Source of the DNA: Microbacterium sp. Se63.02b | GTDB lineage: Bacteria; Actinomycetota; Actinomycetes; Actinomycetales; Microbacteriaceae | Direction: 5' to 3' | Length of the DNA: 64,000 bases | Assembly: GCF_014171575.1 (NCBI RefSeq) | Contig: NZ_CP050453.1 | Location: forward strand, 1,798,001 to 1,862,000 | Shown: piece by piece, positions 1 to 64,000 of the stretch | How the letters are laid out: each line of letters begins with the position of its first letter | Numbering within the stretch: the first letter of the stretch is position 1 | Made by a program: the position numbers and the translations under genes | The notes under the pieces: model-generated | Database searches by the model: none | Told to the model about the DNA's origin: nothing | The model's input: only the letters and a program-made list of their open reading frames with translations

Positions 1-2
1 TG

Positions 3-626
3 GAGGGCTCGCTCACCAGACTCGGTGTCGAGCGCATCGACGTGCTGTACCTCGATGCCACCCTCGATGCGACGACGAACCTGGAAGACACGCTCGCGAC
101 AGTGGAGTGGTTGGCAGATGCCGGCAAGGTCGGGGCCGTCGGCGCCTACGGGCTCGCGCCGGAGCGACTCGTCGAGGCGCGGATCCTCGCCTCAGCGGGC
201 TACCCGCGCATCCAGGTGATCGATGCGCCGTACAACCTCATCCGGCGTCAGCCGTTCGAGGGCGATCTGCGCCTGGTCGCCGGTGCGCAGAACCTCGCGG
301 TGACCCCGTCGCATGCGCTCGAGCACGGATTCCTCTCCGGTCGGCATCGCAACAAGGCGCTCACATCGCGGGGTGTCCGCGGCGAGCAGCTCCGAGGGCA
401 CCTCAACCGGCGTGGGATCAAGATCCTGCGCGCGCTGGACCAGGTCGCGGAGGAACTCGCGGTTCCCGTCGCGGCCGTGTCGATCGCCTGGCTGCTGGCG
501 CAGCGCACGATCGCCGCGCCGATCGTGAACGCCTTCGCCACCGATCATGTCGACGAGCTCATGCAGGGCGCGGGGGTGTCGCTGTCGCGCAGCCACCTCG
601 CCGAGCTCACCCGGGCCGGTAACTGA
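3..626 (+). CDS. Aldo/keto reductase family protein, 5' truncated by the window edge
   Basis: The open frame enters from the left edge and ends with TGA at 626, so only the C-terminal ~207 residues are present. The segment LGVERIDVLYLDATLDATT followed by ATVEWLADAGKVGAVGAYGL matches the beta/alpha-barrel part of NADPH-dependent aldo/keto reductases, where the substrate-side strand (normally DLYQLH-like) is followed by an 'L..L...GKVR..G.S' helix-strand. The C-terminal part (SIAWLLAQRTIAAPIVNA) corresponds to the cofactor-binding 'ALAWLLAQ....PIPG' region. The catalytic Tyr and Lys lie upstream of the window or are not identifiable. Substrate cannot be assigned. Confidence 0.75.
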   Translation, partial: EGSLTRLGVERIDVLYLDATLDATTNLEDTLATVEWLADAGKVGAVGAYGLAPERLVEARILASAGYPRIQVIDAPYNLIRRQPFEGDLRLVAGAQNLAVTPSHALEHGFLSGRHRNKALTSRGVRGEQLRGHLNRRGIKILRALDQVAEELAVPVAAVSIAWLLAQRTIAAPIVNAFATDHVDELMQGAGVSLSRSHLAELTRAGN

Positions 627-695
627 GCTTCCCTCCGCCCGTGACATAGGGTGGGAAGGAGGCCCGGCGAATGCTGGCGATGAAGCGAGCGAGTT

Positions 696-1298
696 GTGAC
701 GCACTACATATATCTGGTCAGACACGGTGAACATCAAGATGCGGAGCACGGTCTCGCCGATGGACCCCTCTCTCCCCGAGGACAGCGGCAGGCCGAGCTG
801 ATCGCCGATCGGCTGTCCGGGCTTCCCCTCGATGCTGTCTGGCATTCGCCGCTGCTGCGGGCGAACGAGACGGCCAGGGCGATCGCCGCTCGTCTTCCCT
901 CGGTGGACCCTGAGCCCACCGCGTTGCTGTTCGACTGCGTGCCGACCGGCATGACGGAAGATACTCCCGCGGTGTTCGAGCCGTTCTTCGGATCCGTCAC
1001 CGAGGCGGAGATCGAGGCGGGGCGGGCGCAGATGTCGGACGCGGTCAACGAGTTCCTCGTCCGCAAGACCGGGGATGTGCATGAGGTGCTCATCACACAC
1101 AACTTCGTGATCTCGTGGTTCGTCCGCGAGGTGCTCGCGGCTCCGGAGTGGCGATGGATGACGTTGAACCAGTCGCATTGCGGCCTCACGGTCATCGCGC
1201 AGAAGCAGGGGCGACCGTGGACTCTCCTCACCCATAACGACACCGGTCACCTCCCCGTGGAGTTGCGCACCGGCATCCCCGACGCGCTCCTGGTCTGA
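696..1298 (+). CDS. Histidine phosphatase (phosphoglycerate mutase-like) family protein
   Basis: This 200-residue protein starts YIYLVRHGEHQDAEHG. The RHGE motif carries the catalytic phospho-histidine of the histidine phosphatase superfamily. Family hallmarks follow in order: LSPRGQRQAELIADRL, an HSPLLRANETARAIA segment (the S-x-x-x-R-x-x-E-T-A signature) and a second catalytic histidine in VLITHNFVISWFV. GTG at 696 is the first start in frame after the preceding stop; there is no strong Shine-Dalgarno. The substrate is not predictable from sequence; the family includes phosphoglycerate mutases, SixA and broad phosphatases. It stands alone, and a hairpin at 1358-1379 probably ends its transcript. 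Confidence 0.8.
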   Translation: MTHYIYLVRHGEHQDAEHGLADGPLSPRGQRQAELIADRLSGLPLDAVWHSPLLRANETARAIAARLPSVDPEPTALLFDCVPTGMTEDTPAVFEPFFGSVTEAEIEAGRAQMSDAVNEFLVRKTGDVHEVLITHNFVISWFVREVLAAPEWRWMTLNQSHCGLTVIAQKQGRPWTLLTHNDTGHLPVELRTGIPDALLV

Positions 1299-1357
1299 GG
1301 CGGTACTCGAAGCGGTGCGCGCGGACAGCGCTGTGCTGCGGTCCGTGCGCGTGACGT

Positions 1358-1379
1358 GCCGTGCCCGAGCGGGCACGGC
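1358..1379 (+). terminator. Hairpin downstream of the histidine phosphatase gene
   Basis: A perfect 9-bp stem (GCCGTGCCC / GGGCACGGC) closes a GAGC tetraloop 60 bases after the stop at 1298 and 71 bases before dapB. No T run follows, so termination is an inference from stem strength and position. Confidence 0.5.
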
Positions 1380-1449
1380 TCTCAGGGAAACCGCAGCGCA
1401 GCCCGCGCGCCCCGGCCGGACCCCGCCGACGTCGAAATAGACTGGATGC

Positions 1450-2190
1450 ATGACCACGCAGGTAGCCCTCGTCGGCGGAACCGGGAAGCTCGGCACGATC
1501 ATCGGCGCGGTGATCGATGAGCTCGACGGCTTCGAGGTGAGTCGCGTGCTGACCTCGTCCAGCGATCTCTCCGAGCTCGACGGGGTGGACCTGGTGGTCG
1601 ACGCGTCGACGCCGCAGGTGAGCATCGAGGTCGTGCGTGCTGCCGTCGAGCGCGGTATCAACGTCCTGGTCGCGACCTCGGGATGGTCGGCTGAGCGGAT
1701 CGCGCTCGTGCGCCCTCTCGTCGAGGCCGCGGGCACCGGTGCGGTCTTCATCCCCAACTTCTCGTTGGGCTCGGTGCTCGGCTCGGCATTGGCTGCTGCG
1801 GCGGCCCCGTTCTTCGGGTCGGCGGAGATCATCGAGGCGCACCGCGAGACCAAGATCGACTCTCCGAGCGGAACCGCCGTGCGGACGGCAGAGCTGATCG
1901 CCGCCGCTCGGGCGGAGAACGGGCCCGTCAGCGCGCCGCACGCGGACCAACGCGCGCGTGGACAGCAGGTCGGCAGCGTCCCGATCCACTCGCTGCGGCG
2001 GCCAGGCGTGGTCGCGAAGCAGGAGGTCATCCTGTCCGGTCCCGGCGAGTCGCTCACCTTCACCCACGACACCACCGACTCTGCGCTGGCGTACGCACCC
2101 GGAATCCGGCTCGCCGTGCCCTTCGCCCTCAACGCGACCGGCGTGGTCGTGGGCCTCGAGCACATGATCGACATCGGCATCCGGTCGTGA
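1450..2190 (+). CDS. dapB: 4-hydroxy-tetrahydrodipicolinate reductase
   Basis: DapB reduces hydroxy-tetrahydrodipicolinate with NAD(P)H in the diaminopimelate/lysine pathway. The 246-residue length is normal. Residues 5-14 (VALVGGTGKL) form the dinucleotide-binding glycine loop, with GGTG replacing the common GAGG. The catalytic-site signature EAHRETKIDSPSGTA supplies the family's acid/base His, Lys and SGTA substrate loop. TAGACT at 1438-1443 lies six bases before the ATG, so the mRNA is probably leaderless. It is next to a small membrane-protein gene, not to dapA, which lies 4.8 kb further on. Confidence 0.93.
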   Translation: MTTQVALVGGTGKLGTIIGAVIDELDGFEVSRVLTSSSDLSELDGVDLVVDASTPQVSIEVVRAAVERGINVLVATSGWSAERIALVRPLVEAAGTGAVFIPNFSLGSVLGSALAAAAAPFFGSAEIIEAHRETKIDSPSGTAVRTAELIAAARAENGPVSAPHADQRARGQQVGSVPIHSLRRPGVVAKQEVILSGPGESLTFTHDTTDSALAYAPGIRLAVPFALNATGVVVGLEHMIDIGIRS

Positions 2191-2624
2191 TGTCGCGCAT
2201 CGGCGTCGGCCTGATGGCCGCGGCGCTGCTCGTCTACCTCGCTGTCGCCATCTGGCTCGCGGTGATGTTCATCTCCGTCGGCACCCCCGTGTCGATCGGG
2301 ATGGGGATCACGCTCCTCGTGCTGGCGCCGATCGGAGCATGGGCGCTCGTCAGGGAGATGATGTTCGGCTTCGGAGCTGACCGGCTCGGACGCCTTCTCG
2401 ATGCCGAAGGCGGCATGCCCCCGGTCGAGACGGAACTCACGCCGAGTGGGCGGATCGCTCGCGCCGACGCGGATCCGCTCATCGCTCGGTACGCGGCGGA
2501 AGCCGAGTCGGCCGACGACGACTGGCGCGCGCGCTACCGGCTGGGCGTCGTCCAGGATGCTGCCGGCCGCCGGAAGGACGCCAGGGCCAGCATTCGTGAG
2601 GCGATCCGTCTCGCTCGTCGCTGA
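2190..2624 (+). CDS. Small membrane protein with C-terminal TPR-like helices
   Basis: This ATG overlaps the dapB stop (TGATG), so it is translationally coupled; a GTG three bases upstream is an alternative. The 144-residue product has two N-terminal membrane segments (about residues 5-28 and 34-54). A cytoplasmic tail ends in DDWRARYRLGVVQDAAGRRKDARASIREAI, which looks like a tetratricopeptide hairpin. No function is recognised. The coupling to dapB suggests only that the two are co-expressed. Confidence 0.75.
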   Translation: MSRIGVGLMAAALLVYLAVAIWLAVMFISVGTPVSIGMGITLLVLAPIGAWALVREMMFGFGADRLGRLLDAEGGMPPVETELTPSGRIARADADPLIARYAAEAESADDDWRARYRLGVVQDAAGRRKDARASIREAIRLARR

Positions 2625-2638
2625 CCCTGACGGGCGGC

Positions 2639-3064
2639 TCAGGCGAGTGTCGCCTCGAGGGTGATCTCGATGCCTGCGAGCGCCTGAGAGACCGGGCAAC
2701 CGGTCTTGGCGCCGTTCGCGATCTCCTGGAACGCCTCGGGCGTCAGGTTCGGAACGCTCGCGTTGACATTGAGGTGGCTTCCGGTGATGCCGACTCCGGG
2801 CTTGAACGTGACCGATGCGGTCGTGTTGACGCGCTCCGGCGGAGTGCCGTTCTCTGCGAGGGCGTGCGAGAGCGCCATGCTGAAGCAGGACGCGTGGGCT
2901 GCCGCGATGAGTTCCTCCGGCGTGGTGGTGGTGTCGCTGCCCTCGCTACGCGCCTTCCAATTGAGGGGGAAGGTGCCGAGATGCGACGACGAGAACGCCA
3001 CGGTGCCCGACCCTTCCATGAGCGATCCGGTCCACGTGCTGGCGGCTTCGCTGGTGACGGGCAT
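2639..3064 (-). CDS. OsmC/Ohr-family peroxide-detoxifying protein
   Basis: This 141-residue protein has the OsmC fold. The first redox Cys lies in the helix AAAHASCFSMALSHAL and the second in KTGCPVSQAL, the spacing typical of OsmC thiol peroxidases that reduce organic hydroperoxides. The start at 3064 is fixed by a GGAGGA three bases before the ATG. It ends 15 bases from the convergent end of the 2190-2624 gene. OsmC rather than Ohr is suggested by the WTGSLMEGSG N-terminus, but the subfamily is not certain. Confidence 0.88.
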   Translation of the reverse strand: MPVTSEAASTWTGSLMEGSGTVAFSSSHLGTFPLNWKARSEGSDTTTTPEELIAAAHASCFSMALSHALAENGTPPERVNTTASVTFKPGVGITGSHLNVNASVPNLTPEAFQEIANGAKTGCPVSQALAGIEITLEATLA

Positions 3065-3147
3065 GATTCCTCCGGTTCTCGCGCTGCGGGGCTGCGGCGT
3101 CGACTCGTGGTCAGCCTATCGAGCGCTCCGACGCGGGGGAACAGCGG

Positions 3148-3719
3148 TCAGGACGCTGCAGCTTCGCGTCCGACGACCCCGACACGCTGCAGCAGGAGGT
3201 ACAGCTGGCAGCCGAGGCAGAAAGCGAAGGCCGCATTGAGGAAGGCCGCGATGAAGGCCGCAGCCGTCGCGATCGGGAGTGCCCAGGGAACGCCGAGAGC
3301 ATGCAGCACGAGTCCGATCGTGACGACGAAGAGTCCGACCCCTTGCGAGAACCGAGGCGGTCGTGGATCCTCCAGCTCGGACGGCGGAGCGAGCCGGGGC
3401 GCACCGCAGTGCGGAACAGGGCGCTCCACGGGGCGGTGCGGGGCGATACGACACCCCACAGGAAGAGCAGCGCGATGATCACCGTGAGCAGGAACCCGGG
3501 GTCGAGGACACGTTCGGCGAACCCCGCAGAGGGGAGGGCCCAGGTCCTCCCGGCGACGAATGCGAAGTCCGAGGAGGGAGTGATCGCGAACCAGCTTCCG
3601 GGGACCTGCGCGGTCGAGATCCCGATCAGCCCGAGGAAGGTCGCCAGGAGCAGGAGGACGGCCGTGACGGTGGCGGCGAAGCGTGGGCCTCGGGGGTCGA
3701 TGCCTGCGGGCGTGCTCAT
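3148..3719 (-). pseudogene. DUF4395 membrane protein, frame broken near 3398
   Basis: The N-terminal part (from the ATG at 3719, with GGAG five bases upstream) begins GIDPRGPRFAATVTAVLLLL, the usual opening of DUF4395 proteins, and runs to FRTAVRP. A second frame then continues RLAPPSELEDPRPPRFSQ through two membrane helices to FAFCLGCQLYLLLQR, a typical DUF4395 C-terminus with its CxxC-like pair. The frames join if one base is restored in the GGGG run at 3396-3399. The same kind of break occurs in a dozen other genes here, so an assembly error is more likely than a real pseudogene. It follows a thioredoxin-like gene by 21 bases; such pairs suggest a role in thiol redox at the membrane. Confidence 0.75.
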
Positions 3720-3740
3720 TTGTGCTCCAGACTTTCGGGC

Positions 3741-4154
3741 TCAGACGGTGGCCAGGGCGTCGGCGAGGGCATGGCGGTGCGGCACGCCGTGGAAGCGCGC
3801 GCGGACGGCGCCTGAGCTGTCGATGACGAACGTCGTCGGTGTCTGCAACACCTTGTAGCGGGCGGAGAGATCAGGACGATGCGTCAGATCGATCTCCACG
3901 TGACGGAGTCCTTCGTGGTCGGAGGCGTAACCGTCGAGCAGCCGGCGTACCTGCGGGCACCGCGCGCACATCTCGGTGCTGAACTGCACGAGGGTGGCCC
4001 TGTCGCCGAACTCCGCTGTGGCGGCATCCGCCGGATCGAAGTGGAGCGCGCCGCCATCGCGCCGTCGTCCGTCGCGCCGGCGCAGCACGATACCGATGGT
4101 CGTCGCGAGCACGAGGAGTGCTGCGGCGAGCCCCAGGGCGAGCGTGGGCGACAT
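3741..4154 (-). CDS. Membrane-anchored thioredoxin-like protein
   Basis: The 137-residue product has one N-terminal membrane helix (about residues 4-22) and a thioredoxin fold carrying [16 protein letters not shown], where CARC is the redox-active CxxC. The cis-proline region is [10 protein letters not shown]. The start at 4154 lies six bases after TATTCT on the minus strand (4161-4166), implying a leaderless transcript that runs on into the DUF4395 gene. A role in thiol-disulfide exchange at the membrane is inferred from the fold and the neighbour. Confidence 0.82.
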
Positions 4155-4272
4155 AGAGCGAGAATATGCCGTGCGAAGAAGGCTGCGGGCCGATGTTTCA
4201 CACCATGACGGACGTGCCGGGAGCCAGAGCGGCTCCGCCCGAGACGCGGATGGTCGCGGTATCGTGGCTGTC

Positions 4273-5082
4273 ATGAGCGAAGCCGTCCCGACGCCGTATG
4301 AAGACCTGCTCCGCGATGTCCTGGAGACCGGCACGCATAAGTCCGATCGCACGGGTACCGGCACCACGAGCGTCTTCGGTCGGCAGATCCGCTTCGACCT
4401 TTCGAAGGGCTTCCCCCTCATCACCACGAAGCGTGTGCATTTCAAGTCGATCGCCTACGAGCTGCTCTGGTTCCTGCGGGGCGACTCGAACGTCGGGTGG
4501 TTGCGCGAGAACGGCGTCACGATCTGGGACGAATGGGCTGACGAATCCGGCGACCTCGGTCCGGTCTACGGGGTCCAGTGGCGGTCCTGGCCGAAGCCCG
4601 ACGGCGGGAGCATCGATCAACTGTCCGAGGTGATCGAGCAGATCCGACGCTCTCCGGACTCGCGGCGATTGATCGTCTCGGCGTGGAACCCGGCGGAGAT
4701 CCCCGACATGGCTCTCGCGCCCTGCCACGCGTTGTTCCAGTTCTACGTCGCCGACGGCAAGCTCTCCTGCCAGCTGTACCAGCGCAGCGCCGACATGTTC
4801 CTCGGTGTCCCGTTCAACATCGCCTCCTACGCGCTGCTCACGAAGATGATCGCGCAGCAGGTCGGACTCGAACCGGGTGACTTCGTGTGGACCGGCGGAG
4901 ACTGCCACATCTACGACAACCACGTGGAGCAGGTGCGTGAGCAGCTCAGCCGCGACCCGTACGACTACCCGACGCTGAGTTTCGCCAGGAAGCCGGACTC
5001 GATCTTCGATTACCGCTACGACGACTTCGTCGTGTCGGACTATCAGCATCACGCCCCGATCCGCGCAGCGGTGGCCGTATGA
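4273..5082 (+). CDS. thyA: Thymidylate synthase
   Basis: ThyA methylates dUMP to dTMP using methylene-tetrahydrofolate. The 269-residue protein has the catalytic Cys at about residue 151 in [12 protein letters not shown], followed by [19 protein letters not shown] with the dUMP-binding residues, and the N-terminal DRTGTGT phosphate loop. TATCGT at 4260-4265 is seven bases before the ATG, so the start is likely leaderless. Its last four bases overlap the start of folA (ATGA), the classic thyA-folA couple in which DHFR recycles the dihydrofolate made here. Confidence 0.96.
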
Positions 5083-5555
5083 CGTGGGTCGGGCTGATCT
5101 GGGCGGAGGCGCGCGGCGGCGTGATCGGCGCCGAGGGCGGAATGCCCTGGCACGTCCCCGAGGACCTCGCGCATTTCAAGGAAGTGACCCTCGGAGCGCC
5201 GGTGGTGATGGGCCGCAAGACCTGGGATTCGCTTCCTGAGCGCTTCCGCCCGCTCGCCGGTCGAGACAACATCGTGGTCACCCGGCAACAGGACTGGTCC
5301 GAGAAGGGTGCGCGTCGGGCAGCGACGGTCGCCGAAGCCGTGCGCGGACTCGACAGGGTCTGGGTCATCGGCGGAGCGGAGATCTTCCGACAGGTGATCG
5401 GCGACGCCGATCGGCTCGAGGTCACCGAGCTCGACCTTCAGGTCGCCGGAGACACCTACGCGCCGCCGAAGACCGGCTGGCGCCTCGTCGACGAGGGGGA
5501 GTGGCACACATCTCGCTCCGACATCCGCTATCGCTTCCTCGGATACGAGCGCTGA
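5079..5555 (+). CDS. folA: Dihydrofolate reductase
   Basis: The 158-residue enzyme reduces dihydrofolate produced by the overlapping upstream ThyA. Diagnostic segments are [20 protein letters not shown] (the W-x-x-x-x-x-G-x-x-G...PW active-site strand), the catalytic acidic residue in [20 protein letters not shown], and WVIGGAEIF with the NADPH-binding GGxE/I. The start overlaps the thyA stop by four bases. The gene ends inside the TGATG junction with the next gene, making a three-gene unit. Confidence 0.96.
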
Positions 5556-6316
5556 TGCCCACTGCGCTGATCACCGGGGCCAGTGCCGGATTGGGCGCCG
5601 AGTTCGCTCGTCAACTCGCGCGACGTCGCGCCGATCTCATCCTCGTCGCCCGCTCTGCGGGTCCGCTGGAGGAGCTCGCCGCCGAGTTGCGTCGTGAATA
5701 CGGTGTCGCCGTCGAGGTCCTCCCTGCGGATCTCGCGGAGGTCGGCGATGTCGAGAAGGTCGCCGCGCGGCTCCGTGATGTCTCGGATCCCGTCGATCTG
5801 CTCGTCAACAATGCCGGCTTCGGGTTGCCGCTGCAGTTCGCAGACAACGACCTCGAAGATGAGGTGAGGCACCTCCGCGTGCACGTCGAAGCCTCCATGC
5901 GTCTCATGCACGCCGCGCTCCAGTCCATGCGAGGGCGAGGCGGGCGCATCATCAACGTGGCTTCGGTGGCCGGCTTCATCTCGCGATCGACCTACTCGGC
6001 CTGCAAAGCCTGGCTGATCGGCTTCAGCCGGTGGGCGAACGCCGAGTACAGCAGTGACAGGGTCTCGGTGACCGCACTGTGCCCGGGTTTCACACACACG
6101 ACGTTCCACGAGCGCATGGGGCTGGCTGTGGGGCAGGAAGGCGTGCCGAGCATCATGTGGTTGGACGCGCACGACGTCGTGCGCACCGGGCTGCGCGATG
6201 CCGCCCGTGGTAAGGCGGTGTCGGTGCCGTCGGTGCGCTACAAGGTGATCGTTGCTGTGGCCCGCTTCTTGCCGAGCTCGCTCACCTCGCGCGTGGCAAG
6301 GCGAGGTCGCGTCTGA
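5555..6316 (+). CDS. Short-chain dehydrogenase/reductase
   Basis: The 253-residue classical SDR starts [20 protein letters not shown], with the TGxxxGxG NADP-binding loop, then LVNNAGFG (the NNAG motif). The catalytic Ser and the YxxxK site are in VASVAGFISRSTYSACKAW. The ATG overlaps the folA stop (TGATG). The sequence resembles the DltE/YdfG-like subgroup of broad carbonyl reductases. A link to folate metabolism is not implied beyond co-transcription, and the substrate is unknown. Confidence 0.88.
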   Translation: MPTALITGASAGLGAEFARQLARRRADLILVARSAGPLEELAAELRREYGVAVEVLPADLAEVGDVEKVAARLRDVSDPVDLLVNNAGFGLPLQFADNDLEDEVRHLRVHVEASMRLMHAALQSMRGRGGRIINVASVAGFISRSTYSACKAWLIGFSRWANAEYSSDRVSVTALCPGFTHTTFHERMGLAVGQEGVPSIMWLDAHDVVRTGLRDAARGKAVSVPSVRYKVIVAVARFLPSSLTSRVARRGRV

Positions 6317-6326
6317 GACGCAGGTC

Positions 6327-6878
6327 TCAATGGAACCTGCCGAGCGCGATGCCCGCCATCGCGACCGCGGCGATGGTCTCGCCGTCGGTGACGTCACCCG
6401 CCGCGATCATCCTGAGCACCTGTTCGAAGGGTACCCAGGAGACCGCCTGGATACCCTCTTCGGCTTGAGTCGCGGCGGCGTCCTCGGAGGCGGCGAGTGC
6501 CCGGACGCCGCGTGCGAGGAACACATGCTCACGCGCCTCGGCGATCCCGTTCAATGCGTACATGGAGCCGAGCGACGTCCAGTCGTCCGCCTCGTACCCG
6601 GTCTCCTCGCGCAGTTCCCGCTTCGCCGCCGCGAGCGGGTCTTCGCCGTCGCTGCCCCCAGCCGGGATCTCCGTGCTGACGCCCACCGTGTATCTGTCGA
6701 TCGTGACCAGGCACATACGGTCTTGGTCATCCACCGCGACGATGAACACGGCTGGATGCCAGGTGGCGACGACGCCATAGATGCCATCGGCGCCGTTCGG
6801 ACCCGAGACGGCGTCCTCACGCACCCGGATCCAGGCGTTCTCGTACTTCGACTCGGTACGGTGCGTGACCCATCCCAT
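6327..6878 (-). CDS. NUDIX hydrolase (ADP-ribose pyrophosphatase-like)
   Basis: The 183-residue protein contains a full NUDIX box: GGSDGEDPLAAAKRELREET followed by GY, with the REL-x-EE metal-binding residues. Upstream are the 'EIPAG' lead-in and a substrate strand typical of NUDIX5/ADP-ribose pyrophosphatases. Start 6878 lies six bases after TACGCT (6885-6890, minus strand), a leaderless arrangement. It converges with the short-chain dehydrogenase gene, leaving only ten bases between stops. Confidence 0.87.
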   Translation of the reverse strand: MGWVTHRTESKYENAWIRVREDAVSGPNGADGIYGVVATWHPAVFIVAVDDQDRMCLVTIDRYTVGVSTEIPAGGSDGEDPLAAAKRELREETGYEADDWTSLGSMYALNGIAEAREHVFLARGVRALAASEDAAATQAEEGIQAVSWVPFEQVLRMIAAGDVTDGETIAAVAMAGIALGRFH

Positions 6879-6992
6879 CCCCCGAGCGTATGCCGAGCCG
6901 CGCCGGCACTCGGCACGGAGGACGCATCGTCGACGTGACCGGACGAGTCACCGCGTCCGCATGAGCGGTATCCGACCAGATACGCTGGGAAC

Positions 6993-7970
6993 ATGACGCA
7001 CTCGGGCAACCCTTTCGGACAGGTCCTCGTCGCGCTCGTCACTCCGATGACGGCCGACGGCGAAGTCGACTGGCCCGCCGTCGAGAAGCACATCGATGAC
7101 GTGATCACCGCAGGCGCGGACGGCATCGTCGTGACGGGAACGACCGGCGAGACGTCGACACTGACGGACCCCGAGAAGCTCAAGCTCGTCGAGGTCGGCA
7201 AGTCCGTCGCTGCGGGCCGTGCCAAGATCATCACCGGCGGCGGCTCCAACGAGACGGCGCATGCGATCGAGCTGTACAAGGCCAGTGAGAAGGCCGGCGC
7301 TGACGGCATCATGATCGTCACGCCCTATTACAACAAGCCGACGCAGGCGGGTATCCTCACGCATTTCCGCCTGGTCGCGGACGCGACGGACCTCCCGGTG
7401 ATCCTCTACGATATTCCCGGCCGCACGGGGGTGCCGATCAAGTACGAGACGATCCTCCGGCTCGCGAAGCACCCGAACATCCTCGCGGTGAAGGACGCCA
7501 AGGGCGACTTCTCGGAGGTCAGCCGCGTACTCAACCAGACCGATCTGATGTACTTCTCGGGCGACGACGCGAATGTGCTGCCGCACCTCGCGATCGGAGC
7601 CGCAGGCCTCATCGGCGTCACCGCGAACGTGGCTGCTGCGCCGTACCGCACGATCATCGACGCGGTCAACGCGGGCGACCTCACCACGGCCACCGCGGAG
7701 CACAAGCGCCTCGAGCCCCTGGTGCGCGCGGTGATGACGCACGTGCCGGGAACCGTGGCAGCGAAGTACATCCTGCACGGGCTCGGACGCATCTCGAGTC
7801 CGCGTGTGCGCCTTCCCCTCGTCGGCCCGGAGGAGTGGGAGGCCGCGCTCATCGAGGATGAGCTCGATCTCGTCAAAGACGTCCCCGGTGCCGATTTCTC
7901 GAACTTCCGACCCGACCGCAATGCGGCTGCGGGTGGTGCCCTGCCGAAGGTGCACGGCACGACGCGCTGA
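6993..7970 (+). CDS. dapA: 4-hydroxy-tetrahydrodipicolinate synthase
   Basis: DapA condenses pyruvate with aspartate semialdehyde at the entry to the diaminopimelate/lysine branch. The 325-residue protein shows GTTGETSTL (substrate loop), YDIPGRTG with the catalytic Tyr, and ILAVKDAKGD with the Schiff-base Lys near residue 166. TACGCT at 6981-6986 sits six bases before the ATG (leaderless). rnj follows after 53 bases with its own Shine-Dalgarno, the dapA-rnj order common in Actinobacteria. Confidence 0.95.
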   Translation: MTHSGNPFGQVLVALVTPMTADGEVDWPAVEKHIDDVITAGADGIVVTGTTGETSTLTDPEKLKLVEVGKSVAAGRAKIITGGGSNETAHAIELYKASEKAGADGIMIVTPYYNKPTQAGILTHFRLVADATDLPVILYDIPGRTGVPIKYETILRLAKHPNILAVKDAKGDFSEVSRVLNQTDLMYFSGDDANVLPHLAIGAAGLIGVTANVAAAPYRTIIDAVNAGDLTTATAEHKRLEPLVRAVMTHVPGTVAAKYILHGLGRISSPRVRLPLVGPEEWEAALIEDELDLVKDVPGADFSNFRPDRNAAAGGALPKVHGTTR

Positions 7971-8023
7971 GACGCGTCACCATGAACGAACGGACGCGCG
8001 GAGTGTCCGACTGAGGAGACAGC

Positions 8024-9700
8024 ATGTCCATTCCCCTGGTAGCACCGGCCGCTCTCGACGAAGGGACGCTGCGGGTCATCCCGATCGGCGGTCTCGGCGA
8101 GATCGGTCGGAACATGACGATGTTCGAGTACGGCGGCAAGATCCTGATCGTCGACTGCGGCGTCCTCTTCCCGGAGGAGCATCAGCCGGGCGTGGACCTG
8201 ATCCTCCCCGATTTCGAACCGATCCGCGACCGACTCGACGACATCGTCGGGGTGGTGCTCACGCACGGACACGAAGATCACATCGGTGCCGTCCCGTACC
8301 TGTTGCGCCTGAAGAGCGATATCCCTTTGATCGGCTCCGGCCTCACGCTCGCGCTGGTCGAGGCGAAGCTCAAGGAGCACCGCATCAAGGCCTTCACGCT
8401 GACGGTCAGAGAGGGCCAGGAGGAGCGGGTCGGACCGTTCGACCTGGAGTTCGTCGCGGTCAACCACTCGATCCCCGACGCACTGGCCGTCGCGATCCGC
8501 ACCCCTGCGGGCATGGTTCTCGCGACGGGCGACTTCAAGATGGATCAGCTGCCTCTGGACGGACGGATCACCGATCTGCGGGCATTCTCACGGCTCGGTG
8601 AAGAGGGCGTCGACCTCTTCCTGGTCGACTCGACCAACGCCGACGTCCCCGGCTTCACCCCGACCGAGCGCTCGATCGGCCCCGTGCTCGATCAGGTGAT
8701 CGGCAAGGCGCCCCGCCGCGTCATCGTCGCGAGCTTCTCCAGCCACGTGCACCGCGTGCAGCAGGTGATCGATGCGGCCGCCGCACATGGTCGTCGCGTC
8801 GCTTTCCTCGGTCGGAGCATGGTCCGCAACATGACGATCGCGGAGCAGCTGGGCTACCTGAAGGTGCCCGACGGCGTCCTCATCGACTTCAAGAAGGCGC
8901 GCGACCTGCCCGACGAGCAGATCGTCTACATGTCGACCGGTTCTCAGGGAGAGCCGATGGCTGTCCTCAGCCGTATGGCGAACATGGACCACGCGATCGA
9001 GGTCAGCGAAGGGGACACCGTGATCCTCGCTTCGAGCCTGATCCCCGGCAACGAGAACGCCGTGTATCGCGTCATCGACGGACTCACCAAGCTCGGCGCG
9101 AACGTGGTGCACAAGGCCAACGCTCGCGTGCATGTCTCCGGCCACGCGGCGGCGGGTGAACTGCTCTACTGCTACAACATCCTGAAGCCGAAGAACGTCT
9201 TGCCGGTGCACGGCGAGTACCGGCACCTGATCGCGAACGCCAAGCTCGCGCAGGACACGGGCATCCCGGAGGACAACACGTTGATGGCCTCGAACGGTAC
9301 CGTGATCGACCTCAAGGACGGCGTCGCGCGGGTCACGGGTCAGCTCGACCTCGGGTTCGTGTACGTGGATGGATCGACGGTCGGCGAGATCACCGACGCG
9401 GACCTCAAGGACCGACGGATCCTGGGGGAGGAGGGGTTCATCTCCGTGATCGTGGTCGTCGACGCGGCCACCGGTCGTATCATCTCCGGCCCCGAGATCC
9501 ACGCGCGCGGCGTGGCGGAGGACGACGCGGTGTTCGACGATGTCACGCCCAAGATCGTGGCGGCGCTCAAGGAGGCATCCGGGAACGGCGTCCGAGACAC
9601 CCATGCCCTGTCGCAGATCGTGCGACGGACGATCGGCCGGTGGGTGAACCAGCGTCTGCGTCGTCGTCCGATGATCGTCCCGCTTGTGATCGAGGCGTAG
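8024..9700 (+). CDS. rnj: Ribonuclease J
   Basis: This 558-residue metallo-beta-lactamase/beta-CASP nuclease processes and degrades RNA from the 5' end. The zinc site is THGHEDHIGAVPYL near residues 79-92, with further ligands in NHSIPDALAVAI and LATGDFKMD. The beta-CASP module includes FSSHVHRVQQ and STGSQGEPMA, and the C-terminal part has HVSGHAAAGEL and PVHGEYRHL. An AGGAG lies eight bases before the ATG. A very strong hairpin follows 13 bases after the stop. Confidence 0.96.
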   Translation: MSIPLVAPAALDEGTLRVIPIGGLGEIGRNMTMFEYGGKILIVDCGVLFPEEHQPGVDLILPDFEPIRDRLDDIVGVVLTHGHEDHIGAVPYLLRLKSDIPLIGSGLTLALVEAKLKEHRIKAFTLTVREGQEERVGPFDLEFVAVNHSIPDALAVAIRTPAGMVLATGDFKMDQLPLDGRITDLRAFSRLGEEGVDLFLVDSTNADVPGFTPTERSIGPVLDQVIGKAPRRVIVASFSSHVHRVQQVIDAAAAHGRRVAFLGRSMVRNMTIAEQLGYLKVPDGVLIDFKKARDLPDEQIVYMSTGSQGEPMAVLSRMANMDHAIEVSEGDTVILASSLIPGNENAVYRVIDGLTKLGANVVHKANARVHVSGHAAAGELLYCYNILKPKNVLPVHGEYRHLIANAKLAQDTGIPEDNTLMASNGTVIDLKDGVARVTGQLDLGFVYVDGSTVGEITDADLKDRRILGEEGFISVIVVVDAATGRIISGPEIHARGVAEDDAVFDDVTPKIVAALKEASGNGVRDTHALSQIVRRTIGRWVNQRLRRRPMIVPLVIEA

Positions 9701-9713
9701 CAGCAGACACGAC

Positions 9714-9757
9714 CGAGGGCTCTCGGTGAGACCATCCGGTCTCGCCGAGAGCCCTCG
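9714..9757. terminator. Long bidirectional hairpin between rnj and a tiny convergent gene
   Basis: Two 20-base arms (9714-9733 and 9738-9757) pair at 19 of 20 positions with one G-T wobble around a four-base loop ATCC. It sits between the ends of two convergent genes (stops at 9700 and 9785), so it can serve both strands. There is no long T run. Confidence 0.75.
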
Positions 9758-9784
9758 ATCGTCATGTGGCGAGGGAGGCTGCGG

Positions 9785-9889
9785 TCAGTAGCCGGTGGAC
9801 GATCCGCCCGTCGATCCGCCGGTCGACCCACCGCCGAAGCCGCAGAAGCAGTTGAAGAGCGCCTGGATGAAGTAGAAACAGCAGAACAT
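9785..9889 (-). CDS. 34-residue Cys/aromatic peptide with GGST repeats, unknown function
   Basis: An ATG at 9889 is preceded by an almost perfect Shine-Dalgarno (AGGAGGA, four bases away). The product begins MFCCFYFIQALFNCFCGF, with Cys at positions 3, 4, 14 and 16 in a very hydrophobic, aromatic stretch. It continues with three GG(G)ST repeats and ends in a Tyr. Codons follow the local high-GC preference. A 12-bp palindrome lies 16 bases upstream and a strong hairpin downstream, so the unit looks like a complete single-gene transcript. The N-terminal half could form a short membrane helix. I do not recognise the family; it may be a metal-binding or membrane micro-protein, but no function can be assigned. 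Confidence 0.6.
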   Translation of the reverse strand: MFCCFYFIQALFNCFCGFGGGSTGGSTGGSSTGY

Positions 9890-9904
9890 CTTTCCTCCTG
9901 ATAT

Positions 9905-9916
9905 GTAACATGTTAC
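9905..9916. promoter_or_regulatory. 12-bp palindrome GTAACATGTTAC, candidate operator
   Basis: A perfect palindrome lies between the divergent 34-residue peptide gene and an acetyltransferase gene. On the minus strand it falls just downstream of TATAGT, a plausible -10 for the peptide gene, so a bound repressor would block it. A half-site GTAACA recurs near 9982. Confidence 0.5.
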
Positions 9917-10009
9917 GTGGACGAGGCCAACTATACCCAAGTGCGACTGCCTTCGGTACTCACGGCTGCCCGACATGGAGACGTAACACCCGGGTCCTAG
10001 GCTCTCGTC

Positions 10010-10504
10010 ATGGACAGGGGATTCGCCCTTCGCAGGGCGGCGCAGACCGATGCGGGGTTCCTCGGCGACATGCTCGTGGAGGCGGCGAACTGGCGTGCCG
10101 GCGGAGTGCGTCCACGACATGAAGTGCTGATGTCTCCGGAACATCGGAGATATCTCGCGGGGTGGAAGCGAGCGGCGGATGACGGTCTCGTGGCGACGGA
10201 GACCGACGGCCTTCCGGTCGGCGCGGCGTGGTATCGGATGCTCCCGCAGAACGCGCCAGGACTCGGGTTCGTCGGCGTCGCGGTACCCGAGCTGATCATC
10301 GGCGTGCATCCGCTCTGGCGGGCACGCGGAGTCGGTCGTTCGCTCTTGCGCGGCCTCATTCAGCTCGCCGCATCGCAGGGGCACGCGCGGATCAGTCTGA
10401 GCGTCGAGCGCGACAACTTCGCCCGCAACTTGTATCGTGCCGAGGGATTCGCCGTGGTGGCGGAAGGCGCAAGGCGCGACACCATGGCGCGTCGCACGGC
10501 CTGA
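10010..10504 (+). CDS. GNAT-family N-acetyltransferase
   Basis: The 164-residue protein has the GNAT acetyl-CoA loop in VHPLWRARGVGRSLLRGLI (the Q/R-x-x-G-x-G/A pattern), followed by the strand ISLSVERDNFARNLYRAEGF, which corresponds to motif B. TAGGCT at 9998-10003 lies six bases before the ATG, so it should be leaderless. The acceptor substrate is unknown. It is divergent from the tiny Cys-rich peptide gene. Confidence 0.85.
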   Translation: MDRGFALRRAAQTDAGFLGDMLVEAANWRAGGVRPRHEVLMSPEHRRYLAGWKRAADDGLVATETDGLPVGAAWYRMLPQNAPGLGFVGVAVPELIIGVHPLWRARGVGRSLLRGLIQLAASQGHARISLSVERDNFARNLYRAEGFAVVAEGARRDTMARRTA

Positions 10505-10576
10505 TCGACCGCGTCGGATCCGCGGAAAGCCGCGTCATTGCGCGGGGATGTCGGGTGTTGGCCGTAACGTGAGAGC

Positions 10577-13294
10577 ATGGCCAGGAGTACCACGAAGACA
10601 GAGCGCGCGTCGACCAGCGCACCGTCGCGCCCCAAGCGGCAGACGTCTCCCAAGGCCCAGCCCGCTCCGAAGAAGTACATCGACGAGCCCGACAAGCCCC
10701 CCGTCGCGGTCCGGGCGTGGATCGGACTGGCGCACGGCGTCGGAGGCCTCTTCCGTGCCTTCGGACCCGAGACCCTCGAGAAGGACGACCGCCGCGACGG
10801 TTTCCCCTTCCTGCTGGTACTGCTCGCCGCGCTCGGGGCCGTGAACGAGTGGTTCTTCATCGGCAATGAGGTCGCCGCGAACATCAGCGCCTACTCCGTC
10901 GGCCTCTTCGTCGGTCGCGTCGCCTTCATCATGCCGGTGCTTCTTCTGCTCCTGGCGGGGTGGCTGTTCCGCCATCCCTCCTCCGTGCACGACAACGGGC
11001 GCATCGGAATCGGCTTCGGTCTGTTCGTCCTCGCGCTGTCGGGCATCTTCCACGTCGCCGGCCCCCGTCCCCATCCGAACCAGGGCATGCCCGCCCTCAG
11101 CGAGGCCGGAGGTCTGCTGGGGTGGCTGGTCGGTCAGCCGTTGACGTATCTGACGGACATCCCCGCGTACATCATCCTGTCCCTCCTCGCAGCGCTCAGC
11201 ATCCTGATCCTGACGAAGACTCCGCCGAACCGCATCGGCTCTCGACTCGGTGACCTGTACGCATGGATGTTCGACGCGGAGCGTCCCGCCAAGCCCTCGG
11301 CAGACGCAGCGGCGATCGACGACGCCGACAAGGTCGACGACCCCGACGTGCTGCCCTGGTGGCGCCGGAACAAGACCGGCCGCGAAGAGGATCCCGACGA
11401 GGGCACACTCGGCTCCGACGACATCACCGCGCTGCTCAGCACCTCCGAGCCGACGCCCGCCTACGACCAGGCGGTCGTGGTCGAGAATCCCTATGACGCC
11501 GCGACCGAGGTGCTGTCCGACGTCCGCTCGGTCGCCGACTCGCTCGCCGAGCAGCAGACCACCGCGCTCCTCGATGACGCCTCCGATACCGGTGAGGTGC
11601 CGGATCTCCCTGGCCTCGACGGGTTCGGCACCGAAGGTCCCGGCGACCGGGGCCCGCAGGCGCCGGTGGCTCCGTACATCCTTCCGTCTCCCGGGCTCCT
11701 GGTCGAAGGTCCGCCCCCAGTCCTGCGGTCCGAAGCCACAGACAAGGTGATCGAGCAGATCACCAGCGTGCTCACGCAGTTCAAGGTGGACGCGAAGGTG
11801 ACCGGTTTCTCCCGCGGTCCGACGGTCACGCAGTACGAGGTCGAGGTCGGACACGGCGTCAAGGTCGAGAAGATCCTGCAGCTGAGCAACAACTTCGCCT
11901 ACGCCGTGGCGTCGAACGACGTCCGCATCCTCTCGCCGATCCCCGGAAAGAGCGCGATCGGCATCGAGATCCCGAATGCCGACAAGGAGATGGTCGCCCT
12001 CGGCGACGTGCTCCGCTCGCCCGCCGCGCAGAAGAGCACCCACCCGATGACCATCGGCGTCGGCAAGGACGTCGGCGGCAACATCGTCATCGCGAACCTG
12101 GCGAAGATGCCCCACCTCCTCGTCGCGGGATCCACCGGTTCCGGTAAGTCCAGTTTCGTGAACTCGATGATCACGAGCCTGCTGATGCGGGCGCGGCCGG
12201 CCGATGTACGCATGGTCCTGATCGACCCGAAGCGGGTCGAGCTGACGAGCTACGCGGGCGTTCCGCATCTGATCACGCCCATCATCACGAACCCGAAGAA
12301 GGCCGCCGAGGCGCTGCAGTGGGTCGTGAAAGAGATGGACATGCGGTACGACGACCTCGCATCGTTCGGGTTCCGCCATATCGACGACTTCAATCGCGCG
12401 GTGCGTGCCGGCGAAGTCGAGGTCCCCGTCGGCAGTGAGCGGGTGCTCAAGCCGTACCCCTATCTCCTGGTCGTGGTCGATGAGCTCGCCGACCTCATGA
12501 TGGTCGCCCCGCGCGATGTCGAGGACTCGATCGTCCGCATCACCCAGCTCGCGCGCGCGTCCGGGATCCACCTGGTCCTCGCGACGCAGCGACCCAGCGT
12601 CGACGTCGTCACCGGTCTCATCAAGGCCAACGTCCCGTCGCGACTCGCGTTCGCTGTCACCAGCGTCACCGACAGCCGCGTCATCCTCGACAGCCCGGGC
12701 GCCGACAAGCTCATCGGTCAGGGTGATGCGTTGTTCTCGCCGATGGGGTCCTCCAAGCCGTTCCGGTTGCAGGGCGCGTGGGTCGATGAGAAGGAGATCG
12801 ACGCGGTCGTCAAGCACGTCACGCGTCAGGCTCGTCCCGACTATCGTCCCGACGTGCAGGAGGCCCTGGAGCCGACCAAGAAGAAGGAAGTCGACGAGGA
12901 CATCGGAGACGACCTGGAGCTGCTGCTCGCGGCCGCTGAACTCATCGTCTCGTCGCAGTTCGGCTCGACGTCTATGCTTCAGCGCAAGCTGCGTGTCGGA
13001 TTCGCGAAGGCGGGTCGGCTGATGGACCTCCTGGAGTCCCGCGAGATCGTTGGACCCTCCGAGGGGTCGAAGGCCCGAGACGTTCTCGCGACAGCGGAAC
13101 AGCTGCCGCAGGTGATGGCGAAGCTGCGTGGCGAGGATGTCCCGGCGGCTCCGTCCGGTGCCGCATCGCCAGCAGCCCCTCCCGCCCCGCCGCTGCCTGC
13201 TGCGCACGATCCGATCGCTGCGCAGTACGAGGGGCTCCCCGAGGTGGAAGCCGAGGGCGATGAAGATGCCTGGGGCCTGACGGGACGCGACTGA
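10577..13294 (+). CDS. ftsK: DNA translocase FtsK
   Basis: FtsK/SpoIIIE pumps chromosomal DNA through the closing septum. The 905-residue protein has four N-terminal membrane helices (roughly residues 72-205) and an acidic, low-complexity linker to about residue 350. The RecA-like motor follows, with Walker A GSTGSGKS near residue 520 and Walker [15 protein letters not shown] near 630. A C-terminal winged-helix gamma domain ([20 protein letters not shown]...) reads orientation signals. TAACGT at 10565-10570 is six bases before the ATG (leaderless). The stop overlaps the pgsA start. Confidence 0.96.
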
Positions 13295-13872
13295 TGACCA
13301 TTCCTCGGCAGCTGCCCAACGCCATCACGGTCGCGCGCATCCCGCTCGCAGTCATCTTCTTCGTGCTGCTGCTGCTCGGCGGAACGTATGGTGATCTCGC
13401 ACCCGCACTGCGCTGGACCGCAGCGATCCTCTTCATCGTCGGGATATCCACCGACTGGGTCGACGGATACCTGGCGCGCAAGTACGACATCGTCAGCGAC
13501 TTCGGCAAGCTCTGGGATCCGATAGCCGACAAGATGCTCACGGGTGCGGGGTTCATCGGTCTGGCCATCCTCGGCGAAGTCTCCTGGTGGATCGTCGCGA
13601 TCATCCTGGTGCGCGAGTGGGGGATCACCGTCCATCGCCTGATGGTCGCCAGTGAGCATGTGGTGGCCGCCGCCTGGATGGGCAAGATCAAGACGGCCTT
13701 CCAGGGTGTCGCCCTCGGCTGGGCGCTGCTTCCACTCCACGTCCTGATGGGACTCGAGGCCTGGACGCTGGTCACGTTGGTCCTGATGATCATCGTGCTG
13801 GTGCTCACAGTGGCCAGCGGTGTCGATTACATCGTCGCGCAGGTGCGCGGATCCCGACAGAAGCGGGCATGA
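13294..13872 (+). CDS. pgsA: CDP-diacylglycerol-glycerol-3-phosphate 3-phosphatidyltransferase
   Basis: This multi-pass membrane enzyme makes phosphatidylglycerol phosphate. The 192-residue protein carries the CDP-alcohol phosphotransferase signature in WVDGYLARKYDIVSDFGKLW followed by DPIADK (D-G-x-x-A-R...G-x-x-x-D-x-x-x-D). It starts with PRQLPNAITVARIPLAVIFF, normal for PgsA. The ATG overlaps the ftsK TGA by one base (TGATG), and its own end overlaps cinA by four bases, so the three genes form one coupled unit. Confidence 0.94.
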   Translation: MTIPRQLPNAITVARIPLAVIFFVLLLLGGTYGDLAPALRWTAAILFIVGISTDWVDGYLARKYDIVSDFGKLWDPIADKMLTGAGFIGLAILGEVSWWIVAIILVREWGITVHRLMVASEHVVAAAWMGKIKTAFQGVALGWALLPLHVLMGLEAWTLVTLVLMIIVLVLTVASGVDYIVAQVRGSRQKRA

Positions 13873-14357
13873 GCGCATCCGTCGCCGTCTCCGTGTTGTC
13901 GGCGTTGCGCGAGCGCGGATGGACCATGGGCGTCGCCGAGTCGCTCACCGGGGGTGCGTTGTGCGCCGAGATCGTCTCGGTCCCCGGCGCATCGTCTGTG
14001 CTGCTCGGCGGAGTCGTGGCATACGCGACGGAGGTCAAGGCCACAGTGCTCGGTGTCGAGGGTGAACTCCTGGCGACGTACGGACCGGTGCACCCCCAGG
14101 TGGCCGAGCAGATGGCCGGCGGCGTGCGTCGCGTCGTCCGAGTGGGGGGAAGGGTCGCCGACGTCGGCGTTTCCACCACCGGGATCGCGGGTCCCGATTC
14201 GCCTGACGGGCAGCCGGTGGGGACCGTGCACATCGGCGTCGTGACGCCGACCGCCTCGCGGACGAAGGCGTTCCTCTTCCACGGCGATCGTGAAGAGATA
14301 CGCGCGAAGGCGGTAGAGGCTGCGCTCGTCGAGGTGCTCGAGACCCTTGCGGAATAG
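13869..14357 (+). CDS. cinA: CinA C-terminal domain protein (NMN amidohydrolase-like)
   Basis: At 162 residues this is the stand-alone C-terminal domain of CinA, related to PncC enzymes that deamidate nicotinamide mononucleotide. Signature segments are TMGVAESLTGGALCAEIVSV, the VAYATEVKATVLGV strand and VSTTGIAGPDSPDGQPVGTV. The N-terminal molybdopterin-like domain of full CinA is absent, as usual in Actinobacteria. It overlaps pgsA by four bases (ATGA). The pgsA-cinA-clgR-recA order is widely conserved. Confidence 0.9.
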   Translation: MSASVAVSVLSALRERGWTMGVAESLTGGALCAEIVSVPGASSVLLGGVVAYATEVKATVLGVEGELLATYGPVHPQVAEQMAGGVRRVVRVGGRVADVGVSTTGIAGPDSPDGQPVGTVHIGVVTPTASRTKAFLFHGDREEIRAKAVEAALVEVLETLAE

Positions 14358-14498
14358 TGTCGGTGTCGCTGGGGTTATCTCAGGTGTGCTCACATTCAAA
14401 CCACAGAGTGCAGGGGTAGATTCTGTGCATGCCAGGCGTACTAGACTGGCTGTCTCATCGGGGGAGACCTCGATCGATCACTTGGGGAGGAGGTTCCG

Positions 14499-14807
14499 AT
14501 GATTCTTGTACGACAAGAAATCGGCGATGTGCTGAGGGACTTCCGCCTGCAGAAGGGGCGCACGCTCCGGCAGGTCGCAAGCAAGGCTTCGGTTGCGCTC
14601 GGCTACCTCAGTGAGGTCGAGCGAGGTCAGAAAGAGGCGTCGAGCGAGATCCTCGCGTCGGTTGCCGATGCGCTCGATGTGCCCATCTCCACGATCATGC
14701 GCGAGGTCGGCGACCGCATCTCCGTCCTCGAGGGCATCCAGGTGTTCCCTGACGTCGTTCCCGACGACCTCGTCGCTTCGGTCGAGCCGCAGCTTTCACT
14801 GCACTGA
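14499..14807 (+). CDS. clgR: XRE-family transcription regulator, ClgR-like
   Basis: The 102-residue protein is one helix-turn-helix domain: GDVLRDFRLQKGRTLRQVAS, then ASVALGYLSEVERGQKEASS with the recognition helix, then ILASVADALDVP. In Actinobacteria a protein of this size and sequence between pgsA-cinA and recA is ClgR, activator of clp protease and lon genes and, in some species, of recA. The name rests on synteny and the HTH sequence. A GGAGG five bases before the ATG fixes the start. DUF3046 follows 18 bases later. Confidence 0.75.
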   Translation: MILVRQEIGDVLRDFRLQKGRTLRQVASKASVALGYLSEVERGQKEASSEILASVADALDVPISTIMREVGDRISVLEGIQVFPDVVPDDLVASVEPQLSLH

Positions 14808-14825
14808 CCTCCCACAGGGGAACCG

Positions 14826-15050
14826 ATGCGTCGTAGCGAGTTCCTTCGCGCCGTGGATACCGAGTTCCAGGCGCGAGCCACTTCGCTCGTGAACGACCTC
14901 GGGCTGACGGCTCTCCGAGGCCGGACCGCAGTGGAGGCTCTCGCTGACGGAACCCCACCCCGGGAGATCTGGCTCGCTCTCTGCGCCGAGATGGATGTCC
15001 CCGCGGACCGCCGCTACGGCGTAGGCCGTCAGGAGCCGCGCAAGCGCTGA
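14826..15050 (+). CDS. DUF3046 protein
   Basis: A 74-residue basic protein opens [14 protein letters not shown] and contains [18 protein letters not shown] and [15 protein letters not shown]. This is the conserved DUF3046 pattern found beside recA in many Actinobacteria. Function is unknown. It lies 18 bases after clgR, probably in the same transcript, with an AGGGGA four bases before the ATG. Confidence 0.85.
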
Positions 15051-15109
15051 GTCCGACTCGCCCTGTGTCCGCAACATACGGGACATGGTGTGCCAATTCC
15101 GGCGTGTCG

Positions 15110-15125
15110 TCGAAGATGTGTTCGA
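15110..15125. promoter_or_regulatory. LexA (SOS) box upstream of recA
   Basis: TCGAAGATGTGTTCGA matches the actinobacterial LexA consensus TCGAACRTNTGTTCGA except for one base at position 6. It lies 197 bases before the recA ATG. Damage-inducible recA is established biology; that this site mediates it here is inference. Confidence 0.8.
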
Positions 15126-15321
15126 AACGAGCGTAGTCTTCTGCACAAGTGGTTCAGAGAAGCCGATCTGCACATCCGGTGGGATCGCCGAGTCGTTGTC
15201 GGTGGCCCCTCCTACGGTGGAGAACAAGCCGAAGAGCCATACGCCTTGTCGGAGAGTTTCTCCCAGCCGGGAGCGCCGCGACAGCCTACAGGCGGCACCA
15301 CGCGCGCAGAAGGAGCACATC

Positions 15322-16371
15322 ATGCCATCACCCGCCGACCGCGAGAAGTCCCTCGAGACCGCCCTCGCCCAGATCGACCGCCAGTTCGGAAAGGGCTCGG
15401 TCATGCGGCTGGGCAGCGATGAGCGCGCCCCCGTGGCCGTCATCCCCACCGGCTCCATCGCCCTCGATGTCGCCCTCGGCGTCGGAGGGCTCCCGCGTGG
15501 CCGAATCGTCGAGATCTACGGGCCTGAGTCCTCAGGTAAGACGACCCTGACCCTGCATGCGATCGCGAATGCGCAGCGCGCCGGTGGCATCGCAGCCTTC
15601 ATCGATGCCGAGCACGCGCTCGACCCCGACTACGCGGCGAAGCTCGGCGTCGACATCGACGCACTTCTCGTGTCGCAGCCCGACACAGGTGAGCAGGCCC
15701 TCGAGATCGCCGACATGCTCGTCCGGTCCGGTGCGATCGACCTCATCGTGATCGACTCCGTCGCGGCGCTCGTGCCGCGAGCCGAGATCGAGGGCGAGAT
15801 GGGTGACTCGCACGTCGGTCTGCAGGCCCGACTCATGTCGCAGGCACTGCGAAAGCTGACCGGTGGTCTGAACCAGACCAACACCACGATGATCTTCATC
15901 AACCAGCTCCGCGAGAAGATCGGCGTGTTCTTCGGCTCGCCCGAAACCACCGCGGGTGGCAAGGCGCTCAAGTTCTACGCTTCCGTCCGCATGGACATCC
16001 GTCGTATCGAGACGCTCAAGGATGGAACCGACGCCGTCGGAAACCGCACCAGGGTGAAGGTCGTCAAGAACAAGATGGCTCCGCCTTTCAAGCAGGCCGA
16101 GTTCGACATCCTCTACGGGGTCGGAATCTCGCGCGAGGGCAGCCTGATCGACTTCGGTGTCGAACACGCCATCGTGAAGAAGTCGGGCTCGTGGTACACC
16201 TACGACGGCGATCAGCTGGGTCAGGGCAAGGAGAACGCACGCACGTTCCTGCTCAACAACCCAGACATCGCACTGGCTATCGAAACGCAGATCAAGCAGA
16301 AGCTCGGCATCGGTGCCCAGGTCGCGGCGCCCGCGGCCGCCGACGAGCTCGCAGAGCGTCGTCCGGCCTGA
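15322..16371 (+). CDS. recA: Recombinase RecA
   Basis: The 349-residue protein begins [20 protein letters not shown] and has Walker [10 protein letters not shown] near residues 69-77, [20 protein letters not shown] (Walker B and loop 1) and [20 protein letters not shown] (loop 2). The start at 15322 is chosen because an AAGGAG lies six bases upstream and because it matches the usual N-terminus; in-frame starts further upstream run through the promoter and LexA box. It overlaps recX by one base. Confidence 0.97.
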
Positions 16372-17243
16372 TGAACGACGCTCGTGGGGGCGATCCCGAG
16401 CGGATCGCCCCCATCATCCCGCTCTTCGGCGGCGGTCAGGGGAAGACGGCGCACAAGCCCGAGCGCCCTCACGCCGATGAAGAGCCTGCTGTGGACGTCA
16501 CGCGGCCTCAGGTCGGTGACGCCGGGCTCTGGCGTTCGACGTGGGACTCCCCGTCCATCGGAGGGCCGCGATCCGGTGCGCTCGATGGGGGCAGCCCCAG
16601 CGACCGTCATCCTGCGCGCGGAGCGTCCCGCAGGCCCGGATCCGATTCGCCGCACACGACGGCGACCGAGGCTCCCCGTCTTCGGGCGCTGAGCGGACAA
16701 AATTCGGCGCCTGCCGATGGGGGTGCGGAGTCTGTCGACGAGGCCCGCGTCGCGGCGGAGGAGTCTCTCGTGCGCAAGTTGCGCGCCCGTTCGCTGTCCG
16801 TCTCCGAGGCCCGGCAGGTGTTGCGCGGTTTCGAACTCGAATCGGGAATCGTCGACGACGTCATCGACGATTTCTGTCGTCGAGGCTACCTCGACGACGA
16901 GGCCCTCGCCGGTGTCCTGGTGGTGTCGGGGGTGGAACGGAAGGGGCAGGGGAGAGTGGCCCTTTCCCGCGCGCTCGCCCAACGTGGCATCCCTCGGGAT
17001 GTGATCGACGGGGCGCTCGACGAGCTGCCGGACGACGACGACGAGCGAGCGCTCGATTTCGCCCGTGGAAAAGCGCGCTCGCTGAGCCGACTCGACCACG
17101 ACACCGCGCTTCGGCGTCTGGTGGGGCAGTTGTCGCGGCGCGGGTACAACGGTTCTGTGGCGATGAAGGCGGCGAAGGCGGCGCTGCGGGAGGCGACGTT
17201 CGGTGGGTCGACCTCCGGCGTCCGGTTCGTCGATTCCGACTGA
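16371..17243 (+). CDS. recX: Regulatory protein RecX with a long disordered N-terminus
   Basis: RecX caps RecA filaments and limits recombination. The RecX repeats occupy about residues 125-280: [20 protein letters not shown], then [35 protein letters not shown] and [19 protein letters not shown]. The first ~120 residues are polar, rich in Pro, Arg and Gly and without a recognisable domain, making the protein (290 residues) much longer than the ~150-200 of typical RecX. The ATG overlaps the recA stop (TGATG). Confidence 0.9.
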
Positions 17244-17289
17244 GAACGTCGCAGCTGTGCTCGGAAGCGGCTCGTACAATGGTTCAATC

Positions 17290-18837
17290 ATGACTATTCC
17301 GCGCAGCGAACCGACGATCATCAGCGCCTCGTCGGCGGCCGTCGACGTCGACGGGCGACAGCGATCGTATGAAGTGCGCACCTTCGGGTGCCAGATGAAC
17401 GTGCACGACTCCGAGCGACTCTCCGGGTCGCTGGAGAGCGCCGGCTACGTGCGAGCCCTCGACGGCACCGAAGCCGACGTGGTGATCATCAACACCTGTG
17501 CGGTGCGTGACAACGCGGCGGGCAAGCTCTACGGCACGCTCGGGCACCTCGCTTCCGTGAAGCGCCGCAAGGAGGGCATGCAGATCGCCGTCGGCGGCTG
17601 TCTCGCTCAGATGGACAAGCAGGCCGTGCTCGACAAGGCTCCGTGGGTCGATGTCGTCTTCGGCACGCACAACATGGGCTCACTTCCTGGTCTGTTGGAG
17701 CGCGCGCGGCACAACGGCGACGCGGAGCTCGAGATCCTCGAGTCGCTCGAGGTGTTCCCTTCGACGCTGCCGACGAAGCGCGACTCCGCCCACAGCGGAT
17801 GGGTGTCGATCTCCGTCGGGTGCAACAACACCTGCACGTTCTGCATCGTGCCGAGCCTGCGCGGCAAGGAGAAGGACCGTCGTCCCGGTGACATCCTGAA
17901 CGAGATCCGCCTGCTCGTGGACGATGGTGCGATCGAGGTCACGCTCCTCGGACAGAACGTGAACTCCTACGGGGTCGAGTTCGGGGACCGTCAGGCCTTC
18001 GGTAAACTGTTGCGTGCGGCCGGCGAGATCGACGGGCTGGAGCGCATCCGCTTCACCAGCCCGCACCCGGCAGCCTTCACCGACGATGTGATCGACGCCA
18101 TGGCCGAGACGCCGAGCGTGATGCCGCAGCTGCACATGCCGTTGCAGTCAGGCAGCGACCGCATCCTCAAGGCGATGCGACGCTCCTACCGCAGCGAGCG
18201 GTTCCTCGGCATCCTGGATCGGGTTCGCGCCCGCATCCCGAATGCCGCGATCACCACCGACATCATCGTCGGGTTCCCCGGCGAGACGGAGGAGGACTTC
18301 GAGGACACGATGCGGGTCGTCGAGCAGGCTCGCTTCTCTGCTGCCTTCACGTTCCAGTACTCCATCCGCGAGGGGACACCCGCCGCGACGATGGAAGACC
18401 AGGTGCCGAAAGAGGTCGTCCAGGAGCGCTACAACCGCCTGATCGCCCTGCAGGAGCGGATCTCCCTGGAGGAGAACCAGAAGCAGGTCGGCCGCGAGAT
18501 CGAGGTGCTCGTCTCGACCGGCGAGGGCAAGAAGGACGCCGAGACCCACCGGCTGACGGGCCGCGCCGAAGACAATCGCCTCGTGCACTTCCAGGTGCCA
18601 ACGGGGTCCGATCTCCCGCGGCCCGGCGACGTCGTCACGGTGACCGTCACGCACGGCGCACCGTTCCACCTTCTTGCCGACGACCCCACCGGGGCTCCGT
18701 TGCGGATTCGTCGCACGCGCGGGGGAGACGCCTGGGATCGTTCGCAGGCGGAGTCCTGTGCCGTACCGACCCCCGCCGCCGACGGCGGTCCACGTGCGGT
18801 GTCTCTCGGGCTTCCGACCCTCCGCGTCGGCGTGTGA
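17290..18837 (+). CDS. miaB: tRNA-2-methylthio-N6-dimethylallyladenosine synthase
   Basis: MiaB methylthiolates i6A37 of tRNAs, the step after MiaA. The 515-residue protein has the N-terminal UPF0004 domain ([28 protein letters not shown]), the radical-SAM cluster CNNTCTFC followed by [17 protein letters not shown], and a C-terminal TRAM domain. The ATG at 17290 was preferred to an upstream in-frame start inside recX because TACAAT lies 9 bases upstream and the protein then starts at the usual place. The stop overlaps the GTG start of miaA. Confidence 0.94.
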
Positions 18838-19768
18838 CCGAACCTCGCCTCTGGGCGATCGTCGGGGCGACGGGCACGGGAAGAGCGACCTCGCGCTCGA
18901 CCTCGCCGAGGCGCTGCGTGCGCGGGGCAACCCGGCCGAGATCGTGAACGCCGACGCGATGCAGCTGTATCGCGGCATGGACATCGGCACGGCCAAGCTG
19001 CCCGTCGCCGAGCGTCGCGACATACCGCACCACCTGTTCGACGTCCGCGAGGTCCACGAAGACGCGGCGGTCGCCTGGTACCAACCAGCGGCGCGGGCCG
19101 CTATCCAGAGGATCCACGACAACGGCGGAGACGCCATCCTCGTCGGCGGCTCCGGTCTCTACGTCTCGAGCGTCGTGTACGAGTTCCACTTCCCGCCCAG
19201 AGACGCCGAGATCCGGGCCCGGCTCGAGCAGGAGATCGAGACCGAGGGGCTGGCCGGCCTGCTGGAGCGTCTGCACAGGCTGGACCCCGAGGCCGCCGCG
19301 AAGGTGGACCCGCGCAACAGCCGACGGGTCATCCGCGCCCTGGAGATCCTCGAGCAGGGGAGCAACACCCATGGCGCAGCACTGCCCGCGCAGCCGGTGC
19401 CGTGGCATCCGCATACCCGAATCGTGGGGCTGCATGTCGACCGGGCCGCTCTCGTGACCAGACTCGACGCCCGTGTCGAGCAGATGTGGGAGGCGGGTCT
19501 CGTCGACGAGGTCGCAGACCTCCGCGCGCACGGTCTCGAAAAGGGCACCACGGCTCCTCGGGCCATCGGGTACGCGCAGGCACTGGGACAGCTCGATGGC
19601 GCGCTCACGACGGCCGAGGCCATCGCTCAGACGCAGGCGCTGACCCGTCGCTACGCCCGACGGCAGGTGTCGTGGTTCAAGAGGTATCCGGAGCTGGAGT
19701 GGTGGGACGCGCCAGGGAACGCGGAAGCGCTTCTGGATTCCCCACCTGTGGCCCCGGGCGACGTCTGA
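18834..19768 (+). pseudogene. miaA: tRNA dimethylallyltransferase, frame broken in the P-loop
   Basis: MiaA adds dimethylallyl to A37, making the substrate for MiaB next door. The GTG at 18834 overlaps the miaB TGA (GTGTGA) and gives [16 protein letters not shown], then loses frame. The other frame continues KSDLALDLAEALRARGNPAE, so one base is missing in GGGAAG at 18878-18883 and the P-loop should read GATGTGKSDLA. Downstream the family sequence is complete (NADAMQLYRGMDIGTAKLP, RAIGYAQALGQL, RRYARRQVSWFKRY). A consensus error is the likeliest explanation, because the rest shows no decay. Confidence 0.85.
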
Positions 19769-19801
19769 CCTGGTGTCGGCGGCTGGTGCCATGGTGGACA
19801 C

Positions 19802-20332
19802 ATGAGCACTCATTTCTTCACGGCCTCCAGCCTCGACGGTTTCATCGCGACCGACGAGCACTCCCTCGACTGGCTGCTCACACAAGACGTCGATCCCGAC
19901 GGGCCCATGGGCTACAACGCGTTCGAGAAGAACATCGGCGCGCTGGCGATGGGGGCGTCGACGTACGAATGGGTGATGCGGCACGAAGAGGGACGATGGG
20001 GATACAGCCAGCCCACCTGGGTTTTCACTCACCGTGACCTCGAGCTTCCTCAGGGCTCCGATGTGCGTCTGACGCAGGACGCCGTGCACGCGGTGCATGC
20101 CGAGATGCTCGAGGCCGCCGGAGACCGGGACATCTGGATCGTGGGAGGGGGAGATCTCGCCGGACAGTTCGCCGACGCCGGACTTCTGGATGAAGTCTGG
20201 GTGCAGTATGCGCCGGTCACATTGGGATCCGGGGCGCCGCTGCTGCCGCGGCGGCTCGATCTGGAGCTGCTCGAGGTGGCACGGAACCGCAACTTCCTGT
20301 GCGGCCGCTACGCCGTCGTCTCTCACCCCTAG
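19802..20332 (+). CDS. RibD C-terminal/dihydrofolate-reductase-like protein
   Basis: The 176-residue protein belongs to the RibD_C/DHFR-like fold. It opens HFFTASSLDGFIATDEHSLD, has MGASTYEWVM (equivalent to the 'MGRKTYE' strand), WIVGGGDLAGQFADAGLLDE (NADPH-binding GGG) and ends ELLEVARNRNFLCGRYAV. Many actinobacterial paralogues have this form and are of unknown substrate; true DHFR is encoded at 5079-5555. It sits between miaA and dapF. Confidence 0.85.
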   Translation: MSTHFFTASSLDGFIATDEHSLDWLLTQDVDPDGPMGYNAFEKNIGALAMGASTYEWVMRHEEGRWGYSQPTWVFTHRDLELPQGSDVRLTQDAVHAVHAEMLEAAGDRDIWIVGGGDLAGQFADAGLLDEVWVQYAPVTLGSGAPLLPRRLDLELLEVARNRNFLCGRYAVVSHP

Positions 20333-20354
20333 TCGCGCTCTCTAGACTGGACGC

Positions 20355-21226
20355 ATGGTCGCATTCACCAAGGGTCACGGCACGGGCAACGACTTCATCA
20401 TCATCGCCGACCCTGACGGAGTGTCCGATCTCTCTGTGGAGCAGGTCGCGGTGCTCTGCGATCGCCACTTCGGGATCGGCGCAGACGGCATCCTCCGCGT
20501 GGTGCGCTCTTCGGCGATCGCCGACGGTGCCGCCGCGTTGGCGGAAGAGCCCGCGGCCGAGTGGTTCATGGATTACCGGAACGCCGATGGCTCGATCGCG
20601 GAGATGTGCGGTAACGGGATCCGTGTCTTCGCGCACTACCTGGTGCGCGCAGGGCTCGCGACCATCGAGCCGGGGTCGACGCTCCCCATCGGCACTCGGG
20701 CAGGCGTGCGCGACGTGACGCGGAGCGCGACCGGCTACCAGGTCGATCTCGGACGGTGGAAGCTCTCCGGCGATGACCCGCTCGTGCGGGTCGACGGACT
20801 CTCGGTCACGCGCCCTGGCCTGGGGATCGACGTGGGCAACCCGCACGTCGTGGTGGCGCTCGCGTCCGAATTCGAGCTCGCGTCGCTGGAGCTGCACCGT
20901 GCGCCGGAACTCGACCCTTCGCTGCCGGCGGGCGCCAACGTCGAGTTCGTCGTGCCCGGTGAGCCCCTGGTGCGCGACGCCGTCGGGCATGTGCGCATGC
21001 GTGTCTTCGAGCGGGAGTGGGCGAGACGCTCAGCTGCGGCACCGGCGTTGCTGCGACGGCCCTCGCCGTCCGCTACTGGGCGGGCGAAAGCGCCCCTAAC
21101 AACTGGCAGGTCGAGGTGCCGGGCGGAACCCTCGGAGTGCGCATGTTCCCCGCCGAAGACGGTGAGCACGTCGCGCTGTCCGGGCCGGCCCAACTCGTCT
21201 TCAGCGGTGAGATCGACCTGCTCTGA
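20355..21226 (+). pseudogene. dapF: Diaminopimelate epimerase, frame broken near 21014
   Basis: DapF interconverts LL- and meso-diaminopimelate using two Cys. The first frame gives [20 protein letters not shown] and the first catalytic Cys in [14 protein letters not shown], up to RMRVFER. The second frame starts with [20 protein letters not shown], carrying the second Cys. Restoring one G in the run at 21013-21015 joins them exactly. Lysine synthesis needs this gene and both halves are well conserved, so a consensus deletion is the likely cause. TAGACT at 20343-20348 gives a leaderless start. Confidence 0.88.
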
Positions 21227-21267
21227 GGCGGCGAGCTCCGTGGGCGAGGCCGGTGTATCGGCCGCGT

Positions 21268-21915
21268 TCAGAGACCTGAGAGAGCGATCGGCTCCGTGGG
21301 CGGTGTCCCGTGCTTTCGGACCTTGAGGATCCGGTAGCCCTTGCCTGTCGCCGTGCGGAAGACGCTGTATCCGGGCTGGAACGTGGATCCGATCCAGCGT
21401 TGCAGCGAATCGGCGCCGAGGTTCCGCTGCACGACCAGCCAGGCGTCACTGCGCTCATCGAGTCGGGGGATCCACCTCTCCAAGAGTCCGTGCAGCTCGT
21501 TCTTGCCGACGCGGATGGGCGGGTTGGAGCGGATCGTGCGGAACGAGATGTGTTCGGGAACATCGTCGGGAAGTGACGCGTTGATATTGGTGAGCCCGAG
21601 AGCCGCCGCGTTGCGACGGACGAGATCGAGGGCTCGCTCGTTCACATCGACGGCCCATACCGTCGCATGTGGTGCAGCGAGGGCCATCGAGAGACTGACC
21701 GGTCCCCAGCCGCTGCCGAGGTCGAGAAGATCGCCGCCCGGGGGCACCGGGGGCATGTTGGTGAGGAGCACTGCAGTGCCGGCGTCCAGACGATCCGGGC
21801 TGAAGACGCCACCAGCGGTGGTGACTTCGAGCTCACGACCCGCGAGCGTGACGCGGATCCTACGCAGATTCTCGGGGCTTGCCGGGGCCGCAGTGAAGTA
21901 GTGATCGGACCCCAT
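21268..21915 (-). CDS. RsmC/RlmG-like class I SAM methyltransferase
   Basis: The 215-residue protein has the SAM site [17 protein letters not shown], the acidic motif [20 protein letters not shown] and the catalytic-loop SNPPIRVGK, the NPP pattern of N2-guanine rRNA methyltransferases such as RsmC. It lacks the N-terminal duplicated domain of E. coli RsmC, as many actinobacterial versions do. Start 21915 lies six bases from TACGCT (21922-21927, minus strand), a leaderless start divergent from hflX. The rRNA target is not predictable. Confidence 0.85.
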
Positions 21916-21983
21916 ACGGCGAGCGTACCGGACTGCGCGGGCTAAGGTTAAGGCTCGCTATGAAACCCAGAGACAAGGAACGG

Positions 21984-23495
21984 ATGACGGAGACCACAAC
22001 CCCCTCCACCGACGACCACACGGTCGATCGCGTGCTCGCCAACGCAGAGAAGCGTTCAGACGTCCACGTGTTCGGCGCAGCCCAGGCGCTGCAAGACGAA
22101 TCCACCGCTTCCCACGGCGACACGGACGGTGTGCAGTGGGATCTCGAGGACCGCCACGCTCTTCGCCGTGTGGGCGGACTCTCGACGGAACTCGAAGACG
22201 TCACAGAGGTCGAGTACCGGCAGCTGCGTCTCGAGAACGTCGTCCTCGTGGGTGTGTATCCCCAGGGCGCTCAGGAAGACGCGGAGAACTCCCTGCGTGA
22301 ACTCGCCGCACTGGCGGAGACTGCGGGAGCTGTTGTGCTTGACGGCGTTCTTCAGCGCCGGCCGCATCCCGATGCCGCGACGTATCTCGGCCGCGGAAAG
22401 GCGCAGGAACTCAAGGACATCGTTGCCGCGGTGGGCGCCGATACCGTCATCGCCGACACCGAACTCGCCCCCAGTCAGCGTCGCGCGCTCGAAGACGTCG
22501 TCAAGGTCAAGGTCATCGACCGCACCACCGTGATCCTCGATATCTTCAGCCAGCACGCGAAGAGCCGCGAGGGCAAGGCTCAGGTCGAACTCGCCCAGCT
22601 CGAGTATCTGCTGCCACGACTGCGCGGCTGGGGTGACTCGATGAGCCGCCAGGCCGGTGGCCAGGTCGGCGCTGGTGGTGCGGGTATGGGATCGCGCGGT
22701 CCCGGTGAGACCAAGATCGAACTCGACCGTCGGCGGATCCGCACGAAGATGGCGCTGCTCCGGCGACAGATCCGCGAATTCGGTCCGGCACGCGAGGCGA
22801 AACGTGCAGAGCGCAAGCGCAACACGATCCCTTCCGTGGCGATCGCGGGATACACGAACGCCGGCAAGTCGAGTCTTCTCAACGCCCTCACCAGCGCCGG
22901 CGTCCTGGTCGAGAACGCGCTGTTCGCGACGCTGGATGCGACCGTGCGGCGTTCCGAGACCGAGGACGGCCGCGTCTACACGCTGACCGACACCGTGGGC
23001 TTCGTGCGCAACCTCCCTCACCAGCTCGTCGAAGCGTTCCGCTCGACGTTGGAAGAGGTCGGTGAGGCCGATGTCGTCCTCCATGTGGTGGATGGATCAC
23101 ACCCCGACCCGGCGGGCCAGCTGCAGACGGTCCGTGATGTCCTCGGCGACGTCGGCGTGCGTGACCTCCCGGAGATCGTGGTCTTCAACAAGGCCGATCT
23201 GATCGACGACGACGAGCGGTTGGTTCTGCGTGGCCTTCAGCCGCACGCCCACTTCGTGTCATCCCGATCGGGCGAGGGCATCGCCGAACTCCGCGCCGTC
23301 ATCGAGGAGGCGCTTCCTAAACCCGCCGTCGAGGTGCACGCGGTGATCCCGTACGACCGAGGCGACCTTGTCGCCGCGATCCACGAGACGGGAATGCTGC
23401 TCTCCGTAGATCACCGGGAAGCGGGCACCGCTGTGCACGCACGCGTGTCCGAGCGTCTTGCTGCCGAGCTGGCGCCGTTCGTGACGCCGGCCTGA
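21984..23495 (+). CDS. hflX: GTPase HflX
   Basis: HflX is a ribosome-associated GTPase that splits stalled ribosomes under stress. The protein has the N-terminal HflX domain (LVGVYPQGAQEDAENSLREL, RRALEDVVKVKVIDRTTVIL), the glycine-rich linker SRQAGGQVGAGGAGMGSRGP and a GTPase domain with GYTNAGKSS (G1), DTVGFVRNLPHQLVEAF (G3) and FNKADL (G4). ATG 21984 has AAGGA four bases upstream; an in-frame ATG at 21960 would add eight residues. Confidence 0.94.
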   Translation: MTETTTPSTDDHTVDRVLANAEKRSDVHVFGAAQALQDESTASHGDTDGVQWDLEDRHALRRVGGLSTELEDVTEVEYRQLRLENVVLVGVYPQGAQEDAENSLRELAALAETAGAVVLDGVLQRRPHPDAATYLGRGKAQELKDIVAAVGADTVIADTELAPSQRRALEDVVKVKVIDRTTVILDIFSQHAKSREGKAQVELAQLEYLLPRLRGWGDSMSRQAGGQVGAGGAGMGSRGPGETKIELDRRRIRTKMALLRRQIREFGPAREAKRAERKRNTIPSVAIAGYTNAGKSSLLNALTSAGVLVENALFATLDATVRRSETEDGRVYTLTDTVGFVRNLPHQLVEAFRSTLEEVGEADVVLHVVDGSHPDPAGQLQTVRDVLGDVGVRDLPEIVVFNKADLIDDDERLVLRGLQPHAHFVSSRSGEGIAELRAVIEEALPKPAVEVHAVIPYDRGDLVAAIHETGMLLSVDHREAGTAVHARVSERLAAELAPFVTPA

Positions 23496-23499
23496 CCCC

Positions 23500-24165
23500 T
23501 CAACGCGCGAGGAAGCGTGCCTCGACTGTCGCGGAGAGGACGATCTCCTGTGGCTCGTACTCCATCGCCGGAGCGGCATCGGCCGCGAATGCGACTCCGC
23601 CACGAGCCTTCATCAGAGGCGCCCCCTGCGGCGGCTGACCCGTCGAGATCAACCCGACATCGGCGATCTCGACGGGAACGATGTCTTTCAGTCCGATAGC
23701 GCCGGCATACGCCCTCGCACGAATGGCAGCAACGCGGACAGCCTCGGCCGCGACCTCCTGCTCGACGCGCGTACGAGTGGCCGCAGTGAGGTGCCAGTCG
23801 ACCCAGCCCACCTCGACTCCGTCCGATGCGGAGACATCCGTCACCCAGAGCGAGAGTTCGGACGCCTCCGCGAAAGTCGCCGTGAAGTCGACACTCGCGT
23901 GATAGACCGGCGCGAGGCGTTTGCCCTCGCTGTTCCACGGCCGTTCCGCCCGCACGCCGAGTTGCGTGCTGCTCCATTCGATGACCACGCCGCCTGCCGC
24001 ACGCTCGGCGATGCTGCTGCGGATCGGTTCGGCGAGCTGCATCACACTCGAGACGACGTCCTGGCGCTCGGCGCCTTCGGTCCGCAGGCTCACGCGGACG
24101 GTGGCGCGTTCGGGGGCGACGCGAGCTTCGTGTTCTCCTCGGACGGTGATGGTGACTTCGCTCAT
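23500..24165 (-). CDS. SIMPL-domain (DUF541) protein
   Basis: The 221-residue protein has the SIMPL/DUF541 pattern: ITVRGEHEARVAPERATVRV at the start, a long helical middle (VEQEVAAEAVRVAAIRARAY) and the terminal LSATVEARFL strand. There is no signal peptide, unlike many family members, so it is probably cytoplasmic. Biochemical function is unknown. Start 24165 follows TAGAGT (24172-24177, minus strand) by six bases. Its stop lies four bases from the convergent hflX stop. Confidence 0.82.
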   Translation of the reverse strand: MSEVTITVRGEHEARVAPERATVRVSLRTEGAERQDVVSSVMQLAEPIRSSIAERAAGGVVIEWSSTQLGVRAERPWNSEGKRLAPVYHASVDFTATFAEASELSLWVTDVSASDGVEVGWVDWHLTAATRTRVEQEVAAEAVRVAAIRARAYAGAIGLKDIVPVEIADVGLISTGQPPQGAPLMKARGGVAFAADAAPAMEYEPQEIVLSATVEARFLAR

Positions 24166-24305
24166 GGGGCGACTCTACGCTCGCCGGAGGGCTCGCGCGG
24201 AATGGCGCGGCGGCGTCGAACGTTGTAGTCTGTGATGCTCGGGTGTTTCTCGCTCGAGCTGGTAATTCCACAGTGTGACAGCGGCTCCTTCGAGAGAAGG
24301 ACCAC

Positions 24306-24672
24306 GGGGCTGATCGGTTTCGACAGCGCCTGTGAATCCACGAGAAGCGGGCCGAGGATGCAGAGTTATCTCGTAAACGCTCTCTGCAAAAAAATAGTTG
24401 CCGAAACCAAGCGCAACGACTTCGCCCTCGCTGCATAAGCGAGCCCGATAGTCCGTCAGGCCGTATGTGATTCCGATACGGATCCTGGCGTCATCTAGGA
24501 ATCTTGCTGCGTGACGGCGTCTGGACGTCACGTGGGACTCTTCCCAGGCTGGGCTTGTCGACTTAGGTGTCTGTGACAAAGGTCGGAGCCGAGCAGAACG
24601 TCTTCACAGACTGCGCCCGGAGAAGGCGTGGAGACTCAGCGTTGGACGGGGGTTCGATTCCCCCCAGCTCCA
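24306..24672 (+). ncRNA. ssrA: Transfer-messenger RNA
   Basis: The gene begins GGGGCTGATCGGTTTCGACA, the canonical tmRNA 5' end. It ends with a T-arm (GGTTCGATTCC core) and CAGCTCC, which pairs with the 5' GGGGCTG as a 7-bp acceptor stem with one G-U. The discriminator is A at 24672; the following bases are CCC, so the CCA end is not fully encoded. The tag frame (24400-24438) and pseudoknot-rich middle are in place. tmRNA with SmpB rescues ribosomes on broken mRNAs and tags the peptide for proteolysis. Confidence 0.95.
24400..24438 (+). other. tmRNA proteolysis-tag reading frame
   Basis: The resume codon GCC follows the usual TAGTT element. The frame encodes AETKRNDFALAA and ends with TAA. 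The FALAA end is the normal actinobacterial degradation signal recognised by ClpXP-type proteases. Confidence 0.88.
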
Positions 24673-24695
24673 CCCAGCCGTTGTCACTCAACAAG

Positions 24696-24733
24696 AGGCC
24701 CACCTCCCTAGTGCTCACTGGGGAGGTGGGCCT
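24696..24733 (+). terminator. Rho-independent terminator of ssrA
   Basis: A perfect 13-bp stem (24696-24708 with 24721-24733) closes a 12-base loop and runs into TTCTT, starting 23 bases after the mature tmRNA end. Confidence 0.88.
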
Positions 24734-24898
24734 TTCTTGCGTTGTGGATGACTCATCTGGCGGGGTTGACCTCGCCACACCGTCGACCTTGACCGCAGCC
24801 CGATTCACGTGCACGTGCCGGCGCAGCAGGTCTGTGACGGGACGGCGCGCCTTGGACGAGGGCTTCTTCGGAGGTCTCGTGCCTGCCGAGGGAGAGGT

Positions 24899-25225
24899 TC
24901 AGGGAATGACCGCGGGAGCGACCATGGTGCGGACCGCCCCAGGTACTCCCGTTTCGACACCCACCCCGAGGTCATACACCACAGAGAGATTCTTCACCGC
25001 GTCGGCCGTCGAGAAGAGCAATCCGGAGTTCGCCTGCGAAGGCCACGTGATCGGAAGAACGGTGGGGCTGCCGGCGGGATGCTCAGCCAGCGGAGTTGTG
25101 ATCGCGACGGCGATCAGCGGTGCGGACCATGTGGACGACTCGTGAACGATGCCAGACTGAACGGATGAGCACACTGCATGCCGGAGGGAGAACATCATGA
25201 CTGCTGTGAGTATCCGGCCCTCCAT
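24899..25225 (-). pseudogene. Possible decayed remnant of an exported protein gene beside ssrA
   Basis: In the 525 bases between the tmRNA end and the next gene, the best coding signal is on the minus strand. The core STWSAPLIAVAITTPLAEHP resembles the hydrophobic part of a Tat/Sec signal, compare AAVWSVPVIALAVAAPAHAA in the exported protein at 25722-26318. About 55 further residues with no recognisable domain precede the stop. The twin-arginine region is missing, no Shine-Dalgarno precedes the only ATGs, and third-position GC is visibly lower than in neighbours. It could also be a chance frame. Confidence 0.3.
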
Positions 25226-25649
25226 CGGACCTGCGGACTATCCGGCACTCGTTGCGATCTGGCGCCGCGCCGTGGATGCGACACACCGCTTCCTCACGGA
25301 TGCTCACCGCGACGAGATCGAAAGCCACCTGCAGTCCGACTACTTCCTTGCGGTCACCATCTCGGTCGCAGATCTCGACGCCCGACCGGTGGGATTCTCC
25401 GGAGTTCTGGACGGAAATCTGGAGATGCTCTTCGTGGACGCCGCACAGCGCGGCAGCGGCATCGGCACCGCCCTTCTGCACCATGCGATCGCGGAGCACG
25501 GTGTCACCAAGGTGGATGTGAACGAGCAGAACGATTCAGCGGTCGGCTTCTACCTCCACCGCGGATTCGAAGTCGTCAGCCGCAGCGAGACCGACGAAGC
25601 CGGCCGGCCCTATCCGCTGCTCCACATGAAGCTCGGCGAGCGTTTCTGA
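25197..25649 (+). CDS. GNAT-family acetyltransferase
   Basis: The 150-residue protein has the pattern of GNAT enzymes: RPSIGPADYPALVAIWRRAV at the start, the acetyl-CoA loop FVDAAQRGSGIGTALLHHAI and the motif B region VNEQNDSAVGFYLHRGFEVV. It resembles small acetyltransferases of the YjaB type. GGAGGGAG followed by AACATC fixes the ATG at 25197. The substrate is unknown. It belongs to the accessory stretch after ssrA. Confidence 0.85.
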   Translation: MTAVSIRPSIGPADYPALVAIWRRAVDATHRFLTDAHRDEIESHLQSDYFLAVTISVADLDARPVGFSGVLDGNLEMLFVDAAQRGSGIGTALLHHAIAEHGVTKVDVNEQNDSAVGFYLHRGFEVVSRSETDEAGRPYPLLHMKLGERF

Positions 25650-25721
25650 CCCCAGCCCACCCCTCGCCCCTCTGTGGCGGGTTTGCGCACGGGCATCGTC
25701 CTGTCCGCTGACCCGAAGGGC

Positions 25722-26318
25722 TCAGACGTCCTGGACGTAGGGCGTGGCGAGCACCGCGTCGGCGAACCCCGGTGCGGAGAACCGGATCGTGATGATGCCG
25801 TCCCAGAAGGCGCTGCCGCCGTTCGGGGTCTCCGCCCCGAACATGAAGGCGCTGGTCGTGTCGCCGTCATAACTCGATACCGTGGGCACCGCCGCGGTGC
25901 CCGCGGCGACGATGGTGCCGAACACGAACGTGCGGTGAAGCTGATCGTCTGGTGCTCCCTGCCGAAGCGTCCATCCGATGATGCCCGCGTCTCCGCCGGG
26001 GATGTTGCCTTTGTAGAGGTACAGACCTTCGGCGCCCGCGTTCGCGCCCGTGCCCTGCCAGGTGATGGTCGCCGTCACGTCCACGGGGGAGGAAGGGACG
26101 GGAGACAGCGAGAGCTGCCCGCTCAACGCGAATTCGGAGCTCCACTGCGGACCGGTGAAGGTCAGCACGACACCGCTGGCGTCGAGAGCACCTCCGCTGG
26201 CGGCGTGGGCCGGAGCAGCCACCGCGAGGGCGATCACCGGAACGGACCAGACGGCTGCGCCGATGAGGGTGCGGCGAGAGATCGGAGAACGCTCGGCGAG
26301 CGCACGGTCTTCAGACAA
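25722..26318 (-). CDS. Tat-exported protein of unknown function
   Basis: The TTG at 26318 has AAGGA six bases upstream; an in-frame ATG further upstream lies outside this context. The N-terminus contains the twin-arginine motif SRRTLIG followed by the hydrophobic AAVWSVPVIALAVAAPAHAA and an AHA-A type signal-peptidase site near residue 37. The mature part (~160 residues) is rich in beta-strand patterns (VVLTFTGPQWSSEFALSGQL, TATITWQGTG, GIITIRFSAPGF), suggesting a secreted beta-sandwich. No family was recognised. Confidence 0.7.
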   Translation of the reverse strand: MSEDRALAERSPISRRTLIGAAVWSVPVIALAVAAPAHAASGGALDASGVVLTFTGPQWSSEFALSGQLSLSPVPSSPVDVTATITWQGTGANAGAEGLYLYKGNIPGGDAGIIGWTLRQGAPDDQLHRTFVFGTIVAAGTAAVPTVSSYDGDTTSAFMFGAETPNGGSAFWDGIITIRFSAPGFADAVLATPYVQDV

Positions 26319-26398
26319 TGGGGATCCTTCAGTGGACGGGGCGCCAGCGTGGGCCTCGGGGCGAACAGAGAGTAGCAGAGCGGGGGTCTCGAGTGCCG

Positions 26399-26968
26399 TC
26401 AGCCTGCCCACTCGACGAGGATCAGCCCCTGTCGCGTGTCAGCGAACTTCACCCAACCGTCGCCGAACAGATACGTCATCCCGTACCCGTCGTCGTCGAG
26501 GCCCATCGCGTATTGCGGGTCTTCGGTGAAGTACACCCCATCCGTGCCGTCCTCACGCTTCCAGCCCTCGGCGAGAAGGCCCGCTTGAGCGTCCGCGGCA
26601 TCCTCCGCGCTCAGCGCCGACCACCCATAGAGCTGACCATGGTCGGAGGCGACGCTGTAGTCGGCCCAGAAGCACAACATGCCATCGGTGAGTTCGACGC
26701 CGCCGACGACGAACTCCTTGGGCTGCGATGTCCACCCCTCGTCGGTGAGGGCGGCGACCGTTCCCTCGGAGATCATGGATTCGCAGGTGAGTTCCGCTGC
26801 GGGCGTCTCGGGGGCGCTCGACACCACAGGATCGGGTGTCGGCGCGGGCGTGCGGACTATCGCGTCGGGCGTCGAGGTGGCGGATGGATCCGCGGGCGCC
26901 CCGCACCCTGTGAGCGCGACGATGATCAGCAGGACGCCCGCAGCGGCGGATGTGATGCGGGAGATCAT
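26399..26968 (-). CDS. Putative lipoprotein of unknown function
   Basis: The 189-residue protein starts with a lipoprotein signal: MISRITSAAAGVLLIIVALT followed by GC, the lipobox Cys at residue 22. A Pro/Thr-rich linker leads to a ~130-residue domain containing two Cys (LTCESM and MLCFWADYS) that could form a disulfide. It likely sits on the outer face of the membrane. The pattern resembles uncharacterised actinobacterial lipoproteins; function is unknown. Confidence 0.78.
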   Translation of the reverse strand: MISRITSAAAGVLLIIVALTGCGAPADPSATSTPDAIVRTPAPTPDPVVSSAPETPAAELTCESMISEGTVAALTDEGWTSQPKEFVVGGVELTDGMLCFWADYSVASDHGQLYGWSALSAEDAADAQAGLLAEGWKREDGTDGVYFTEDPQYAMGLDDDGYGMTYLFGDGWVKFADTRQGLILVEWAG

Positions 26969-26988
26969 CGCGGGCCTCGTGGTTCGGA

Positions 26989-27786
26989 TCAGTCGTTCAT
27001 GAGCTGCAGGAAGTCGTCGTGGAGACGGCCGTTGGTTGCCAGCGTCGATCGCGCCGAGATCGTCTCAGCCCCGTCTGCTGCGGTCATCCTGCCGCCGGCC
27101 TCCCGGACGATCGGCACGGCGGCGGCGATGTCGTACTCCTTCACATCGAACTCCGCGACCATCTCGAGTCGACCTTCGGCGAGGAGCATGTACGAATACA
27201 CATCTCCATACGCGCGATCGCGCCAGACGCGCCCGGCGACCCTCAGCAGGGTCTCGATCCGGCCGGCATCCGACCACTGCGCGATGCTCTGGAAACTCAC
27301 GCTCGCGTCGTCGAGCGACGACACCGCCGAGGCCTGGATCCGACGGGGTTCTGCTCCCACGGTGGTCCATGCCCCTGCGCCCGTGGCCGCCCACCAGCGA
27401 CGCCCCAGCGCGGGCATGCTGACGACGCCGACCTGGGGCACGCCGTCGACAGCCAGAGCGATCATCGTTCCCCACAGGGGGACTCCGCGCAGGAAGTTGG
27501 CCGTCCCGTCGATCGGATCGACGATCCACTGCCGGTGTGTGCTTCCCTGCGCGCCGAACTCCTCGCCGAAGATCCCGTCATCGGGCCGTTCGGCCTCGAG
27601 AATGCGGCGGATCGCCCGTTCGGTCGCGAGATCCGCGTCGGTGACGTGGGAGTTGTCGGCCTTGGTCGATATCTCGAGGTCGGCCGCGTCGAACCGGGGG
27701 AGCGACTGTGCGTCGGCGGCATCCGCGAGGCGGAGCGCGAGATCGAGATCGTGGCGCAGGTCATCGGTGAAGGGGGAGGGGGTCAC
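26989..27786 (-). CDS. Inositol monophosphatase-family phosphatase (histidinol-phosphatase-like)
   Basis: The 265-residue enzyme has the metal-binding motifs of the IMPase superfamily: GIFGEEFG, WIVDPIDGTANFLRGVPLWG and EYDIAAAVPIVREAGG. Actinobacterial relatives of this size act as histidinol-phosphate phosphatases (HisN) or inositol monophosphatases, and sequence alone does not separate them. GTG 27786 is chosen because TATTCT (27793-27798, minus strand) lies exactly six bases upstream. An in-frame start further upstream would add about 34 poorly conserved residues. Confidence 0.85.
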   Translation of the reverse strand: MTPSPFTDDLRHDLDLALRLADAADAQSLPRFDAADLEISTKADNSHVTDADLATERAIRRILEAERPDDGIFGEEFGAQGSTHRQWIVDPIDGTANFLRGVPLWGTMIALAVDGVPQVGVVSMPALGRRWWAATGAGAWTTVGAEPRRIQASAVSSLDDASVSFQSIAQWSDAGRIETLLRVAGRVWRDRAYGDVYSYMLLAEGRLEMVAEFDVKEYDIAAAVPIVREAGGRMTAADGAETISARSTLATNGRLHDDFLQLMND

Positions 27787-27940
27787 CCTCTCAGAATAGT
27801 CGTCGCCTTCACGGCGCCGGAGAGCCGAAAGGCCATGATCCGACGTCAGCAGTGGCGGGGCGCGCCCGGGGTCGCCTCGATTTCGCATGGGGCCGCGCGG
27901 CTGGTAATGTAATTCCTCGGTCGGGGTTATCCCGGGCCAC

Positions 27941-28013
27941 GCACCTCTAGCTCAATCGGCAGAGCAACTGACTCTTAATCAGTGGGTTCTCGGTTCAAGT
28001 CCGAGGGGGTGCA
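27941..28013 (+). tRNA. tRNA-Lys (anticodon CTT)
   Basis: A 73-nt cloverleaf has the acceptor GCACCTC / GGGGTGC, D-arm with AGCTCAATCGGCAGAGC, anticodon loop CTCTTAA giving CTT, and T-arm GGTTCAAGTCC. The discriminator is A; CCA is not encoded. Confidence 0.95.
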
Positions 28014-28020
28014 CGGATCA

Positions 28021-28054
28021 GCCTCGGAAACTCTCGCCAGTCTCCGGGGCTTTT
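28021..28054 (+). terminator. Terminator of tRNA-Lys
   Basis: A 12-bp imperfect stem (28021-28032 with 28039-28050, one G-U and one mismatch) is followed directly by TTTT, eight bases after the tRNA. Confidence 0.65.
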
Positions 28055-28087
28055 CTGCTGTCCACCCGAGGCCTCCCCGCGAGTGGT

Positions 28088-28486
28088 TCAGGCCAGGCCC
28101 TCCAGAAGGTCCGTGACGCGGCGCTTGATGTCGTCGCGGATGGGGCGCACGGCGCTGAGGTCCAGGCCCGCCGGGTCGTCCAGCTCCCAGTCCTCGTAAC
28201 GCGTGCCGGGGAAGATCGGGCAGGCGTCGCCGCACCCCATCGTGATGACGACGTCGGAGACCCGCACGTCGTCGGTCGTGAGGATCTGCGGGGTGTTCTC
28301 GGTGATGTCGATGCCCTCCTCGGCCATTGCCGCTATCGCGACCGGGTTGATCCGGTCGGCGGGCTCACTGCCGGCAGAGAGGACGCGCACGCGCTCTCCT
28401 GCCAGCTCCCGGAGGTACGCCGCGGCCATCTGCGAACGGCCGGCGTTGTGGACGCAGACGAACAGCACGGTGGGTGTCTCGCGCAT
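28088..28486 (-). CDS. arsC: Arsenate reductase, low-molecular-weight phosphatase type
   Basis: The 132-residue enzyme has the catalytic loop CVHNAGRS (Cys11-x5-Arg) and a later Cys pair in VITMGCGDACPIFPG (Cys85 and Cys89), followed by YEDWELDDPAG. This sequence type belongs to the arsenate reductases that in Actinobacteria use mycothiol/mycoredoxin or thioredoxin to reduce arsenate to arsenite. AAGGAG six bases before the ATG at 28486 sets the start. It is the second gene after a tiny Cys-rich peptide in a unit divergent from arsR. No arsenite pump is in this window. Confidence 0.92.
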   Translation of the reverse strand: MRETPTVLFVCVHNAGRSQMAAAYLRELAGERVRVLSAGSEPADRINPVAIAAMAEEGIDITENTPQILTTDDVRVSDVVITMGCGDACPIFPGTRYEDWELDDPAGLDLSAVRPIRDDIKRRVTDLLEGLA

Positions 28487-28516
28487 CTCGGTCTCCTTCT
28501 GATCGAGGCGTGTGCA

Positions 28517-28543
28517 GTCGTCCCTGGTGCACTCAGGGACGAC
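28517..28543 (-). promoter_or_regulatory. Hairpin between the Cys-rich peptide gene and arsC
   Basis: GTCGTCCCTG and CAGGGACGAC form a perfect 10-bp stem around a 7-base loop, nine bases beyond the peptide stop and 31 before arsC. It could stabilise the short upstream mRNA or partly terminate, giving more peptide than ArsC; this role is inference. Confidence 0.5.
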
Positions 28544-28551
28544 CGGTGATG

Positions 28552-28635
28552 TCAGCAGCAGCCCGGCGGGCAGCACTCCTGGTCGAGTTCGGGCGGGCAG
28601 CCCAGCTCGATGCAGAGGGTGTTGGTATCCATCAT
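28552..28635 (-). CDS. 27-residue Cys-rich peptide in the arsenic operon
   Basis: A very strong Shine-Dalgarno (AAAGGAGGTGAGC) leads directly into two adjacent ATGs. The product has six Cys in 27 residues, at 8, 13, 21, 22, 26 and 27, with the C-terminal run ECCPPGCC after MMDTNTLCIELGCPPEL. It is the first gene after the ArsR operator and precedes arsC by 65 bases. Two adjacent CC pairs and spaced single Cys would suit thiolate binding of arsenite or another soft metal, so a metallothionein-like buffer or a chaperone is a reasonable guess. I do not recognise a named family. Confidence 0.65.
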   Translation of the reverse strand: MMDTNTLCIELGCPPELDQECCPPGCC

Positions 28636-28648
28636 GCTCACCTCCTTT

Positions 28649-28728
28649 CATCGATGTCTATCGATGCATGAGCAAGTGTGCGATGAAACATAGACGACTG
28701 TCAATATTCATGAGAGTCTATGTTTCAT
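28649..28728. promoter_or_regulatory. ArsR operator region with two inverted repeats
   Basis: Repeat one is CATCGAT-GTCT-ATCGATG at 28649-28666, just upstream of the peptide gene. Repeat two is ATGAAACATAGAC at 28683-28695 with its exact inverse GTCTATGTTTCAT at 28716-28728; the right arm covers the arsR ATG at 28727. Divergent control by ArsR is inferred from position and the ArsR family. Confidence 0.7.
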
Positions 28729-29077
28729 GCCCGTCGGTGAACTGCTCCCTGTCCGCGACCTTCAAGCGTGCTGCGCTCCGTTGACGCGGGAACCGATAGC
28801 GCAGGACACCGCGGAGTCCCTGGCGCGCACGCTGCGAGCTCTGGCGGACCCCGCGAGACTGCGGCTGATCTCGATGGTCGCGGCGCACGAGGGCGGTGAG
28901 GCGTGCGTCTGCGACCTCACGGAACCCCTGGGGCTTTCGCAGCCCACGGTGTCGCATCACCTCCGCGTCCTCGCCGAGGCGGGATTCCTCACGCGGTCGA
29001 AGCGTGGCACCTGGGCTTACTACCGGCTCGTGCCCGGTTCTCTCGACGGCATCGCCGGACTCCTGACCACGGTGTAG
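28727..29077 (+). CDS. arsR: ArsR-family metalloregulator
   Basis: The 116-residue winged-helix repressor reads TLRALADPARLRLISMVAAH, then EACVCDLTEPLGLSQPTVSH with the recognition helix, then HLRVLAEAGFLTRSKRGTWA. Candidate As(III) ligands are Cys15-Cys16 in LQACCAPL and Cys60/Cys62 in ACVCDL. The Cys15/Cys16 pair plus a Cys in the 'CVC' helix matches the layout known for Corynebacterium ArsR rather than the E. coli type. There is no Shine-Dalgarno; the start codon lies inside the operator repeat. Confidence 0.92.
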   Translation: MPVGELLPVRDLQACCAPLTREPIAQDTAESLARTLRALADPARLRLISMVAAHEGGEACVCDLTEPLGLSQPTVSHHLRVLAEAGFLTRSKRGTWAYYRLVPGSLDGIAGLLTTV

Positions 29078-29146
29078 ACCTCACGAGGGCCCGTCGCTGT
29101 CCCGGGGGACTGCGGGTCCTCCGCCCGCATCCAGAGATCCGCGAGG

Positions 29147-29629
29147 TCACGCGACCGTGATGACCGTCCCGCCGGTCAGCCGCTGCAGCTGTGCGAAGGT
29201 CACCGGCATGACGGTGTGCGGGTGCCCGGCGGCCGCCCACAACGTGCCGTGATCCTGAAGCGCGTCATCGAGGTAGGTGCGCAACGGGGCCGGGTGTCCG
29301 ACGGGGGCGACGCCGCCGATCGCCTGCCCCGTGGCGGCGCGGACGACGGACGCCGGGGCCATCGACACCTCTGCGGCACCGATGCTCGTAGCGAGGACGG
29401 CGAGATCCGCGCGGTGCCCTCCGCTGGTCATCACGAGCACGGGCTCGCCGTCGGCGAGGAACACGAGACTGTTCGCGATCGCCGCGACGTCGCACCCGAC
29501 GGCGGCCGCTGCCTCGACGGCTGTGCGCGCCGAGTCGGGCAGGACGCGGATGGCGACCTCGATCCCGGCTTCGGACAGGTGCCGGCGCACGACTCTGCTG
29601 CGTTCGGGGAGGAGTGCGTCGTCGCTCAT
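29147..29629 (-). CDS. YbaK/ProX-family aminoacyl-tRNA deacylase
   Basis: The 160-residue protein has the YbaK/EbsC fold: VAAIANSLVFLADGEPVLVM, then the GGHRADL strand, then AASVVRAATGQAIGGVAPVG (the 'T-G-x-x-x-G-x-x-x-P' loop). Relatives remove misacylated Cys or Ala from tRNAPro or act as free-standing editing domains. Start 29629 is seven bases from TATCGT (29637-29642, minus strand). Upstream, where a -35 would fall, there is a 7-bp tandem repeat. Confidence 0.87.
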   Translation of the reverse strand: MSDDALLPERSRVVRRHLSEAGIEVAIRVLPDSARTAVEAAAAVGCDVAAIANSLVFLADGEPVLVMTSGGHRADLAVLATSIGAAEVSMAPASVVRAATGQAIGGVAPVGHPAPLRTYLDDALQDHGTLWAAAGHPHTVMPVTFAQLQRLTGGTVITVA

Positions 29630-29646
29630 CGCCCCCACGATACCCA

Positions 29647-29679
29647 CAGCGGACAGCGGACAGCGGACAGCGGACAGCG
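29647..29679. repeat. 7-bp tandem repeat (CAGCGGA, 4.7 copies) upstream of the ybaK-like gene
   Basis: Four complete CAGCGGA units plus CAGCG run without interruption immediately upstream of the -10 box of the minus-strand ybaK-like gene, covering its -35 region. Slippage could change promoter spacing. Confidence 0.85.
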
Positions 29680-29681
29680 AA

Positions 29682-29714
29682 GACCGGACCGGACCGCGAT
29701 GATCCGGTCCGGTC
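29682..29714 (-). terminator. Hairpin downstream of the MFS transporter gene
   Basis: GACCGGACCGGA (29682-29693) pairs perfectly with TCCGGTCCGGTC (29703-29714), beginning ten bases after the MFS stop. No clear T run follows. Confidence 0.6.
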
Positions 29715-29724
29715 CCGATGGAAG

Positions 29725-30954
29725 TCAGGCCGCGTCGCCGATGAGGATGGCCGCAGCATCCTCGGTGGTCGGATCCGCGGGAGCGTCGTCGATATGTGCG
29801 AGCACGCGCCGCCCGAGGAAGATCGTCAGCGCGGCGAGCAGCACGGAAGCCGCGGCGAACAGGTAGGGCACCGTCGCATTGAACGCATGCCACAGCAGTG
29901 CGGCGATGGGAGGAGCCATCGCGCCACCCAGGAAGCGCACTGCGGAATAGGCAGAGGACGCGACCGAGCGCGGAAGGTCGGTCGCCTCCATGACCGCCTC
30001 CGTGAGCACAGTGTTCATCACGCCGAGGAGCAGGCCGCCGATGACGATGCACGTCACGAGTGCCGCGGGGCTGCTCACGACGAGTCCAGCTGCGATGAGG
30101 TCGACGGCGAGGAGGGGCAGCACGACGAGGATGATGCGCGTGCGCGCCATCCGGCGCATCAGGACCGGTGCCACCCAGACACTCGTGACCGCCAGCGCCA
30201 CACCCCAGCCGAAGAACGTGAATCCGATGCCCATCGCACCGAAGCCGAGGGGGAACGGCGAGAAGGCGAGGAGGACGAAGAAACCGATGTTGTAGAACAG
30301 CGCCGTCACGGCGAGGATCGCGAGGGCCGGTCGACGAAGGGCGACGAACGGTGCCGAGAAGGGGACGGGCGTGCGCTTCTCGCCCGGGCCGCGGAGGAGG
30401 ACGAGCACGGCGACGAAGGCGATCGCCATCAGAGCGACGACGCCGAAGAACGGTCCGCGCCAGCTCTGCTCGCCGAGAAGACCACCCAGCAGCGGACCGA
30501 CGGCGATGCCGAGGCCGAGCGCCGCTTCATACAGGATGATCGCCGCGCTGCTCCCGCCGGATGCCGCCCCGACGATGGTCGCGAGCGCGGTGGAGATGAA
30601 GAGGGCGTTACCGAGTCCCCAGCCGGCGCGGAAACCGATCACCGCGTCCACGCTGCCGCTCAGTGCGCAGAGCAGCGCGAAGACGACGATCAGCCCGAGA
30701 CCGATGAGCAGCGTGGCCTTCGCACCGATCCGACTCGAGATCCAGCTGGTCACGAGCATGGCCAGCCCCGTCACGAGGAGGTAGCTGGTGAACAGCAGCT
30801 CCGTCTCGACAGGCGACGCCTGAAGAGACTCCGCGATGGCAGGGAGGATCGGGTCGACGAGACCGATTCCCATGAAGGCGACGACGCAGGCGAAGGCTAC
30901 CGCCCATACCTGCGCTGGCTGCTTCCACACCGAGGGGGTGACGGGGGTGTTCAC
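29725..30954 (-). CDS. MFS efflux transporter
   Basis: The 409-residue protein shows 12 predicted membrane helices and the drug:H+ antiporter look: FMGIGLVDPILPAIAESLQA near the N-terminus, then an LLFTSYLLVTGLAMLVTSWI helix and SSRIGAKATLLIGL (motif A-like loop). Its start overlaps the end of the marR-family gene by four bases (ATGA), so the two are one operon; such MarR-MFS pairs usually export a toxic compound that also inactivates the repressor. The substrate is unknown. Confidence 0.88.
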   Translation of the reverse strand: MNTPVTPSVWKQPAQVWAVAFACVVAFMGIGLVDPILPAIAESLQASPVETELLFTSYLLVTGLAMLVTSWISSRIGAKATLLIGLGLIVVFALLCALSGSVDAVIGFRAGWGLGNALFISTALATIVGAASGGSSAAIILYEAALGLGIAVGPLLGGLLGEQSWRGPFFGVVALMAIAFVAVLVLLRGPGEKRTPVPFSAPFVALRRPALAILAVTALFYNIGFFVLLAFSPFPLGFGAMGIGFTFFGWGVALAVTSVWVAPVLMRRMARTRIILVVLPLLAVDLIAAGLVVSSPAALVTCIVIGGLLLGVMNTVLTEAVMEATDLPRSVASSAYSAVRFLGGAMAPPIAALLWHAFNATVPYLFAAASVLLAALTIFLGRRVLAHIDDAPADPTTEDAAAILIGDAA

Positions 30955-31385
30955 CGGGGTTCTCCTGTTCGATCAGTGGTGTGCGCGGCGAGGATCTCCG
31001 CAGCGCGGGTGAGGGTCGACCAGTCGTCATCTGTGAGCGCGGCGAACCTCGGGGCGAGTGTCTCGCGGAACTCCGTGCGCCACTCCGCGAGCGCCGAAGC
31101 GCCTCCCGGTGTGATGTCGACGACTGTCGCTCGTGAATCGTCGGGGTCGGGGGAGCGGAGCACGAGTCCTTCGCGCTCCAGACCGCCCAGCAGACGTGTC
31201 ATGCCGGGCTGTGTGGTGCGCGCAGCCATGGCGAGTTCGCCCACTCTGCGCGACCCTGCCTGCTCCAGCAGGCTCAGCACGCGCCACTGGGCGGCTGGAG
31301 CCTCGTTCCCGGCGTCCTGAGCCGCGATGCGGCCCAGTGCATACCCAGAGAGAACCAGGGATGAGATGACCTCCGAGCGATTCAT
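30951..31385 (-). CDS. MarR-family repressor
   Basis: The 144-residue winged-helix protein contains QWRVLSLLEQAGSRRVGELA, then MAARTTQPGMTRLLGGLERE with the recognition helix, then GLVLRSPDPDDSRATVVDIT, the D-x-R wing of MarR proteins. The ATG at 31385 lies seven bases from TATACT (31393-31398, minus strand), a leaderless start covered by an inverted repeat, so autoregulation is likely. It overlaps the MFS gene it probably controls. Confidence 0.88.
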   Translation of the reverse strand: MNRSEVISSLVLSGYALGRIAAQDAGNEAPAAQWRVLSLLEQAGSRRVGELAMAARTTQPGMTRLLGGLEREGLVLRSPDPDDSRATVVDITPGGASALAEWRTEFRETLAPRFAALTDDDWSTLTRAAEILAAHTTDRTGEPR

Positions 31386-31412
31386 ACCACCGAGTATATA
31401 CCCAGTGGTATG
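31383..31412. promoter_or_regulatory. Inverted-repeat operator covering the marR start
   Basis: CATACCAC (31383-31390) and GTGGTATG (31405-31412) are exact inverses around a 14-base AT-rich centre containing the -10 TATACT. The left arm includes the start codon, so binding would block the promoter directly. Confidence 0.7.
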
Positions 31413-31421
31413 TATATCTCC

Positions 31422-32210
31422 CTATCGTCGGGAACCGGCGATCCGGGCCGAGAGCTGATGCGCATGGGCGAGCAGGGTGCGTCCGAGGTCTGCCATGCGA
31501 TCGGGCCCGAACCGGAACTCGACTCCGGTCAGGCTCAGCGCCCACTCCGGGCGCCCGGAACGATCGAACACCGCGGCCCCGATTCCCCAGCTGCCCTCCA
31601 CGATCAAGCCGGGGTTGACGGCGTATCCGCGCTCCTTGGTCTCGGCGAGGCGCGTGCGCAGAGCGGATCGACGGTGGGAGCGTCCCCACCGGTCCTCGAG
31701 CTCAGGGTGTCTCTCCAGATAGCTGTCCACATCGTGGTCGGGAAGGAACGACAGGATCGCCAGACCGGCGCTGGCGACGCCCAGGGGGAATCTGACGCCT
31801 TCGCTCAGGACGAAGGAGCGGATCGGGAAGGACCCTTCCTCCCGGAGAAGGCACACGGTCTCGTCTGCGCGGCGCACCGAGAAGAATGCGCTCTCCTCGG
31901 TTTTGACGGCGAGCGAGCGCACCACATCGCGCGCGAGAGATGTCACGTCATATCGTGCGGCGGCCACAGAGCCCATGAGGAAGAGTTCCGGGCCGGGCAT
32001 CCACCTCGTGCTCTCGTCCTCCCGGTCGACGAGCCCTTCGAGCTTCAAGGCGCTCAGGAGGCGGTGGGCCGTCGAGCGTGACAAGTCGGCCGCACGGGCG
32101 AGCTCCTGCAACGTCGCTCCGTCGGCGCCGGCGGCAGTCACGAGGCGGAGGAGTCGCGCCGCGCGGGCGATCGCCTGTGCGCCGGGCACGGAGCGTGAGG
32201 GTGAGTCCAT
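31422..32210 (-). CDS. IclR-family regulator
   Basis: The protein (262 residues from this start) has an N-terminal winged helix (LQELARAADLSRSTAHRLLS) and the IclR effector domain (RREEG-like segment REEGSFPIRSFVLSEGVRFP, then PLGVASAGLAILSFLPDHDV and ERGYAVNPGLIVEGSWGIGA). Start 32210 is preferred over an in-frame start at 32240 because TAGTGT (32218-32223, minus strand) is seven bases upstream. It is divergent from the CoA-transferase/thiolase operon, the usual layout for a local regulator of beta-ketoadipate or ketone-body use. Confidence 0.87.
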   Translation of the reverse strand: MDSPSRSVPGAQAIARAARLLRLVTAAGADGATLQELARAADLSRSTAHRLLSALKLEGLVDREDESTRWMPGPELFLMGSVAAARYDVTSLARDVVRSLAVKTEESAFFSVRRADETVCLLREEGSFPIRSFVLSEGVRFPLGVASAGLAILSFLPDHDVDSYLERHPELEDRWGRSHRRSALRTRLAETKERGYAVNPGLIVEGSWGIGAAVFDRSGRPEWALSLTGVEFRFGPDRMADLGRTLLAHAHQLSARIAGSRR

Positions 32211-32227
32211 ATCGTGGACACTACGTT

Positions 32228-32253
32228 CGGATCTGCCCACATCGCAAGATCCG
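32228..32253. promoter_or_regulatory. Inverted repeat between the IclR gene and the CoA-transferase operon
   Basis: CGGATCT (32228-32234) and AGATCCG (32247-32253) are exact inverses with a 12-base centre, placed between the two divergent promoters. IclR binding is inferred from position only. Confidence 0.45.
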
Positions 32254-32315
32254 ACGGGTGCAGGTGGTCACGGAGGGCGGATGCTGGGAGAAGACACGAT
32301 TCCGAAGGAGCAGAC

Positions 32316-33089
32316 GTGATCGACAAGCAATGGGGCTCTCCCGCCGAAGCCGTCTCCGACATCCCGGACGGCTCTTCCCTGGCGGTCGGCGGGTTCGGGC
32401 TCTCCGGCAACCCGATCGCGCTGATCGAGGCGCTGCTCGCGCAGGGGACCAAGGACCTCAGCGTGGTGAGCAACAACTGCGGCGTCGACGACTGGGGTCT
32501 GGGCGTTCTGCTCGCCGCGCAGCGCATCCGCAAGATGACGTCGTCGTACGTGGGGGAGAACAAGGAGTTCGAGAGGCAGTTCCTGAGTGGCGAACTCGAG
32601 CTGGAGCTCACACCACAGGGCACCCTTGCGGAGAAGCTCCGAGCAGGAGGCTCCGGCATCGCCGCGTTCTACACGCAGACGGGAGTGGGGACCCAGGTCG
32701 CCGAGGGTGGACTGCCGCGCCGATACAACCCTGACGGCAGCGTCGCGGTCGCGTCCCCGGTGAAGGACGTGCGGACCTTCGATGTCGACGGCACTCCGCG
32801 CGACTTCGTCCTCGAAGAGGCCATCACGACCGACTTCTCGCTCGTGCACGCGGCACGCGGAGACCGGCACGGCAATCTCGTGTTCAACAAATCCGCCCGG
32901 AACTTCAATCCGCTCGCGGCCATGGCCGGACGCATCTGCATCGCGCAGGTGGAGCAGCTCGTCGAGCCGGGAGAACTCGATCCCGACGCGGTCCACCTGC
33001 CCGGTGTCTTCGTGCATCGCATCGTCGAGGTCGGGAGCGACATCCCGAAGCGCATCGAACGGCGCACCGTCGCCACGGAAGGAGCCTGA
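32316..33089 (+). CDS. 3-oxoacid CoA-transferase, subunit A
   Basis: The 257-residue subunit transfers CoA from succinyl-CoA to acetoacetate or 3-oxoadipate with subunit B. It shows [20 protein letters not shown] (the glycine loop), [57 protein letters not shown] and [20 protein letters not shown], typical of SCOT/ScoA-PcaI proteins. GTG 32316 follows AAGGAG by five bases. Substrate choice (acetoacetate versus 3-oxoadipate) is open; the adjacent thiolase and IclR regulator fit both. Confidence 0.9.
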
Positions 33090-33090
33090 G

Positions 33091-33756
33091 ATGGCGCTCA
33101 CCAGAGACCAGATGGCCGCGCGGGCGGCGGCGGAGCTGCGTGACGGCTCCTACGTCAACCTCGGCATCGGTCTGCCGACGCTCGTGCCCAACCACGTGCC
33201 GAGCGATGTGACGGTCGTGCTCCAATCGGAGAACGGAATCCTCGGCGTCGGCCCGTACCCGCGGGAGGACGCCGTCGACCCGGACCTCATCAACGCGGGC
33301 AAAGAGACGGTCACCACCCTGCCCGGTGCCGCGTTCTTCGACTCGGCGACGAGCTTCGGCATGATCCGCGGCGGCAAGATCGATGCCGCGATCCTCGGCG
33401 CCATGCAGGTGTCAGCGACGGGCGACCTCGCGAACTGGATGATCCCCGGGAAGATGGTCAAGGGACCGGGCGGCGCCATGGACCTCGTGCACGGCGCCGG
33501 TCGGGTCATCGTGCTCATGGAGCATGTCGCGAAGGACGGCACCGCGAAGATCGTGGACGAGTGCTCCCTGCCGTTGACCGGTCGGGGAGTGGTCGACCGT
33601 ATCATCACCGACCTCGCCGTGATCGACGTCACGGCCGCAGGACTCGTGCTCGTCGAGACCGCGCCGGGAGTCACCGTGGAAGACGTCATCACCGCCACGC
33701 AGCCACCGCTCACCCTCGCCCCCGCTCTCCACAACGGAAGGACCCAGGAATCATGA
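33091..33756 (+). CDS. 3-oxoacid CoA-transferase, subunit B
   Basis: The 221-residue catalytic subunit has [17 protein letters not shown] and the active-site Glu in [14 protein letters not shown], followed by [20 protein letters not shown] and the C-terminal [26 protein letters not shown] six bases before the ATG sets the start one base after the subunit A stop. Its stop overlaps the thiolase start by four bases (ATGA). Confidence 0.92.
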
Positions 33757-34934
33757 CAGAGAACGATGTCGTCGTCGTCGCCGCGGCGCGCACCCCGCAG
33801 GGACGGCTGAAGGGGCAGCTCGCCGCGTTCACGGCCCCGCAGCTCGGGGCGCTCGCGATCCGCGGAGCTCTCGAGCAGGCTGCCGTCGATCCGGCGGCGG
33901 TGGACGCCGTCATCGTCGGGCAAGTGCTCGCCGCCGGCTCGGGACAGAACGCGGCGCGTCAGGCGGCGATCGGCGCCGGTATCGGCTGGGACGTGCCTGC
34001 GCACTCCGTGAACAAGGTCTGCCTCTCGGGCCTCACGGCGATCATCGACGCGGCACGGATGATCCGCACGGGCGATGCCGAGGTGGTCGTCGCTGCGGGC
34101 ATGGAGTCGATGACCCGCGCCCCGCACATGCTGATGGGATCCCGCGACGGTTGGGCCTACGGCAGCGTGGAAGTCCTCGACCATATGGCGTATGACGGAC
34201 TCACGGACGCCTACGACAGGGAGAGCATGGGCGCCTCCACCGAGCGGCACAACGCGCGGTATGAGCTCACGCGCGAGGCGCAGGATCGGGTCGCGGCGCT
34301 GTCGCACCAGCGCGCGGACGCGGCTCAGGAAGCCGGCGTGTTCGACGCGGAGATCATCCCCGTCGAGGTGCCGCAGCGGCGCGGTGAGCCCGTGCGGGTG
34401 ACGACGGACGAGGGCGTCCGCCCCGACACGACCGAAGAGACCCTCGCCAGGCTCCGAGCGGCATTCGCCGAGGGAGGATCGATCACGGCGGGAAACTCCT
34501 CTCAGATCTCCGACGGCGCCTCCGCCGTGGTCGTGACGACCCGGCGCACGGCCGAGAGCAGGAACTGGCCGGTCCTCGCGACGATCGGGGCGAGCGGACA
34601 GACCGCCGGACCCGACAACTCCTGCAGGCGCAGCCGGCGCGGGCGATCGAGCGCGTGCGAGAAGCAGGGGATCGCTCCGTCGAAGCTCGACGTCGTGGAG
34701 ATCAACGAGGCCTTCGGTGCCGTCGTGGCGCGGTCACAGGTCGAACTCGGCCTCGACGAGGGAATCGTGAACGTGCACGGCGGGGGCATCGCGATCGGGC
34801 ATCCGATCGGCGCATCCGGCAATCGCCTCGTCGTGCACGCCGTCCACGAACTCGTGCGCCGAGGAGGCGGGACAGCGGCCGTCGGGCTGTGCGGTGGCGG
34901 CGGTCAGGGCGAGGCGCTGATCCTCACGCGGTGA
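33753..34934 (+). pseudogene. Thiolase (acetyl-CoA/3-oxoadipyl-CoA thiolase) with a locally shifted frame
   Basis: The 393-codon frame is open throughout, with the thiolase N-terminus, the nucleophilic Cys in NKVCLSGLTAIIDA (about residue 90), NEAFGAV with the catalytic His region, and GGGIAIGHPIGASG plus LCGGGGQGEA at the end. Between about 34620 and 34655 the frame reads SCRRSRRGRSSACEKQG, whereas the next frame gives SLQAQPARAIER, the expected family sequence. One base is missing in TCCTG (34619-34623) and two in GCGCGT (34651-34656), which restores frame overall. Both are probably consensus errors, leaving ~11 wrong residues. Confidence 0.85.
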
Positions 34935-34958
34935 GTCCTGCGCCGAGGGCGCCCGGTG

Positions 34959-35258
34959 TCAGCGCCGAGCGTCCTTGGCGTGGTCCTGAGTGTCGGCGAG
35001 CGCCTTCTGCGAGCGGAACTGGAGCCGCTGGGCCTTCTTCGCCTTCTTGACGGACTGCGGGGAGTCGGCATCGACGAGCACGCCGCGTCGTTCGCGGTTC
35101 ATGTCGACCACCGCACCCACGGCCAGTGCCATCGTGATGCCCCAGCTCAGCCAGGACAGCAGGGCACGCCAGGTGATGGGCTGTTCGCGGCTGCCTCGCA
35201 ACAGCGAGATCCCTGCTGAGATCGCAGCGATGAGTCCGGTGCTGAAGAGGTAGCGCAT
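34959..35258 (-). CDS. Small two-helix membrane protein
   Basis: The 99-residue protein has an N-terminal membrane helix (LFSTGLIAAISAGISLL), a second helix (LSWLSWGITMALAVGAVVDM) and a very basic cytoplasmic tail (VKKAKKAQRLQFRSQKALAD). The ATG at 35258 lies six bases after TAGCGT (35265-35270, minus strand), a leaderless start. It converges with the thiolase gene and lies ten bases from the aminotransferase end. Function is unknown. Confidence 0.72.
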   Translation of the reverse strand: MRYLFSTGLIAAISAGISLLRGSREQPITWRALLSWLSWGITMALAVGAVVDMNRERRGVLVDADSPQSVKKAKKAQRLQFRSQKALADTQDHAKDARR

Positions 35259-35267
35259 TCCCCAACG

Positions 35268-36472
35268 CTACCTTCCCGTACCCCAGCTCGCACCGAGCCT
35301 TGACAAGCCCGCGGTGATCCTGGCAGGGGCGTACGTCGTGAACGACAGACGGAGTGTCCGCGGATCCGGGGTTCCGGAGTAGAACGAGAGGCCGGGGACG
35401 TAGGCGACGTCGTTGCTCAAGGCACCCGAGAGCGACTCTGCGGCATCGAACCCCTCCGGCAGTCGCGCCCAGACGAACATGCCGCCGTCCGGTCGGTTCC
35501 AAGCGCTCCCGGGGGGCAGCGCGTCGGGGAGGGCATCGAGCATCGCATCGCGTCGAGCCGCGTACGCCTCCCGGATGCGTGCGAGCGCGGAATCGCTGCG
35601 GCCGGAGGCGAGGTAGTGCGCTGCAGCCGCCTGGTCGACGGTCGAGGTGTGGAGATCCGCGGCCTGCTTGGCGATCGTGATCGAGGGGCGGATGTCCGGA
35701 GTCGCCCTGACCCAGCCGATGCGCAGGCCGGGGGCGATCACCTTCGAGAAGCTCCCGAGACTGATGACGTGCTCCGGCGCGTACTCGGCGAGCGACGGTA
35801 ACGGATCGCCCGAGTAACGCAGCTCGCGATAGGGCTCGTCTTCGACGATGCGGAACCCCCGGCGTCGAGCGATGTCCGCGATCCCGCTGCGGGCGGCGAC
35901 ATCGTGCGTCCGGCCGGTGGGGTTCTGGAACGTGGGCACGGAGTAGAAGAACCGCGGCCGGTGCTCGGCGGCGAGCTGCTCCAGGGCATCGAGATCGAGT
36001 TCGTCGTCCACATAGGGAACACCGATCACCCGAGCACCCGCCAGCGCGAAGGTCTGCAGCGCTGCGAGGTAACAAGGCTCTTCCACCAGCACGGTGTCGC
36101 CCGGATCTATCAGCGCCGTCGAGATGAGTCCGAGACCCTGCTGCGAGCCGGTCGTGACGATCAGGTCGGAGGCCTCGGTGGGAAGCCCGCCGGCGGTGTA
36201 GCGCCTTGCGATCTCGTCCCGCAGGCGCGGGTCTCCCTCCGAAGTGGAGTACTGGAGCGCGCCGGGGGCTTTCAGCGCCGCATCGAACGCGCTCCGGATC
36301 CCTTCGAGGTCGAACAGCTCGGGTGCGGGAGTCCTCCGGCGAACGAGATGACCTCGGGACGCTGCGTCAGGGCCAGCAGATCCCGCACCGGAGAGGTCTT
36401 CGCGCTCCCCACGCGCTGCGACCGCGCGGGGAGATCGAGCGTCGGGACGGCGGCCTGCGGCTCTGGGGGCAC
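35268..36472 (-). pseudogene. PLP-dependent aminotransferase (class I/II), frame broken near 36328
   Basis: GTG 36472 with GAGGAG seven bases upstream gives a short N-terminus ending SPVRDLLALTQRPEVISFAG, then GLP. The next frame continues APELFDLEGIRSAF, then ALQYSTSEGDPRLRDEIARR, FYSVPTFQNPTGR and ISLGSFSKVIAPGLRIGWVR with the Schiff-base Lys. One base missing in GGG at 36327-36329 explains the break. The sequence matches fold-type I aminotransferases of the 2-aminoadipate/valine-pyruvate (LysN/AvtA-like) group, without the N-terminal GntR domain of MocR proteins. Substrate is uncertain. Confidence 0.8.
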
Positions 36473-36678
36473 GGGGATCCTCCTCGGAACGAGCGGGTGC
36501 GGGGTGACGCCAGACTAGACCCGTCGCGCACCGATCGTCTCAGTGCCGGCTCTCGGAGCGTCCGCTATCCTGGGACCGTCGCGGCTCGCCCGCGGCCGCA
36601 CACCGTGTATCTACCGGCCGTCGGCACTCCGACGGACAGCGGCGGCACCCGATATCGCGTCGTCGACGCGCGAGAGCC

Positions 36679-37935
36679 ATGACACACGCAACAGCATCCC
36701 CGCGCACCCTGGAGCCGAGCCTGCTCCGCCTCGCCGGTCTTCCCTACTTCCTCATCGCCTTCATCGCGCGGCTTCCGTTCGCCATGATGGTGGTCGGCGT
36801 CCTCACGGTGGTGGTCTCGGCGCGGGGCTCCCTCTCGCTCGGCGGACTCACCTCGGCCGCAGTGGGACTGGGAACCGCATGCTTCGGTCCTCTCCTCGGC
36901 GCCGCCGCGGACCGCTTCGGCCAGCGTGTAGTGCTCGTGGTGCTCGCTCTCGCGAACGGTGCGATGCTCCTGCTGTTCACCGCCGTCGTCTACGGCGCGG
37001 CGGCGGACGGCTTCGTGCTCTTGGCGGCGGTGGGCATCGGCGCGACAGCTCCGCAGGTGGCTCCGCTCTCGCGGTCGCGCCTGGTCACGATCATCGGTGA
37101 GCGGATGCCCGAGTCCCGACGCGACAAGACCGTCTCGGGCACGATGGCCTACGAGTCGGCCGCCGACGAGACCGTGTTCGTGTTCGGGCCGTTCCTGGTC
37201 GGCATCCTCGCGTCCGCGATCGCGCCGTGGGCACCTCTCGTGGGCGCCGCCGTGCTCACCGTGGTGTTCGTCGGGGCTTTCGCATTGCACCCCAGCGGCC
37301 GCCACGTCTCGCAGGATCGGGATGCGCACGGCCGTGCGCCGTCGGCCGTCTCCGAACTGTTCCGTCCCGCGGTGCTGATCGTCGTCCTCGGGATCCTCGG
37401 GGTGGGGATCTTCTTCGGCACGATGCTCACCTCGCTCACGTCGTTCATGGCCGATCGAGGTGCGCCGGAACAGGCCGGTCTCCTCTACGGGGTCATGGGC
37501 GTCGGCTCGGCGCTTCTCGCCCTGGGCGTCGCGTGGCTGCCTGCCCGGTTCTCGATGCGCGCTCGGTGGCTCGTCTTCGCCGGCATCCTGCTGGCGGGCA
37601 CGCTGCTGCTCGGCTTCGTCGACTCTCCCGCCACCATGATGGTGGCGCTCGCGATCATGGGGATCGGCATCGGCCCGACGCTGGTGACCCAGTACAGCTT
37701 CGGGGCCGCGCGCAGCCCGCGCGGTCGTTCGGCGACCGTGATGACGATGCTCGGCTCGGGAGTCGTAGTGGGGCAGTCGATCGGTGCGGCGGTCGCGGGG
37801 GAGATCGCGGAGAACCTCGGCACAGCTGCGGCGCTCGTCCTGCCGATGGTCGCGGCTCTCATCGCCTTCGCCGCCGGTGTGGCGAACTGGTTCCTCAGCG
37901 CAGAGCATCCCGCCCGCCGGCCTGTCAAGGGCTGA
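36679..37935 (+). CDS. MFS transporter
   Basis: A 418-residue 12-helix transporter. The first helix pair (LPYFLIAFIARLPFAMMVVG) and the loop AADRFGQRVVLVVLAL resemble actinobacterial MFS proteins of unknown specificity. The central loop (ALHPSGRHVSQDRDAHGRAP) separates the two six-helix halves. It stands alone between two unrelated genes, and the 206 bases upstream show no gene. No regulator is adjacent. Confidence 0.85.
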   Translation: MTHATASPRTLEPSLLRLAGLPYFLIAFIARLPFAMMVVGVLTVVVSARGSLSLGGLTSAAVGLGTACFGPLLGAAADRFGQRVVLVVLALANGAMLLLFTAVVYGAAADGFVLLAAVGIGATAPQVAPLSRSRLVTIIGERMPESRRDKTVSGTMAYESAADETVFVFGPFLVGILASAIAPWAPLVGAAVLTVVFVGAFALHPSGRHVSQDRDAHGRAPSAVSELFRPAVLIVVLGILGVGIFFGTMLTSLTSFMADRGAPEQAGLLYGVMGVGSALLALGVAWLPARFSMRARWLVFAGILLAGTLLLGFVDSPATMMVALAIMGIGIGPTLVTQYSFGAARSPRGRSATVMTMLGSGVVVGQSIGAAVAGEIAENLGTAAALVLPMVAALIAFAAGVANWFLSAEHPARRPVKG

Positions 37936-38003
37936 GGCCGTCGGCGGCACGATCGCGCCATCCTCGATAGGTTGGAGTCAACCGCTGGCGTGAGGAGCCC
38001 CAC

Positions 38004-39410
38004 TTGACCGCTGCAGATTTCGTCGTCGTCGCTAACCGGCTGCCCGTCGACCGGGTGGAGGGACCTGACGGCGAGGAGATCTGGCGCACGTCCCCCGGAG
38101 GGCTGGTGGCCGCACTCGAGCCGATGATGCGCACCGCGAACGGCGCCTGGGTGGGCTGGCCGGGGCAGGCCGACGTCGAACTCGCACCGTTCGAAGCCGA
38201 CGGGATCGACCTCGTTCCGGTCGCGCTGAGCGCCCAGGAGGTGGCCGAGTACTACGAAGGATTCGCGAACGACACGATCTGGCCGCTGTATCACGATGTG
38301 ATCGCTCCGCCGCAGTACCACCGCGAGTGGTGGGAGGCGTATGTCACGGTGAATCGCCGGTTCGCCGAGGCGGCGGCCGCTGTCGTGGCCGAGGAGGGCA
38401 CCGTCTGGGTGCATGACTACCAGCTGCAACTCGTGCCGCAGATGGTCCGCGAACTCCGCCCCGACGTGACGATCGGGTACTTCCACCACATCCCGTTCCC
38501 CGCACATGGGCTCTACGCGCAGCTGCCCTGGCGCGACCAGGTGCTGCGTGGCCTCCTCGGAGCCGACGTCATCGGCTTCCAGCGGGCGCAGGACGCGACG
38601 TACTTCCTCACCGCGGTCCGCCGCCGACTCCGCTACGAGGTCAAAGGACCGAACATCGCCGTCCCGGAGGGCGACGGTGTGCGCACCGCGCTGGCACGCG
38701 CGTTCCCGATCTCCATCGACACCACGCCCTACCTCGAGCTCGCCGCGCGCGAGGACGTGCGAGCACGCGCCGCCGAGATCCGCGCGAGCCTCGGCAACCC
38801 GAAGCGCATCCTGCTCGGAGTCGACCGTCTCGACTACACCAAGGGGATCCGCCACCGGATCAAGGCATACGGCGAACTGCTCGCGGAAGGCCGGCTCAAG
38901 GTCGAGGATGTGACTCTCGTCCAGGTCGCGAGTCCCAGCCGAGAGCGGGTCGACGCCTATGTGCACCTGCGGGACGAGATCGAACTCGCCGTGAGCAGGA
39001 TCAACGGCGACACCGACACGATGGGCCACTCCGCGATCCGCTACCTCCACCAGGGCTATCCGCGTGAGGAGATGGTCGCGCTCTACCTCGCCGCGGATGT
39101 GATGCTGGTGACGGCTCTCCGTGACGGGATGAACCTCGTCGCCAAGGAATACGTCGCTACCCGCGTCGACGACCGCGGCGTGCTCGTGCTGAGCGAGTTC
39201 ACCGGGGCCGCGGACGAGCTGCGCCAGGCCGTGCGCGTCAACCCGCACGACATCGAGGGCCTCAAGGATGCGATCATGACGGCCGTGGAGATGCCCCCGG
39301 CGGAGCAGGGACGTCGCATGCGTTCTCTGCGCAGGCGTGTCCTGGACAACGACGTCGACGCCTGGTCGTCGTCGTTCCTCGCCGCCCTCGCCGAAGTACG
39401 GGCCCGCTGA
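38004..39410 (+). CDS. otsA: Trehalose-6-phosphate synthase
   Basis: OtsA joins UDP-glucose and glucose-6-phosphate. The 468-residue GT20 protein has VVVANRLPVDR, GGLVAALEPMM, WVHDYQLQLVPQMVRE, YFHHIPFPAHGLYAQLPWRD, LLGVDRLDYTKGIRHRIKAY and ALRDGMNLVAKEYVAT, covering the sugar- and UDP-binding sites. The start is TTG at 38004 with GAGGAG six bases upstream. otsB follows 50 bases downstream. Trehalose serves osmoprotection and envelope lipids in Actinobacteria. Confidence 0.94.
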   Translation: MTAADFVVVANRLPVDRVEGPDGEEIWRTSPGGLVAALEPMMRTANGAWVGWPGQADVELAPFEADGIDLVPVALSAQEVAEYYEGFANDTIWPLYHDVIAPPQYHREWWEAYVTVNRRFAEAAAAVVAEEGTVWVHDYQLQLVPQMVRELRPDVTIGYFHHIPFPAHGLYAQLPWRDQVLRGLLGADVIGFQRAQDATYFLTAVRRRLRYEVKGPNIAVPEGDGVRTALARAFPISIDTTPYLELAAREDVRARAAEIRASLGNPKRILLGVDRLDYTKGIRHRIKAYGELLAEGRLKVEDVTLVQVASPSRERVDAYVHLRDEIELAVSRINGDTDTMGHSAIRYLHQGYPREEMVALYLAADVMLVTALRDGMNLVAKEYVATRVDDRGVLVLSEFTGAADELRQAVRVNPHDIEGLKDAIMTAVEMPPAEQGRRMRSLRRRVLDNDVDAWSSSFLAALAEVRAR

Positions 39411-39460
39411 CATCCCTCGACCCCGTGATACTGGGTTCACCCCCTGTGATTGGAGACGCC

Positions 39461-40256
39461 GTGACGCGCCCTTGGACCCCGGAACCGCTGACGCCGATCT
39501 CGCAGCGCTGGCCGCGACCCCGCGCCTGGTGGTCGCGCTCGACTTCGACGGGACCGCATCCCCGCTCGTCCCCGAGCCGATGGCGGCGCGGGCGCTGCCA
39601 GAGGTCACCGCCCAGGTCGAACGGCTCGCCGCGCTGCCCGATACCGTGGTCGCCTACGTGTCTGGGCGGAGCATGCACGACCTCCGTGTGATCACCGAGC
39701 ACACCGACGACTCGGCGATCGCCCTGGCGGGTTCGCACGGTGTCCAGTACTGGTTCCCCGGTGAGGGTGACACCGACGCGGGAGGTCAGGCCGAGGAGGA
39801 CGGCACGCGCGAAGAGCTCTGGGCCGCCGCGAAGCCGATCATCGACCGCTACGAGGGCGCGGAGTTCGAACCCAAGACCTTCGGCATGGGTGTGCACACG
39901 CGTCGGGCGGACCCCGAGACCGAGGAGCGCGTGTTCGCGGAGATCGACGCACTGGTGCGCGAGCGGTTCCCGCACTGGCGTCGACGTGCAGGACACCGTG
40001 TGCTCGAGTTCTCCTCGCGCGCCGAGGGCAAGGACGCGGCGATGAGCGCCCTCCGGCAGCGGTTCGACGCCACCGGCATCCTGTTCGCCGGCGACGACGT
40101 CACCGACGAGGATGCGATGCGCGTGCTCGGCGCAGGCGACCTCGGCGTCAGGGTCGGCCCGGGGAGAGCGCCGCGACACTCCGTGTGGAGACTCCACAAC
40201 AGATCGCCGCGCTTCTGGAGGCGCTCGCGGACGAACGCACCTCCGCACAGCAATAG
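39461..40256 (+). pseudogene. otsB: Trehalose-6-phosphate phosphatase, frame broken twice
   Basis: OtsB dephosphorylates the OtsA product. GTG 39461 (GGAG five bases before) gives VTRPWTP, then one base is missing in CCGG (39478-39481). The next frame carries the HAD nucleophile LVVALDFDGTASPL, GSHGVQYWFPG and AGDDVTDEDAM. A second single-base loss in GGGG (40161-40164) shifts to the frame ending GESAATLRVETPQQIAALLE before TAG at 40256. Both fit the window-wide pattern of lost bases in G/C runs, so the gene is probably intact in the organism. Confidence 0.85.
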
Positions 40257-40265
40257 ACTTCCGTC

Positions 40266-41984
40266 ATGTCCTCGCATGATCCCTCCAGCAGCGCGCCCAT
40301 CGACATCAAGCCCCGCAGCCGCGTCGTCACCGACGGCATCGAGGCCACGACCTCCCGCGGCATGCTCCGTGCCGTCGGGATGGGTGACGCCGACTGGGAC
40401 AAACCGCAGATCGGCATCGCGTCCAGCTGGAACGAGATCACACCCTGCAACCTGAGCCTCGATCGACTCGCGCAGGGCGCCAAGGAAGGCGTGCACTCCG
40501 GCGGTGGCTACCCGCTGCAGTTCGGGACGATCTCGGTGTCGGACGGCATCTCCATGGGCCACGAGGGGATGCACTTCTCACTCGTCTCCCGTGAGGTCAT
40601 CGCCGACTCCGTCGAGACCGTCATGATGGCCGAGCGCCTCGACGGCTCTGTGCTGCTCGCCGGTTGCGACAAGTCGATCCCCGGGATGCTCATGGCGAGT
40701 GCGCGGCTCGACCTGTCGAGCGTGTTCCTGTACGCCGGCTCGATCGCCCCCGGCTGGGTCAAGCTCTCGGACGGCACCGAGAAGGACGTCACGATCATCG
40801 ACTCGTTCGAGGCGGTCGGCGCGTGCCGTGCCGGTCTCATGAGCGAGGAAGACCTCAAGCGCATCGAATGTGCGATCGCCCCGGGCGAAGGCGCCTGCGG
40901 CGGCATGTACACCGCGAACACCATGGCCTCGGTCGCGGAAGCCCTCGGGCTGAGCCTCCCGGGGTCGGCCGCTCCGCCCGCCGCAGACCGCCGCCGCGAC
41001 TACTACGCCCACCGTTCGGGCGAGGCCGTCGTGAACCTCCTGCGCCAGGGCATCACGACCCGCGACATCCTCACCAAGGAGGCGTTCGAGAACGCGATCG
41101 CGCTGGCGATGGCTCTCGGCGGCTCGACGAATGTGGTGCTGCACCTGCTCGCGATCGCCCGTGAGGCCGACGTCGAGCTGAGCCTGCACGACTTCAACCG
41201 CATCGGCGACAAGGTGCCGCACGTCGCCGATATGAAGCCGTTCGGCAAGTACGTCATGAACGACGTCGACCGCCACGGGGGCATCCCCGTGATCATGAAG
41301 GCGATGCTCGACGAGGGCCTGCTGCACGGCGATGCGCTGACCGTCACCGGCAAGACGCTCGCCGAGAACCTCGCAGGTCTCGACCCGCAGCCGATCGACG
41401 GCGAGGTCATCCACACGTTCGACAACCCCATCCACGCGACCGGTGGCCTCACGATCCTGCACGGATCGCTGGCCCCTGAGGGCGCCGTGGTCAAGACCGC
41501 CGGGTTCGATGCGGCCGTCTTCGAAGGACCCGCGCGCGTGTTCGAGCGTGAGCGCGCCGCGATGGATGCCGTCGCCGAGGGTGAGATCGAGCCGGGCACG
41601 GTCATCGTGATCCGCTACGAGGGTCCCAAGGGCGGGCCCGGCATGCGGGAGATGCTCGCGATCACCGCCGCCATCAAGGGCGCGGGGCTCGGAAAAGATG
41701 TACTACTCTTGACTGACGGACGATTCTCAGGCGGCACAACCGGCCTGTGCATCGGCCACATAGCACCCGAAGCGGTGGACGCAGGTCCAATCGCCTTCGT
41801 GCGCGATGGTGATCTGATACGGGTCGATATCGCAGCTCGCTCTCTCGATCTACTCGTCGATGAGGCAGAGCTCGCCTCCCGCCGCTCTGGCTGGGAGCCG
41901 CTTCCCCCGCGCTATACCCGAGGCGTTCTTGCCAAGTACTCGCGCCTCGTGCGGTCCGCCGCCGAGGGAGCGACCACCGGCTGA
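40266..41984 (+). CDS. ilvD: Dihydroxyacid dehydratase
   Basis: IlvD makes the 2-keto acid precursors of valine and isoleucine and needs an Fe-S cluster. The 572-residue protein shows [33 protein letters not shown] and [16 protein letters not shown] (cluster and metal ligands) and [26 protein letters not shown] at 40254-40259 overlaps the otsB stop and lies six bases before the ATG, implying a separate leaderless promoter. From about 41690 codon choice changes abruptly (ATA, CTA, GTA, TCA appear) though the frame is intact. Confidence 0.95.
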
Positions 41985-42035
41985 CCCGGACGCTCCGGCA
42001 TCCGGCGTCCTCCACAGATCACCAGAAGGAAAGTC

Positions 42036-43838
42036 ATGACTGCTGACTCCGCCCCGGCCGTGCCGAGGCCGCCCGCCCGTCAATCGTCTGCGCCGGAGAT
42101 CACCGGCGCCGAGGCCGTCGTCCGTTCCCTCGAGCTGCTCGGCGTCACCGACGTGTTCGGGCTTCCCGGGGGAGCGATCCTCCCCGTCTACGACCCGCTG
42201 ATGGACGCCTCCGAGCTGCGCCACATCCTTGTGCGCCACGAGCAGGGCGCAGGACACGCGGCCGAGGGCTACGCATCGGCGTCCGGCAAGGTCGGCGTGT
42301 GCATCGCGACCTCGGGACCGGGGGCGACCAACCTCGTCACCGCGATCGCCGACGCCTACATGGACTCGGTGCCGATGCTGGCCATCACCGGCCAGGTGTT
42401 CTCGACGCTGATGGGGACGGATGCATTCCAGGAGGCGGACATCGTGGGTATCACGATGCCGATCACCAAGCACTCGTTCCTGGTGAAGGACGCCGCCGAC
42501 ATCCCCGGCGCCATCGCCGCAGCCTACGAGATCGCGGGCACCGGTCGACCCGGACCCGTGCTCGTGGACATCACGAAGGACGCGCAGCAGGCGACGGCGC
42601 CGTTCGTGTGGCCGCCCAAGATCGACCTGCCAGGCTACCGTCCGGTGACCAAGGCGCACGGCAAGCAGATCCAGGCAGCCGCGACTCTGCTCGCCGAGGC
42701 CAAGAAGCCGGTGCTGTACGTCGGCGGCGGTGTGATCCGCGGCAAGGCGTCGGCAGAGCTGCTCGAGCTGGCCGAGTCGACCGGTGCTCCCGTGGTCACC
42801 ACGCTCATGGCGCGCGGTGCCTTCCCCGACTCGCACCCGCAGCACCTCGGCATGCCGGGCATGCACGGCACGGTTCCTGCGGTGCTGGCCCTCCAGGAGG
42901 CCGATCTCCTGGTGTCGCTCGGCGCCCGCTTCGACGACCGCGTGACGGGCAAGGCGGCGCTCTTCGCGCCCAACGCAAAGGTCGTGCACGTCGACATCGA
43001 CCCGGCCGAGATCTCCAAGATCCGCACCGCCGATGTCCCGATCGTGGGTGACGTCCGTGATGTGCTGACCGACCTCGATGCCGCGTTCCGCGGTGCGACG
43101 GCCAGCACGACGCCGGACATCGAGGAGTGGTGGTCGTACCTCGATGGGCTGCGCACCGAGTTCCCGCTGGGATTCGCACCGACCACCGACGGTCTCCTCG
43201 CCCCGCAGTACGTGATCCAGCGGATCGGCGAGCTCACCGGCCCCGAGGGCATCTTCGCCTCGGGCGTCGGACAGCACCAGATGTGGGCCGCGCAGTTCAT
43301 CAAGTACGAGCGTCCGAACGCCTGGCTGAACTCGGGCGGTGCGGGCACGATGGGATACTCCGTGCCCGCGGCGATGGGGGCGAAGGTCGCCGAGCCGGAG
43401 CGTCCGGTCTGGGCGATCGACGGAGACGGCTGCTTCCAGATGACGAATCAGGAACTCGCGACCTGCACGATCAACAACATCCCGATCAAGGTCGCGATCA
43501 TCAACAACTCTTCTCTGGGCATGGTCCGCCAGTGGCAGACGCTGTTCTACGACGGACGTCACTCGAACACCGACCTCAACACCGGGCACGGCACGATCCG
43601 CATCCCCGACTTCGTGAAGCTCGCGGAGGCGTACGGCTGCCTCGCGATCCGCGTGGAGAAGGAGGAGGAGGTGGATGCCGCCATCCAGCTCGCTCTCGAG
43701 ACGAACGACCGCCCCGTGGTGATCGACTTCGTGGTGAGCGCCGACTCCATGGTGTGGCCGATGGTGCCGCAGGGTGTCAGCAACAGCTACGTCCAGTACG
43801 CCCGTGACCACGCGCCCGCATTCGACGAGGAGGACTGA
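42036..43838 (+). CDS. ilvB: Acetolactate synthase, catalytic subunit
   Basis: The 600-residue ThDP enzyme condenses pyruvate in branched-chain amino acid synthesis. It has [20 protein letters not shown], the ThDP-activating Glu in [34 protein letters not shown] and the ThDP/Mg2+ motif [17 protein letters not shown]...INN. AAGGAAAG lies three bases before the ATG. ilvN starts four bases after its stop, so the two subunits are coupled. It follows ilvD by 51 bases. Confidence 0.96.
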
Positions 43839-43841
43839 GCC

Positions 43842-44351
43842 ATGTCGACCCACGTCCTGAGCCTGCTGGTGGAGAACACCCCCGGTCTTCTCACCCGTGT
43901 CGCCGGGCTCTTCGCCCGCCGCGGCTTCAACATCGACTCCCTCGCCGTCGGCGTGACCGAGGTGCCGGGAATCTCGCGGATCACCGTCGTCGTCGACGTC
44001 GACGAACTCCCGCTCGAGCAGGTCACGAAGCAGCTCAACAAGCTGATCAACGTGATCAAGATCGTCGAGCTCGATTTCTCGACCTCCGTCCAGCGCGAGC
44101 ACATGCTCGTGAAGGTGCGGACCGACAACGCCACACGGTCGAACGTGATCGAGGTCGTGAACCTCTTCCGCGCGTCGGTTGTGGACTACGCCGCCGACGC
44201 CCTGGTGATCGAGGTCACCGGCGACAAGGGCAAGGTCGACGCGATGCTCCGTGCACTCGAACCATTCGGGATCAAGGAGATCGCGCAGTCCGGCCTCCTC
44301 GCCATCGGCCGCGGCGGCAAGAGCATCACCGAGCGCGTCCTGCGCGGCTGA
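43842..44351 (+). CDS. ilvN: Acetolactate synthase, regulatory subunit
   Basis: The 169-residue subunit carries an N-terminal ACT domain (LSLLVENTPGLLTRVAGLFA, RRGFNIDSLAVGVTEVPGIS) that binds valine and a C-terminal domain (EVVNLFRASVVDYAADALVI, FGIKEIAQSGLLAIGRG). It gives end-product inhibition to IlvB. A GGAGGA at the ilvB end serves as Shine-Dalgarno. Confidence 0.95.
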   Translation: MSTHVLSLLVENTPGLLTRVAGLFARRGFNIDSLAVGVTEVPGISRITVVVDVDELPLEQVTKQLNKLINVIKIVELDFSTSVQREHMLVKVRTDNATRSNVIEVVNLFRASVVDYAADALVIEVTGDKGKVDAMLRALEPFGIKEIAQSGLLAIGRGGKSITERVLRG

Positions 44352-45458
<1,107 letters not shown>

Positions 45459-45475
45459 TCCTCTCATCGACGAAA

Positions 45476-45505
45476 GAACGGGCGTCCCTTCCGGGGCGCC
45501 CGTTC
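45476..45505 (+). terminator. Terminator after ilvC
   Basis: GAACGGGCGTCCC (45476-45488) pairs with GGGGCGCCCGTTC (45493-45505), 13 positions with one wobble and a TTCC loop, followed by TCTCGTTCTC. It lies between convergent ilvC and the lactate dehydrogenase gene and can act for both. Confidence 0.8.
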
Positions 45506-45521
45506 TCTCGTTCTCGACCCG

Positions 45522-48357
45522 TCAGGGTCGGGTGAGCTCCTCGAGGATCTCGATGACGTGACGGTACGGGCGGCCGGTCGCCCGCGTCATCCCGATCTCG
45601 CACGTGCGGTTCGCGGAGACGAAGGCATCGAAGCCGCCCCGCTCACCATCCGCGGCGGCGATCTCCGCGGACTCCTGCGCCGTCGCACTGGCGGTGAGCT
45701 CCGGATGCAGCATGCCGCGGTCCCCGGCGAAGGCGCAGCAGCCCCAACCCTCCGGGATGAACACTTCTTCCGCGACCGCCTCGGCAATGGCTGTCAGCGC
45801 CCCCGTCGCCCCGAGTGCGGTCGTCGAGCACGTCGGATGCACGGCCACCGTCGAGAGCTTCGTCGACACAGACAACCGCGGGAGCACCTCCCGGGCGACG
45901 AACGTCGTCGCATCCTCGATACGGAGTCCCTGGTACTTCGGGTTCTCCGCGACGGACTGGGCGAGCATCACGTCGAGGCCCTCCGTGCAGGAGGCGGCGT
46001 CACACACCACGGGCAGTTCGCCGTGACGGCTCGCCTCCCACAGGGAGTCGAGCACACGCGCAGACATCTGTCGGTAGCCGTCGAGGTGACCCTTCGACTT
46101 CCAGGGGGTGCCGCAGCACAGGCCTCCGTTCTCTTCGGGGACCGCGACCGGGATCCCTGCGCGATCGAGCAGGTCGCGCAGCGCATCGCGTGATCCGTGC
46201 CCCGCGCCCTCGGCGCCGAACATCGTGCCGATGCACGCGCCGAAGAAGACGACCTCGGCATCATCGGGCCCTCCCTGCCCGCGGGGGCCTCGTGCCACCG
46301 CGGGGGAGTCCGCCATCGTAGAGCGGTACGGTGTCGGCGCCGAGCACGGCCCGGCCGAGGTGTGTCACTCCGCGCACCAGCGGCGCCGGGAGCGCATCGG
46401 CGACGGTGAGCGCGACCCCACCTGCGCGCGTCACGGTGCCCCAGTGCTTCGCCGCCGTGCCCCAGAGTGCGCCCTCGACGGCGTTCGACTGCTCGGCGCG
46501 CAGACGGCGGACGAGGTCTCCGGTGTTGATGTCGACAGGGCACGCCACGCCGCACATGCCGTCGACGGCACAGGTCTGCACGCCGTCGTAGTCGTAGTCC
46601 TTCTGCAGGTCGCGCAGCAGATCGGTGTCGCCCTGCTCCTCGGCCCACGCCATGTCGCGGCGGATCACGATGCGCTGCCGTGGCGTGAGGGTGATGTTCT
46701 TGCTGGGACAGGTGGGCTCGCAGTACCCGCACTCGACGCAGCGGTCGACTTCCTTCTCGACGGTGGGCACGCGCTTGAGGTCGTGCAGGTACGAGTCCGG
46801 ATCGTCCGAGAGGACCACGCCGGGGTTGAGGATGCCCTCGGGGTCGAGCAGGCGCTTGATCTCCCACATCATGTCGGTGAGGTCGTCGCCGTATTGCCTG
46901 CGCACGAACGGCGCCATGATCCGTCCCGTCCCGTGCTCCGCCTTGAGTGAACCCTGCTGGGAGAGCACCAGCTCGACCAGATCGTCGGTGAAGCGGCGGT
47001 ATCGTGCCACGCCGTCCGCATCGTCGAAGCGCTCGTTGAGCAGGAAGTGCACGTTCCCGTCCTTGGCGTGGCCGAAGATGACCGAGCCCTCGTAGCCGTG
47101 CTCGGCGAACAGCTCGATCAGGCGCTCGCACGTGGCGAGGAGCCGGGGGACGGGCACCACGATGTCCTCGAGCAGCGCGGTCGTCCCCGAGGGGCGTGCG
47201 CCGGCGACCGCGGTGTAGAGGCCCTTGCGCACATGCCAGAGACCGGCGCGCTCGGCGGCATCCGTCGTGAGGCGCGGAGCCACGGCGAGCGGCAGTGCGT
47301 CGAAGTGCACCTGCGCCGCCGCGCTCGAGGCCGCCAGCGCGTCGGCGTCGGAAGCGTGGACCTCGACCAGCAGTGCGGCGTGCCCCTGGACCTCGATCTC
47401 CGCGATCGCCGCCGGCACATCGCTCAGTCCCTGTGCGACCCGCAGGGACGCGGCATCCATGAGCTCGATCGTGGCGAGGCCGAGGCGGGTCAGGTCGGGG
47501 AGTGCGGTCATCGCGGCTGACAGCGTCTCGAACACGAGCAGGCCGGTCGCGATCGCCGGCCGCACCTCGATCGTGCGGAAGCGGGCCTCTGCGACGAACC
47601 CGAGGGTGCCCTCGGAGCCGATCATCAGGTGCTCGAGGATGCGCACCGGGTCGTCGAAGTCGAGCAACGCGTTCAGCCCGTAGCCCATGGTGTTCTTCAT
47701 CGAGAACTGCTGACGGAGGAACGCGACATGATCAGCCGAGTCGAGGAGGCGGGTGCGCAGCGCGAGGAGACCGTCGGCGATCGCCGGCTCGGCGGCACGC
47801 AGCACGTCGTTCGCATCCGACCGTCCCGTGTCGAGGATCGTGCCGCTCGGGAGCACGATCGTCATCGAGTCGATGGTCTGGTACGAGTTCTCGGTGATGC
47901 CGCATGCCATGCCGCTGGAGTTGTTGGCCACGACGCCGCCGATGGTGCAGGCGATCTCGCTTGCCGGGTCAGGACCGAGCTTGCGGCGATGGCGGGCGAG
48001 TCGGGTGTTGACCTGCCGCACCGTCGCGCCGGGTCCGACCCGGACGAAGGAGCCGTCCTCCTCCACCGCGATGTCTCGGAAGTGGCTGCGTGTGTCGACG
48101 AGGATGTCACCGCTGACGCTCTGCCCGGAGAGGCTGGTGCCACCGGAGCGGAAGGTGAGCGTGCGACCGGCACTGCGCACCGCGCCGAAGGCTCGCGCGA
48201 CCCCCTCGGCATCGACGGGGGACAGCACCGCGTCCGGAATCAGCAGGTAGTGCGAGGCATCATGTGCGCGGGCGAACCGGTCGATGGACCGGGAGTGCAC
48301 TTCCGTGGTCGGCCCCAGCAGGGCGGGGTCCAGCGGTTCGGCGAGTGTGGTCGGCAC
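45522..48357 (-). pseudogene. FAD/Fe-S D-lactate dehydrogenase (GlcD-GlpC type fusion), frame broken near 46290
   Basis: The first 698 codons from GTG 48357 (AGAGGAG four bases before) hold a PCMH-type FAD domain (LTFRSGGTSLSGQSVSGDIL, ACTIGGVVANNSSGMACGI), the FAD-oxidase C-terminal domain, and two Fe-S motifs, CVECGYCEPTCPSKN and CAVDGMCGVACPVD. A second frame from about 46310 continues with CCG-type Cys clusters (VVFFGACIGTMFG, GGLCCGTPWKSKG, WGCCAFAGD). Together they make the ~945-residue fused enzyme seen in Actinobacteria. The frames meet between 46266 and 46312, needing two bases added or one removed. It is divergent from a GntR regulator with a TTGTCAGACAA operator, supporting lactate oxidation. 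Confidence 0.82.
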
Positions 48358-48380
48358 GGTGCTCCTCTGCTCCGTCGAGA

Positions 48381-48391
48381 TTGTCTGACAA
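48381..48391. promoter_or_regulatory. GntR-type operator TTGTCTGACAA
   Basis: This perfect 11-bp palindrome adjoins TACACT (48391-48396, minus strand), a -10 box for the lactate dehydrogenase gene, so a bound FCD-GntR protein would cover its transcription start. TTGT-N3-ACAA sites are typical for FadR/LldR regulators. Confidence 0.7.
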
Positions 48392-48428
48392 GTGTACCGA
48401 GAGGTGGAGGTTTCGATAGGCTGTCCCG

Positions 48429-49091
48429 ATGATCACGACCAGCGAACCGACGCTCGGGATCGTCGGCGTCGTGGATGCCGTGACCGCCCAGCTGCGGGCG
48501 CGCATCCTGAGCGGAGAGATCCGCTCGGGATCACCGCTCACCGAGGCCGCGGTGTCGCACACGTTCGGGGTGGCGCGGCCCAGCGCGAAAGCGGCGATCG
48601 AGCAGCTCGTCGCGAGCGGGCTCCTCGTGCGGACCGCTCACCGGAGCGCGCGCGTCGTGGGGATCGATGCCGACACCGTGCGCGACGTCTACCGGACGAG
48701 GACGCGCCTCGAGAGCGCAGCCCTGCGGGATCTCGCCCGCACCAGGAACGTCCCCGACCTCGCGAGCGCGGCCAATGCCGAGATCCTGGCGATGCCGCCG
48801 GGGCCGGATCCCGCGACCGTCGACCCCGATCTGCGATTCCATACCGCTCTCATCGACGGGCTCCACAGCGAACGGACAAGTCGCATGTACCGCAGCGTCC
48901 TCGACGAGGTGCGGCTGTGCATGGCTCAGGTGCAGGGGAGACGACTGCTCGACGCTGCGGAGATCGCCGCCCAGCACGCCGACATCCTCGATGCGGTCGC
49001 GTCAGGCGAAGGACAGCGGGCGGCGGCTCTTCTCGAAGCGCACCTCTCGTCGGCGGAGGAACGCCTCGTGGAAGCGCTCGACGCGGACTAG
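48429..49091 (+). CDS. GntR-family regulator with FCD ligand domain
   Basis: The 220-residue protein has an N-terminal winged helix (QLRARILSGEIRSGSPLTEA, VARPSAKAAIEQLVASGLLV) and an FCD domain with the metal/ligand pattern D-x-x-F-H (DLRFHTALIDGL) and H-x-x-I (QHADILDAV). TAGGCT at 48417-48422 is six bases before the ATG (leaderless). Being divergent from the D-lactate dehydrogenase with a palindrome between them, it is probably an LldR-like lactate-responsive repressor; the ligand is inferred. Confidence 0.85.
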   Translation: MITTSEPTLGIVGVVDAVTAQLRARILSGEIRSGSPLTEAAVSHTFGVARPSAKAAIEQLVASGLLVRTAHRSARVVGIDADTVRDVYRTRTRLESAALRDLARTRNVPDLASAANAEILAMPPGPDPATVDPDLRFHTALIDGLHSERTSRMYRSVLDEVRLCMAQVQGRRLLDAAEIAAQHADILDAVASGEGQRAAALLEAHLSSAEERLVEALDAD

Positions 49092-49093
49092 CC

Positions 49094-50035
49094 TCACTCG
49101 GCCGGGGCCTCCTCGACCACGATGGGCGCTTCGGTGGAGTCGGCCCACTCGGGTGCAGGCAGGACCGTGTCGACCTGGCCCGCCTGGATCTGCCGCAGTG
49201 CCTCGGCGATCTCTTCGTCGTTCTCAGGTACCGGAAGGTCGCACGCGCGCAGTTCCGAGGCGAACTGCAACGTCAGGCGGATCTTGCCCGCTTCGACGGC
49301 TTGAGCGGTCGTCCCGGTGCGGATCTCGCTTCCGGTCTGGATCGCGGAGACCTCGTCGCACACGTGATAGACCTTTCCTCCGTCGACCCAGACGACCTCG
49401 TCCTTGCCCAGGAGCTGGATGACCGCGGACTGGTCGGCGGTGTACTGCTCGACGGATGCCGGGGCGAAGTCGATGCCGAGCACGACGGCGAGGCCCGCGA
49501 GGACGACGCCCACGATGCCCGCGGTCGTCTTCTGTCCCTTGTCCATGTCCTTGTTGAGGAAGATGAGGATGACAAGCGGAAGGAACGCGACGATCGCGAT
49601 GATCGCGCCGAGCTGGTTCTGGACGAAGAACCGTGCCTTGTCCGACCGGCGTGCGGGGTCGAGACGGGTGGCCTTCTTCCACAGCACCGAGCCGGTGATC
49701 GACAGCGCGGCGATCACGACGAGCAGCACGAGGAGGGCGATGAACGCCCACTGCGGGAACTGCGCGGTGACGCCGGTCTCCTCGAGGAGGCCCGTGTCGG
49801 GGTCGCGGACGAGCTTCCCGTCTTCGCCGACGTACACCCGCTGCCGCAGGAGCCAGAAGATACCGACGGCCTCGCCGATGATCGCGAGCGCCCAGAGGAT
49901 CCCGGCGATCAAGCGGAAGCGCGTCGCCTTCGCCTTGGCCTCTGGGGTGGGTACCCACCCTGCGGGCGGCTCCGTGGTCGCGCCGCCCTGCGTGGGCTGA
50001 TCGACGCCGGCGTCCGTCTTGTCGCTCTCGGCCAC
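49094..50035 (-). CDS. Four-helix membrane protein of unknown function
   Basis: The 313-residue protein begins with a polar Pro/Thr-rich tail and has four membrane helices at roughly residues 41-63, 96-119, 142-160 and 171-189. A ~120-residue C-terminal domain contains two Cys (VYHVCDEVSA and LRACDLPVP) and ends in a Pro/Glu-rich tail. No known family was recognised. Its stop lies two bases from the convergent gntR stop. The Cys pair would suit an extracytoplasmic disulfide. Confidence 0.7.
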   Translation of the reverse strand: MAESDKTDAGVDQPTQGGATTEPPAGWVPTPEAKAKATRFRLIAGILWALAIIGEAVGIFWLLRQRVYVGEDGKLVRDPDTGLLEETGVTAQFPQWAFIALLVLLVVIAALSITGSVLWKKATRLDPARRSDKARFFVQNQLGAIIAIVAFLPLVILIFLNKDMDKGQKTTAGIVGVVLAGLAVVLGIDFAPASVEQYTADQSAVIQLLGKDEVVWVDGGKVYHVCDEVSAIQTGSEIRTGTTAQAVEAGKIRLTLQFASELRACDLPVPENDEEIAEALRQIQAGQVDTVLPAPEWADSTEAPIVVEEAPAE

Positions 50036-50118
50036 GGTGTTCCCTTTCCCTCCGATGCCCGCCGATCCGGCTCAGGGCAACCCTGAGCCTAGTGGACGGG
50101 GTGTCCTACGCTGGGGAC

Positions 50119-50583
50119 ATGACCTCCGATTCCGACGACGCCCTCAACTGGGAGGGCGACGAGACTCCGACACCGAAGGATCCCGCCCTTCCGCACGGCT
50201 GGAACGCCGTGGGGAAGGGGAGCGAAGATGTCGGAACGATCGAGGATGACGGCACGGTCACCCCCGTCGGCTCGGACGAACCGGCAGGGTTGAGCACCCC
50301 GATGCTGTTGATCCTCGGAGTGGTCGGCGGCGTGTACCTCCTCTACACGATCGGCTGGATCGTCGGAGGGCTGCGGCTCAAGCCGTTGGCATCCTTCCTC
50401 GTCACCGACGCGATGTTCCTGCCCTGGTTCGTCCTGGCGATCGCCGCTCCTGCGCTCTGGTTCCTCGCCAGTTGGGTGCTCACGCGCGCGAGGCCCGCGT
50501 GGATCCGGGTCGCCGTGCTTCTCGCCGGTGTCGTCCTGCTGGTTCCGTGGCCCTTCGTCACGGTGGGGGTGATCGGATCATGA
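50119..50583 (+). CDS. Three-helix membrane protein of unknown function
   Basis: The 154-residue protein has an acidic N-terminal tail (~65 residues) and three membrane helices (MLLILGVVGGVYLLYTIGWI, MFLPWFVLAIAAPALWFLAS, WIRVAVLLAGVVLLVPWPFV). TACGCT (50107-50112) is six bases before ATG 50119, so this start is preferred over the in-frame ATG at 50092. It overlaps the next small membrane-protein gene by four bases, so the two are co-translated. Confidence 0.75.
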   Translation: MTSDSDDALNWEGDETPTPKDPALPHGWNAVGKGSEDVGTIEDDGTVTPVGSDEPAGLSTPMLLILGVVGGVYLLYTIGWIVGGLRLKPLASFLVTDAMFLPWFVLAIAAPALWFLASWVLTRARPAWIRVAVLLAGVVLLVPWPFVTVGVIGS

Positions 50584-50915
50584 GCGCGCCTCAGGCCACT
50601 CAGCCCGTCGCGGCGGGCTCGCCCCGGTGGCTCGTCGGACTCGTCATCGGGCTGGCTGGCCTGTTCTACGCGTACGCCGTGTGGAACGCCGTCGCGCACC
50701 TCATCACGATGGCGCAGACCGGCCTCACCGGCGCCGGGTGGGCCACGCTGCTGTTCGGCGTCGCGTTCCCCGCCATCGTGTTCGCCTTCGCCTACGTGAT
50801 CGGCCGCCGGCGCAGGGTGGGCGAGCTCGCACTGGTGTTCCTCGCGGGTCTCGGCGTCGTCGCGGTGTTCTGGATGAGCCTGATCGCGCTGAGCCTGACG
50901 ATGCCGAGCGCCTGA
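50580..50915 (+). CDS. Small membrane protein, partner of the preceding gene
   Basis: The 111-residue protein has three hydrophobic helices (WLVGLVIGLAGLFYAYAVWN, WATLLFGVAFPAIVFAFAYV, ELALVFLAGLGVVAVFWMSL) with a basic loop GRRRRVGE. It begins within the previous stop (ATGA), suggesting the two proteins work together in the membrane. No family was recognised. Confidence 0.75.
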   Translation: MSAPQATQPVAAGSPRWLVGLVIGLAGLFYAYAVWNAVAHLITMAQTGLTGAGWATLLFGVAFPAIVFAFAYVIGRRRRVGELALVFLAGLGVVAVFWMSLIALSLTMPSA

Positions 50916-51038
50916 GTCTCACACGGTCACACGTCACGGAGAGCACCGAGCGCTCGGGTAGAGTTGACGCGATCGCGCCCCCATGGTGTGCGGCGCATCG
51001 GCCCCTCCCGCCTGCCGCGCTGCCCCGAAGGATCCACT

Positions 51039-52642
51039 GTGCCGAAGCCTGTCGTGCTCATCGCCGAAGTACTCTCTCCCGCCACGATCGAGGCCCTCGG
51101 CCCCGACTTCGACGTCCGCAACGTCGACGGCACCGACCGTGAGGCGCTGTTCACGGCTCTCGCAGACGCCGATGCCGTGCTGGTCCGCTCGGCGACCCGC
51201 ATCGACGAGGAGGCGCTGAGTCACGCCCCGAAGCTGAAGGTCGTCGCTCGCGCGGGCGTCGGTCTCGACAACGTCGACATCAAGGCGGCCACGGCCGCCG
51301 GCGTCATGGTGGTCAATGCGCCGACGTCGAACATCGTCTCGGCCGCGGAGCTCACGGTCGGTCACATCCTCAGCCTCGCGCGCCGCATCCCCGCCGCGCA
51401 CGCGTCGCTGTCGGCCGGTGCGTGGAAGCGCAGCTCCTTCACCGGTGCCGAGCTCTTCGAGAAGACCGTGGGCATCGTCGGCCTCGGCCGCATCGGCGCG
51501 CTGGTCGCCGCCCGCCTCGCCGCGTTCGACATGCGTGTGGTGGCCTACGACCCCTACGTGACATCCGCGCGTGCGCAGCAGCTCGGCGTGCAGCTGCTCT
51601 CCCTCGACGAGCTCGTCGCGGAGTCCGACTTCCTCACGATCCACATGCCGAAGACGCCGGAGACCACCGGGATGATCGGCGCCGAGCAGTTCAAGGCCAT
51701 GAAGCCGACCGCGTTCGTCGTCAACGTCGCCCGTGGCGGACTGATCGACGAGGAGGCCCTCCACGCGGCGCTCGTCGCTGGCGAGATCGCCGGCGCCGGG
51801 CTCGACGTGTTCACGTCCGAGCCCCCGCGGAAGGCGGCACGGCCCGTCCGCTCCTCGAGCTGCCCAACGTCGTCGTCACGCCGCACCTCGGCGCGAGCAC
51901 CGAAGAGGCGCAGGAGAAGGCCGGTGTCTCGGTCGCGCGTTCCGTGCGTCTGGCCCTCGGGGGCGACCTCGTGCCCGACGCGGTCAACGTCGCGGGCGGT
52001 GTGATCGACCCCTACGTGCGTCCCGGCATCTCCCTCGTCGAGAAGCTCGGTCAGATCTTCGCCGCTCTCGCGACGTCGCCGCTCACCAGCCTCGACGTCG
52101 AGGTGCATGGCGAGCTCAACGACTACGACGTGAGCGTGCTCAAGCTGGCGGCGCTCAAGGGCGTCTTCACGAACATCGTGAGCGAGACGGTCTCGTACGT
52201 GAACGCTCCGCTGCTGGCCGAGCAGCGTGGCATCGCGGTGCGTCTGCTCAAGGACGACGTGAGCGACGAGTATCGCAATGTGATCACCCTCACCGGTGCG
52301 CTGTCCGACGGCACGCAGCTCTCGGTCTCCGGCACCCTGACGGGTCCGAAGCAGGCAGAGAAGCTGGTGGGCATCAACGACCACACGCTCGAGCTGCCGA
52401 TCGAGAAGCACCACGTCGTGATGCTCTACACCGACCGGCCGGGCATCGTGGCCGTCTACGGGCAGAAGTTCGGCGAGGCGGGCATCAACATCGCCGGGAT
52501 GCAGATCGCCCGACAGGCGGCCGGCGCACAGGCGCTCAGTGTTCTCACGCTCGACTCGCCCGTGTCCGATGAGCTGCTCGACGACGTCCGCGACGCGATC
52601 GACGCCGACCTGTTCCGTCAGATCGAGATCACCGAGGTCTGA
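51039..52642 (+). pseudogene. serA: D-3-phosphoglycerate dehydrogenase, frame broken near 51824
   Basis: SerA starts serine synthesis. GTG 51039 with AAGGA six bases upstream gives the substrate domain ([32 protein letters not shown]) and the NAD site TVGIVGLGRIGALVAARLAA. The frame then breaks in CCCCC (51822-51826): one C is missing, and the other frame continues AEGGTARPLLELPNVVVTPH LGAST through the intervening domain to a C-terminal ACT domain (MLYTDRPGIVAVYGQKFGEA). Restoring the base gives a normal ~535-residue enzyme. Consensus error is likely. Confidence 0.88.
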
Positions 52643-52655
52643 CCGACTGCGACGC

Positions 52656-52692
52656 GAAGGAGGGCGGGAGCGCGATGCTCCCGCCCTCCTTC
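52656..52692. terminator. Bidirectional terminator between serA and the tetR-like gene
   Basis: A perfect 16-bp stem (52656-52671 with 52677-52692) has a 5-base GCGAT loop, placed between two convergent stops. Confidence 0.85.
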
Positions 52693-52703
52693 GTGTCAGT
52701 GGG

Positions 52704-53246
52704 TCAGTCTGTCGCCTTCAGCACCAGGGCGATCAGATCGGCGAGCTCGTGGCTGCGAGGGACGAGGCGTTCCGGCCCGTGCACGTCGAGCGAGTTGTTG
52801 AAGTACAGGCCGTCGCTGACCAGCATCACCAGGTCGAGACTGGCGTTGTCGCGCACGTGGGGTCGGATCGTCTCCGCCCAGCGGCGTCTCGTGTCGCGCA
52901 GCATGTCGGCGGCGGGGATGGAGCCGCCCTGGGCGAGCCTCGTGGCCGCGATGAGCACGCGGTCGAGGGCGTCGTCCTCCATCACCGAGGTTCGCACGTA
53001 GTACGACACGGGTCCCTCCTCGGCGGCTGCCATGCGCTCCAGGTCGAGTGTCGTGAGCCGGTCGAGGCGCTCCACCAGCCCGGCCTCGAGTTCTTCCTTC
53101 GACCCGAAGTGGTAGAGCAGACCACCCTTCGACACACCGGCGGCCTTGGCTGTCGCGTCGAGCGTCGCGGCCCGCTCGCCATCGGCGATGAGGATCGCTT
53201 CGAAGGCGTCGAGCACCTTCTCGCGGGCGAGGGGAGGTCGGGGCAT
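52704..53246 (-). CDS. TetR-family repressor
   Basis: The 180-residue protein begins PRPPLAREKVLDAFEAILIA and has the TetR helix-turn-helix (ATLDATAKAAGVSKGGLLYH, FGSKEELEAGLVERL) followed by a variable ligand domain. ATG 53246 has AGAGGA six bases upstream. It is divergent from the MFS gene at 53343 with an imperfect palindrome between them, so it probably controls that transporter. Confidence 0.87.
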   Translation of the reverse strand: MPRPPLAREKVLDAFEAILIADGERAATLDATAKAAGVSKGGLLYHFGSKEELEAGLVERLDRLTTLDLERMAAAEEGPVSYYVRTSVMEDDALDRVLIAATRLAQGGSIPAADMLRDTRRRWAETIRPHVRDNASLDLVMLVSDGLYFNNSLDVHGPERLVPRSHELADLIALVLKATD

Positions 53247-53291
53247 CGTGGATCCTCTGCACAGGGGGAGTGACGGGAACTCTGTTACTAT

Positions 53292-53305
53292 ACCATCCGG
53301 ACGGT
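53292..53305. promoter_or_regulatory. Candidate TetR operator
   Basis: ACCATCCGGACGGT pairs at six of seven positions with its inverse and lies between the divergent TetR and MFS starts; a further half, AACCGT, is at 53311. Assignment is by position. Confidence 0.5.
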
Positions 53306-53342
53306 TCACTAACCGTGCCATCACGATCCTGAGAGGTGTTCC

Positions 53343-54877
53343 ATGACCCGTACTGCGTCGATTCCGACGACAGAGACGGATGCTCCCCGCGTCGGGGCGC
53401 GCGGCTGGGCGGCGCTCATCGTCCTCATGCTGCCGGTGCTGCTGGTATCGGTGGACAACACGGTGCTGAGCTTCGCGCTCCCCGAGATCTCCATCGCACT
53501 CGCTCCCAGTGGAGCCGAGCAGCTGTGGATCATCGACGTGTATCCCCTGGTGCTCGCCGGGCTCCTCGTGACCATGGGGACCCTGGGGGACCGCTTCGGC
53601 AGGCGCAAGCTCCTGTTGATCGGCGCGACGGGCTTCGCGGCGGTGTCTGCTCTCGCCGCGTTCGCTCCCACGGCCGGGCTGCTCATCGCCGCCCGTGCGC
53701 TTCTGGGGTTCTTCGGCGCCATGCTGATGCCCTCGACCCTCTCGTTGCTGCGTTCGATCTTCCAGAACCGGGACCAGCGACGCATGGCGATCGCCGTGTG
53801 GGCGTCGGCATTCTCGGCCGGTTCCGCGCTCGGACCGATCGTGGGCGGGTTCCTTCTCGAGCATTTCGCGTGGGGCTCCGTCTTCCTCATCGCCGTCCCC
53901 GTGCTCATCCCGCTGCTCGTGGCAGCGCCGCTCCTCGTTCCGGAGAGCCGCGACCCGAACCCGGGCCGTATCGACCTGGTCAGCATCGTGCTGTCGATGG
54001 CGACGATGATCCCGGTGGTCTACGCGATCAAGTCGCTCGCCGTCGACGGGCCGAGCCTCACGGCCGGTGCGTGGGCGCTGCTCGGCTTCGCGATGGGGTA
54101 CCTGTTCGTGCGTCGTCAACTGCGCGCCGACACGCCCATGCTCGACATGGCGCTGTTCCGCCGCGGTTCGTTCTCCGGGGCGATCCTGGTGAACCTGCTC
54201 AGCGTCGTCGCCCTGGTCGGCTTCCTCTACTTCGTGTCGCAGCATCTGCAGCTCGTGCTGGGTCTGTCGCCCATGACGGCGGGCCTCGCACTGGTGCCGG
54301 GAATGCTCGCGATGATCGTCGCAGGACTCTCGGTCGTCCCGGTGTCGCGACGGATCCCGCCGCACATCGTGATCCCCGTTGCGCTCGCGTTCTCCGTGGC
54401 CGGGTACCTCATCGTGGCGTTCACGACCCATGAGCACGGCGTGCTCCCACTCGTCGTGGCGTTCGTGGTGTTGGGCATCGGCATCGGTGCGGCGGAGACC
54501 ATCTCCAACGAACTGATCCTGTCGAGCGCCCCCGCCGCCAAGGCGGGCGCAGCGAGCGCCGTCTCGGAGACCGCCTATGAGCTCGGTGCTGTGCTGGGTA
54601 CAGCGGTGCTGGGCGGCATCATCACGGCGTTCTACCGCGGGGCGCTCGTGCTCCCGGAGGGCCTTCCTGCGGACGTCGCGCATGCGGCGGGGAGACCCTG
54701 GCCGGTGCGTACACCGCCGCTGAGGCGCTCCCGGGCCAGCTCGGGACGGCGCTGTGGGATGCCGCGGCCGCGGCGTTCGGCTCGGGGGTGATGGTGACGT
54801 CCCTGATCGGCGCCGGCCTCGTGGTCGTCGCCGCCGTGATCGCGGCCGTCACACTGCGCAAGGCACCCTCGCACTGA
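53343..54877 (+). pseudogene. MFS drug-efflux transporter (14-helix type), frame broken near 54690
   Basis: The frame from ATG 53343 (GAGAGG upstream) has the DHA2 features: VDNTVLSFALPEISIALAPS, the motif A loop GDRFGRRKLLLIGA and ETISNELILSSAPAAKAGAA. After DVAHAAG it shifts. The next frame gives [20 protein letters not shown] and a final helix before the stop at 54877. One base is missing in GGGG (54689-54692). The product resembles QacA/SmvA-type exporters of cations and dyes; the actual substrate is unknown. Confidence 0.85.
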
Positions 54878-54957
54878 CCAGTACGCTGGAAGGACCGGTC
54901 CGCTCGCCTCACGGCGGGTCAGGGCCGGTCCATCCCGTGCAGTGCGCAAGGAGTGTC

Positions 54958-55999
54958 ATGTCGCGTGTCGTGAAGCTGGCCGTCATCCCCGGAGACGGCA
55001 TCGGTCCCGAGGTCGTCGCCGAGGCGGAGAAGGTGCTCGACGCGGTCACGGCCGACAGCCAGGTGGTCTTCGACAAGACCCGGTTCTCCCTCGGAGCAGC
55101 GCGTTTCCTCGACACGGGAGACACCCTCACGGACGATGACCTCGCGGCGATCTCGGCGCACGACGCGATCCTCCTCGGCGCGGTCGGCGGCACCCCGGGA
55201 GACCCGCGTCTGAAGGACGCGAACATCGAGCGCGGGCTGCTGCTGAAGCTCCGTTTCACCCTCGATCACTACGTGAACCTCCGCCCGTCGAAGCTCTTCG
55301 TCGGTGCTCCTGGCCCGCTCGCCGAACCGGGCGCGATCGACTTCGTGGTGGTCCGCGAGGGGACAGAGGGGCCGTACGTCGGCAACGGCGGTGCGATCCG
55401 CACGGGGACGCCGCACGAGGTCGCGAACGAGACCTCGGTGAACACCGCCTTCGGTGTCGAGCGCGTCGTGCGCTACGCCTTCGACCTCGCCGAGCGCCGT
55501 CGCAAGAAGCTCACGCTCGTGCACAAGACCAACGTGCTCGTGCACGCCGGCGCGATCTGGCAGCGCATCGTGAACGAAGTGGCCGCCGAGCACCCCGACG
55601 TCGCCGTCGACTACCTGCATGTCGACGCAGCCACGATCTTCCTGGTCACCGATCCCGCGCGTTTCGACGTGATCGTGACCGACAATCTCTTCGGTGACAT
55701 CCTCACCGATCTCGCCGGCGCCGTCACGGGCGGCATCGGCCTCGCCGCCTCAGGGAACATCAACCCCGATGGCGTCTTCCCGTCGATGTTCGAGCCCGTG
55801 CACGGCTCGGCGCCGGACATCGCGGGCCAGCAGAAGGCCGACCCGACCGCCGCGATCCTCTCGATCGCGCTGCTGCTCGACCACCTCGGCCTTCCTGCCG
55901 AGTCGGCGTGTGAGCGCCGCGGTCGAGGCGGACATCGCCGCCCGCAGGGGTGCCCGCACCACTGCGGAGATCGGTTCCGCGATCACTGCCCGTCTCTGA
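54958..55999 (+). pseudogene. leuB: 3-isopropylmalate dehydrogenase, frame broken near 55907
   Basis: LeuB oxidises 3-isopropylmalate in leucine synthesis. From ATG 54958 (AAGGAG four bases upstream) the protein shows [53 protein letters not shown] and [20 protein letters not shown] with metal ligands. After GLPAESA the frame fails. The alternative frame gives [20 protein letters not shown] and the stop at 55999. Two bases are missing in GCGT (55906-55909), which keeps the family length. Likely a consensus error. Confidence 0.88.
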
Positions 56000-56060
56000 A
56001 CGGCGGGCGTAGGCTGACAGGGCGCGAGGATGCGCCCACCCACGAGGAATGGATGACGAT

Positions 56061-57161
56061 ATGACGACGATCGACGCCGAGACGAGCGTGGCTCCCCTGG
56101 AGTTCGCCGTGACGAAGAACCTCAATGCGGCTTCCCCGGCCCGCATCGCCGAGGTGCTGGAGAACCCGGGCTTCGGTGTGGTGTTCACCGACCACATGGT
56201 CGACATCTGCTGGTCCGCCAACGGCGGGTGGCACCGTCCGCGCGTGCAGCCCTATGGGCCGATCCCGCTCGACCCCGCGGCATCCGTCCTGCATTACGCT
56301 CAGGAGATCTTCGAGGGCATCAAGGCCTACCGTCATGCCGACGGCTCGATCCACACGTTCCGGCCCGACCGCAACGCCGCACGCCTGCAGGCGAGCGCGC
56401 GACGCCTCGCTCTGCCGGAGCTTCCCACCGAGTACTTCATCCAGTCGCTGCGTGAACTCATCGCGGTCGACGGCCGCTGGGTCCCGTCCGGTGCTGACCA
56501 GAGCCTGTACCTGCGGCCGTTCATGTTCGCCAAGGAGGCCTTCCTCGGCGTGCGGGCGGCGCAGAAGGTCGCGTACTACGTGATCGCGAGCCCCGCCGGC
56601 GCGTACTTCACCGGCGGTGTGAAGCCGGTCCGGATCTGGCTCTCCGAGGACTACGCCCGTGCGGGCCGCGGCGGCACCGGCAAGGCGAAGACGGGCGGCA
56701 ACTACGCCTCCAGCCTCCTGCCGCAGGCCGAGGCCAGTGCCAAGGGCTGCGACCAGGTCGTCTTCCTCAACGAGAACCGCGACGTCGAGGAGCTCGGCGG
56801 CATGAACGTCGTGTTCGTCTTCAAGGACGGCCGTGTCGTGACGCCGGAGTCCGACAGCATCCTCGAAGGGATCACACGCGACTCGCTGCTGCAGCTCGCC
56901 GAGGACCGCGGCTACACGGTCGAGAAGCGCCCGATCTCGATCGACGAGTGGCGTGAGGGCGTCGCCTCGGGCGACATCGTCGAGGTGTTCGCGTGCGGCA
57001 CGGCCGCGGTCGTGACCCCGATCGGCGCACTCGTCGGCGAGGGCTTCGACGAGCCGCAGCCGCTGGGCGAGCTCGCCCTGTCGCTGCGCGAGGAACTCAC
57101 CGACATCCAGTACGGCCGCCGCGAGGACAAGCACGGCTGGCTCCTGCGCCTCGACGCCTGA
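56061..57161 (+). CDS. ilvE: Branched-chain amino acid aminotransferase
   Basis: IlvE performs the last transamination to Val, Ile and Leu. This fold-type IV PLP enzyme (366 residues) has [40 protein letters not shown] with the Schiff-base Lys near residue 210, and [12 protein letters not shown] followed by the PLP-phosphate loop ([15 protein letters not shown]). ATG 56061 gives the usual [14 protein letters not shown] start; an in-frame ATG at 56049 would add four residues. It directly follows leuB, grouping leucine and branched-chain steps. Confidence 0.94.
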
Positions 57162-57204
57162 GCATTCCGCTTCTCGGCGTCACGTCGAGACCGTCTTCCG
57201 CAGG

Positions 57205-57236
57205 AGACCCCGAGCAGGACCCTCTGCTCGGGGTCT
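57205..57236 (+). terminator. Terminator after ilvE
   Basis: AGACCCCGAGCAG and CTGCTCGGGGTCT form a perfect 13-bp stem with a 6-base loop, followed by TCT, 44 bases after the ilvE stop. Confidence 0.82.
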
Positions 57237-57260
57237 TCTGCGCTCGCTAGGCTGGATTCC

Positions 57261-58037
57261 ATGAAGATCGCCCGGTTCAGCCACGACGAAGCCATCATGT
57301 ACGGGATCATCGACGAGCGGGAGCTCGTGGTGCTCGCCGGTGATCCGATGTTCGCGGGATACGAGACCACCGGTGCACGGGTGCCCCTCGCGGACGCCGC
57401 ACTTCTCGCGCCGGTGATCCCTCGCTCCAAAGTGGTGTGTGTCGGCAAGAATTATCACGATCACGCGGCCGAGATGGGGGGAGTGGCTCCGGAGGAACCC
57501 CTGCTGTTCCTCAAGCCGAACACCGCCGTGATCGGCCCCGGCGACACGATCGTGCGCCCGATCCTCTCCGAGCGCACCGAGTACGAGGGCGAGCTCGTGG
57601 TCGTGATCGGGAAGATCGCGAAGAACGTGAAGGCGGAGAACGCGCTCGACTACGTGCTGGGGTACACGATCGGGAACGACGTCACCGCACGCGACCTGCA
57701 GCGCAAGGACGGTCAGTGGTCGCGAGCGAAGGGTTTCGATACCTTCTGCCCGCTCGGGCCCGTGATCGAGACCGACTTCGATCCGTCGACGGCGACCATC
57801 GAGACGCGGGTCAACGGCGAGGTGCGCCAGCATGCACCGCTGACCGACATGATCCACTCGGTGGCGTCGATCATCGAGTATGCCTCCGCGGTGTTCACGC
57901 TGCTGCCCGGCGACGTCATCATGACGGGCACCCCGGCAGGTGTCGGCACGTTCGAGGCGGGCGACATCATCGAGGTCGAGATCTCCGGACTGGGGATCCT
58001 GCGCAACACCGCGCGCGACGCCGCACCCGTGTCATGA
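57261..58037 (+). CDS. Fumarylacetoacetate hydrolase-family protein
   Basis: The 258-residue protein has the FAH fold: VVCVGKNYHDHAAEMGG, LLFLKPNTAVIGPGDTIVRP, the metal-binding E-x-E in TEYEGELVVVIG, GYTIGNDVTARDLQ and GDVIMTGTPAGVG. Members hydrolyse or decarboxylate 3-oxo acids such as acylpyruvates or oxaloacetate, and the exact substrate is not visible. TAGGCT at 57248-57253 is seven bases from the ATG (leaderless). The stop overlaps the next gene by four bases. Confidence 0.9.
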   Translation: MKIARFSHDEAIMYGIIDERELVVLAGDPMFAGYETTGARVPLADAALLAPVIPRSKVVCVGKNYHDHAAEMGGVAPEEPLLFLKPNTAVIGPGDTIVRPILSERTEYEGELVVVIGKIAKNVKAENALDYVLGYTIGNDVTARDLQRKDGQWSRAKGFDTFCPLGPVIETDFDPSTATIETRVNGEVRQHAPLTDMIHSVASIIEYASAVFTLLPGDVIMTGTPAGVGTFEAGDIIEVEISGLGILRNTARDAAPVS

Positions 58038-59291
58038 CCGACGTCGCCCTGACCGCCGCGCAGCAGACAGCGGTCCAGCGGCGCACGGTCCTGGTGCTTT
58101 CGCTGGGGCAGGTGCTGGGCGGCATCGCGTTCGGAGCCACGGTCTCACTCGGTGCGCTTCTGGCGGCCGACATCTCGGGGAACGAGGCGCTCTCAGGCCT
58201 GGCGACGGCTTCCGTCACGCTCGGGGCCGCAGCCTGCGCCATCCGCTCGCTCGACTCGCTGCGCGCGTCGGACGTCGTCGTGCTCTCACGCTGGGCAACC
58301 TCTTCGCGCTGGTCGGCATCGCCGTCGTCATCCTCGCGGCTTCGCTGCGGGTCTTCCCCCTCCTCCTCGCCGGCATCCTGATGATCGGGCGGGCAACGCC
58401 GGCAACCTCCAGTCACGGTTCGCGGCCACGGATCTCGCCGCCCCGCAGCATCGCGGGCGCGATCTCTCGATCGTCGTGTGGTCGACCACCATCGGAGGCG
58501 TCGCGGGACCGCTGCTGCTCGGGCCGGGCGAGGTCGTCGGACAGGCCGTCGGGATGCCGCCGCAGACCGGCTCGTATCTGTTCTCGTTCGTCGCCCAGTG
58601 CGCAGCGCTCGTGCTCTACATCGTCGCGCTGCGTCCGGACCCGCTTCTGGCGGCGCAGCGGCTGGCGAAGGCCACCGCCGCTGCCGTGGGAACCCCGGTC
58701 GTCGACCGCCCGCGGGTCGCGCGTTACGCGATCTTCGCCATCGCCGGCTCTCACGTGGTGATGGCGTCGGTCATGGCGATGACGCCCGTTCACCTGTCGC
58801 ACATGGCGCACGGTTCTGACGGGATGGCGGCGACCCCGGCCGATGTCTCCGCTCTGGTGGGGATCACGATCGCGCTCCACGTCGGCGGCATGTATGCGCT
58901 GTCGCCCCTGTTCGGAGTGCTCGCGGACCGCTGGGGTCGGCTCAAGGTCGTCCTGCTCGGACAGGTGCTGCTCGCCGGCGCGCTCGCCTTCGCGGTCTTC
59001 ACCGGCACGGAGGCGTGGGGCGTCATGGTCGCCCTCATCCTGCTCGGCCTCGGGTGGAGCGCGGCGACGGTGGCCGGTGCCGCGCTGCTCACCGAGGCAT
59101 CGGCACCCGAGTTGCGCACGCGCAGGCAGGGGCGCAGCGACTCCCTGATGAGCCTGTCCGCTGCGGCGGGATCGGTCCTGGCCGGCGTGGTGCTGTCGAA
59201 CTTCCAGTACTCGGGGCTCGGTGTCGCGGCGTTCATCCTGGTGATCGCGATCGTGGTGCTGTCTCCGCTGGCGCGCTCCGGAACGCGATGA
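58034..59291 (+). pseudogene. MFS transporter, frame broken twice
   Basis: ATG 58034 overlaps the upstream stop (ATGA). The first frame runs VLVLSLGQVLGGIAFGATVS up to GAAACAI. The second gives PLARLAARVGRRRALTLGNL FALVG, and the third AGNAGNLQSRFAATDLAAPQ through the remaining helices to the stop at 59291. One base is missing in ATCCG (58242-58246) and one in GGG (58387-58389). Restored, it is an ordinary ~420-residue 12-helix transporter of unknown substrate, coupled to the FAH-family and methyltransferase genes. Confidence 0.82.
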
Positions 59292-60051
59292 AGGACTGGG
59301 TCGGTGTCGGCGAGGCCTACTCCGCGTCGTACGCCGCGCTGTGCGCCGGGACCCTTCCCGCGCTACGCGACGCTCTGGGCGACGCACGAGGGCGAAGCCT
59401 GGTCGATGTCGGTGCGGGGACGGGACTCTCGCCGCTGCCTGGGCGAGCGAAGGGTGGAGCGTGACAGCGTGCGAACCGGAGCCGAGCATGCGCGCGGCCT
59501 CGCATCGGCGGCATCCCGAGATCGGGGTGGTCGCCGGAGGGCTGCCGGAGCTCCCGTTCGCGGACGCATCGTTCGATGTCGCCGCCGCCAACTTCGTGCT
59601 GAACCACGTCGCGTCTCCTCGCTCGTCTGCCGCGGAACTACGGCGCGTCAGTCGCGGAGCGGTCGTCGCGACGACCTGGACGCTGTCGCCCTCGTGGCTC
59701 TGGGCCGAGATCACGCAACGGTCAGGCATCCCGCCTTTCGCGGGTGAGCGGCTCCCTGCCGACGAGGACTTCGAGCGGACGGCGGACGGGTTCGAGAGGA
59801 TGCTGCGACAAGCCGGTCTGCAGCGTCTCGCCGTGAGCGAGGTCGAGTGGGTCTGGCCCGCTCGGCCGGAGGCCCTCTGGCGCTCCGTCGAAGGAGGTGT
59901 GGCCGGCGCCGGTGCTCTGTATGCCGGACTCGATGAAAGGGGACGTCAGCGCTTCCGTGCCGCGTTCGAGGCCGTGGTCGATGAACGCAGCGTGGGCGGG
60001 GTGCTGCTGCTCGAACATCGCGCTGCCGTCGCCGTGAGTGCTGCTCTCTGA
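59288..60051 (+). pseudogene. Class I SAM methyltransferase, frame broken near 59423
   Basis: ATG 59288 overlaps the transporter stop (ATGA). The first frame reads SYAALCAGTLPALRDALGDA and RSLVDVGAGTG, the SAM glycine loop. The next frame resumes TLAAAWASEGWSVTACEPEP with the acidic ligand, then LPFADASFDVAAANFVLNHV, typical of UbiE/type-11 methyltransferases. One G is missing in GGG (59422-59424). The stop is at 60051. The acceptor is unknown. Confidence 0.82.
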
Positions 60052-60106
60052 AGACCGCCGCTCTTCGCAGGGCGCGGCGCGGCCGTCCCCGTAGAATCGA
60101 AGGGCT

Positions 60107-61611
60107 ATGGCTACCCCTCACCCCCTCACCACGACTGCCGTTGGTGCCGATGTCCGCGTCCGCTTCTGTCCTTCGCCGACCGGGCTGCCGCATGTCGGCA
60201 TGGTCCGCACGGCCCTCTACAACTGGGCCTATGCCCGCCACAACGGCGGGAAGATGGTGTTCCGCATCGAAGACACCGATGCCGCCCGCGACAGCGAAGA
60301 GAGCTTCCGCCAGCTGATCGACGCGCTCACCTGGCTCAAGATCGACTGGGACGAGGGCGTCGAGGTCGGCGGGCCCCACGCGCCGTACCGCCAGTCGGAG
60401 CGTCATGACATCTACCGCGGCGTGATCGACAAGCTCATCGCCACCGGCGCGCTGTATGAGAGCTACTCGACCGCCGAGGAGATCGACGCCCGCAACGAGG
60501 CTGCGGGTCGCGCCAAGCAGCTCGGCTACGACAACTTCGACCGCGACCTCACCGACGAGCAGAAGGCGGCCTTCCGTGCCGAGGGCCGTCAGCCCGCGCT
60601 CCGCCTGCGCGTGCCGGACGAAGACCTCACATACGTCGACCTCATCCGGGGCGAGGTCACCTTCCCGGCCGGCTCGTTCCCCGACTTCGTGGTGGTGCGC
60701 CCGAACGGTGTGCCGTTGTACACCTTCGTGAACCCGGTCGACGATGCGCTCATGGGCATCACACATGTGCTCCGCGGCGAAGATCTGATGCCGTCGACCG
60801 CTCGTCAGCTCTCGCTGTACGCGGCGCTCATCGAGGCGGGTGTCACGACGTTCGTCCCGCGTTTCGCGCACATGCCGCTGGTGCTCGGTGAGATCGGCAA
60901 CAAGAAGCTCTCCAAGCGCGACCCGCAGGCCGACCTGTTCCTGCACCGCGATCGCGGCTTCATCCCCGAGGGTCTCCTGAACTATCTCGCCCTGCTCGGC
61001 TGGTCGATCGGCCCCGACCGTGACGTGTTCTCGCTCGAGGAGTTCACCGCCGCGTTCGACATCGTGAATGTGAACCCGAACCCGGCGCGCTTCGACCAGA
61101 AGAAGGCCGAGTCGATCAACGGCGACCACATCCGGATGCTGGGGGAGAAGGACTTCGCCGAGCGCACCATCCCGTACCTCGCGGCGGCGGGGCTCTTCGA
61201 TGAGCCCACGCACGAGCAGCTCGTGATGGCCTTCCGTGTCGCGCCCCTCGTGCAGGAGCGCGTGCAGCTCCTCGGCGAGGTGCCGGGGATGGTCGGCTTC
61301 CTGTTCGCCGACGAGGTCTCATACGCCGAGGATGCGCTGAAGGGTCTGCCGGCGAATGGCGCCGAGGTGCTGGACGCCTGCGTCCGCGCGCTCGAGCCGC
61401 TGGCGGAGTTCACCCCGACAAGATCCAGGAGGCGCTGGCTGCCGAGCTGGTCGAGAAGCTCGAGCTGAAGCCGCGGGTCGCCTACGGTCCGCCGCGTGTC
61501 GCGATCACCGGGCGTCGGGTCTCGCCGCCGCTGTTCGAGTCGATGGAGCTGCTCGGTAAGGACGAATCGCTGCGTCGCCTACGTGCTCTTTCCGCGTTCC
61601 TCGCGGACTGA
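60107..61611 (+). pseudogene. gltX: Glutamyl-tRNA synthetase, frame broken near 61415
   Basis: GltX charges tRNA-Glu, and in Actinobacteria also tRNA-Gln for amidation. The frame from ATG 60107 has [20 protein letters not shown] (the HIGH-like signature), [20 protein letters not shown] and the KMSKS-like [14 protein letters not shown], and ends early after LAEFTP. The next frame continues [20 protein letters not shown], then [20 protein letters not shown], to the stop at 61611. One C is missing in CCCC (61413-61416). An essential gene this conserved is almost certainly intact in the cell. tRNA-Gln lies 99 bases downstream. Confidence 0.9.
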
Positions 61612-61710
61612 GGCGCGACGCGCCCGGGCGGCGGCGCACGCCGGCGGTTTTGGTGATCCGCCGCCGCTCGGGTAGGCTTGATTCTCGGTGCGAGGCCCTG
61701 GTTTCGCCCT

Positions 61711-61782
61711 TGGGGTATGGTGTAATTGGCAACACGACGGTTTCTGGTTCCGTTATTCTTGGTTCGAGTCCAGGTACCCCAG
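61711..61782 (+). tRNA. tRNA-Gln (anticodon CTG)
   Basis: A 72-nt cloverleaf has the acceptor TGGGGTA / TACCCCA, D-arm GGTGTAATTGGCAACAC, anticodon loop TTCTGGT giving CTG, and T-arm GGTTCGAGTCC. The discriminator is G; CCA is not encoded. The anticodon stem closes with a T-T pair. Confidence 0.95.
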
Positions 61783-61790
61783 CATAAAGA

Positions 61791-61819
61791 AAACCCCCGC
61801 TCAGGCGGGGGTTTCTTTG
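61791..61819 (+). terminator. Terminator after tRNA-Gln
   Basis: AAACCCCCGC and GCGGGGGTTT form a perfect 10-bp stem with a TCAG loop, followed by a T-rich tract (CTTTGTTTTT). It starts eight bases after the tRNA. Confidence 0.92.
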
Positions 61820-61865
61820 TTTTTCCCGCGCTCTGTGGATGGTCGGCGGGTTCGGCGGCCGTCGC

Positions 61866-63824
61866 CTAGGGCGCGAACTCGACGCTCACGTCGTTGCGAG
61901 GGTTGGCGAGGACGAAACTGAAGCTGCTGTCCGAGAATTTCTGCGCGATCTTGAGATAAGGAGCGCTCACCGCGAGTCCCTCGAAGCGATGGATGAGTCG
62001 ACCGGACTCCAGTCGTGACACGAGCGTCCACCCGGTGACCGGAGTGTAGGTCACGTTATCTGTGCTGGTCAGGAGGGTGTAGCTCGACGCGTCCAGCCTG
62101 CTCGACGCATCCTCGTCTCTGAGTTCGATCGCCGTGGTCACCTCGCCCACCGGCGGAAGCAGCTTCAGGCCCAGGCTGCGGTTCCGGTAGTCGAAGGCCA
62201 TGCGGGCAGGCGCGCACGCGTCGTCCCAGTTCGCGATGTGGCGGTCGGTCGGAGCGATGTCGAGTTCGGTGTATCCGAACTCGAAGCCGTTCGTTCCGCC
62301 GGCCGTCCCCGACAGGGTGAGCGTGTCCCCGTGCTGGACTCCGGCCTGGGCAAGTGTCGACGCCGGCGGGAGCACGTTTCCGCTCGCGTCCTTCAGGACG
62401 AGCGAGTCCGTCGGGAGGCACACGAGCTGCTGGGCGTGTGCCGCGATCACCTGGGCCACCGTCCTGGTCGCCGGGTGCGCTGCACGCACGTTCGACATGG
62501 GCAGGAACCAGTCGTCGCGGTCTTCCCGTTGAACGACGATCGTGGGATTCGACGTCGCGGCAGCCGCGGCTGCGGTCGCCTGAGCTCGGCACTCGTTCGG
62601 GTCGTCCGTGTCCTCGAGGATGTTCGCGACGAGGCGGAACGGCGCAGTCCCGGTCTGAAGCTGGAACACCGTGAGGATGCGTCCGTCCGCGAGGTGAAGA
62701 TAGTCGGGTTCGGCGGACTGCGACGTCGTGCCGCCGGTGTTGGGATCCTTGAGCCGGACAGGCGACGCGAATGTCGTCCCCTCATCGAAAGAGACGCTCA
62801 CGGTGGCGATGCTCCCGGGGCCGCGGTAGCCGAGGACGAGTTTCGACGCGCTGCCGTCGAGGTGCGCTGTGCACGGAGAGCTTGTCGCAGAGAGCGTCGA
62901 CCCCACCATGGTGCTCGTCACCGCGCGACTCCAGGACTGCCCCCCGTCGACAGACCGAGACATGTAGAAGCGGCCCACGGCTCCGCCCACCGCTGTCTCG
63001 AACCTCACGAAGGCTTGCAGTGTGCCGTCGGGGAGCAGCTCGATCGTGCTCTCGTTCGCTCCGCCAGGAAACAGCGACCCCCATGCGTCGTAAGGCGGTG
63101 AATGCGGATCCTTGAGCACCTGACGGTAGTCGGGCCAGGTCTCGCCGCCGTCGTGGGAGATCAACACACCCGCCTCGTATCGGTCGGGATCCGTCGCCCA
63201 GTCGGGTGTGAGTTCGCGGATGCCCCAGACGCTCTGCACGAGTGTGCCGTCCTGCAACTCGAGGATCCGCCCTCCGCCTCCCCACAGTTCGCGGAAGGGG
63301 ACGGGCAGGGTGATCGGATCGTCGGTGCCGTCCCAGGTCACGCCGTTGTCGGATGACCGGGCGACGAAGAGCGCTGCCTCACGGTCGGTGTAGGTCACGT
63401 TGTTGACGGAGTCGTTGTAGGGGAGCAGGATCGTGCCGTCGTCCAGGGTGGTCATGCCGCGCTGCAGATGGATGCTCCCGCCCGGAAAGAGCGTCGGTTC
63501 GGCAAGGACCTCGGATGCGCTCCAGGTCGCGCCTTCATCTGTCGACCGGATCAAACGGAGCTGTCCGCCTGGCTGGGCATCTGTCGTGGTGTTGAATCCG
63601 ACGAGAACGTCGCCGTTCGGAGCTTGGGTGATCGCGGGTCGATAGGCGGGGAGGACTCCGCCGCCGAGTTCTGGAAACGTCGACGGTGAGGTCACGTTCC
63701 AGGCGTCGCTCACCACCAGACCCGGGTCGGAGGCGGCGGTCGCCGGACCCGCGGACACGAGGAGTCCCGCACCGAGGGCGAGGACGGTGGCCAGGGTGAG
63801 CGTCGTGCGGCGGGACTGCTTCAT
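61866..63824 (-). CDS. Secreted BNR-repeat (sialidase-like) protein with an embedded ubiquitin-like segment
   Basis: ATG 63824 with GAGGAG six bases upstream gives a signal peptide (KQSRRTTLTLATVLALGAGL, cleavage after PATA near residue 30). The catalytic-type domain shows five Asp-box-like motifs: STDEGATW, SSDNGVTW, SHDGGETW, SVDGGQSW and SFDEGTTF, as in exo-alpha-sialidases. The usual FRIP motif appears only as AYRPAI, so glycan substrate and even sialidase activity are uncertain. Residues ~425-505 look like a beta-grasp fold (see findings), followed by a ~140-residue beta-rich domain. Two palindromes lie upstream. Total 652 residues. Confidence 0.82.
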   Translation of the reverse strand: MKQSRRTTLTLATVLALGAGLLVSAGPATAASDPGLVVSDAWNVTSPSTFPELGGGVLPAYRPAITQAPNGDVLVGFNTTTDAQPGGQLRLIRSTDEGATWSASEVLAEPTLFPGGSIHLQRGMTTLDDGTILLPYNDSVNNVTYTDREAALFVARSSDNGVTWDGTDDPITLPVPFRELWGGGGRILELQDGTLVQSVWGIRELTPDWATDPDRYEAGVLISHDGGETWPDYRQVLKDPHSPPYDAWGSLFPGGANESTIELLPDGTLQAFVRFETAVGGAVGRFYMSRSVDGGQSWSRAVTSTMVGSTLSATSSPCTAHLDGSASKLVLGYRGPGSIATVSVSFDEGTTFASPVRLKDPNTGGTTSQSAEPDYLHLADGRILTVFQLQTGTAPFRLVANILEDTDDPNECRAQATAAAAAATSNPTIVVQREDRDDWFLPMSNVRAAHPATRTVAQVIAAHAQQLVCLPTDSLVLKDASGNVLPPASTLAQAGVQHGDTLTLSGTAGGTNGFEFGYTELDIAPTDRHIANWDDACAPARMAFDYRNRSLGLKLLPPVGEVTTAIELRDEDASSRLDASSYTLLTSTDNVTYTPVTGWTLVSRLESGRLIHRFEGLAVSAPYLKIAQKFSDSSFSFVLANPRNDVSVEFAP

Positions 63825-63870
63825 TGCGGGCTCCTCACGGGGTGGTCGTCGAACACTCGTCCACCTAGAC

Positions 63871-63911
63871 GTTTCGACTAGTGAAACTAGCAGTTCTATT
63901 GAATGAATAGA
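63871..63911. promoter_or_regulatory. Two palindromes upstream of the BNR-repeat protein gene
   Basis: GTTTC-GACTAGT-GAAAC at 63871-63887 and TCTATT-GAATG-AATAGA at 63895-63911 are both inverted repeats in an AT-rich pocket 47-87 bases before the start, a likely promoter/operator zone for a sugar-responsive regulator. Confidence 0.5.
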
Positions 63912-64000
63912 GGACACCATGACTCCTTCGCGATGTCAAGGGGCGCAGACATCGAGACATTTCACCGGTCGCCCCGACCTGCGCCGTCCGATACCGGCCG

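Follow-up and report, generated by a model that had tools for sequence, protein, structure and literature searches.

A predicted very small cysteine-rich peptide gene next to arsR in actinobacterial arsenic resistance loci

Organization of the locus

The window, i.e. the whole 64-kb stretch of Microbacterium sp. Se63.02b DNA analyzed here (the 4.08 Mb genome of this organism is a single contig), contains a divergent arsR-arsC pair with a tiny open reading frame between the two genes. The features of this region are as follows.

28727..29077, plus strand: arsR, ArsR/SmtB repressor carrying a CC pair at its N-terminus; oriented divergently to the peptide gene (Pfam/NCBIfam, solved relative)
28690..28705, no strand assigned: ArsR-type inverted repeat 1, ATTGACAGTCGTCTAT; putative ArsR binding site
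28650..28665, no strand assigned: ArsR-type inverted repeat 2, ATCGATAGACATCGAT, immediately upstream of the Shine-Dalgarno sequence; putative ArsR binding site
28638..28647, minus strand: Shine-Dalgarno site, AAGGAGGTGA
28635..28552, minus strand: gene for the tiny Cys-rich peptide; 27 codons plus stop, or 26 when counted from the second ATG; product MMDTNTLCIELGCPPELDQECCPPGCC
28515..28545, minus strand: RNA hairpin following the stop codon (stem of 12 bp, loop of 7 nt), in which relatives show compensatory changes; likely a partial terminator or mRNA stabilizer
28088..28486, minus strand: arsC, low-molecular-weight-phosphatase-type arsenate reductase, 132 aa (Pfam/NCBIfam, solved relative)

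The preliminary description of this DNA had reported a tiny Cys-rich ORF at 28552-28635, with six Cys and two CC pairs, placed between the ArsR operator and arsC and preceded by one of the strongest ribosome sites of the window. All these points were confirmed, with the ORF on the minus strand; the plus-strand reading of the same positions is unrelated to the Cys peptide. The frame opens with two adjacent ATGs, the second of which gives an MD start as in many relatives, and the product of 26-27 residues is small and has a Cys content above 15%. Its Shine-Dalgarno sequence occurs as a single exact copy in the window, where 0.03 copies were expected. Searches of Pfam and NCBIfam with 12 members of the peptide family gave no family for the Cys peptide (one member touched a keratin model at E 0.12) and no match to metallothionein models, and Rfam had no family for the peptide region.

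The closest solved relative of the window ArsR is an arsenic-responsive ArsR (6j0e). That of ArsC is 3t38, a mycothiol-type enzyme of Corynebacterium. The previously noted lack of an arsenite pump was confirmed for Acr3 and, by tblastn, for a MIP channel across the window. As an argument for a thiol partner this lack is weak, because two Acr3 genes scoring above the curated cut-off lie elsewhere in the genome, at 337 kb and 722 kb. Two more ars clusters were observed in the same genome, at 324-342 kb and 712-724 kb (L030, L031), with arsR, several arsC and Acr3; no tiny Cys peptide passing our filter was found in either.

Distribution and conservation of the peptide family

Two sets of loci were fetched and scanned for short frames that are dense in Cys and preceded by a ribosome site: ArsC loci (the best 80, from named genomes, of 560 encoding a relative, plus 30 of the genus, own locus included) and ArsR loci (30 of the class, 60 more, and 30 plus 39 of Nocardioidaceae). 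In addition, 299 genomes of the family to which Microbacterium belongs were searched with a profile built from four sequences. It matched 68 of them at E up to 1, and in 10 (own genome included) the match was backed by a frame and a ribosome site; among the remaining matches, the loci that had been fetched contained no further Cys ORF preceded by a ribosome site. In the genus, 19 of 198 genomes matched at E up to 1 in a search that would miss very short members; the own genome alone was convincing, and the next best match had an E value of 0.099. A combined profile matched 3 of 208 genomes of the order and 9 of 197 of the class, own genome included in both, the others being weak and partial. 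A group C profile matched 7 of 296 class genomes at E up to 0.1, all weakly or partially, and yielded no member. The loci of the weak order and class matches contained no Cys ORF passing the filter. A plasmid search gave nothing usable, and its low-complexity filter may hide matches. Five other Cys-rich matches (L013, L033, L038, L075 and L156) lay outside the ArsR slot or had no ribosome site and were rejected as chance. Searches of open-licence PMC papers returned no title or abstract opening that dealt with such a peptide.

The relatives, of 7-26 residues, occupy the same spot in other actinobacteria and fall into four groups:

Group A: the window, Curtobacterium pusillum (L096), L261, L263, L265 and L266; pattern C-x4-C-PP...CC
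Group B: Subtercola MAG (L044), L262 and L275
Group C: Naasia (L080, identical with L264), L267 and L268; type MxxCCDxSCCTxxCxDGCxCC
Group D (Nocardioidaceae): L099, MDDCCTGTGCC
Group D (Nocardioidaceae): L093 and L258, MAENECCDCCGCC
Group D (Nocardioidaceae): L255, MSENECCDCCGCC
Group D (Nocardioidaceae): L246, identical with L306, MDTCGCGCCGC
Group D (Nocardioidaceae): L245, MCDCGCC, with 4 Cys among 7 residues

Conservation of the frame and of the Cys positions in related ars loci, on which the preliminary description had let its reading depend, was indeed observed, and the Shine-Dalgarno site, the operator-like repeats and the position recur as well. In group A the pattern C-x4-C...CC-x3-CC is kept, except that L263 does not have the last CC pair; all 34 of the 34 aligned Cys codons in the six loci are retained, several neighboring positions vary, and the non-Cys residues E, G and PP are also conserved across several genera. 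An alignment of groups A-C contains three invariant Cys and two more that are nearly invariant, and Cys density across the whole family ranges from 19% to 57%. Pooled pN/pS values were 0.52, 0.38 and 0.39 for groups A, B and C, respectively, from pairs that are not independent of each other. The excess of changes at third codon positions was not significant in any group (p 0.11-0.33).

Position next to arsR and operator-like repeats

We counted Cys-dense tiny ORFs on the outward and the inward strand in 210 distinct ArsR loci (45% or more identity to the window ArsR, 200 nt or more of upstream DNA). With the first filter, such an ORF was present on the outward strand in 7 of the 210 loci and on the inward strand in none. 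The filter was then relaxed to admit 5-7 residues, after the 7-residue frame of L245 had come to light, and gave 8 of 210 outward and again 0 of 210 inward. All eight outward ORFs begin 75-95 nt from arsR. Over all DNA scanned, the relaxed filter had 17 matches per 1,961,456 strand-bases, true ones and duplicates included, so the expectation for the 124,470 outward bases is ~1.1 matches at most. The presence of the peptide ORF beside arsR is not due to chance. The rate among the 210 loci is not a prevalence, as the sample was not random: Nocardioidaceae were added because L099 has the peptide.

Two 16-bp inverted repeats lie in the 100 nt upstream of the window peptide, where mononucleotide shuffles contained 0.000 on average. 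Two such repeats were present in all nine group A/B loci, the window included, and in two of the four group D loci tested, a set without L245 in which L093 and L255 did not match; none of the three group C loci had operator-type repeats upstream. Inverted repeat 1 of the window includes a TTGACA hexamer, a possible -35 element.

The downstream hairpin and the genes behind the peptide

In all nine group A/B loci, an RNA hairpin lies 3' of the peptide stop codon. In the window this region has a folding z of -3.4. Across group A the 9-bp core is paired in 54 of 54 cells, and four of the nine pairs have changed on both sides. The covariation score of group A was reached by 1 of 500 shuffles; the count of pair types was equalled by 320 of 500 and is hence not above chance. 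For both figures, the core and the segments had been chosen by eye, as hairpins. No U-tract terminator was detected behind the peptide gene in a terminator scan; therefore, the hairpin would at best be an atypical terminator.

The hairpin loop AGUGCAC (window 28527-28533) is identical in four loci, namely the window, L096, L261 and L265. The loop, which includes the self-complementary GUGCAC, is a possible loop-loop contact or protein site. The sequence CTGAGTGCACCAG was found in 8 of 347 loci, comprising own copies (L001, L009, L141), L096, L261 and L265, and wider copies (L300, L302).

Where the peptide is present (eight loci), the divergent arsR and arsC are 207-335 nt apart, versus 63-139 nt in 10 of 14 loci without it. 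Of these ten short gaps, three do not reach nt 80, and in the other seven no fold past that point is stronger than -3.7 kcal/mol. Folds as strong as -22.1 do occur in peptide-free gaps at offsets 0-49, where the operators lie, and the four longer peptide-free gaps (L052, L095, L115 and L217) fold past nt 80 with values of -18.1 to -26.6. One of them, L095, has a 271-nt gap with a leader fold of -18.1 kcal/mol and no Cys peptide. From this comparison, the hairpin mostly accompanies the peptide. A hairpin within an ars operon is also known from ars1 of Bacillus sp. CDB3, where, according to the relevant passage of PMC4562236, an intercistronic hairpin lowers expression of the downstream genes and its removal raised the long transcript. 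That hairpin lies between arsC and arsD, whereas the one described here lies between the peptide gene and arsC, and its effect here is a prediction.

This arrangement raises the possibility of a leader peptide: a cysteine-responsive upstream ORF in which the speed of the ribosome at the CC codons would set whether the hairpin forms and blocks arsC. The Cys codons end at the stop and the hairpin begins ~2-13 nt later in nine of nine group A/B loci, with compensatory changes in the stem, and leaderless mycobacterial ORFs with contiguous Cys codons are described as attenuators in the part of PMC9031893 that deals with them, which attributes these polycysteine leaders to Canestrari et al. 2020. 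In both cases a short first ORF has adjacent Cys codons, with the downstream hairpin added here in groups A/B. The mycobacterial leaders of that account are leaderless, whereas the window peptide has a Shine-Dalgarno site, which argues against a leaderless start, and it also differs from them in its conserved non-Cys residues. The peptide gene precedes arsC in groups A/B, but not in group D or in two of the three group C loci. The conserved E, G and PP of group A speak against a leader peptide as well.

In group D the peptide gene is on the strand opposite an arsR-MIP-arsC operon, with arsC located behind arsR and MIP, and is followed on its own strand by a glpD-like gene (L306) or by one encoding a desaturase-rubredoxin fusion (L099, L308). 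In group C the gene before the peptide encodes a CmtR-type regulator that has Cys at its terminus. The regulator of L268 is a CmtR by score (173.5 bits, cut-off 150); that of L297 has CmtR as best family with 133.7, under the cut-off. The surroundings of L267 and L268 gave no relative of the window-type ArsC or ArsR by tblastn, leaving two of three group C loci with no arsC nearby; metal genes near the group C loci were spotted by eye. Since arsC does not follow the peptide in these relatives, control of arsC by a leader cannot account for the whole family, and we consider the leader reading unlikely. It is possible that such a role is additionally true in groups A/B. For the same reason, the earlier proposal that the peptide is a partner of ArsC is too narrow: it fits groups A/B, where the peptide gene directly precedes arsC, but not group D or two of the three group C loci.

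A slot shared with ArsI/CadI

Of the 210 loci, 81 encode ArsI/CadI divergently to arsR, with the start at 59-181 nt and in 45 of the 81 within 75-95 nt. This is the slot of the peptide, although the position is typical of ArsI/CadI (NCBIfam NF041414) and not defining. None of the seven peptide loci counted with the first filter had ArsI/CadI in the slot; such a result is expected ~3% of the time under independence, and the exclusion is thus only suggestive. Synteny is the stronger fact. Between arsR and glpD, two loci have ArsI/CadI (L248, L253) and four have only a tiny Cys frame (L093, L255, L306, L245), so that both occupy this site alternatively. Five of these six loci belong to one Nocardioidaceae genus (g107), in which the peptide has 7-13 residues. 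The glpD type of L306 is based on Pfam DAO and DAO_C above cut-off, with the best NCBIfam model just below; in the other loci glpD was assigned by eye. At the DNA level, L093 from its last Cys codons onward aligns with L248 from the end of ArsI/CadI onward, and over 123 nt the promoter region of L099 shares 81% identity with the one of L232, a locus with ArsI/CadI. A search at E up to 1e-5, run with no positive control, did not find ArsI/CadI in the own genome or in eight other peptide genomes. An ArsI/CadI-like gene between arsR and arsC was observed in L217.

Many ArsI/CadI proteins end in CC...CC, like the peptide. Among 5544 frames of 110 codons or more (spurious frames included), 43 ended in CC and had four or more Cys among their final 30 residues. 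Sorted by eye, they comprised 26 ArsI/CadI-like, 6 ArsO-like, 3 ArsD and 2 ArsR-type frames, 1 transporter-like frame, 1 running through the L263 peptide and 4 that seemed spurious. NCBIfam assigned L241 to ArsI/CadI (195 bits, cut-off 116) and L053 to ArsD (122, cut-off 90); two ArsO-like frames tested were far under the family cut-off. Judged by eye, the final 30 residues of a typical ArsI/CadI include 4-5 Cys. The solved structures related to the L241 ArsI/CadI comprise 123-126 residues and match residues 1-122 of its 153, and therefore leave out its Cys tail. C-terminal CC...CC tails were seen in ArsI/CadI, ArsD and ArsO-like proteins of actinobacterial ars loci, including L034, L045, L048, L053, L058, L069, L089, L094, L148, L155, L217 and L241. 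The peptide itself matches no VOC/glyoxalase model, the domain that ArsI/CadI has, and is far too short for that fold; hence it is neither an enzyme nor a member of ArsI/CadI.

The Nocardioidaceae peptide looks like an ArsI/CadI reduced to its tail, and the peptide is perhaps a detached ArsI/CadI tail, from which it may descend. A functionless relic, i.e. the start and Cys tail left over from an ArsI/CadI or similar gene, would account for the common slot, for the L099/L232 and L093/L248 alignments and for L261, where arsR and most of arsC are missing. Yet the start codon, frame and ribosome site recur in several lineages, Cys density is 19-57% compared to 4-5 Cys per 30 residues in the tails, pN/pS is below 1, and non-Cys residues are common to group A members of several genera. 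This conservation weakens the relic reading, which we regard as still less probable than the leader. Two loci could represent decay. In L261 (1498-1578) and L300, the peptide, the operator-like repeats and the hairpin are intact, arsR was not found and arsC is represented by its 3' part; in L298 (4300-4554), a CmtR-type regulator before a group C peptide has no first part and the peptide frame is intact.

A putative soft-metal-trapping peptide

The explanation that we favor, with a probability of roughly 0.6, is that the ORF is a genuine gene of very small size and encodes a thiol peptide, a micro-metallothionein, that traps soft metals and is induced through ArsR (in group C, linked to a CmtR-type gene). 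The frame, its conservation and position, the ribosome site, the operator-like repeats, the covarying hairpin and the alternative occupation of the slot can all be read from the DNA itself. In the mechanism proposed, arsenite would dislodge ArsR, the product of the divergent gene, from a tandem pair of operators, and a cytoplasmic peptide would then be made in quantity from the near-perfect ribosome site. Its CC-x3-CC motif and two single Cys would hold As(III) until export or repair, and the vicinal Cys pairs would probably hold other soft metals as well. The hairpin would stop or trim most transcripts, such that the peptide would be produced in excess and arsC by read-through. Several points count against this explanation: the distribution of the family is patchy, peptides of 7-13 residues may be unstable, the third-position test was not significant, L093 and L255 depart from the operator pattern, L261 and L298 could represent decay, the pair types of the hairpin do not exceed those of shuffles, and strong folds also occur in gaps that have no peptide.

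Bacterial metallothioneins include SmtA/BmtA and mycobacterial MymT and have roughly 50 residues or more. Like metallothioneins and phytochelatins, the peptide is very small and very rich in Cys, and the gene beside it encodes an ArsR/SmtB-type sensor of soft metals; the trapping of As(III)/Cd(II) by thiolates is likely to be shared. It differs from bacterial metallothioneins in its length of 7-27 residues, from phytochelatins, which are not made by ribosomes, in being a predicted ribosomal product, and from both in being the first gene behind an ArsR-type operator. ArsD (PF06953) also has vicinal Cys pairs in ars loci, and three ArsD-type proteins end in CC...CC; the PF06953 domain was not found in the peptide.

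The least probable alternative, a metallochaperone or redox helper for ArsC/mycothiol that hands over As(III) or reduces ArsC rather than storing metal, agrees with the gene order peptide-arsC in groups A/B and with the handover by vicinal Cys of ArsD mentioned in the relevant part of PMC4562236, but arsC is on the other strand in group D and not near in two of three group C loci, and length and spacing vary greatly for a single docking surface.

Beyond the trapping peptide as such, a broader reading can be put forward tentatively. Actinobacterial ars/cmt loci may use a modular CC...CC thiol tail, either fused to ArsI/CadI, ArsD or ArsO-like proteins or free as a ribosomal micro-metallothionein (7-27 residues) that would be the gene-encoded equivalent of phytochelatins, and the free tail may have replaced ArsI/CadI in some lineages. 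If true, ribosome-made Cys-rich peptides of a few residues under an arsenic sensor would be some of the smallest metal-binding gene products, and a role would be suggested for the Cys tails of ArsI/CadI; natural pairs of loci, with enzyme plus tail versus tail alone, make this question directly testable. Genes of 7-27 codons are under the usual limits of gene calling, and such resistance determinants would therefore be missed in most genomes.

One further occurrence of the neighboring genes was observed. A contig labelled Stenotrophomonas maltophilia P13 (L049) has an arsC with 72% identity to that of the window, with arsR divergent from it, a case of either contamination or transfer.
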